This document shows positions 1-27,125 of a stretch of DNA of 27,125 bases, in pieces; the first letter of the stretch is position 1, and each line of letters opens with the position of its first letter. Location: positions 1 to 27,125 of IMG/VR virus record IMGVR_UViG_3300032236_001403, one strand, 5' to 3'. Made by a program: the position numbers and the translations under genes. The notes under the pieces were generated by a model. That model searched no databases. It was not told the DNA's origin and worked only from the letters and a program-made list of their open reading frames with translations. The DNA is from a virus.

Positions 1-199
1 CTCTCCTGCAACTCAAATTGCTGCTACTTGTAGTTATTTCACCGGTTTAGGACAAAGCGTTGTTTTTGTAACCCCTAGATTTGGCGGGGTTGGCATTGAA
101 GTTTTTGCTCTTACGGCAGCGGGGACTTCTTGCAGCACCGTAGCAACAATATTTGCAAATAGCACAAATATTTATATTGCTGGGACTTTCATTGTTTAA
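1..199 (+). CDS. C-terminal end of a virion (probably tail fibre) protein, 5' truncated
   Basis: The frame is open from the window edge (reading from base 2) and stops at TAA 197-199, giving about 65 residues. The fragment is rich in Thr, Ala, Ser, Ile and aromatic residues with alternating hydrophobic positions, as in beta-structured phage fibre or tailspike tails, and it lies directly before small phage genes and the lysis block. No domain can be named. That it is a fibre or receptor-binding protein is inference from composition and place; another virion protein is possible. Confidence 0.6.
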   Translation, partial: SPATQIAATCSYFTGLGQSVVFVTPRFGGVGIEVFALTAAGTSCSTVATIFANSTNIYIAGTFIV

Positions 200-243
200 T
201 TAACTACATTGGATTGGTGTAGTCGGATATTAAAGGAATTGTT

Positions 244-486
244 ATGTCACTCAGCAAATCAACCCTCGTAGATCAAATCACCGTCACGGAAAACGGGATT
301 GTGCTGTTTCGCGAGGCAACGCGCGTTCTTGAGGACGGCGTGGAATTGAGCAAAACCTACCATCGGTCAAGCCTGACCCCCGGGCAAGACATCAGCGGCG
401 TTCCTGCAAACGTGCAAGCGATCTGCAATGCTGCTTGGACTCCAGAGGTTGTGGCATCTTTCCAAGCGGCTCAAGCAAATGGATAA
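244..486 (+). CDS. small conserved phage protein of unknown function
   Basis: An 80-residue protein starting at ATG 244, seven bases after a good AAAGGA ribosome binding site at 232-237. It opens with a short beta-like segment (T-V-T-E-N-G-I-V) and ends with an Ala-rich helix. The motif Y-H-R-S-S-L-x-P-G-Q-D recalls small proteins I know from phages of freshwater and soil proteobacteria, where it often lies behind tail fibre genes; it has no assigned function that I know of. Its stop overlaps the next start by 8 bases, so it probably leads an operon with the genes after it. It could be a fibre chaperone or minor virion protein, but nothing in the sequence shows that. Confidence 0.75.
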   Translation: MSLSKSTLVDQITVTENGIVLFREATRVLEDGVELSKTYHRSSLTPGQDISGVPANVQAICNAAWTPEVVASFQAAQANG

Positions 487-625
487 AGCATCACTGTCAA
501 TCAATCTGCTCAACGCCATCCTTCAGTACCTCGGCCAGCGCCCATACGTTGAGGTTGCGGGTCTGATCAAGGCGCTAGAGCAGGAGGCAACTGAACAACC
601 AAAACCGGAGCCTGAGAATGGCTGA
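479..625 (+). CDS. small helical hypothetical protein
   Basis: A 48-residue protein read from ATG 479, which overlaps the stop of the preceding gene. A longer reading from ATG 428 is possible but would run deep into the upstream gene, so the coupled start is preferred. The chain looks helical (L-L-N-A-I-L-Q-Y-L then V-A-G-L-I-K-A-L-E-Q-E) with an acidic, Pro-rich tail. It ends 8 bases inside the next gene. I do not recognise a family. Small size and position suggest an accessory phage protein. Confidence 0.65.
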   Translation: MDKASLSINLLNAILQYLGQRPYVEVAGLIKALEQEATEQPKPEPENG

Positions 626-791
626 GAAATGGATCAAAGGGGCTATAGCAAAGCCCGGAGCACTCCGGGAGTCCCTTCATGTACCGATGGGCAAGAACAT
701 CCCTGCCAAGGCTCTGAATAAGGCCGCCAAGGCACCCGGCAAACTTGGTCAGCGAGCTCGGCTTGCCAAAACCCTCAAAGGTTTTGACTGA
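618..791 (+). CDS. small basic conserved phage protein (L-G-Q-R-A-R-L-A motif)
   Basis: A 57-residue, strongly basic protein from ATG 618 to TGA 789-791. It begins M-A-E-K-W-I-K and contains two motifs I know from many small phage and prophage proteins: K-P-G-A-L-R-E-S-L near residues 12-20 and G-K-L-G-Q-R-A-R-L-A at residues 41-50. The family is widespread in phages of proteobacteria and has no experimentally assigned function that I know of. The basic charge suggests nucleic acid or DNA-packaging contact, which is inference. It overlaps the previous gene by 8 bases and is separated from the next start by one base. Confidence 0.8.
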   Translation: MAEKWIKGAIAKPGALRESLHVPMGKNIPAKALNKAAKAPGKLGQRARLAKTLKGFD

Positions 792-792
792 G

Positions 793-981
793 ATGGCTAC
801 GGTGGATCAGGTTAACGCCAAGATTGATGCTCACGTTGATATCTGCGCCGTTAGGTACGAAGGCATTGAGAAGGAAACTCGTGGGATTCATGCCCGTATC
901 AAGCGCCTAGAGCAGATCCTGATTACCGGCGGAGGGGCAATTATTATGTTGCTCCTGACGATGATCATGAAGGTAAAGTGA
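793..981 (+). CDS. small C-terminally anchored membrane protein, possible holin accessory
   Basis: A 62-residue protein. ATG 793 lies one base after the preceding stop; an in-frame start further upstream would overlap that gene by 47 bases and is less likely. Residues 1-40 are charged and probably coiled-coil (V-N-A-K-I-D, G-I-H-A-R-I-K-R-L-E-Q); residues 42-60 form one hydrophobic membrane segment ending in lysines. A coiled coil followed by one C-terminal membrane helix is the layout of XhlA-type hemolysin/holin-associated proteins, but the likeness is in layout only. It opens a run of four membrane-protein genes around the endolysin, so a role in host lysis is likely. Confidence 0.65.
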   Translation: MATVDQVNAKIDAHVDICAVRYEGIEKETRGIHARIKRLEQILITGGGAIIMLLLTMIMKVK

Positions 982-1244
982 TGAATTGGGGCGATGTCCT
1001 CAAGGCAGTCATCCCGATCATTGTTGCGTCATTGGCGTGGCTGCTTGGTCAGGTCTCGGAGTTCTCAACTCGGTTGACCAAGATTGAAGGGTCAATGCCT
1101 GCGCTGATCACCAAGGAAGGGGTGCCAACGGACAGCCCAATCAGCGCTGAAAAACGCCATTCAATGAAGGAAGATATCTACCGGGACATCCATGATCTGC
1201 AGGTTCGAGTCAAGTTGATGGAAGAACGTCAAAAAGCCAAGTGA
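978..1244 (+). CDS. N-terminally anchored membrane protein with coiled coil, lysis region
   Basis: An 88-residue protein whose ATG at 978 overlaps the previous stop in a 4-base ATGA junction, behind an AAGG-type ribosome binding site. One hydrophobic segment covers residues 9-24 (K-A-V-I-P-I-I-V-A-S-L-A-W-L-L-G). The rest is polar, with a G-V-P-T-D-S-P-I-S-A-E-K-R-H stretch and a Lys/Glu-rich coiled coil at the end (residues 65-86). This resembles small phage proteins encoded next to endolysins. The topology, a membrane anchor followed by a coiled coil, would also suit an inner-membrane spanin, though no partner outer-membrane lipoprotein was found. Confidence 0.7.
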   Translation: MMNWGDVLKAVIPIIVASLAWLLGQVSEFSTRLTKIEGSMPALITKEGVPTDSPISAEKRHSMKEDIYRDIHDLQVRVKLMEERQKAK

Positions 1245-1408
1245 TGGAATCATCCCTTGAACACCTTTTGAAATTTTGGCCGTTGTTGGCTGGAATGATC
1301 AGCGTGGTCATTGTTTTGGCGCAGCATCACCAACGGACGGCGGTACTGGAAGAAAAGGTCAAAATGCTTTTTGACTTGTACAACAAGATGAAAGACAAGA
1401 ATGGCTGA
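1244..1408 (+). CDS. very small membrane protein of the lysis region
   Basis: A 54-residue protein starting at ATG 1244 in a TGATG overlap with the previous gene and ending at TGA 1406-1408, eight bases into the endolysin gene. Residues 9-26 form one membrane segment, followed by a basic patch (Q-H-H-Q-R-T) and a charged helix with many lysines. One membrane helix plus a short charged tail, coupled to an endolysin, fits a small holin, pinholin or antiholin. Family recognition is lacking, so this is inference from size, topology and place. Confidence 0.6.
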   Translation: MESSLEHLLKFWPLLAGMISVVIVLAQHHQRTAVLEEKVKMLFDLYNKMKDKNG

Positions 1409-1913
1409 CTTCAATCCCGCCTTTGAAAAGATGATTCACGATGAGGGCGGGTTTCAGCTGACTAACATCCCGGGTGACCGGGGAGGTATGACCTATGCAG
1501 GAATCGCAAGAAACCAAAACCCCGACTGGGCCGGCTGGCCTATGGTCGACCGTAAAGAAATGGGCGGATCACTTACATCTATGGTTCGGGAGTTTTATCG
1601 TACGAATTATTGGGATCGGATTAGAGGCGATGAAATCCGTGATCAGCAAATTGCGGAAAGCATCTTCAACTTCGCAGTAAATGCAGGCGTAGGCCTAGCT
1701 ATTAAGCTGGCGCAAGTTGTTGTGGGGGCTATACCAGATGGCGGTGCTGGCGCTAAGACTATTGAGTTACTCAATCAATGCACGGCGGAGAAGTTTATTC
1801 CGTCATACGCCATCAGTAAAATCACACGATACGTTAACCTCTGCAACCGAGACAAAACCCAATCCAAGTTCCTCCTCGGATGGCTTAACCGAACCCTTGC
1901 AGGACTCAAATAA
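1401..1913 (+). CDS. endolysin, glycoside hydrolase family 108 (N-acetylmuramidase)
   Basis: A 170-residue lysozyme-like enzyme that cuts the glycan strands of peptidoglycan to release progeny phage. The GH108 signature is visible: E15-G-G-F with the predicted catalytic glutamate, then N-I-P-G-D-R-G-G-M-T-Y-A-G-I (residues 22-35), and W-D-R-I-R-G-D near residue 71. Residues from about 85 on (I-F-N-F-A-V-N-A-G, then A-I-K-L-A-Q-V-V-V-G) match the small helical peptidoglycan-binding domain usually joined to this family. There is no signal peptide, so release should depend on a holin. The length is normal for the family. It overlaps the upstream small membrane gene by 8 bases and the GTA-type holin gene by 1 base. 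Confidence 0.92.
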   Translation: MADFNPAFEKMIHDEGGFQLTNIPGDRGGMTYAGIARNQNPDWAGWPMVDRKEMGGSLTSMVREFYRTNYWDRIRGDEIRDQQIAESIFNFAVNAGVGLAIKLAQVVVGAIPDGGAGAKTIELLNQCTAEKFIPSYAISKITRYVNLCNRDKTQSKFLLGWLNRTLAGLK

Positions 1914-2350
1914 TGGACCTACTGGGGATCGGAAGCATCGTTGAAGGCGTTGGCAAAATTGCCGGTGACCTTATCACAACGGATAAGGAGAAAATGCAGC
2001 TGGAGCTCGAGGGGCGTAAGCTTGACCTCGAGCAAGCACGTATTGATCAAACCACAGATCTTGCGCAGGTTGAGGTTAATAAGATCGAGGCCGCCAATGC
2101 AAATATCTTTGTATCTGGCTGGCGACCTGCCGTGGGGTGGGTGGGTGTTCTAGGCCTTGCTTATCAATTCCTAGGTTATCCCCTTATGCAATGGATCTGG
2201 GGCTTCCTGCAGGCACTGGATATTGTTCCAAAGGGTCTTAATGCACCACCTGATTTGCAAACCGACCAGCTTATGGTTTTGCTCTCAGGCCTATTAGGCT
2301 TTGGTGGTATGCGCAGCTTTGAAAAATCTAAAGGTGTGGCAGCAAAATGA
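1913..2350 (+). CDS. holin of the 3-TM gene-transfer-agent release family
   Basis: A 145-residue membrane protein that matches the family known as holin of 3 TMs for gene-transfer release. Residues 1-20 form a hydrophobic or amphipathic helix, residues 23-62 a long charged helix rich in Glu, Lys and Gln, residues 66-99 hold the signature F-V-S-G-W-R-P followed by two membrane segments with G-L-A-Y-Q-F-L, and residues 119-133 a last hydrophobic segment before the typical R-S-F-E-K-S-K-G end. It should form the membrane lesion that lets the endolysin out. It is joined by a TAATG overlap to the endolysin gene and by ATGA to the adaptor gene. Confidence 0.88.
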   Translation: MDLLGIGSIVEGVGKIAGDLITTDKEKMQLELEGRKLDLEQARIDQTTDLAQVEVNKIEAANANIFVSGWRPAVGWVGVLGLAYQFLGYPLMQWIWGFLQALDIVPKGLNAPPDLQTDQLMVLLSGLLGFGGMRSFEKSKGVAAK

Positions 2351-2982
2351 CAACTGCTATTACGATGACATACTCGTCATTAGTTGAGAATATCCAGTCT
2401 TACCTTGAGCGTACCGATACTGCAACACTGGAAAAGATTCCTCTTTTCATTATGTTGGCCGAGCAGGTTATTGCTGCGCAAATTAAGTTTCTTGGCAACC
2501 TTACGGTCAATAATAGCACCATGGTTGCCAATACGAGCATCATAGATAAGCCGGCTCGGTGGCATAAAACAGTTAGTTTCAACATTACTGTTAATGGTAC
2601 ACGACAGCCTGTCTTCCTACGGCAATACGAGTATTTGCGTCAGTACTGGCCGGATGCAACCAAGACTGGCACGCCTGTCTACTTTGCTGATTATGACTAC
2701 ACACACTGGTTGATTGCGCCTACACCAGATAGTGCTTACAGCTTCGAAGTATTGTATTATGAACGGGTACAGCCACTGGATTCAACCAATCAAACTAATT
2801 GGTTTACCATCTATGCCCCGCAAGCACTTCTTTATGGGTCATTGCTACAAGCAATGCCTTTCCTAAAGAATGATGAGCGTACGCCTTTATGGCAATCACA
2901 ATATGATGCTATCATGGCCACGTTGGTAAATGAGAATAAGCTTCGTATTGCAGATCGTCAAGCCATTGCGGTGGACTCATGA
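2347..2982 (+). CDS. head-tail adaptor-like virion protein
   Basis: A 211-residue protein starting M-T-T-A-I-T-M-T-Y-S-S-L-V-E-N-I-Q-S-Y-L, the kind of opening (a helix beginning T-Y-x-x-L and then P-L-F-I-M-L-A-E) seen in the adaptor family of podoviruses such as SU10 and in functional equivalents of T7 gp11. The middle is beta-rich with many Tyr and Trp residues, and the C-terminal half has Y-A-P-Q-A-L-L-Y-G-S-L-L-Q-A-M-P-F-L, a helical stretch that I also associate with this family. It would sit below the portal and connect it to the nozzle. The start is chosen for its ATGA overlap with the holin gene. Adaptor is inference from pattern and the tail gene behind it. Confidence 0.65.
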   Translation: MTTAITMTYSSLVENIQSYLERTDTATLEKIPLFIMLAEQVIAAQIKFLGNLTVNNSTMVANTSIIDKPARWHKTVSFNITVNGTRQPVFLRQYEYLRQYWPDATKTGTPVYFADYDYTHWLIAPTPDSAYSFEVLYYERVQPLDSTNQTNWFTIYAPQALLYGSLLQAMPFLKNDERTPLWQSQYDAIMATLVNENKLRIADRQAIAVDS

Positions 2983-4277
2983 GCTATAACAGCCCGTTCT
3001 CGGGAAATGTGATACAGCCAACTGATGTTGCGTATGCATCGTATGCGTTAACATCCACCACTGGCACAATCCAACTTGAATGGCCCATCAACGGGTCGGT
3101 ATCTAATTATGTAGCCACAAGAGTAATGCAGGTCAGTACGACCAGCACTGCCTATGAGCTATGGATGCCACCTGCCAATCAGGCCTCGGTTGGACAAGAT
3201 GCACTGATTTATAACACCGGCACGGTCAAGCTAACGGTTAAGACCTACGGTGGCCTGTCGCAGATTTGCACGATTGATACAAGCAGCTCCGGTAACGGCT
3301 CGGCTGAGTATATCTTCATCACGGCCAATCCGGATACTTCAGGCACGTGGGGCGTTATTGCCTTTGGGTCATCCACAACTGCTGCAAGTGCTGCGTCGCT
3401 TGCCGGTGCCGGTCTAACGCCGATTGCAACAACGCTGAATGCTGCCTATCCTGCAGCTGCAATCTCAACTGGGATTACGTTTAGCTCGGCTGATCGTGCG
3501 GTTGCAAACTACTGGGCAGGCGGAAGTGGGTCTGCAACGCTTCCATCAGCTGCTACGCTAGGCAATAACTGGTATATGCTGTTCCGCAATAACGGAACGG
3601 GCACTTACACAATTAACTGTACCGGCTCTGACCAGATTGACGGTGGCTCAAGTAAGCAATTCAATCCGGATGAGTCCGCGATTATCGTTTGCACTGGAAC
3701 TCGATATTTCACGGTTGGTTATGGCCAATCGAGTTCGTTCTTTTTCAACATTCTGGTTAAGACGGTCACGAGCGGGGCGTATTCGCTTACATCCTCACAG
3801 TGTGCCAACATCATTCAAGAGTATGTTGGAACGCTGACGGGCAACGTAACGGTTACCTACCCGCCGATCGTTAACCTGTATGTTATTAGCAACCAGACGA
3901 CGCCAAACGGGCATACGCTAACGGTCACAACGGGAATTTCCGGTGGTACAACAGCCACCATTCCGGCAAATGCGCAGGCTACGCTGGTTTGTGATGGCAC
4001 AAACTTCTTCAATGCCAACACCGTTCAGTCAGGTGGAACGACATTCAGCATTGTTGATGGCACGGTTACTGGCCCGGCAATCTACTTTGGCAGTGATCCT
4101 ACCACGGGTATTTACCACCCAGGATCAGGTGAATTCGGGGTCGCTGTGCTTGGCGTTCAACGCCTTGATGTAACTACCACAGGGATTTCGGTAACAGGCG
4201 CTGGTGCCTTCTCAGGGGCGGTTTCGGGTACAACTGGAACCTTTACCTCCGGTATTGCCGGTGGAACTTTCCCGTGA
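2979..4277 (+). CDS. beta-rich tail fibre or virion decoration protein with three related domains
   Basis: A 432-residue Thr/Ser/Gly-rich protein without predicted helices of note. Three similar beta domains follow one another: residues about 60-130 (P-P-A-N-Q-A-S-V-G-Q-D then W-G-V-I-A-F-G), about 175-250 (L-P-S-A-A-T-L-G-N-N-W then C-T-G-T-R-Y-F-T-V) and about 275-350 (V-T-Y-P-P-I-V-N-L then C-D-G-T-N-F-F-N-A). The end carries the F-G-S-D-P-T-T-G-I-Y-H-P-G motif often found in phage fibres just before a trimerisation or S74 peptidase domain, but no such domain follows and the protein stops soon after. It overlaps both neighbours by 4 bases and sits between adaptor and nozzle genes. Confidence 0.7.
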   Translation: MSYNSPFSGNVIQPTDVAYASYALTSTTGTIQLEWPINGSVSNYVATRVMQVSTTSTAYELWMPPANQASVGQDALIYNTGTVKLTVKTYGGLSQICTIDTSSSGNGSAEYIFITANPDTSGTWGVIAFGSSTTAASAASLAGAGLTPIATTLNAAYPAAAISTGITFSSADRAVANYWAGGSGSATLPSAATLGNNWYMLFRNNGTGTYTINCTGSDQIDGGSSKQFNPDESAIIVCTGTRYFTVGYGQSSSFFFNILVKTVTSGAYSLTSSQCANIIQEYVGTLTGNVTVTYPPIVNLYVISNQTTPNGHTLTVTTGISGGTTATIPANAQATLVCDGTNFFNANTVQSGGTTFSIVDGTVTGPAIYFGSDPTTGIYHPGSGEFGVAVLGVQRLDVTTTGISVTGAGAFSGAVSGTTGTFTSGIAGGTFP

Positions 4278-6280
4278 CTGCAAAAGTATTTGCACTAGAT
4301 ACCAAAGCTGGTATCCAGCGTGATGGCACTACCTTTGACCGCGACTTCTATACTGCAGGTCGGTGGGTAAGATTTCAGCGTGGCCGGCCTAGAAAAATCT
4401 TAGGCTACGCGGTTATATCGCAACAAGTTCTTGGCCCATCCCGTGGAATATGGGTAAACCCCAATAACGGGTACAACCAGGTCTTTTCTGGATATAACAA
4501 CGGGCTGCAAGAGCTAACGATCAACAACTCAGGTATTGGGGCGGGTGTTACTGACATCACCCTCAATAACTTTACCGCAAGTAGTCTAAACTTGTGGCAG
4601 TTTGATGGGTTTTACGATGTCAATGGCTCGGGTGTAGGCTCACTGCTTGCACACCCTGGGCAGAATCTAAACCAGATTGATGCGGTAACGAATACACCGG
4701 TTTTGATTGGCGATATCAATGGGACGACTTTATCCCAGATTGGCACCTTTCAGAATACGACTTCATATCTTAATGCCACTACTGCGGTTACAATCCCCAC
4801 AACCAATGCATTGATTGGCGCCGGTCAGACCATAACAGGCACAGGTATTCCCTCCGGCACGACGGTTGTGTCGACCACTTTAGCCAACGGGCTTTTAGAT
4901 TCTGTTGCGGTTACGGGTACTGCTGGACAGTGCTCTTGCACAAGCACTTCAGGGCTTTACGTTGGGCAAACCGTAACTGTTGCAGGCACTAATACAGGGT
5001 CGGCAACAGGCATTACGTCCGGCGTAACCTACTACATCATTGCCACTAACTACGCAACGACGTTTACGTTATCAGCAACTGCAGGTGGCGCAGCCATTAC
5101 AACGACGACCGGTTCAACAACCGGTCTAGCATTTACCATTGGCAACTACCAAAAGGTAGTGCTATCTGCGGCGGCAACAACAAGTGGCCTGTCTGCACTT
5201 ACCTTCAATAATAACGTTGCAGTTTCCGGTGGTGTAGTTACTTTGCACCCATACGTGTTTGTCTTTGGCAATAACGGACTGATTAAGAACTGCGCCGCAG
5301 GCAATGCCCAGGACTGGGTATCCGCCGATGCCAATGAGGTTAACGTCTCCACTGGTAAGATTGTACAAGGCCTGCCTGTTCGAGGCGGTTCCAACGCGCC
5401 ATCAGGTTTATTTTGGAGCCTCGATAGTCTGGTAAGGGTATCCTACATTGGTGGTGCGGGAACACCGCCGCAGTATTGGCGGTATGACATCATTTCCAGC
5501 CAGTCCTCGATTATGTCGAGCCAGTCGGTCATTGAGTATGATGGCGTCTACTACTGGTGTGGCGTAGATCGGTTTCTGCTATATAACGGCGTGGTTAAGG
5601 AAATCCCTAACGATTTCAATCAGAACTACTTCTTTGATAACTTAAACTACTCCCAGCGGCAGAAAGTTTGGGTCAGCAAAGTCCCTCGATATGGCGAGAT
5701 CTGGTGGTTCTACCCACGGGGTGACGCAACCGAGTGTACTGACGCCATCATTTACAACGTCCGTGAGAACGTATGGTATGACGCCGGTGAGGCATTAGGC
5801 GCACGCCGATCGGCAGGTTACTTTTCACAAGTCTTTGCGCATCCTGTTTGGGCAAGTTGGGAAACCGATGCTGATGGCTTTATCAAAGTTTGGCAGCATG
5901 AGATCGGAACCGACGCCATCGATGGTAGGAATGCCTTAGCCATTGATTCCTATTTTGAGACCAATGATGTTGGGTGGGTATCTGGTGGGCCTAGCGTTCC
6001 TGCGCCTATTGGGGATAATAGGTGGATACGGATTGAAAGGATTGAACCTGACTTTATTCAATCCGAGGATATGACCGTAGTGGTTACCGGTAGGCCATTT
6101 GCACAAGGCGGCGATGTAGAGTCAGCTGAATACGTATTTGGGCCTGATACTGGCAAAGTGGATATGCGTGAGCAACGCCGTGAATTACGTTTGCGGTTCC
6201 GTTCCAACATTGCCGGCGGTAACTATCAAGTAGGTAAGATTCTTCTCAATGCGACCATTGGCGATGTGAGACCTTACTAA
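4274..6280 (+). CDS. tail nozzle-like structural protein with an inserted beta domain
   Basis: A 668-residue protein starting at GTG 4274 in a GTGA overlap. The N-terminus (L-D-T-K-A-G-I-Q-R-D-G-T-T-F-D, then W-V-R-F-Q-R-G-R-P-R-K-I-L-G-Y) is the typical opening of podoviral nozzle or stabilisation proteins that continue the tail tube below the adaptor, as P22 gp10 does. The C-terminal half has repeated aromatic strands (V-I-E-Y-D-G-V-Y-Y-W-C-G-V-D-R-F-L-L-Y) as expected for a beta-propeller. Residues about 168-290 are different: Thr/Ala/Gly-rich with G-Q-T-I-T-G-T-G-I-P-S-G-T-T-V and G-L-Y-V-G-Q-T-V-T-V-A-G, looking like one or two inserted Ig-like or carbohydrate-binding modules. The assignment rests on pattern and gene order. 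Confidence 0.7.
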   Translation: MTAKVFALDTKAGIQRDGTTFDRDFYTAGRWVRFQRGRPRKILGYAVISQQVLGPSRGIWVNPNNGYNQVFSGYNNGLQELTINNSGIGAGVTDITLNNFTASSLNLWQFDGFYDVNGSGVGSLLAHPGQNLNQIDAVTNTPVLIGDINGTTLSQIGTFQNTTSYLNATTAVTIPTTNALIGAGQTITGTGIPSGTTVVSTTLANGLLDSVAVTGTAGQCSCTSTSGLYVGQTVTVAGTNTGSATGITSGVTYYIIATNYATTFTLSATAGGAAITTTTGSTTGLAFTIGNYQKVVLSAAATTSGLSALTFNNNVAVSGGVVTLHPYVFVFGNNGLIKNCAAGNAQDWVSADANEVNVSTGKIVQGLPVRGGSNAPSGLFWSLDSLVRVSYIGGAGTPPQYWRYDIISSQSSIMSSQSVIEYDGVYYWCGVDRFLLYNGVVKEIPNDFNQNYFFDNLNYSQRQKVWVSKVPRYGEIWWFYPRGDATECTDAIIYNVRENVWYDAGEALGARRSAGYFSQVFAHPVWASWETDADGFIKVWQHEIGTDAIDGRNALAIDSYFETNDVGWVSGGPSVPAPIGDNRWIRIERIEPDFIQSEDMTVVVTGRPFAQGGDVESAEYVFGPDTGKVDMREQRRELRLRFRSNIAGGNYQVGKILLNATIGDVRPY

Positions 6281-6528
6281 TGGCGCAGCCGCTAATCTAT
6301 GACCCGCGGTATCATACCTTTGAGTCATGGGCTGCACTAATGTGTGAGCAATACGCACCACAGCAATTGGAAATCCCAACAGCATTTACCGATTGGCAAA
6401 AGTGGGGCAATGGCATCAAGGCCATTGACGTATTTACCAATGAGGCTATCCCAAGTACAGATAACTATGCCAATTGGTATGATTGGGCTGCGGCGTTGTT
6501 AGGCGCAGTGAACCCGGATGTAGGCTAA
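6280..6528 (+). CDS. small hypothetical protein of the virion operon
   Basis: An 82-residue protein in a TAATG overlap with the nozzle-like gene. It is rich in Trp, Tyr and Ala (six Trp), with F-E-S-W-A-A-L-M-C-E-Q-Y-A-P and Y-A-N-W-Y-D-W-A-A-A-L-L-G. No membrane segment or known domain is seen. Its constant reading frame between two large virion genes and one-base spacing to the next start argue that it is expressed. It may be a minor virion or assembly protein; that is inference from location. Confidence 0.7.
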   Translation: MAQPLIYDPRYHTFESWAALMCEQYAPQQLEIPTAFTDWQKWGNGIKAIDVFTNEAIPSTDNYANWYDWAAALLGAVNPDVG

Positions 6529-6529
6529 T

Positions 6530-9181
6530 ATGATTGCTTCACCATTTGATACGGCTACTGAGGATTTCACCGCATCTACATCCACGCCTGTAGGTGGGCT
6601 ATCACAAGCCACGGCAACACCGGATCCCAACGCGGCTGCCATTAATGCCTTGGTTGCGCAACTAGGTGGTGATAATGCTGCAACACGTGCAATTGCGCAA
6701 GGGCTTTTCAGCCAAGGCATTACAGATGCGCAGAATCTTGGCGTCCGCCAAGTTATGCAGCCACAGTATCAGCCGGCGATTGAAGATGTAAGCCCAGGTG
6801 GTTCTACAGATGTTCCGGTAAATCAGTTTTATAACACCGTCACCGGTACTGAAATCAACCCCACTCGCCTAGGTATCATTCAAAGTGGTACAAATGGCGT
6901 TGAGGGTGGGGACATCTTCTACAATCTAAATGCTGACCCCACTGGCAATATCAGTTTCGACCCGCAATGGAACCCACGTGCGCACGGGTATCTAAGGGAT
7001 AACCCGGTTGGCCAAGCCATCATGGCTATTGGGTCCATATTGCCTGTCACGGCACCTTACGTATTGGCAGCACGTGCTGTTGATGCCGCTGCCCATAATA
7101 ACCCCATGGGTGCAATACAACTTGCATTGTCTAGTGGTGCTACAGGTGATGTGGGAGGTTATGGCACGCAATTCAAAGATGCCGCCAACGCTGTAGGCGC
7201 AGTCAACGCGTTGACAAATAACAATCTTGGTGGTGCGATTGCATTAGCAAGCAATATCAGTGGCGCAAGCGATACTTTAAATACGCCTATTTCTGATACT
7301 AGCAAAATAACAATTGGCGATGTAGTTAAGACCACCTCGATTGCTGCTAGTCTAGCTAACGAGCAGTATGGTGACGCTGTTAAGATGGCTGGTAGTTTGC
7401 GTGACAGCCCGGACTTGAAAGTTGCTGGTAATGCTATCAATTTTATTAATGCTGCAACATCAGATACGGCTAGTATTGGTCAGATTCTTAGTGCAGGCAA
7501 TGCACTGGTTAATTCCATTCCATCATCAGTAAAGCTATCTGACCCAGGCAGTAGCGCATTCCTTGCAGCAAAACAAGCTGGGGCAAGTGATGCAGACGCA
7601 GCGGCTGCGGCAGGTACTGTTACCGGCACTGTGCCTTCAACCGCAACAACAGCCCCGGCTGCTACGCCTGCTGAGCCCGTTACAGTATCAAATACGCCTA
7701 TTCAGATTGGCGACTTATACTATTTCCCCATGAGCAATAATGGGGCTGCCTATACTGATGAAAGTGGCAAGACGCATTACATTTCAGCAGATGAGTTTGA
7801 AGGCGCCTTATTGGGTAGAACCTCACCATCTACTGTAACACGAGAAGCCGCGCCTACAACGCAAACAGCAACATTGCCAGGTGTTGAAACAGCAGGTAAG
7901 AAAGAAGAACTTACACCTGTACCTGCAGTTACACCTGGCGCTACTACAAGTCCAGTACTTACGCCCGTTGTAGCACCAAGCAAAACTGCGCCTGTGCCTA
8001 CACCGGAAACACCTTTTCCGACTACAACCACTGCTGATAAAAAAGAAGAACCTGCGCCTGTACCACCTGTAGAATCTACATCTGACGTTGCACCGGCATT
8101 AAGATCTATACCTGCACCTACGGTTGCGGCGCAATTTCCAACTGCAACCACTGCAGGTAAGAAAGATGAGCCTGTTCCAGTTCCGCCTGTAGAATCTACG
8201 CCTGTTGCCAGCCCTGCAGCTGAGACAGTAATTTCGCTTTCAAAAAAGGATTTACCTGCACCTACGGTTGAGGCGCAGTTTCCCACTACAACTACTGCAG
8301 CAAAGAAAGACGAGCTTACGCCTATACCCCCGGTAGAGTCCACGCCTGTACCAGTGCCTGAGGTACCCTTAGACAAGGTAACAGTAACTGCAAAGAAAGA
8401 CATGCCGGTGCCTACGCCGGAAGTGCCTTTCCCGACCACGACAATCACTGCAAAGTCAGAAGTACCTACTACTCCTGCAAAGCAAGAGCCCATAACATCT
8501 ACGCCTGTTACGACCACGCCAGCATCGACATCGAGTGGTACAATATCAACTGCATCGGCAACGCCGTCCGTAAGCAAAGCAAAGACGTCATCACCAGATG
8601 AGTTTTGGCTTGGCGGTAAATTCAAAAAAGGATTTAATCCCTTGAAAGGCTTTGAATACCTACTTGGGGCTGGTTCTCCTTATGCCGACCAGTTACAATC
8701 TTTGGTGGACGCGCTTAAGGACTCAGGCCCTAAGCTAACCGCTGAAGAAGCTGCAAAGCTGGCAGCTGAAGCTCCACCCGAGCCTACGTATTCATACTAT
8801 ACGTATGGCAATGAGCCTACCATTAACGTTGCCACAACCCGTTTAGCCAAAGGTGGTAATGTACTTGGGAATGCACCAAGTGATACAATGATGGCATCGC
8901 CACTTATGGCGGCCCATGGTGGTGTACCCCATAAAGGTTCGCACTATGTGCAAGGCGCAGGTGGAGGTCAGGATGATCTCATTCCGGCGCGACTGGCAGA
9001 TGGAGAGTACGTGTTTGATGCTGAAATTGTAGCCGCACTCGGCGACGGATCAAACAAGGAAGGCGCAAAGAAGCTTGACGCCATGCGAGAGGCCATCAGG
9101 AAACACAAGCGTTCAGGGCCATTGAATACCATACCTCCCAAAGCCAAGTCACCCTTGGCCTATCTTAAGGGCTTGAAATAA
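6530..9181 (+). CDS. large repetitive virion protein with Pro/Thr/Lys repeats and conserved C-terminus
   Basis: An 883-residue protein. Residues 1-380 are Ala/Gly/Asn-rich with a hydrophobic stretch near residues 163-185. Residues about 450-650 hold degenerate repeats of some 35-45 residues built on F-P-T-T-T-T-A-x-K-K-(D/E)-E and V-P-P-V-E-S-T-P-V, which should be extended and low in structure. The last 100 residues are different and conserved in other phage proteins I know: G-G-Q-D-D-L-I-P-A-R-L-A-D-G-E-Y-V-F-D, then A-L-G-D-G-S-N and M-R-E-A-I-R-K-H-K-R. Such a C-terminus is typical of large, otherwise variable virion-associated proteins in podovirus-like genomes. An internal or ejected protein is the best guess; a tail appendage is possible. 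Confidence 0.7.
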   Translation: MIASPFDTATEDFTASTSTPVGGLSQATATPDPNAAAINALVAQLGGDNAATRAIAQGLFSQGITDAQNLGVRQVMQPQYQPAIEDVSPGGSTDVPVNQFYNTVTGTEINPTRLGIIQSGTNGVEGGDIFYNLNADPTGNISFDPQWNPRAHGYLRDNPVGQAIMAIGSILPVTAPYVLAARAVDAAAHNNPMGAIQLALSSGATGDVGGYGTQFKDAANAVGAVNALTNNNLGGAIALASNISGASDTLNTPISDTSKITIGDVVKTTSIAASLANEQYGDAVKMAGSLRDSPDLKVAGNAINFINAATSDTASIGQILSAGNALVNSIPSSVKLSDPGSSAFLAAKQAGASDADAAAAAGTVTGTVPSTATTAPAATPAEPVTVSNTPIQIGDLYYFPMSNNGAAYTDESGKTHYISADEFEGALLGRTSPSTVTREAAPTTQTATLPGVETAGKKEELTPVPAVTPGATTSPVLTPVVAPSKTAPVPTPETPFPTTTTADKKEEPAPVPPVESTSDVAPALRSIPAPTVAAQFPTATTAGKKDEPVPVPPVESTPVASPAAETVISLSKKDLPAPTVEAQFPTTTTAAKKDELTPIPPVESTPVPVPEVPLDKVTVTAKKDMPVPTPEVPFPTTTITAKSEVPTTPAKQEPITSTPVTTTPASTSSGTISTASATPSVSKAKTSSPDEFWLGGKFKKGFNPLKGFEYLLGAGSPYADQLQSLVDALKDSGPKLTAEEAAKLAAEAPPEPTYSYYTYGNEPTINVATTRLAKGGNVLGNAPSDTMMASPLMAAHGGVPHKGSHYVQGAGGGQDDLIPARLADGEYVFDAEIVAALGDGSNKEGAKKLDAMREAIRKHKRSGPLNTIPPKAKSPLAYLKGLK
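7880..8480 (+). repeat. degenerate Pro/Thr/Lys protein-coding repeats
   Basis: Within the 883-residue virion protein about five imperfect units recur, each with F-P-T-(T/A)-T-T-A-x-K-K-(D/E)-E and V-P-P-V-E-S-T-P-V-like phrases. At DNA level the words cctgtaccacctgtagaatc and its variants and ctgcaaagaaagacgag recur with differences, so the repeats are old or under diversifying change. They also make the opposite strand look open over 7777-8625. Confidence 0.7.
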
Positions 9182-10149
9182 TGGCATTGACCGCGGGTGA
9201 TCCGTTACCGAATATCACGACTACCAAGACGACGGCCACAGCCGGTCCGGATTGGTATAACCAATATCTCCAATCTCTTGCGCAACCTGGTACTGATCTT
9301 CTAAAGAAGACGCCAGATCAGATGGTGGCGGGCTTTGACCCGCTACAGCAAGATGTTCTAAACACTGCCAAGGGTGCATTGGCGGGCTATGACCCGTTGA
9401 TGACCAAAGCCGGTACTGCTGCTGAAGAAGCCACAAAGGGGATTACCCCTGAGTCAATTCAGCGGTTTATGAATCCGTATGAGACGAGCGTTACTAATGA
9501 GATGGCTCGTCAGTCAACGCAGAATTTTCAACGCAACCTATTGCCGCAACTAACCGGTCAGTTTGTAGGCACTGGTGGTGTGGGTAGCCAACGTGCACTA
9601 GGTGCATTAGGGCAAATGACGGCCGATGTCAATCAAAATCTAACCGGTGCAGTCAATAAGTCATTGGCAGATGCATATAATAATGCAGTTACCACGGCAG
9701 GAACTCAAGCCGGCTTGGTGCGCCAAGGTGCTGAGACTGAAAAGGGTGTTGCCACGGCTGATCTTGATGCTGCCATCAAGCAGTTAGCAGCGCAATACGG
9801 CTATGGTGAGGATGCACAGAAGCTGGCGCAGCAAAAGATTCTTGCGCCTCTATCAGCTGCAACAACCGCAGGGAACGTCTTTGCAAATCTTAAAACGCCT
9901 AGCACGGTATCGGAGACGGCTAATGCGCCGATTCCAGGTGCGTATTCTACGCCATTGCTATCGCAGCTAAGTGGCCTAGGCTCACTTTTCTCTTCACCTA
10001 CAGGTGGTACAAGCCCTGCTGCTGGGCTTACTAACTACCTATTTGGTACAGGCTATGGTACGTCAAGTTATCAACCTGGCATTCTATCTAGCCTACAAAA
10101 TTGGTATAACACCAATGCGGTTGACAACGGGCCTAATACGCTGCCATAA
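9181..10149 (+). CDS. internal virion / DNA ejection protein candidate
   Basis: A 322-residue, mainly helical, Ala/Gln/Thr-rich protein starting in a TAATG overlap. It holds F-M-N-P-Y-E-T-S-V-T-N-E-M-A-R (about residues 95-109), then N-L-L-P-Q-L-T-G-Q-F-V-G-T-G-G-V-G-S-Q-R, a pair of motifs I associate with podoviral internal or ejection proteins. The N-terminus has W-Y-N-Q-Y-L-Q-S-L-A and two G-(F/Y)-D-P-L repeats. The C-terminal 60 residues are Gly/Ser/Thr-rich. The role, a component pushed into the host envelope ahead of DNA, is inference from composition, motif memory and its place in the virion operon. Confidence 0.65.
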   Translation: MALTAGDPLPNITTTKTTATAGPDWYNQYLQSLAQPGTDLLKKTPDQMVAGFDPLQQDVLNTAKGALAGYDPLMTKAGTAAEEATKGITPESIQRFMNPYETSVTNEMARQSTQNFQRNLLPQLTGQFVGTGGVGSQRALGALGQMTADVNQNLTGAVNKSLADAYNNAVTTAGTQAGLVRQGAETEKGVATADLDAAIKQLAAQYGYGEDAQKLAQQKILAPLSAATTAGNVFANLKTPSTVSETANAPIPGAYSTPLLSQLSGLGSLFSSPTGGTSPAAGLTNYLFGTGYGTSSYQPGILSSLQNWYNTNAVDNGPNTLP

Positions 10150-10151
10150 CT

Positions 10152-11984
10152 ATGAGTGAAGAAAATACCTCCGGCTCTGAAAGCGATAGCGGTTATAGTC
10201 CGCTGTTAGCCAAAATGCTGAATGTCAACCCTGAAACGGTTGGCAATATAAGTCTTTCAGGGCTTGGGCGGCAGATTGTAGGTTCAGAGTCTGAAGCCTA
10301 TAAGAAAAAGCTTGCTGAGGTTACTGACGCGCAGAATGCGATGATTGCTTCATTGGAAGCACGCAAAAATCGTATTGACCCTGGTGCATTGGCACTGGCT
10401 GCAGGCTTCTTTTCCCCTACCCGAACGGGTACATTTGGTGAGAATCTTGGGCTTGCACTAGGTAACCTAAGCAAGACGCAAGAGCAAGAATCAGCCAATG
10501 CAGCAAACGCTGCAAAGATGCGGTACGAACTTGCCAAGAGCGGCTTGGCGGATGAAGAAACCATGGCCAAGCTGGGCTTGTCTGCGGTTAAGAGTCTGAC
10601 GCCTAAGCTAACCAAGCTGCAACAGCAAGTTATGGCCGAAGGGTTTGACCCAAATACGGTTGCAGGCAGAAAACGTCTTGTTGAGTTGCAATTCTTAGAG
10701 ACTGCAACCCCTGAGCTTAAAGAGTACTTTTTTGCCACAGGTCAAATGCCGGGTGGTACGCCTGCGCCTACGCAACCTGGCGTTGCACCAGAGCCTACAA
10801 AACCCGGGGTTGAAGGTATACCCCCACCCCCGCCGCCTCCACCTGCATCTACGCTATCAGGCTTTGCTGCACAACAGCAGCAAAAGCGGTTGGAAGCAAG
10901 TGCTACGCCGGAAATGAAGACCTACGCCGCAATTTCAGGAACACCACTTGGCGATCCAGGATTTGCGCAAGGCTTTAAGACCTACATGGAGAGTAAAGAA
11001 GCCAGGTCGGATCAAACTTCTGAGATGAAAGAAGTTGCTGCTGCCACAGGTACAACGCCAGGCACGCAGGAATTTAATAGAAACTTTGCAATCTATCGGC
11101 AGTATAAAGACATAATGCCATTGGCAGCTGAGCTTGGGCTGAATATCTTTAAGCCGGAAGATCTTACAAAACTGCAAAAAGAAGCGCAACGTCGTTCATC
11201 TTTGAAGCAAGCAGTTGAAGCACAATCTCTTACTAATGCAAGATTGCAAGCACAAAAGCTTGGCCAAGAGATTACTGAAAATACTCGCAATGGCGATATT
11301 GCAAGTTCTGCTGCAATTGCGCAACGTGCTGGTGTGCCATTTGATCCTGCTAGTGTGCCGGCAGGTATGACGCCTAAAGAAGCTGCCACGATACGTACCA
11401 AAGATCGTGAAGCATCCGATGCGTGGATTACCAAGAATATCACGCCTTTTGTAAATACGATCGATACGGATATTTCGGATCTGGAACGTGCCAAGGCATT
11501 GAATGCAAAACTGCCAGGCGTAGGCAGTATGACATTTGGCATTCCTGGTGTTGGTGCAGTTGCCAAGGCCACTACAGGCGCCAAAGCAAAATACGAAGAG
11601 TTTGATGCACTAGCAGCTAAAGCTGCAGCACAGAATAAGATCCCTGGCAACACCAGTGTATCTAATGCTGACTTGCAGTTTATGGAACGCGGCGTCTTTG
11701 CATCTAATAAAGAACGTTCGTCCAATGACACGATCATTAATTTTATGCTTGAGCAGCGTAAGCGTGATAAAGACTACTACAAGTTCATGAGCAACTACGC
11801 CGCAGTCAATGGTAAGCTTGGGCCTAAGGCTAATACCGCGTGGCGTGAATATGTTGACAATAACCCCATCACAATGCGGGATAATAATGGCGCTATCGCA
11901 CTAAACCCAAGCCGGAAAAGTCCTGAAGAGTATTTTTCCATGCCTCGGGTTCAGTATGACGCTCAAGGAAGACAGATCCAATGA
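10152..11984 (+). CDS. large helical internal virion protein candidate with polyproline stretch
   Basis: A 610-residue protein, helical and rich in Ala, Lys, Gln and Glu, starting 2 bases after the previous stop. Residues 35-200 and 235-420 look like long helices, separated by a Pro-rich linker around residues 198-232 that contains eight consecutive prolines (bases 10821-10844). From residue 420 there is a second helical part with L-N-A-K-L-P-G-V-G-S-M-T-F-G-I-P-G-V-G-A, a possible membrane-active Gly-rich segment. No enzyme motif is seen. Size and position match the internal core proteins of podoviruses, but I cannot name a family. It ends in ATGA with the next gene. Confidence 0.6.
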   Translation: MSEENTSGSESDSGYSPLLAKMLNVNPETVGNISLSGLGRQIVGSESEAYKKKLAEVTDAQNAMIASLEARKNRIDPGALALAAGFFSPTRTGTFGENLGLALGNLSKTQEQESANAANAAKMRYELAKSGLADEETMAKLGLSAVKSLTPKLTKLQQQVMAEGFDPNTVAGRKRLVELQFLETATPELKEYFFATGQMPGGTPAPTQPGVAPEPTKPGVEGIPPPPPPPPASTLSGFAAQQQQKRLEASATPEMKTYAAISGTPLGDPGFAQGFKTYMESKEARSDQTSEMKEVAAATGTTPGTQEFNRNFAIYRQYKDIMPLAAELGLNIFKPEDLTKLQKEAQRRSSLKQAVEAQSLTNARLQAQKLGQEITENTRNGDIASSAAIAQRAGVPFDPASVPAGMTPKEAATIRTKDREASDAWITKNITPFVNTIDTDISDLERAKALNAKLPGVGSMTFGIPGVGAVAKATTGAKAKYEEFDALAAKAAAQNKIPGNTSVSNADLQFMERGVFASNKERSSNDTIINFMLEQRKRDKDYYKFMSNYAAVNGKLGPKANTAWREYVDNNPITMRDNNGAIALNPSRKSPEEYFSMPRVQYDAQGRQIQ

Positions 11985-14041
11985 TCATCAAGATCGTCAA
12001 TGGCGAAAGGCTGGAGTTTCCCGACAACACGCCACCGGCGGTTATCAATCGCGTTATAGCGCAAAAATCCGGTGCCGCCCCAGAAGGAATGGCTACCATG
12101 CCAAACCCGATGGAAGCTAGGGCGCAAGCACAAGCCTTGATGCGCAACAGGGAATCACGCCCTGGCCCTTTGCTACCTGGAATTGTCAATGAGGCTTTGC
12201 AAGGCGCCTCGCTAGGCTTTTCAGATGAAGCCATTGCTGCATTGCGTGCAGGATTAAATCCTCGCCAAGGATATGAAAGCTACCTTAAAGCCGAACGTGA
12301 AGGAATGCGTAAGTATCAGGAAGAGAATCCCATAACATCGACTGTTGCCAATTTGAGTGGTGCAATAGCTCCGGCATTCGTCAGTGGTGGCTTTGGCGCA
12401 GTACCTGCAGTTTCTCGTGCTGTAGGGCCACGGCTTGCGAGAATGCTATTTGGTGAAGCGCCTAGTGTAGGTCGTATGACTGCAACCGGTGCAGGTACAG
12501 GCGCAGTCACTGCAGTAGGTACATCAGAAAAGCCAATTACTGAAGCACCATCCGAGGCCGGATTAGGCGCAGTTACAGGTGGCGTAACAGCCGGTGCACT
12601 AGGCGCCTTAGGCCAATATGTTGCAATGCCGGCGTATCGTCAGCTTAAGCGCATGATGGGATTCGGTGATACCAATCAAATGGCTGACCGGCTGATTGTC
12701 GATGCATTGCGCAAAGATAATCTTACGCCTGATCAGGCATTAACGCGATTGCAAGGTATGCAACGTGGTGAAGCCACACTGGCTGATGTGGGTGAGAATA
12801 CTGCAGCACTATTGCGTAGAGCTAGTGCAGCACCAGGTCAAGCTCGCCAAGAAACTCAAGCAGCATTGTCGCAACGCGCAGCAGAGCGTGGGCCACGCAT
12901 TAGTGATGACTTGCGTACGCTAATGTCGGCATCACCTGATTTCTATACCGACATCACTGATTTGATAGCCAAGCGGCGCGCAGACGCGCAAGCACTTTAC
13001 GGTGCTGCTTGGGCAAGTGCGCCTGTAATCACGCCACAAAATGCTCCTGAAACATGGGCAATGCGTGACACGCCATCATTTAAGCAAGCAATGAATGAAG
13101 GCATGCGTCGATTGCGTGATATGGGTTTGCCTTTGAATTCTCCACAGAATATCTTCCGCGGACTGCATGAAACCAAGCTTGCCTTGGACGATATGATTGA
13201 TCACGAGTTGCGGAATGGTCGTAAGAACCAAGTTGCAACATTATTGAGCATGAAAGAGCGACTTCTTAGAGAGATGGATGCAGCATCCGGCCCGTATCGG
13301 ATTGCTCGTCAGGCGTACGCTGGCGACAGCGAGATGCTTGAAGCCATGAATCAAGGGCGAAACATCTACACATTGCCTGAGCCTGATCTGCGTGCATTTA
13401 TAACTCGGTTTAGCAAGAATCCATCAGAATATGATGCATTCCGCGCAGGCATGGCGCAAGCAATGCTTGAACGAGTACGTGCCGGTGGGCCTACCGCTGA
13501 CCCAATGCAGCTGGTCTTTCCACGTGGCTCGGAAGCTCGTATTCGTCAAGCTTTCCGCGATGATCAGGCATTTGAGCAATTCCGTAATCGGTTGCTTGAA
13601 GAACGCACCATGGCAGGTACCGAGGCTGCAGGCCTGCGTAGAACCCCCATGGATGTTGATCAATCTAACCAAGGTGGTAACCTAGGCCCAGCTGCAACGC
13701 TAGCCACTGGAAGGCCCGTACGTGCTGCCATTGAGGCTTTGGACGCAGCCATGCCGTCAGTTACGGGTATGTCACCTGCAACTGCAACATCAGCTGTATC
13801 TAAATTGCTTACCCCATCGGCGGCCAGTCCTAACCTGGGACCATCGCCAATTGAAAGAACCATTATGGGTATTTTGGGTAGTCTGCAGCAAGAAGAAGCT
13901 GCACTACGTGGTTCTGCGCAACGTGGTCAAATACAGGCTGCAACAGCAGGTCAAGTTGCTGCAACCCGTGAGCCTACGGTTCAATATCCAGAAGATGAGG
14001 GCCAGCCACAGCCCTCACAGCAAATCCCAATCGAGCAATAA
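11981..14041 (+). CDS. large internal virion / ejection protein candidate
   Basis: A 686-residue protein, the last gene of the + strand virion operon. It begins with a short beta segment containing the phrase D-N-T-P-P-A-V-I-N-R-V-I. Residues 115-210 are Gly/Ala-rich and may cross a membrane after ejection. The stretch L-R-K-D-N-L-T-P-D-Q-A-L-T-R-L then A-T-L-A-D-V-G-E-N-T (residues about 242-274) is a motif I know from very large phage ejection-type proteins. The rest is helical with many Arg and Glu residues and a Pro/Gln-rich tail. No transglycosylase motif is apparent. Its TAA is directly followed by the complement of the opposite operon's last stop codon. Confidence 0.65.
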   Translation: MIIKIVNGERLEFPDNTPPAVINRVIAQKSGAAPEGMATMPNPMEARAQAQALMRNRESRPGPLLPGIVNEALQGASLGFSDEAIAALRAGLNPRQGYESYLKAEREGMRKYQEENPITSTVANLSGAIAPAFVSGGFGAVPAVSRAVGPRLARMLFGEAPSVGRMTATGAGTGAVTAVGTSEKPITEAPSEAGLGAVTGGVTAGALGALGQYVAMPAYRQLKRMMGFGDTNQMADRLIVDALRKDNLTPDQALTRLQGMQRGEATLADVGENTAALLRRASAAPGQARQETQAALSQRAAERGPRISDDLRTLMSASPDFYTDITDLIAKRRADAQALYGAAWASAPVITPQNAPETWAMRDTPSFKQAMNEGMRRLRDMGLPLNSPQNIFRGLHETKLALDDMIDHELRNGRKNQVATLLSMKERLLREMDAASGPYRIARQAYAGDSEMLEAMNQGRNIYTLPEPDLRAFITRFSKNPSEYDAFRAGMAQAMLERVRAGGPTADPMQLVFPRGSEARIRQAFRDDQAFEQFRNRLLEERTMAGTEAAGLRRTPMDVDQSNQGGNLGPAATLATGRPVRAAIEALDAAMPSVTGMSPATATSAVSKLLTPSAASPNLGPSPIERTIMGILGSLQQEEAALRGSAQRGQIQAATAGQVAATREPTVQYPEDEGQPQPSQQIPIEQ
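13996..14017 (+). terminator. possible hairpin at the convergent operon ends
   Basis: A perfect 7-bp stem (TGAGGGC / GCCCTCA) with an 8-base loop lies in the last codons of the + strand operon, 22 bases before its stop. No U-run follows in either direction, so it is not a standard intrinsic terminator. It is the only clear GC-rich hairpin noticed where the two transcription units meet, so it may slow or stop polymerase. Low confidence. Confidence 0.25.
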
Positions 14042-14224
14042 TCACGGGGCCAGATCGGCTTCCATGATTGCCTGCTGATACTCAGCAGCGGATGCTATTT
14101 CGACTTTTAGACCTGCCATAGCAACGAGCAGTTCATTCAAAGTCCACCCATCACGTAGCATAGCCATTACGTGAGTACGTAGCAATTCTTGGCAGGCGGC
14201 AGGGCTTACAGTTGTAGGAGCCAT
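14042..14224 (-). CDS. small hypothetical protein, last gene of the - strand operon
   Basis: A 60-residue protein with ATG at 14224, overlapping the thymidylate-synthase-like gene by 19 bases, and with a weak ribosome binding site. It is helical, with L-R-T-H-V-M-A-M-L-R-D-G-W-T-L-N-E-L-L and a second Ala-rich helix; the first part has the look of a small helix-turn-helix or of a swapped helical dimer. No family is recognised. Its stop codon touches the stop of the opposite operon with no spacing, which supports both ends being real. Confidence 0.6.
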   Translation of the reverse strand: MAPTTVSPAACQELLRTHVMAMLRDGWTLNELLVAMAGLKVEIASAAEYQQAIMEADLAP

Positions 14225-14991
14225 TTCGAAAACTCAAAGGTTGGGTTGACGGATTTTGCCATAATATTATGCGCTTCATAGCGGCGGATCAATGGCGGCT
14301 TGTCTGCAATTGGAATGTGCTTGTTTTTAGTTAGTATTTCGTGGAACATGTCAATGCGAGACATGTAAACATGGAAAGATCCGACTGAGATCGTTAAGGT
14401 ACCAATTTGGGCATTCAATAGAGTTGCCACGATCTCCTGCAAGAAGCTGAACGTAGGCAAGTCATTTGCCATACCCCATAGAATATCTTGGCTGCGCATC
14501 ACAACGCGGGTGTTTAGCGTACCTTCACGCAATCTGAATTCAATGCAGGTCGTACAAGGTACATCCTTGGCATCCAAGTCCATGTGGTCGGCATCGGTGC
14601 CGTACATAGGAATGACCGCCCGGCGGCTCATCGGGTCTTTTTGCAATAGCATCACAATTCGTTGAATGCCATACTTGCCAAACCAGTAAGAGCCATAATT
14701 GCTATTGAGCTTGCCATTCAATACGATCTTACCCCACTGGGCTGCATGCTCTGCAATGCTGGTATCAAATGGGTCTGCCTTGATATACCAGGCCATCTCA
14801 CGCTTAAGATAGCTGAGATTGAACTTACGGCCTTCAAAGGAGTTAAACCTGACAAAGGGGCCTACACTATAGGTGAAGTTTTCAATTTCTAATGTTGATT
14901 CTCCTCTTGGATTTGAAGGATCACCTGCATCATGTAGTGCCTGATAGATCTGAATTAGATCTGCCTCTTTATAAATCGTTGCCAATTCCAT
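14206..14991 (-). CDS. thymidylate synthase-family protein, probable dCMP (hydroxy)methyltransferase
   Basis: A 261-residue thymidylate synthase homologue. The start at ATG 14991, behind a GAGG site and overlapping the kinase gene by 23 bases, is preferred to a start 37 codons upstream. With this start the active-site residues fall at the E. coli ThyA numbers: Cys146 in V-P-C, Arg166 and Ser167 in M-R-S, Asp169, His207 and Tyr209 in G-S-F-H-V-Y, and Arg123/Arg124 in S-R-R. The key difference is Asp177 (G-M-A-N-D-L) where ThyA has Asn177. Asn-to-Asp at this position marks dCMP-specific enzymes such as T4 dCMP hydroxymethylase. The product may thus be 5-methyl or 5-hydroxymethyl dCMP. A plain thymidylate synthase remains possible. 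Confidence 0.85.
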   Translation of the reverse strand: MELATIYKEADLIQIYQALHDAGDPSNPRGESTLEIENFTYSVGPFVRFNSFEGRKFNLSYLKREMAWYIKADPFDTSIAEHAAQWGKIVLNGKLNSNYGSYWFGKYGIQRIVMLLQKDPMSRRAVIPMYGTDADHMDLDAKDVPCTTCIEFRLREGTLNTRVVMRSQDILWGMANDLPTFSFLQEIVATLLNAQIGTLTISVGSFHVYMSRIDMFHEILTKNKHIPIADKPPLIRRYEAHNIMAKSVNPTFEFSKWLLQL

Positions 14992-15907
14992 AGTCAGCCT
15001 CAAGGATGTGATAGGGTTGGTTGGGGTAGTTTTGCATGTGATAGAGAGGGGGCGGCAGCTTGATGGCTCGAACGCCATTTTGATACGCCCACGTGTAGGC
15101 ATTATTGCCTAGTGCAAAGATCTGACGTGGCCTTAGCCGGCGGATGAATTCCGGATTGGTAGGCCTACCATCATGTGATTGCGTGTTGATCCAATAAATG
15201 TCGTTCTCCGATATACCCTCCTTTTCAAAAGTCATTGCCAGCATACGGCTTGGGCCGTCATCATCTAGGAAATTGATAAAAGGCACCACGGCTGCGGAAG
15301 GCCTTATATTGGCCCTGGGGCCCTTATCGCAAAGCATAAGGATAACCCCTTCCTTAAAGCATCCACCACCTCCAGCACCATTCTGGATGGACTTAGACCG
15401 GATGCCAGTAAGGACCTCATCAAAGCTATCGGTTTCATAGTCATAATGGACTATGGGCAGTTCAGTACGTAGGCCTAGAGTTTCATATTCATCGTAGACC
15501 TGACGTAGCTGCGTTAGATCATCCAGGTATTCCTCATCTTTACGGGCCATGAATGCATTGGCACAAGCTTCAAAGCTAGGCTGGCAGTGTATAACTACCC
15601 CACCACGTGATAAGGCAACACGTTCCAGCATGCGCCGTCTAGGCAGATCAACGCGTATATCACCATTGCGGTATATCGCGCCATAGATCGGCTCCGATAG
15701 CCATGACCTATCCATAATGACAGTGTCATTGAAGGTCAATGCAGGCGTCATGCTACGGAAGAATGTCTTGCATAAAGCTTCCGGTGGCATGTTGGGATAC
15801 GGGCCATGGTGGATGGTATGCACCATCTCATCGCCAAAGTGCTGAGCCAGCTGTTTGACTAGCGTGGACTTGCCCGCGCCGTCAGGCCCTTCCAAGATTA
15901 TGATCAT
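14969..15907 (-). CDS. deoxynucleotide kinase-like P-loop protein fused to a UDG-like domain
   Basis: A 312-residue two-domain protein. Residues 1-165 are a P-loop kinase of the thymidylate kinase type: Walker A E6-G-P-D-G-A-G-K-S-T15, then D66-R-S-W-L-S-E-P-I-Y-G, where the D-R pair holds the nucleotide, and a Lys/Arg-rich lid region near 122. A Gly-rich linker (N-G-A-G-G-G-G, 176-182) leads to residues 186-298, which resemble the uracil-DNA-glycosylase superfamily: V-I-L-M-L-C-D-K-G-P-R, P-F-I-N-F, G-P-S, E-K-E-G-I-S-E-N-D-I-Y-W-I-N, L-R-P-R-Q-I-F-A-L-G-N-N-A. The usual H-P-S end motif appears altered (P-P-L-Y-H). It overlaps both neighbours. The kinase could raise modified dNMPs to diphosphates; the second domain could bind the modified base. 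The fold call for residues 186-298 is inference. Confidence 0.75.
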   Translation of the reverse strand: MIIILEGPDGAGKSTLVKQLAQHFGDEMVHTIHHGPYPNMPPEALCKTFFRSMTPALTFNDTVIMDRSWLSEPIYGAIYRNGDIRVDLPRRRMLERVALSRGGVVIHCQPSFEACANAFMARKDEEYLDDLTQLRQVYDEYETLGLRTELPIVHYDYETDSFDEVLTGIRSKSIQNGAGGGGCFKEGVILMLCDKGPRANIRPSAAVVPFINFLDDDGPSRMLAMTFEKEGISENDIYWINTQSHDGRPTNPEFIRRLRPRQIFALGNNAYTWAYQNGVRAIKLPPPLYHMQNYPNQPYHILEADYGIGNDL

Positions 15908-16796
15908 GTGTATAGCTTTCTAAATCATAGAGTGTTTTTTCAATCGGCGCAGTCTTAAGGCTTAATGCCTGTGCTGTCGCAATCATCTGCAACTGCTCGC
16001 GGTCAAAGCCTTCCAGCCCACGTAATGTAAAGCTATAGGCCGGCCCCATCTCTGCAAATTCCAATGGGTTGCCACCTAATACACAACCTGCGGTGGCAGC
16101 ATGTATGTATCTTACACGCCACCAGCCGCAGCCTGCATGCGCATAGGTCGGGCACAGTACACCGATATACTCGCCGTATTCCCAAACTATGTCATGCTCC
16201 AGTTTCCGAGGCTGCCCCAAAGCCTTACCACCTATGGAGTGCACAGGCCAGGTAAGGTTTTGAGACGTTGCCCAGTTGTGTGCATCACTCGATAAACTGG
16301 CGTTATACCAAGCCATCTTACGTTTGCCCCATTGCATGGCATGCGTAGGAGGTGGTACGTAAAGCGGTGATGGGTCCCAGGCCTTGATCTTTGGAATAGG
16401 CAGCTGCATCTTTTGGATGTTGCCCCATGGAAAGAGGGGCGCCAGCCAAACGTGCTTTTGCAATTCATCCAAGGGTAGCTTATCTTGCCATGATGGGATG
16501 ATCTTTTGGAAGGCCCAATCATCAAGGCAGATGTAGGCATCCGGCCTGCTGGTCAATGTATAGATGGCACCATCAGGATGCAGTGCATTGCCATCCAAGG
16601 GGTACAAGTATACGAAGACCACATCATATGCACTCAAATCCTCCCCAGGCATTACGGCCCGGTGATCTACCTTATGCCCCAGATGCTGAAGCCCTTCCCG
16701 CATAAGCTCGGGAATGGAAACAAACTTCGTGGATGAGGCACGATCAGGATGATTTGTGTGCGTCTCGGTAACGCCAGTTACGAGTATAGTTTTCAT
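15882..16796 (-). CDS. glycosyltransferase-like protein, possible DNA base glycosyltransferase
   Basis: A 304-residue protein with a GT-B-like order: an N-terminal Rossmann-like half (M-K-T-I-L-V-T-G-V-T; then G-L-Q-H-L-G-H-K-V-D and D-V-V-F-V-Y-L-Y) and a C-terminal half with Y-G-E-Y-I-G-V-L then a conserved-looking core G-C-G-W-W-R-V-R-Y-I-H-A-A-T-A-G-C-V-L-G-G (222-242) followed by E-F and Y-S-F. The last part recalls the sugar-nucleotide-binding region of phage glycosyltransferases. The gene overlaps the kinase-fusion gene by 26 bases and starts in an ATGA overlap with the small gene before it. Position beside a dCMP-type synthase suggests that its acceptor is a modified base in phage DNA; that is inference, and no close relative can be named from sequence alone. 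Confidence 0.55.
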   Translation of the reverse strand: MKTILVTGVTETHTNHPDRASSTKFVSIPELMREGLQHLGHKVDHRAVMPGEDLSAYDVVFVYLYPLDGNALHPDGAIYTLTSRPDAYICLDDWAFQKIIPSWQDKLPLDELQKHVWLAPLFPWGNIQKMQLPIPKIKAWDPSPLYVPPPTHAMQWGKRKMAWYNASLSSDAHNWATSQNLTWPVHSIGGKALGQPRKLEHDIVWEYGEYIGVLCPTYAHAGCGWWRVRYIHAATAGCVLGGNPLEFAEMGPAYSFTLRGLEGFDREQLQMIATAQALSLKTAPIEKTLYDLESYTHDHNLGRA

Positions 16797-17011
16797 TCTG
16801 GCATTTGCACTTCAATATAGCCATGGGCTGCATCGTACGACACATCGGTTGAGCGACCACCCTTGGCGATGTAGTCAGCAATGGTCATACCGGGCTGATA
16901 CAGTGCAAAACGGGTGAATGCCAGCGTGTTGGCACGCTTAGGATTTTGCTCAACCACACGAGAGATGATACCTGCGGTGTTGATACGAGTACGTTTAGCT
17001 TTGGTCGACAT
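16793..17011 (-). CDS. small conserved phage protein of unknown function
   Basis: A 72-residue basic protein. ATG 17011 is preferred: it follows AAGGA by nine bases and overlaps the helicase stop by 17 bases. Motifs N-P-K-R-A-N-T-L-A-F-T-R-F-A-L-Y and G-M-T-I-A-D-Y-I-A-K-G-G, followed by D-A-A-H-G-Y-I, recur in small phage proteins I know that sit among replication genes; they have no assigned function. The basic N-terminus followed by a helix-turn-like middle would fit DNA binding, which is inference. Its stop overlaps the glycosyltransferase-like start by 4 bases. Confidence 0.75.
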   Translation of the reverse strand: MSTKAKRTRINTAGIISRVVEQNPKRANTLAFTRFALYQPGMTIADYIAKGGRSTDVSYDAAHGYIEVQMPE

Positions 17012-18413
17012 GTTCAAGTTCCTTAAGAAGTGTTGTGACACTCATCGTATCACGGTTTATGTAGTCACGCACAGCATTTAACAGACTTTGTTGAGTCTTG
17101 TTTTTGCGCCTGACGGCTATCATAATGGCCTCATCCACGGTATCCTTTGCGATGATGTGGTGAACCATTATGCGGTTCCTCTGACCTTGCCGCCAGAGCC
17201 TACGAATGAACTGCTCGTAAACTTCCAGTGACCAGGTCAGAGAATACCAAATGACCGCGTGGCCAGAACCTTGTAGGTTAAGTCCATGGCCGGCGGACAT
17301 CGGGTGGGCTAGGAGCACTGGGATTCTACCCAGGTTCCAAGTATCGATAATCAATTGCAGTGCATCCCCGGTTACGCCTGAGCCGATGACCGGCGCGTTA
17401 GGAAATGCTTTTCGCAATCTTTCCAGATCGTGCTGGAAATGGTAGCCTATGATGCAGGGCTGGCCGGAAAGTTCTTCAACCAACTCAAGTACAGCCTCGG
17501 TCTTGGCATCATGGATATGGATGGATTGTCTTTCCAAGCCGTCCAAGTAGGATCCACCATTGGCAATTTGTTGGCCTTTCATCACAGCCACGGCGGCGTT
17601 GGCAGCCGTGATGTCGCCTTGATCCAAACTGATGGTCAGGCCTTTTTCAAAAGTATCGTAAACTTTCTTGGCTGCAGGCGGTAGTTCAACGTAAACGTTG
17701 TTGTAGATCAGTTCAGGCAGATCAAGATAATCCAACGCAGCCATGCGCAGGACTTTGCCTTCCAACTTGGCGTGAATACGCGCCTCACCATCGGGCAGTA
17801 GCCGCCAGTCGTAGCCACCAAAACCTGCGGGGTAGAAATAGGTGGTCCTGAAATTTGAAATGTAAGGCCCAAACGTGGCCCCCTGGTCAATTACATACTG
17901 CGGTCCAAAGATATCCAATAGGCTATTAGGCGCAGGTGATCCAGTGAGGCCCCAGATGCGGCCAAACTTGCTTAGCAAGGGCTTCAGGGTTTTGAATCGC
18001 TGTGTTTGTGTATTCTTAAGGTATGAGATCTCATCGGCCACGAGGATGTCAAATGGCCAAGGCTTACGTGCCAGCTTGGTTGCCAGCCAGTTAATGCCTT
18101 CGTAGTTTATAACGTAAATATCATGTGGCGTATTAAGTACTTTTTCCTTCTTTCCACCATGCAGGATGCCTACGGATAGGTGTTGGAATTGCTCCCACTT
18201 CTTAACCTCGGTAGGCCACACACCATAAGCAGGTCGCAATGGTGCAATAACCAGTGTACGTACTGGCTTTTGATTTTTACTACGAAGCCATTGCAATGCG
18301 GACAGAACGATCGCCGTTTTACCAAGACCAGGGTCAAGCCATAGTGAGCCTGAGCCTGTTTCCAACAGAAACTTAACGGCTTTCTTCTGATACTCGTGAG
18401 GTTCCCAGAACAT
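16995..18413 (-). CDS. SNF2-type superfamily 2 helicase
   Basis: A 472-residue ATP-driven DNA translocase. Visible motifs: Q-motif-like H-E-Y-Q near residue 6, Walker A D27-P-G-L-G-K-T-A, motif Ia around V-I-A-P-L-R (55-60), Walker B D127-E-I-S, motif III L-T-G-S-P-A-P-N (156-163), motif V P-M-S-A-G-H-G-L-N-L-Q, and motif VI Q-F-I-R-R-L-W-R-Q-G-Q (401-411). This order is that of the compact SNF2-like helicases common in phage replication modules. Start ATG 18413 follows AAGGAAGG at good spacing. The gene overlaps the VRR-NUC gene by 32 bases. It may load or move replication proteins or remodel DNA during recombination; no separate DnaB-like helicase or primase is visible in the window. Confidence 0.92.
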   Translation of the reverse strand: MFWEPHEYQKKAVKFLLETGSGSLWLDPGLGKTAIVLSALQWLRSKNQKPVRTLVIAPLRPAYGVWPTEVKKWEQFQHLSVGILHGGKKEKVLNTPHDIYVINYEGINWLATKLARKPWPFDILVADEISYLKNTQTQRFKTLKPLLSKFGRIWGLTGSPAPNSLLDIFGPQYVIDQGATFGPYISNFRTTYFYPAGFGGYDWRLLPDGEARIHAKLEGKVLRMAALDYLDLPELIYNNVYVELPPAAKKVYDTFEKGLTISLDQGDITAANAAVAVMKGQQIANGGSYLDGLERQSIHIHDAKTEAVLELVEELSGQPCIIGYHFQHDLERLRKAFPNAPVIGSGVTGDALQLIIDTWNLGRIPVLLAHPMSAGHGLNLQGSGHAVIWYSLTWSLEVYEQFIRRLWRQGQRNRIMVHHIIAKDTVDEAIMIAVRRKNKTQQSLLNAVRDYINRDTMSVTTLLKELEHVDQS

Positions 18414-18681
18414 GATCTATACCTTCCTTAGAGTCAATCACATGGACCACGTGGCCATACTGTTTGAATGTTGTATGTATCTTAGCTTGTAAGGGCGACA
18501 ATTTACCACCGGGGCGTTTGAGCTCAACCCACATAACCCGTTGGTCTGGCATAACTACAATTCGATCAGGCCATCCTCGTGAATACCTCACATTGAGTTT
18601 CAAACTGATAATACCGAGCTTCTTGCATTGCGCGGTAAAGTACCCCTCAAGGTCACGTTCCAGAATAGGACGCGTCACCAT
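18373..18681 (-). CDS. VRR-NUC domain nuclease
   Basis: A 102-residue single-domain nuclease of the VRR-NUC family (PD-(D/E)XK fold). It has an N-terminal helix R-P-I-L-E-R-D-L-E-G-Y-F, then G-W-P-D39-R, W-V-E53-L-K55 as the metal-binding residues, and L-S-P-L-Q65-A-K, the conserved Gln region. Start ATG 18681 overlaps the preceding stop by seven bases; a TTG two codons upstream is less likely. Stand-alone phage VRR-NUC proteins often lie next to SNF2 helicases, as here, where the genes overlap by 32 bases. The pair may process branched replication or recombination intermediates; the substrate is inference from the family. Confidence 0.9.
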   Translation of the reverse strand: MVTRPILERDLEGYFTAQCKKLGIISLKLNVRYSRGWPDRIVVMPDQRVMWVELKRPGGKLSPLQAKIHTTFKQYGHVVHVIDSKEGIDHVLGTSRVSEESR

Positions 18682-19310
18682 TTGCAAGGCCCGCCATTGT
18701 CTTTATGAAAGTGACACCACCGGCAGTTGTAACTTGGCCGTGGCGCAAAGATGCTATCACCTTCAATGGCCTTGATGCGACCTTCAACCCAGGTTTTGAG
18801 ATCCTCAAACTGCGAGCGATCATAGCTTGGGTAAGCACCAATCTTGTTGAGATCTGAGTAGATGATTTCACAATCCACAGTTTCTACCGCCGGTATAACT
18901 GCCATGATCATTGTGGCATACAGTTTTAACTGATCACCATATTCACGTTCTTTGCCGGTTTTGTAGTCGGCAACGTAGGCTTTACTACCATCAATGGTAA
19001 AGACATCCAGTACACCACGAAGCCATACGTCCTTGGCATTGAAAGCCACCGGCTGCCATGCACGGTTTAAGCCAATTTCGTATTCTGCCTTGACTGCCTT
19101 GGTCTTTAAGGTGTTGATGTAGTCGGCCCAATATGAAATATCCGGAGTCATCAACCCCAGACCAACCACAGCATCTTCAAACTCGGCATGGATACGCTTA
19201 CCACGTTCTGCAGCCGGGCCGGTAGGCTCAGACATGTGATCGATGCGGGTAAGTTTGTACTTAAGCGGGCAATCTTCGTAGGTCTTAATACTGGAATGTG
19301 AGTAGCTCAT
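18675..19310 (-). CDS. RecB/Cas4-like PD-(D/E)XK exonuclease with probable iron-sulfur cluster
   Basis: A 211-residue nuclease. It opens with S-H-S-S-I-K-T-Y-E-D-C14-P-L-K-Y, the start typical of RecB-like and Cas4-like nucleases. The catalytic set is visible: H41 in G-K-R-I-H, D102 in G-V-L-D-V-F, D115-Y-K117 in V-A-D-Y-K-T-G-K, and Q127-L-K-L-Y. Cys14 together with Cys196, Cys199 and Cys209 makes the four-cysteine pattern that binds a 4Fe-4S cluster in Cas4 and AddB. It probably resects DNA ends in phage recombination or replication. It overlaps DNA polymerase by 4 bases and VRR-NUC by 7. No CRISPR array is near, so a Cas4 role in adaptation is unlikely. Confidence 0.9.
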   Translation of the reverse strand: MSYSHSSIKTYEDCPLKYKLTRIDHMSEPTGPAAERGKRIHAEFEDAVVGLGLMTPDISYWADYINTLKTKAVKAEYEIGLNRAWQPVAFNAKDVWLRGVLDVFTIDGSKAYVADYKTGKEREYGDQLKLYATMIMAVIPAVETVDCEIIYSDLNKIGAYPSYDRSQFEDLKTWVEGRIKAIEGDSIFAPRPSYNCRWCHFHKDNGGPCKW

Positions 19311-21124
19311 TTGGTATCCTGGTAAGTATTCCCGACCTTGTAATCACTAACCATTGGTACGTCCATATCCAAAGCGTTGCACATGGACCAGGTTAGGCAT
19401 TCAGCCTCACGTTCAATAGCATCTTCCGGTGCGCTGATAACCAGCTCATCATGCACACTAAGCAGTAACCTACTGCCTTGCCGCTTTTGCTGATATAACA
19501 GCATTGCAGCCTTGGCCTGATCGGCTGCTGAACCTTGAATCAAAAGGTTAACCCCCTTGTAGTCAAACTCACGCAGTCTGCCCATAACTACCTTAGGCGG
19601 TTCCATCTTAACCAACCGGCCGCCTAGGGTTTTAATAGGCTCATTCAGTTTATAACGGGTACGCATGGTGGCCTGCATGCTTTTCAACCCCGGCGCCACA
19701 GCAGATGTATAGGCATCCATCAGTGTTTTGGCCAGTTCATAATCGATCTCCAGCATCTCGGAGATTTTCTTAGGCCCGGCGCCATACAGAATGGCAAAGC
19801 TTACGCCTTTACTATAGGTCCGAGATACCTCACGGCCGGAAGCCTCGGTCATCATCTTAGCGGCGTAGGTATGCAAATCAGCACGGGCATCGGCCTGATA
19901 CTGACGCATAAGATTGCCACCTTCAAAGTGGGCAAAGATACGTAGCTCCTGAGCATTGAAATCACATGCCACCAGCTTATGGCCTTCATCGGCCAGGATG
20001 AATGACCTTATAAGAGGCAAGGGGGCCACAGGAAGATCTGATGGTAGGTTTACCTTAGGATACCGGATGGGGGCATTCTGGAAGTTTGGAGTGCTACTGA
20101 GCCTGCCTGTCCGAGTGCCGCCACGTTCACCCCGCACAGAGTTCCAATTGGTGTAGATCCTACCGGTCTCGGCACTGGCCTCGAGCCATGGAGTAATGAA
20201 GGTGCTTAAGCAAGTTGAGAGGTTAGCTCGGTAACGTAGAACATCCTTCAGGTACGGATGGATAAGCATTTCCTCAAAGGCTTCCTTATCGGCCTTGAGT
20301 TGCCCCTTATCCGTGGTAGGCCAGGATTTATTTTTATCCCAGTACTCGGTCTGATAAATACTTTGGACCAGCTGATCATCGCTGTCCACATTCAAATCAG
20401 GAGACCCTAACAATGAACGGACCCAGACATTACAGTGCTCAATATCTACTTCTGCTTGCTGCTTTGCTTTACTCAGGCCTTCACCATCAACCCTTACCCC
20501 TAGTCTTGAGTTTTCAAGCAACATGGGGATTAGAGCAATCTCACGAGCATAAGCCACTGACTGCGCCGGCAAAACCTTTGGCAGCAGGTGCTCGTAAAGC
20601 AAAGAGGTAAGCCTTACATCGGCCTCGGCATACCGGCCAACCAAGGCTGCTGGGCCTAGGCTAATGTAGGCGCCCCAGGTAGATTTCTTTTTCTTTGCAG
20701 CCGGTACGTGAGTAACAACCCACTCCTTCAGCTCATCACGCTCGCTAGGCTCTGCCAGATTCCAGGTGACGACAAGATCTTTAAGAGATAATGAGCGAAC
20801 GTGGGGATCATGTAGAAAAGCAAGAATAAGAGTATCATGAACACGGGCCGATTGAGGAATAGCGAGACCAAAGTGAGTATCAATAACATCAAGATCAAAC
20901 ATAGCATTATGGAAGCAAATGCTACGAGACCCAGAGTAAATGTCCACAAGGATTTTGTGAACGTCGGCTTTGGTGGTTGTGTTGCCATTGAGATGCCCGA
21001 AGGCATGGTAACCATTGGGGTATTGTCCTTCGGGGTCATAGATGGCCAGTCCTACCGGTTGTGGCGGGTATTTAGGGCGGGCCTCAATGCCCTCGGTCTC
21101 AAAGTCAAGGAATATGGGTTTCAT
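19307..21124 (-). CDS. family A DNA polymerase with 3'-5' exonuclease
   Basis: A 605-residue replicative polymerase of the Pol I/T7 type. Exonuclease: D7-F-E9, N73 and D77 in F-H-N-A-M-F-D, and Y165-A-E-A-D169, so proofreading should be active. Polymerase: G-R-L-S-S-T-P-N-F-Q-N-A-P-I-R (340-354), motif A D388-F-N-A-Q-E-L-R, motif B R435-T-Y-S-K439-G-V-S-F443-A-I-L-Y447-G, and motif C V-H558-D559-E560. The Phe in motif B, rather than the Tyr of T7, predicts discrimination against dideoxynucleotides. There is no 5'-3' exonuclease domain, as usual for phages. The ribosome binding site is weak; AAGGTAAG lies about 24 bases upstream of ATG 21124. Close spacing suggests co-transcription with the ssDNA-binding candidate before it. 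Confidence 0.96.
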   Translation of the reverse strand: MKPIFLDFETEGIEARPKYPPQPVGLAIYDPEGQYPNGYHAFGHLNGNTTTKADVHKILVDIYSGSRSICFHNAMFDLDVIDTHFGLAIPQSARVHDTLILAFLHDPHVRSLSLKDLVVTWNLAEPSERDELKEWVVTHVPAAKKKKSTWGAYISLGPAALVGRYAEADVRLTSLLYEHLLPKVLPAQSVAYAREIALIPMLLENSRLGVRVDGEGLSKAKQQAEVDIEHCNVWVRSLLGSPDLNVDSDDQLVQSIYQTEYWDKNKSWPTTDKGQLKADKEAFEEMLIHPYLKDVLRYRANLSTCLSTFITPWLEASAETGRIYTNWNSVRGERGGTRTGRLSSTPNFQNAPIRYPKVNLPSDLPVAPLPLIRSFILADEGHKLVACDFNAQELRIFAHFEGGNLMRQYQADARADLHTYAAKMMTEASGREVSRTYSKGVSFAILYGAGPKKISEMLEIDYELAKTLMDAYTSAVAPGLKSMQATMRTRYKLNEPIKTLGGRLVKMEPPKVVMGRLREFDYKGVNLLIQGSAADQAKAAMLLYQQKRQGSRLLLSVHDELVISAPEDAIEREAECLTWSMCNALDMDVPMVSDYKVGNTYQDTK

Positions 21125-21174
21125 TTCAATTGTCAGTGATGGGGTACTTACCTTAGGCTTTCCCCCGGTTGAAT

Positions 21175-21921
21175 TTAGAAACGATCCGACGCGGCAGGGG
21201 CCGGCGTATCCTCACCTTCCTCGACATTGCCCGATCCAGCAGCCTCAATAGTCTTGGCAACCTCTTCCTTGGACCTTGCAATCAAGGCCTGGATCACGGC
21301 CTGATCCTCGATGGCTTTGATCATGTTGAAGGTTACCTTGAACTGAGTCTTGGCATCCGGTACAACACCAATTTCGGTGATGACCGCCAGGGGAGGACGG
21401 CGCAACGTAGCGGCAATGGTTTGGATATAGGTGGCGTAGTTCTTGATGCTAGTCACCGGTGGCCGCAAGGCTGCCAGTTCAGCCGCAGCAACAGCATTTG
21501 CCGAAACAGCAGCATCGGCGGGTAGGATCAAAAGCCTACGAGTTTCACGGCAGGCCTTGCCTTTACCCCCCGTTGGTGATGAGCCCCATTCATTCTTTGG
21601 GCAACCTTCACAGGTCTTATGCTGCTGCGCCGGTACATTATCAAAAGGCTTGATACCAATGGATGATGCATCGATAGCGTAGCAGTCAGGCCCAACAATC
21701 TTCGTGGGGTCATACCTTGATGAGTAGTATAGCCGCTCAACCGGTGCAGCCAGGATGATGCACTGCATTTTATTACCCGCAACCGGATTGTCCCGGTAGG
21801 TCAGGATGCCACCCTTGGTGGAAAGGAAAGTTGTGGAAATACTGGACCGCTCTTCCTTAAGCGTAGCCAGCGCCAAGGAAGCAAGTTCATCTTCAAACAG
21901 TGCGAGTTGGTTCTTCGACAT
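21175..21921 (-). CDS. probable single-stranded DNA-binding protein with zinc site
   Basis: A 248-residue protein directly before the polymerase gene. Residues 80-124 hold four cysteines (Cys80, then C104-E-G-C107, then G-K-G-K-A-C124) fit for a zinc site within a beta-rich core. The end (residues from about 232) is strongly acidic with Pro and Ala and closes in D-R-F, the acidic tail with terminal Phe seen in T7 gp2.5 and related binding proteins, which docks onto polymerase and helicase. I know similar zinc-site proteins from other phage replication modules. The start follows AAGGACACCACC. Function is inference from tail, zinc site and position; no OB-fold was proven. Confidence 0.65.
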   Translation of the reverse strand: MSKNQLALFEDELASLALATLKEERSSISTTFLSTKGGILTYRDNPVAGNKMQCIILAAPVERLYYSSRYDPTKIVGPDCYAIDASSIGIKPFDNVPAQQHKTCEGCPKNEWGSSPTGGKGKACRETRRLLILPADAAVSANAVAAAELAALRPPVTSIKNYATYIQTIAATLRRPPLAVITEIGVVPDAKTQFKVTFNMIKAIEDQAVIQALIARSKEEVAKTIEAAGSGNVEEGEDTPAPAASDRF

Positions 21922-21943
21922 GGTGGTGTCCTTAACTAGTGGG

Positions 21944-22309
21944 TTACTTACGACGAACGCTTAATTCCCAGACCGGGGTCATCTTGGTTCCCGGTATGGT
22001 TTCACCTGCATCCCAGCGCTCACGAAATACAGTTGATGAGAGCCGCTTGTGTAACAGCTCAAATTGCTTGGTCTCGGCAACATACGAATAAAAAGCATTC
22101 CAATCTACAATAGATGGCGATGGCGTTGACTTCATAAAGCACGTGGCTTTATCAGAGCCTGCCTGCGAGATGCCTGCGTTGGACATTTGCTCCATGATGT
22201 CGGCCTCGATCTTGGCCAGGTCCTCATTGCAGGTCTTGATCTCGGATGCCAAGGATTCCTTACGCGCCTTGATGTCGACAAACTTATTGATCAGGTCATT
22301 GATATTCAT
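21944..22309 (-). CDS. conserved phage protein, coiled-coil N-terminus
   Basis: A 121-residue protein. ATG 22309, in an ATGA overlap with the MazG-like gene, is preferred to an upstream in-frame start. Residues 1-45 are a charged coiled coil (L-I-N-K-F-V-D-I-K-A-R-K-E-S-L), followed by a beta part and W-N-A-F-Y-S-Y-V, F-E-L-L-H-K-R-L-S. The whole pattern, coiled coil then W-x-x-F then E-L-L-x-x-R, recalls a common phage protein found beside replication genes, often unannotated; some relatives may be distantly like Gam-type nuclease inhibitors, but that link is weak. No function is assigned. Confidence 0.75.
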   Translation of the reverse strand: MNINDLINKFVDIKARKESLASEIKTCNEDLAKIEADIMEQMSNAGISQAGSDKATCFMKSTPSPSIVDWNAFYSYVAETKQFELLHKRLSSTVFRERWDAGETIPGTKMTPVWELSVRRK

Positions 22310-22722
22310 ACACCATTCGCCTTCTGTTGCGCACGCCACCGAGCCTCAAGGATATGGACCTCAATCAGAGGCTCTGGAGGTTGCCACCCATCAGGCTTAA
22401 TGACATCATAGGTCTTTCCTCGAGCCGATCTCCTAGCCTCACTGGCAGGTACCTTGGCCATATTGCATTCATGGACCACGTCAAAGATTCCATCAAATGG
22501 CAGCCCCATGGCATGGGCACAACCTAAGGTGACGTAGACCAGATCGGTCAGGGCATCGGCGCAGTCAATCAGATTCTGCTCCTCATGCGCTTTGAGGAAC
22601 TCACTAAGCTCCTCCATAATAAACCGCGCAAAGTATGAAGCATCTTCGGGCTTAAGGAGGCCGGGTTTTTCAGCGACGGGTAAACCCATCTTTTGGCGAA
22701 ATTCAAGAACTTTGTCATACAT
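22306..22722 (-). CDS. MazG-like all-alpha nucleotide pyrophosphohydrolase
   Basis: A 138-residue protein of the MazG / phosphoribosyl-ATP pyrophosphohydrolase superfamily, which splits NTPs or dNTPs to monophosphates and pyrophosphate. The metal site is visible: E37-E38-L-S-E41 on one helix and D53-x-x-D56-x-x-x-D60 on the next, followed by the family phrase D-L-V-Y-V-T-L-G and later E-C-N-M-A-K-V. The start at ATG 22722 overlaps the preceding TAA and follows GAGG. In several phages such enzymes cleanse the dNTP pool of a canonical nucleotide in favour of a modified one; here that would fit the base-modification genes at 14206-16796. Substrate is not readable from the sequence. The Z-genome partner PurZ is not seen. 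Confidence 0.87.
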   Translation of the reverse strand: MYDKVLEFRQKMGLPVAEKPGLLKPEDASYFARFIMEELSEFLKAHEEQNLIDCADALTDLVYVTLGCAHAMGLPFDGIFDVVHECNMAKVPASEARRSARGKTYDVIKPDGWQPPEPLIEVHILEARWRAQQKANGV

Positions 22723-23246
22723 TATGCTGCCTCTTTGCAAGAGTTGTTGAAGTCGAGCCAGTCTTGCAGCCATGGTGGTGGTTGACGGCGGCCGCGGCTG
22801 TAAACCATAGGCATATACGCTGCTTTGCTGGCATAGTAGCGACGGTAGGATTCGATATGGTCATCGGATTTGAATTCGTCAGGCATTGCCAGGGTAGGTG
22901 GACGCCAGGTGAGGGGCATGTCGAACATGGCAGGCGGAGCAACAAGCAGCTGGTCGACTAAGACAGCATGTGACTTGTGGTGCTTACCATAACGTGCCCA
23001 GAATTCGTGTGCTAAGCCGCGTGCCAGCTGTACAAGGTAGTCGTAGTGAAGGCGGGATTCGCGAACCCAGATGGCGCTGGGATGGTTTTTGTGCGTGGCC
23101 TTGTAGGTTACCTTGTCACCATTGCTATAGTGATGGTGGGCAGTGGCCAGGAGTTGGCAGGATTCGATAAGCATTTTGCCGACATGCTTATCACAGTGCA
23201 TGCCTGCCGCAACCATACCGTTCCAGTGGAGATAGAAGATGTTCAT
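22722..23246 (-). CDS. conserved phage protein, possible pyrimidine-dimer glycosylase relative
   Basis: A 174-residue His- and Tyr-rich protein. ATG 23246 follows AAAGGTAA. Motifs: M-N-I-F-Y-L at the start, M-H-C-D-K-H-V-G-K-M-L-I-E-S-C-Q-L-L (about 16-33), H-K-N-H-P-S-A-I-W-V-R-E-S (about 51-63) and E-F-W-A-R-Y-G-K-H-H-K-S. The D-K-x-x-G-K-x-x-x-E-x-x-x-(I/L)-L pattern with a later N-H-P-x-x-x-W resembles proteins placed in the pyrimidine-dimer DNA glycosylase family (PF03013). If so it would repair UV damage, or act on modified bases. The likeness is from memory and the catalytic threonine of T4 endonuclease V is not apparent, so the function is uncertain. It is the first gene behind the promoter at 23284-23312. 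Confidence 0.5.
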   Translation of the reverse strand: MNIFYLHWNGMVAAGMHCDKHVGKMLIESCQLLATAHHHYSNGDKVTYKATHKNHPSAIWVRESRLHYDYLVQLARGLAHEFWARYGKHHKSHAVLVDQLLVAPPAMFDMPLTWRPPTLAMPDEFKSDDHIESYRRYYASKAAYMPMVYSRGRRQPPPWLQDWLDFNNSCKEAA

Positions 23247-23283
23247 GTGATGTTTACCTTTCAAAAATCAACAACGTAGGATG

Positions 23284-23312
23284 ATAGTACCCCTGTTTCC
23301 AGGGGTTGTAAA
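23284..23312 (-). promoter_or_regulatory. sigma70-like promoter with palindromic operator in the spacer
   Basis: On the - strand a -35 box TTTACA (23312-23307; 5 of 6 consensus), a 17-base spacer and a -10 box TACTAT (23289-23284; 4 of 6) precede ATG 23246 by about 40 bases. The spacer plus the first base of the -10 box is a perfect inverted repeat, ACCCCTG-GAAA-CAGGGGT (23306-23289). A palindrome lying exactly between -35 and -10 is a typical repressor site. It should drive the operon from 23246 to 14042. The boxes are seen; regulation is inferred. Confidence 0.6.
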
Positions 23313-23329
23313 CAGGTCTTGGAAACTTT

Positions 23330-24271
23330 TTACGCGGCCAGAGCAAGAAGCTCAGTCATCGCGTGTTGCTTCAGGTCAGCGCCACCGCCAAACCATGCGT
23401 TGCGGAGCCGTGCATCGCCGGTGCGAGCCGTTTCCCAGTCCATCAACTGAGTAATGGCATTGAGTGCACCCCACGCAGTACCTTTGGCCGACTCCATCTC
23501 AGCACCGATACCGGCGCCGTTGAAGAGATCCAGTGCCCGGGTGCTTGCACGGTTTGGCTTACCTGCATCACCTACCAGGATCTTGTTGAAGATCGAGGAG
23601 GCCTGCTCGGATGAGAGTTTGATACGAGCCAGCATCTCGGCGGACTCTTGGAAAGCCTTGAAGGTTTCATTAAACCCGGCAAGCTTGGACTTAACCTCAT
23701 CGGCTTTGAAGAAGGTGTTGTGCCGAACCACGACCTGAGCACCTTCACGCCGCTGTGCCAGCTGCAGAGTATTGTTGCACACCACGCGGACCGAGGTGAG
23801 CCGTGCCTGCGTAGCCAGTGAGCCATCGGCAGAGCTGGCCAGCAGGAGATACTGATTCACCTTATCGCCGGCCAGATCGAACTCACCATCCATTTTGGCC
23901 AAGGCCCAGTAGTGAGCACCTTCACGCAACACGCCGGCTGTTTCCAGGTGGGCGATCGAGCCTACGATGTCGCGGAAAAACTCAAGGACCTCGAGGGGCT
24001 GCACAATCTTGTACTGCGAGGACACCAGGCCAAGGGGCTCATTGGAATCGGTGCGGTACATCACCTTCTTGCCATTGAAACCTTTGAGCTGGCTGCCGAC
24101 CGTGTACTGCACATCGGTCATTGCAAGCTGGAAATCCAGGCCGGACTCGGTGGCCCAGGTCTCAAGCGGTGCATCAGCGGTGAGCTTCTGTCCAAGGCCA
24201 TGCCAAGGGGTGTCGCCGAAGTAAGCGATTGCAGCTTTGCCGGTGGAGGTGGTTGCAAGCATGTGAGCCAT
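23330..24271 (-). CDS. DUF932 / TIGR03299 phage-plasmid-like protein
   Basis: A 313-residue protein matching the DUF932 family (phage/plasmid-like TIGR03299). Typical features: W-H-G-L-G near residue 24 after a short leader, Y-R-T-D-S-N-E-P-L-G-L-V-S-S-Q-Y-K-I-V-Q-P (about 72-92), the phrase V-R-V-V-C-N-N-T-L near 160, and a helical end with W-G-A-L-N-A-I-T-Q. The family is common in phages and conjugative plasmids; its biochemical role is not settled as far as I know. ATG 24271 follows GAAAGGAA. It stands as a separate unit between two regulatory gaps (23247-23329 and 24272-24395), so it may be strongly expressed early. Confidence 0.92.
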   Translation of the reverse strand: MAHMLATTSTGKAAIAYFGDTPWHGLGQKLTADAPLETWATESGLDFQLAMTDVQYTVGSQLKGFNGKKVMYRTDSNEPLGLVSSQYKIVQPLEVLEFFRDIVGSIAHLETAGVLREGAHYWALAKMDGEFDLAGDKVNQYLLLASSADGSLATQARLTSVRVVCNNTLQLAQRREGAQVVVRHNTFFKADEVKSKLAGFNETFKAFQESAEMLARIKLSSEQASSIFNKILVGDAGKPNRASTRALDLFNGAGIGAEMESAKGTAWGALNAITQLMDWETARTGDARLRNAWFGGGADLKQHAMTELLALAA

Positions 24272-24302
24272 GATGTATTCCTTTCAGAGTCAAACTAGTA
24301 GG

Positions 24303-24331
24303 TTAGTAACGTGTTGTTGGTGGGGTGCCAA
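24303..24331 (-). promoter_or_regulatory. possible promoter of the DUF932 gene
   Basis: On the - strand TTGGCA (24331-24326; 5 of 6 match to a -35 box), a 17-base spacer and TACTAA (24308-24303; 3 of 6 match to a -10 box) lie about 32 bases before ATG 24271. The same region holds a TGTTGG/CCAACA inverted repeat (6-bp stem, 7-base loop) at 24315-24333 that overlaps the -35 box. The layout parallels the promoter at 23284-23312, though the -10 box is weak. Confidence 0.4.
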
Positions 24332-24378
24332 CAGTTGCAATAATAATGGTTCTCACGAGTTTGTACACCGGCTTGAGT

Positions 24379-24396
24379 ACTTTTTTGCAAAAAAGT
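24379..24396. repeat. 18-bp perfect palindrome
   Basis: The sequence ACTTTTTTGCAAAAAAGT reads the same on both strands. It starts at the stop codon of the zinc-ribbon gene and lies upstream of the DUF932 promoter. As RNA it could only make a weak A-U hairpin with almost no loop, so a terminator is doubtful; a protein-binding site or a bend of A-tracts is more plausible. Confidence 0.6.
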
Positions 24397-24593
24397 TATG
24401 AAGGCCCTGGCTGAGGCTCAGAGGCCTTGGCATGTTGTGACCATATAGACCTATTGAGCTCTATGGTCTTGAAGGTATGGCCACAGCCAGTGCACCGGTG
24501 GGTACGTTCTACGTAATCGAACTGGTGCTCTGGATCCCAGTATGACCTGGTCTCCAGAGTACGTGTCTTCGTATAGCAAGCTGGACACTTCAA
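24396..24593 (-). CDS. small zinc-ribbon protein
   Basis: A 65-residue protein with a classic zinc ribbon: K-C3-P-A-C6 and R-C34-T-G-C37-G-H-T-F, separated by basic residues, followed by K-T-I-E-L. The order C-P-x-C...R-x-x-C-x-x-C-G-x-x-F-x-T-x-E is that of the N-terminal half of NrdR and of phage Ogr/Delta-like activators, but no ATP-cone or other domain follows. It starts with TTG 24593, overlapping the stop of the tiny membrane gene before it in a TTGA junction, behind a GGGG-type site. DNA or RNA binding as a small regulator is inference. Confidence 0.75.
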   Translation of the reverse strand: MKCPACYTKTRTLETRSYWDPEHQFDYVERTHRCTGCGHTFKTIELNRSIWSQHAKASEPQPGPS

Positions 24594-24691
24594 CTAAAAG
24601 CCCCTACGTACATGAAAAAGTTGACCAACATACACAAAAGTTGCAGGATGACCAGCACAAGTACAAAGTTGGTGATGGTCTTCACTATCAT
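24590..24691 (-). CDS. tiny single-pass membrane protein (33 aa)
   Basis: A 33-codon frame from ATG 24691, overlapping the preceding stop by 4 bases (ATGA), to TGA 24592-24590, overlapping the following TTG start. After M-I-V-K-T-I-T-N-F the chain is one long hydrophobic helix (V-L-V-L-V-I-L-Q-L-L-C-M-L-V). Both junctions are coupled and the hydrophobic pattern is clean, which supports it despite its size. Such peptides can block superinfection or modify host membrane proteins, but nothing here shows which. Confidence 0.6.
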   Translation of the reverse strand: MIVKTITNFVLVLVILQLLCMLVNFFMYVGAFS

Positions 24692-24966
24692 GCTTTGCTC
24701 AGGTACTCATGCGCCTTGGGAAGAAGCCGTACTTGCTTCAGCCGCTTATCCATTGGCGTGCCTAGGAATTGTACATAGTCATTCTCCTCAAGCCACTTGA
24801 GCCGAGCATGCATCGAGGCGATGGAGCCAATCTTAAGGTTGCGACACAGGTGAAGGAGCTCCATCACGGTCCACAGATCGCGAGGTCGAGCCACGTCAAG
24901 GACCAGCTCAGTGATGTGGTCCATACCGGCGGCAAGGCGTTTTTGATGCCAGGTAAGAGGTTTCAT
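24688..24966 (-). CDS. winged-helix-like small DNA-binding protein
   Basis: A 92-residue protein from ATG 24966, seven bases after GGAG; an upstream TTG is less likely because it lies within that site. After a first helix there is a layout like a winged helix: L-W-T-V-M-E-L-L-H-L-C, then I-G-S-I-A-S-M-H-A-R-L-K-W-L-E-E-N-D-Y-V as turn and recognition helix, then a wing (V-Q-F-L-G-T-P-x-D-K-R-L-K-Q-V-R-L-L) and a last helix. This resembles MarR- or PadR-like folds. A role as an early regulator, perhaps of the palindromic sites nearby, is inference. Confidence 0.65.
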   Translation of the reverse strand: MKPLTWHQKRLAAGMDHITELVLDVARPRDLWTVMELLHLCRNLKIGSIASMHARLKWLEENDYVQFLGTPMDKRLKQVRLLPKAHEYLSKA

Positions 24967-24967
24967 G

Positions 24968-25048
24968 TCAAACTCCAAATAAAAAGACGATGATGAAATA
25001 TACGAGAGGCAGCGAAAGGGTGCAGGTGATAACTTCTAAGCGGTTCAT
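24968..25048 (-). CDS. tiny membrane peptide (26 aa)
   Basis: A 26-codon frame from ATG 25048 in an ATGA overlap with the preceding gene, ending at TGA 24970-24968, one base before the next ATG. The chain M-N-R-L-E-V-I-T then a hydrophobic run with L-P-L-V-Y-F-I-I-V-F-L-F-G-V is a likely membrane helix. Its end also supplies the GGAG site for the next gene. It could serve only to couple translation, but the neat overlaps and the two similar peptides nearby favour a real product. Confidence 0.5.
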   Translation of the reverse strand: MNRLEVITCTLSLPLVYFIIVFLFGV

Positions 25049-25230
25049 ACGCCAATTCCATATTGTTTGAATCTTTCCCAGGCCGTGGACCAGATGGGGC
25101 GACCCCATAAGGCTGCGGCTTGCAATCTTTCCATATCCCAGCTCACATATTGGCAAGGCTTAGGTGGTACGTATGCTGTGCTGATTTTGGACTTGTCCCA
25201 GTCCTTGACCAGCTTTCCATTAACAATCAT
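25045..25230 (-). CDS. small hypothetical protein, Trp-rich
   Basis: A 61-residue protein from ATG 25230, overlapping the preceding gene by 11 bases; a longer reading would overlap it far more. The N-terminus M-I-V-N-G-K-L-V-K-D-W is beta-like, the C-terminal half helical with W-D-M-E-R-L-Q-A-A-A-L-W-G-R-P-I-W. The ribosome binding site is poor, so translation is probably coupled. No family is recognised. Confidence 0.55.
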   Translation of the reverse strand: MIVNGKLVKDWDKSKISTAYVPPKPCQYVSWDMERLQAAALWGRPIWSTAWERFKQYGIGV

Positions 25231-25525
25231 AGTTAGTCTCGATCTCACGTGGTAGGTTGCGAAGGTGGTATACGTAATCGGGCTCGTTATCAAAGCGCTG
25301 AGCCAGCGGATGGCCTATGTCAAAGTCAGACTCCACGGCCTTATAGACCCAGTACATCTTGGTACCTTTTTGGCTGGGGATCTGTCTACGTGTTATGCTT
25401 TTACGCCTAACCATCTCACGAACACGTGACTCAATGGCACGAGACGACAGGCCTTGCACTTGAATCTCACCCACACGCTTTTCGCCATGCGTGATCAGGT
25501 AGTCGATGATGGGGTCTATGGTCAT
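25220..25525 (-). CDS. small helix-turn-helix-like protein
   Basis: A 101-residue protein from ATG 25525 in an ATGA overlap. Residues 1-60 look like a small winged helix: I-D-Y-L-I-T-H-G-E-K-R-V-G-E-I then L-S-S-R-A-I-E-S-R-V-R-E-M-V as the probable recognition helix, then I-T-R-R-Q and a hairpin ending M-Y-W-V-Y-K. The rest is acidic and without clear structure. A DNA-binding regulator is likely by pattern; no family name can be given. Confidence 0.6.
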   Translation of the reverse strand: MTIDPIIDYLITHGEKRVGEIQVQGLSSRAIESRVREMVRRKSITRRQIPSQKGTKMYWVYKAVESDFDIGHPLAQRFDNEPDYVYHLRNLPREIETNYDC

Positions 25526-25686
25526 AGATGCTCCCGATCGGTGTAAACACCATTCAACGCAATGCCTACGATCTCAAGCAACTTGGACTTGACCTCGATA
25601 TCCGGTGGTGAGCCTGCTGCCATCAGTTGTAATTCCCTAATGGCGAGCTGTAGCTTAACGATAGCATCAGCAGTTTGTAAGTTCAT
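25522..25686 (-). CDS. small helical hypothetical protein (54 aa)
   Basis: From ATG 25686, behind AAGGAGAAGAAC of the repeated junction cassette, to TGA 25524-25522. It is helical: A-D-A-I-V-K-L-Q-L-A-I-R-E-L-Q-L-M-A-A, a short Pro-containing loop, then K-S-K-L-L-E-I-V-G-I-A-L. Two amphipathic helices suggest a helical hairpin or dimer. No family is recognised. Confidence 0.6.
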   Translation of the reverse strand: MNLQTADAIVKLQLAIRELQLMAAGSPPDIEVKSKLLEIVGIALNGVYTDREHL

Positions 25687-25811
25687 GCGTTCTTCTCCTT
25701 AAGTTTGGCAATGAGATTATCTTCAACGAATTCTTTTGCCACGTCATAACAAACTGACACGAAAGCGACTGGCATTAGCAGCCAAACAAAAATACAGATT
25801 ATTGTTTTCAT
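25683..25811 (-). CDS. tiny membrane or secreted protein (42 aa)
   Basis: From ATG 25811 to TGA 25685-25683, with both junctions carrying the repeated site cassette. Residues 3-21 are hydrophobic (I-I-C-I-F-V-W-L-L-M-P-V-A-F-V-S-V-C) after one Lys, as in a membrane anchor or an uncleaved signal, followed by an amphipathic helix and the K-L-K-E-K-N-A end. A role at the host inner membrane, such as superinfection exclusion, is a guess. Confidence 0.6.
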   Translation of the reverse strand: MKTIICIFVWLLMPVAFVSVCYDVAKEFVEDNLIAKLKEKNA

Positions 25812-26014
25812 GCGTTCTTCTCTAATAGCAGTTGTTTAAATGCTTGCCCGAACGTAACCTCATTGCCAAGCAAATCGTAATCCGACAGGAATTGTTCTTC
25901 TGTCTTGCCATGGCAACTCACTCTAAACAATTTGCCAAAATGGGTTGGTAGCCAAATTGACTCCACCTTATCTACCGGCTTCTTGCAGATGGCGCAGGTA
26001 GGAACGTCACCCAT
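25808..26014 (-). CDS. small zinc-ribbon-like protein
   Basis: A 68-residue protein from ATG 26014, directly after a cassette ribosome binding site. C7-A-I-C10 near the start and C34-H35 later could bind one zinc ion, with a beta-rich part between (V-E-S-I-W-L-P-T-H-F-G-K-L-F-R-V). The C-terminal helix F-G-Q-A-F-K-Q-L-L-L-E-K-N-A ends in the cassette-encoded tail. It overlaps both neighbours. Function is not known. Confidence 0.65.
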   Translation of the reverse strand: MGDVPTCAICKKPVDKVESIWLPTHFGKLFRVSCHGKTEEQFLSDYDLLGNEVTFGQAFKQLLLEKNA

Positions 26015-26264
26015 CGTTCTTCTCCTTGAGCTTGTCTTGTGCAAAAAGAGCACCAGCAATAAATGACGCATAGTTATCTGACTGCTCTGCGGCGTGGTCA
26101 AGCTCTTCATTCGTCAGCCCGACCCACGGGCGCTCAACTTTCTTTTTCAACTCCAAATGGGCTTCCATCAGAAGTTTAAGAGTCTCAACTTGTGAGTGCA
26201 TCGATGCGTGGCACCTCTCCACCTCATGCCGCAGGAAATCAACTTCGTGTGTGTATTGGTTCAT
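26007..26264 (-). CDS. small coiled-coil protein with W-V-G-L-T C-terminal module
   Basis: An 85-residue protein from ATG 26264. Residues 1-44 form a charged helix or coiled coil (V-D-F-L-R-H-E-V-E-R, then L-E-L-K-K-K-V-E-R). Residues 47-85 are the shared module: P-W-V-G-L-T-N-E-E-L, a central acidic and aromatic part, and A-Q-D-K-L-K-E-K-N-D-G. The same module ends two neighbouring proteins. No known function; the N-terminal part and the module seem to be separate units. Confidence 0.7.
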   Translation of the reverse strand: MNQYTHEVDFLRHEVERCHASMHSQVETLKLLMEAHLELKKKVERPWVGLTNEELDHAAEQSDNYASFIAGALFAQDKLKEKNDG

Positions 26265-26497
26265 GTGTTCTTCTCCTTGTAATTTTGTATTGCAGCTTCA
26301 AGCATCCGGTCATGACGCTTCTTTGACTCTTTCATGGTGGCAAGCATACTTTCAACTTCTTCGATTGAGTACAGGCCTTCAGGGATATTGAACCGCGCCA
26401 TGTCGTATGTTTCGTATGTATAAATTTGGTCTTCTGATATTTCCTGAGTAACCAAGTTGTCCCCATCAAACCAGACCTTATGCATTTTTATTGTCAT
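26261..26497 (-). CDS. small hypothetical protein
   Basis: A 78-residue protein from ATG 26497, in an ATGA overlap with the preceding gene. It begins with a beta-like part (K-V-W-F-D-G-D-N-L-V-T-Q-E) and passes to a charged helix (S-I-E-E-V-E-S-M-L-A-T-M-K-E-S-K-K-R) with the N-Y-K-E-K-N-T end of the repeated cassette, but without the W-V-G-L-T phrase. I do not recognise a family. Confidence 0.65.
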   Translation of the reverse strand: MTIKMHKVWFDGDNLVTQEISEDQIYTYETYDMARFNIPEGLYSIEEVESMLATMKESKKRHDRMLEAAIQNYKEKNT

Positions 26498-26907
26498 GTG
26501 TTTTTCTCCCGTAACTTGTCTTCTATGGCTCTGGCAAACGAAAAAGTTTCACTACTCGCGGATGTCAACTCTTCAGCTTCAATGTCTACAATTTCAATTT
26601 CCGTCAGCCCAAACCACGGGCGCAAGTGTTTGTCATATTCTTTGAAGCACTTGTCAAAGTAGTCTTCCCACATCTTCCGCATTTCCGGGTGCATTTTCTT
26701 CGTTTCACCTGCTTTGCACTTGTCGCATTGACAAACAACGTGCATCGGACCTTCAACTTTTATGTGTGGCTTTACCAGCCTATCGCGCAGGGCGGTGATG
26801 GCCTTGTGCTGTCTTTGGGATTGTTCTTTGTTCCCGTAATCTTCAATGACCGGCAGATTCCATTCCAACGCATCCAGCGCCTGTTGCATAAGTTCTCGGT
26901 CAGTCAT
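26494..26907 (-). CDS. small phage protein, M-T-D-R-E-L type, with W-F-G-L-T C-terminal module
   Basis: A 137-residue protein from ATG 26907. The N-terminus M-T-D-R-E-L-M-Q-Q-A-L-D-A-L-E-W and a later I-T-A-L-R-D-R-L are typical of small phage proteins that I know as highly modular, with this head joined to different tails. The middle has C-Q-C-D-K-C, perhaps a metal site, and charged helices. The end is the shared module P-W-F-G-L-T-E-I-E-I ... A-I-E-D-K-L-R-E-K-N-T. The biochemical role is unknown. Confidence 0.7.
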   Translation of the reverse strand: MTDRELMQQALDALEWNLPVIEDYGNKEQSQRQHKAITALRDRLVKPHIKVEGPMHVVCQCDKCKAGETKKMHPEMRKMWEDYFDKCFKEYDKHLRPWFGLTEIEIVDIEAEELTSASSETFSFARAIEDKLREKNT

Positions 26908-27125
26908 GTGTTCTTCTCCTTAAGTGCTTCTTCTATTTCGTTGAATAGCGTGTCCCATTCTTCTACAGTCATCTGGTCTGCTGTCCAAAAACCTGCCTTA
27001 TCTTCCTCCGTCAGACCGACCCATTGGCGATGGGAGGTGTAAAGAGGGACCGTGTGCAGCGGGTCGCCATTTGTTCGCACTCTCATGTCAAAGTTTTGCA
27101 AGTCGCCTCGATGAGCCCACGCCAC
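26904..27125 (-). CDS. hypothetical protein with W-V-G-L-T C-terminal module, 5' end cut by window
   Basis: The frame is open to the window edge; a GTG at 27125 could start it, but no upstream sequence is visible, so it is treated as partial (73 residues seen). After H-R-G-D-L-Q-N-F-D and a beta-like part (P-L-H-T-V-P-L-Y) comes R-Q-W-V-G-L-T-E-E-D and the acidic helical end E-I-E-E-A-L-K-E-K-N-T. It is the third copy of this C-terminal module. Its stop overlaps the next start in the repeated cassette. Confidence 0.6.
   Translation of the reverse strand: MAWAHRGDLQNFDMRVRTNGDPLHTVPLYTSHRQWVGLTEEDKAGFWTADQMTVEEWDTLFNEIEEALKEKNT

Follow-up and report, generated by a model that had tools for sequence, protein, structure and literature searches.

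The stretch of DNA analyzed here (the window) is an IMG/VR record of 27,125 bases from a tailed phage, and is probably a fragment of the genome. The plus strand encodes the structural and lysis proteins, and the minus strand carries a replication block. In order, the latter encodes a DUF932 protein, a DNA-binding protein, a MazG-like protein, a Gp157-like protein, a family A DNA polymerase (19307–21124, minus strand; PF00476, E = 1.5e-58), an exonuclease, a VRR nuclease, an SNF2 helicase, an 82-amino acid open reading frame (ORF), a glycosyltransferase (GT), a kinase fused to a domain of the uracil-DNA glycosylase (UDG) superfamily, and a homologue of thymidylate synthase (TS). The last three genes occupy positions 14206 to 16796 of the minus strand, each overlapping its neighbour. 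The initial annotation had read them as a single unit, and its coordinates and overlaps are confirmed here, with the gene order kept in relatives. The 82-amino acid ORF (16793–17041, minus strand) overlaps the start of the GT gene by four bases and is present in most near relatives; it has no match in Pfam or PHROG. The gene put forward as encoding a MazG-like pyrophosphatase is genuine. It lies at 22306–22773 on the minus strand, thus running in the same direction as the three genes, with the GT gene some 5.5 kb downstream of it. Its product is a MazG/PRA-PH-like nucleotide pyrophosphohydrolase (PF01503, E = 5.3e-16; phrog_671, E = 4.2e-26), and is a candidate dCTPase. When ten further genes from a 57-kb relative were compared with Pfam, MazG alone was recognized, and a scan for promoters and terminators gave signals that were not above those of shuffled sequences.

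The TS homologue is present as first annotated (PF00303, E = 3.9e-19; PHROG thymidylate synthase, E = 2.7e-34), but its start requires revision. The ORF opens at 15102, making it 37 residues longer than the proteins of the relatives, which have 260–261 amino acids and start at the equivalent of Met38. There is an SD-like TTGAGG sequence upstream of the Met38 start at base 14991. Taking these together, the ORF as opened probably has 37 residues too many, and the likely gene is 14206–14991 on the minus strand. In a phmmer search of the PDB the best matches were the CMP hydroxymethylase MilA (2e-15) and the T4 dCMP hydroxymethylase gp42 (3.7e-13), both placed above the thymidylate synthases. These matches agree with the dCMP-type active site that had been proposed for the enzyme, as do its key residues. 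The catalytic cysteine and an aspartate at the position of Asn177 of the E. coli enzyme are found in 112 of 112 TS homologues of the related loci, and the residue following the cysteine (position 147) is threonine in 111 of the 112. The use of cytosine is set by Asp179 in the T4 enzyme (PMC6400193) and by Asp186 in MilA (PMC5175136), while the use of deoxyribose is set by serine and arginine in place of Ala176 and Lys133 of MilA (PMC5175136). Alignment shows that the window enzyme has all three of these (D, S and R), with the sequences MRS and SRR compared with MRA and SKR in MilA. Positions 147 and 177 are also those by which the TSs of modified-cytosine virome contigs are best told apart (PMC8670742). 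The Erwinia phage FBB1 serves as an internal control, encoding two TSs, a canonical one (PCH...N) and one of dCMP type (CT...D), that are separated by these motifs. Judged by its residues, the TS of the window is of the cytosine-deoxynucleotide type, and it is predicted to be a dCMP 5-hydroxymethylase with 5hm-dCMP as its product.

The central gene (14969–15907, minus strand) encodes a TMK-like dNMP kinase with an added C-terminal domain. The fusion noted in the initial annotation is real, both domains being present in 33 of 33 kinase cluster representatives. The kinase domain (residues 1–175; 15383–15907) is recognized by Pfam (Thymidylate_kin, E = 7.3e-7) and contains the P-loop GPDGAGKST and a DR motif (DRSW). 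Its predicted substrate is 5hm-dCMP. An AF2 model of the whole fusion protein (pLDDT 90.7) matched the TMK fold. The kinase of phage DSL-LC01 also has a UDG-like domain, and that of the Gordonia phage Forza is without one. When the UDG domain of phage AXL3 was used as the BLAST query, only three distinct phages were found in the phage collection. The domain of the window protein (residues ~181–312; 14969–15367) is a weak match when taken alone (PF03167, E = 0.0099), the best of its relatives reaching 2.6e-6. A profile of the domain compared with all PDB sequences at E ≤ 10 found UDGs only (best E = 0.03). Homology to the family 4/5 UDGs is thus weak but consistent between sequence profiles. 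In a fold search with the fusion model the best 50 matches listed were all kinases, with no UDG, so that the assignment of the domain rests on the sequence profiles. Its distant members keep the UDG motifs G[DE], PF, Asn and HP, with the motif-2 histidine present in 19 of 20. The PF and Asn of the pocket are retained in the window lineage, where the motif-2 histidine is proline in 14 of 14 and the motif-1 glycine is cysteine; the histidine of the HP motif that is expected of an active uracil-DNA glycosylase is therefore missing from this lineage. There is a conserved histidine at residue 290, near motif 2, that could stand in for the one that is lost.

The third gene (15882–16796, minus strand) encodes a protein of the phrog_14998 family. 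This has no match in Pfam, and a profile of 31 family members found no match among PDB sequences at E ≤ 1, so the protein was placed by fold search only. An AF2 model built on related sequences (pLDDT 90.9, pTM 0.88) matched SenB (E = 1.8e-6, TM 0.61), followed by MurG, LanGT2 and BshA. The protein had been described as GT-B-like, with structure prediction named as the means by which that description might fall; in the event the model came out as a GT-B fold, and on this basis the protein is a GT-B glycosyltransferase. The family has a conserved HAGxGWWRxR sequence and a downstream glutamate, which look like a UDP-sugar binding region.

On what does this glycosyltransferase act? A BLAST search of 50,697 phage records found the family in T4-like phages of Aeromonas, Stenotrophomonas and Erwinia, in Gordonia phages, and in DSL-LC01, ctIqW946 and C48C1. 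A dCMP-type TS is present in the GT-bearing phages Forza, DSL-LC01, ctIqW946, phiAS4, FBB1 and L289. All the complete GT-bearing genomes that were checked have such a TS, with the exception of C48C1. The latter has no TS, but a Tet_JBP oxygenase (Pfam, E = 3.3e-17) is encoded directly upstream of the GT; of eleven records tested, no other contained this family. No PF00145 cytosine methylase that might feed the TET/JBP enzyme was found in C48C1, which is a point against this reading. A weak PHROG match had pointed to a queuine tRNA-ribosyltransferase-like protein (DpdA) for the gene beside the GT, and this was dropped in favour of the Pfam assignment. The synthesis of hm-dCMP by a TS and oxidation by TET are two independent routes to 5hmC, and both the dCMP-type TS and the TET/JBP enzyme of the GT-bearing phages should lead to 5hmC. 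Because the GT family accompanies either one, the genomic association indicates that the enzyme most likely acts on 5hmC in DNA, and we predict it to be a 5hmC-DNA glycosyltransferase.

Gene order was compared by tblastn of the window proteins against a set of IMG/VR loci (L010–L066). The helicase, the 82-amino acid ORF (mostly), the GT, the kinase-UDG fusion and the TS follow in the same order in every locus of sufficient length. The GT gene adjoins the kinase gene in all adequate relatives, and in the window the two overlap. The genes are under purifying selection. Measured against L010, the closest relative whose synonymous sites are not saturated, dN and dS are 0.021 and 0.77 for the TS, 0.062 and 0.58 for the GT, 0.078 and 1.42 for the kinase domain, and 0.040 and 0.75 for the UDG domain, corresponding to dN/dS of about 0.03–0.11. 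The dN of the UDG domain is far below its dS, showing that the domain is maintained by selection.

We think it likely that the 14206–16796 region is a cytosine hypermodification cassette for the production of glycosylated 5hmC. In the proposed pathway the TS-type enzyme would convert dCMP into 5-hydroxymethyl-dCMP, which the kinase domain would phosphorylate towards the triphosphate. The fused UDG-fold domain would most likely bind the pyrimidine, helping to choose the modified nucleotide in preference to the plain one. The MazG-like enzyme would lower the level of canonical dCTP, although it could act on another dNTP instead. The modified base would be inserted by the family A polymerase of the phage, and the GT-B enzyme would then add a sugar to the 5hmC in the DNA. 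Sugar decoration protects phage DNA from bacterial DNA-cutting defences. A UDP-galactopyranose mutase gene adjoins the GT in phiAS4, FBB1, C48C1 and DSL-LC01, as well as in three contigs (L191, L192 and L198), suggesting that UDP-furanose donors are used in these phages. No such mutase was found in seven long relatives of the window, so the donor of the window GT may be a host UDP-sugar.

The least certain step is that assigned to the UDG domain. Cytosine might be modified as proposed but with the domain acting as a working DNA or nucleotide glycosylase, removing uracil or unmodified pyrimidines in repair or quality control. This would depart from our scheme at the UDG step only, and given the real superfamily homology and the motifs kept in the distant members we regard it as a distinct possibility, if not the one we prefer. 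The loss of the motif-2 histidine in the window lineage, together with the altered motif 1, means that the domain need not be a glycosylase there. A domain that lacks this histidine and yet is under purifying selection is a better fit to a binding role, and replacement of histidine by proline with retention of PF and Asn favours pyrimidine binding over glycosylase chemistry. We therefore assign, with modest confidence, a pyrimidine-binding, nucleotide-selecting function to the domain in the window lineage. A more ambitious proposal would be that the GTs form a phage family of DNA glycosyltransferases new to the literature, which decorate 5hmC made either by TS ahead of replication or by TET afterwards, with several lineages using a furanose by way of a phage UDP-galactopyranose mutase, and that the UDG fold in the window lineage has become a glycosylase-dead substrate gate of a modified-nucleotide kinase. 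Taken as a whole this is speculative, and we hold it as rather doubtful.

The cassette might instead make 5-methyl-dCMP, as has been assumed for phage XP12, with full replacement of C by 5mC and a GT that is unrelated to DNA, directed for example to host surface sugars as a barrier to superinfection. Surface sugars are commonly modified by GT-B enzymes. Asp177 would be compatible with the synthesis of 5-methyl-dCMP too, and an Asn177Asp substitution in a canonical TS gives 5mdCMP according to work cited in PMC8670742. However, the closest solved relatives of the TS are hydroxymethylases, the GT gene stays beside that of the kinase, overlapping it in the window and adjoining it in all relatives, and the GT family tracks enzymes expected to give 5hmC, including the TET/JBP oxygenase where the TS is missing. 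Moreover, attachment of a sugar needs a hydroxyl group, and 5mC has none. We consider this reading unlikely. It is also quite improbable that the DNA carries 5hmC only and that the GT is a chance neighbour. There are AXL3-like modules that are without this GT family, but the GT is adjacent in every adequate relative of the window, it recurs with 5hmC genes in unrelated phages, and its dN/dS is low.

A system of this general kind is known from phage T4, in which gp42, gp1, gp56 and the alpha- and beta-glucosyltransferases (AGT and BGT) follow the same logic of a dCMP hydroxymethylase, a nucleotide kinase, removal of dCTP and a GT-B glycosyltransferase. The TS of the window is related to gp42. 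No sequence relationship of the window GT to the two T4 glucosyltransferase families was found, its family profile having no match at E ≤ 1 in the PDB, where AGT and BGT are present (PMC6024577), and neither of these is among the fold matches listed. The window kinase differs from that of T4 in being TMK-like with a fused UDG domain, and the phage is compact with a family A polymerase. RB69 (arabinosyl-hmC) and the Thanatos phages (deoxypentosyl-C) likewise join a sugar to cytosine and have a candidate GT-B transferase (PMC6024577, PMC12838424). UDP-sugar genes like theirs were not seen in the window, and RB69 was not among the BLAST matches of the window GT family in the 50,697 phage records. 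The 5-carbamoyloxymethylcytosine systems of the MetaGPA contigs (PMC8670742) share a dCMP-type TS with MazG/PRA-PH and a deaminase, but there the decorator is a carbamoyltransferase where the window has a GT, and no kinase-UDG fusion is reported or seen in them. The TSs of Xp15 and Acinetobacter phages are among the phage enzymes nearest to the window TS, and carbamoyltransferase genes lie beside them, so that these loci resemble the systems of PMC8670742. MilA, the best solved sequence match to the window TS, favours CMP by virtue of Ala176 and Lys133 (PMC5175136), in contrast to the deoxy-type Ser and Arg of the window enzyme.

These comparisons are consistent with a common dCMP-type TS core with swappable decorators: a GT, a carbamoyltransferase and possibly a methyltransferase. 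No description was found of the GT family, of the fusion or of the compact arrangement. The author of the initial annotation knew of no system that combined these genes with a kinase-UDG fusion, and in the literature searched, which covered few of the subscription journals, we found no paper describing the fusion or the set of TS, GT and UDG. We thus put forward a Pfam-less GT-B family acting on 5hmC, a kinase with a UDG-fold domain in the supply of a modified nucleotide, and the swapping of decorators. New DNA glycosyltransferases would be useful as reagents for mapping 5hmC.

How general is the cassette? The initial annotation had suggested looking for the gene set in other phage genomes. 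The whole set or parts of it do recur there, with MazG and dCMP deaminase as neighbours. In distant phages the kinase-UDG–TS module lies beside MazG, mostly with dCMP deaminase and often with a methyltransferase, and L289 carries the GT, MazG, the kinase-UDG fusion, the TS and the deaminase together. That the deaminase, so common in the distant modules, was not found in eight relatives of the window is a point against the cassette, although these may be fragments. The module is also found in Stenotrophomonas phage AXL3 and Pseudoxanthomonas phage PW916, which have in common with the window the fusion (33–35% identity), the dCMP-type TS and MazG. They differ in having a methyltransferase and dCMP deaminase, and no GT of the window family. 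AXL3 DNA was cut by two of 37 enzymes, TasI and Tru1I, both of which have A/T-only sites; none of the other 35, whose sites all contain G/C, cut it (PMC7504290). This pattern is as predicted by modification of C, although modification of G would look similar. In that study these genes were assigned to thymidylate synthesis and the modification was left unidentified (PMC7504290); reading them as part of a cassette offers an explanation for the resistance. Since AXL3 has a methyltransferase in the place of the GT, it supports the base-making half of the pathway only. Ordinary supply of dTTP by a TS, a thymidylate kinase and an accessory domain would agree with the family names and with the deaminase beside the TS in distant relatives, but is very improbable given that a dUMP enzyme needs asparagine where 112 of 112 homologues have Asp177, that no dCMP deaminase was found in eight relatives of the window (which are possibly fragments), that AXL3 DNA is refractory to enzymes with G/C in the site, and that the GT would be left unexplained. 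The kinase-UDG–TS module extends beyond phage records, occurring also on contigs in four bacterial MAGs.

Loci L189-L268 contain a diverged second copy of the glycosyltransferase gene after the first (for example at 9218-10243 of L203), followed by MazG, and this arrangement suggests decoration with two sugars. In many modules that lack the glycosyltransferase, MazG and kinase::UDG-TS are adjoined by a SAM methyltransferase, and in such modules this may be the decorating enzyme. Homologues of the SAM methyltransferase gp31 of AXL3 (L001, 10602-11426) are present in L269-L291.

Phage C48C1 (L008, 4583-8030) has contiguous genes for a Tet_JBP oxygenase, a glycosyltransferase of the phrog_14998 family and a UDP-galactopyranose mutase, and neither TS nor a PF00145 methylase was found in this record. 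The locus looks like a TET-based operon for 5hmC glycosylation. A UDP-galactopyranose mutase gene also adjoins that of the glycosyltransferase in phiAS4 (L341, 3889-6071) and Erwinia phage FBB1 (L368, 4937-7062), both T4-like phages with a dCMP hydroxymethylase, where the sugar on hmC may be a furanose.

The kinase::UDG-TS-MazG-deaminase module is carried by contigs L357-L360, from MAGs of Betaproteobacteria, Lentisphaera, Chromatiales and Gallionella. These contigs are probably phage or prophage, and provide a possible clue to the host.

Within the window, an 82-aa ORF without a family match (16793-17041) overlaps the glycosyltransferase start, and is kept next to the cassette in most near relatives. 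The gene for a Gp157/Mu Gam-like protein (DUF7307, Pam3 gp33-like; 21944-22339) has a conserved position between the polymerase and MazG. At 1401-2350 lies the gene for an endolysin of the glycosyl hydrolase 108 type, and after it that for a GTA-type holin with three TM segments.
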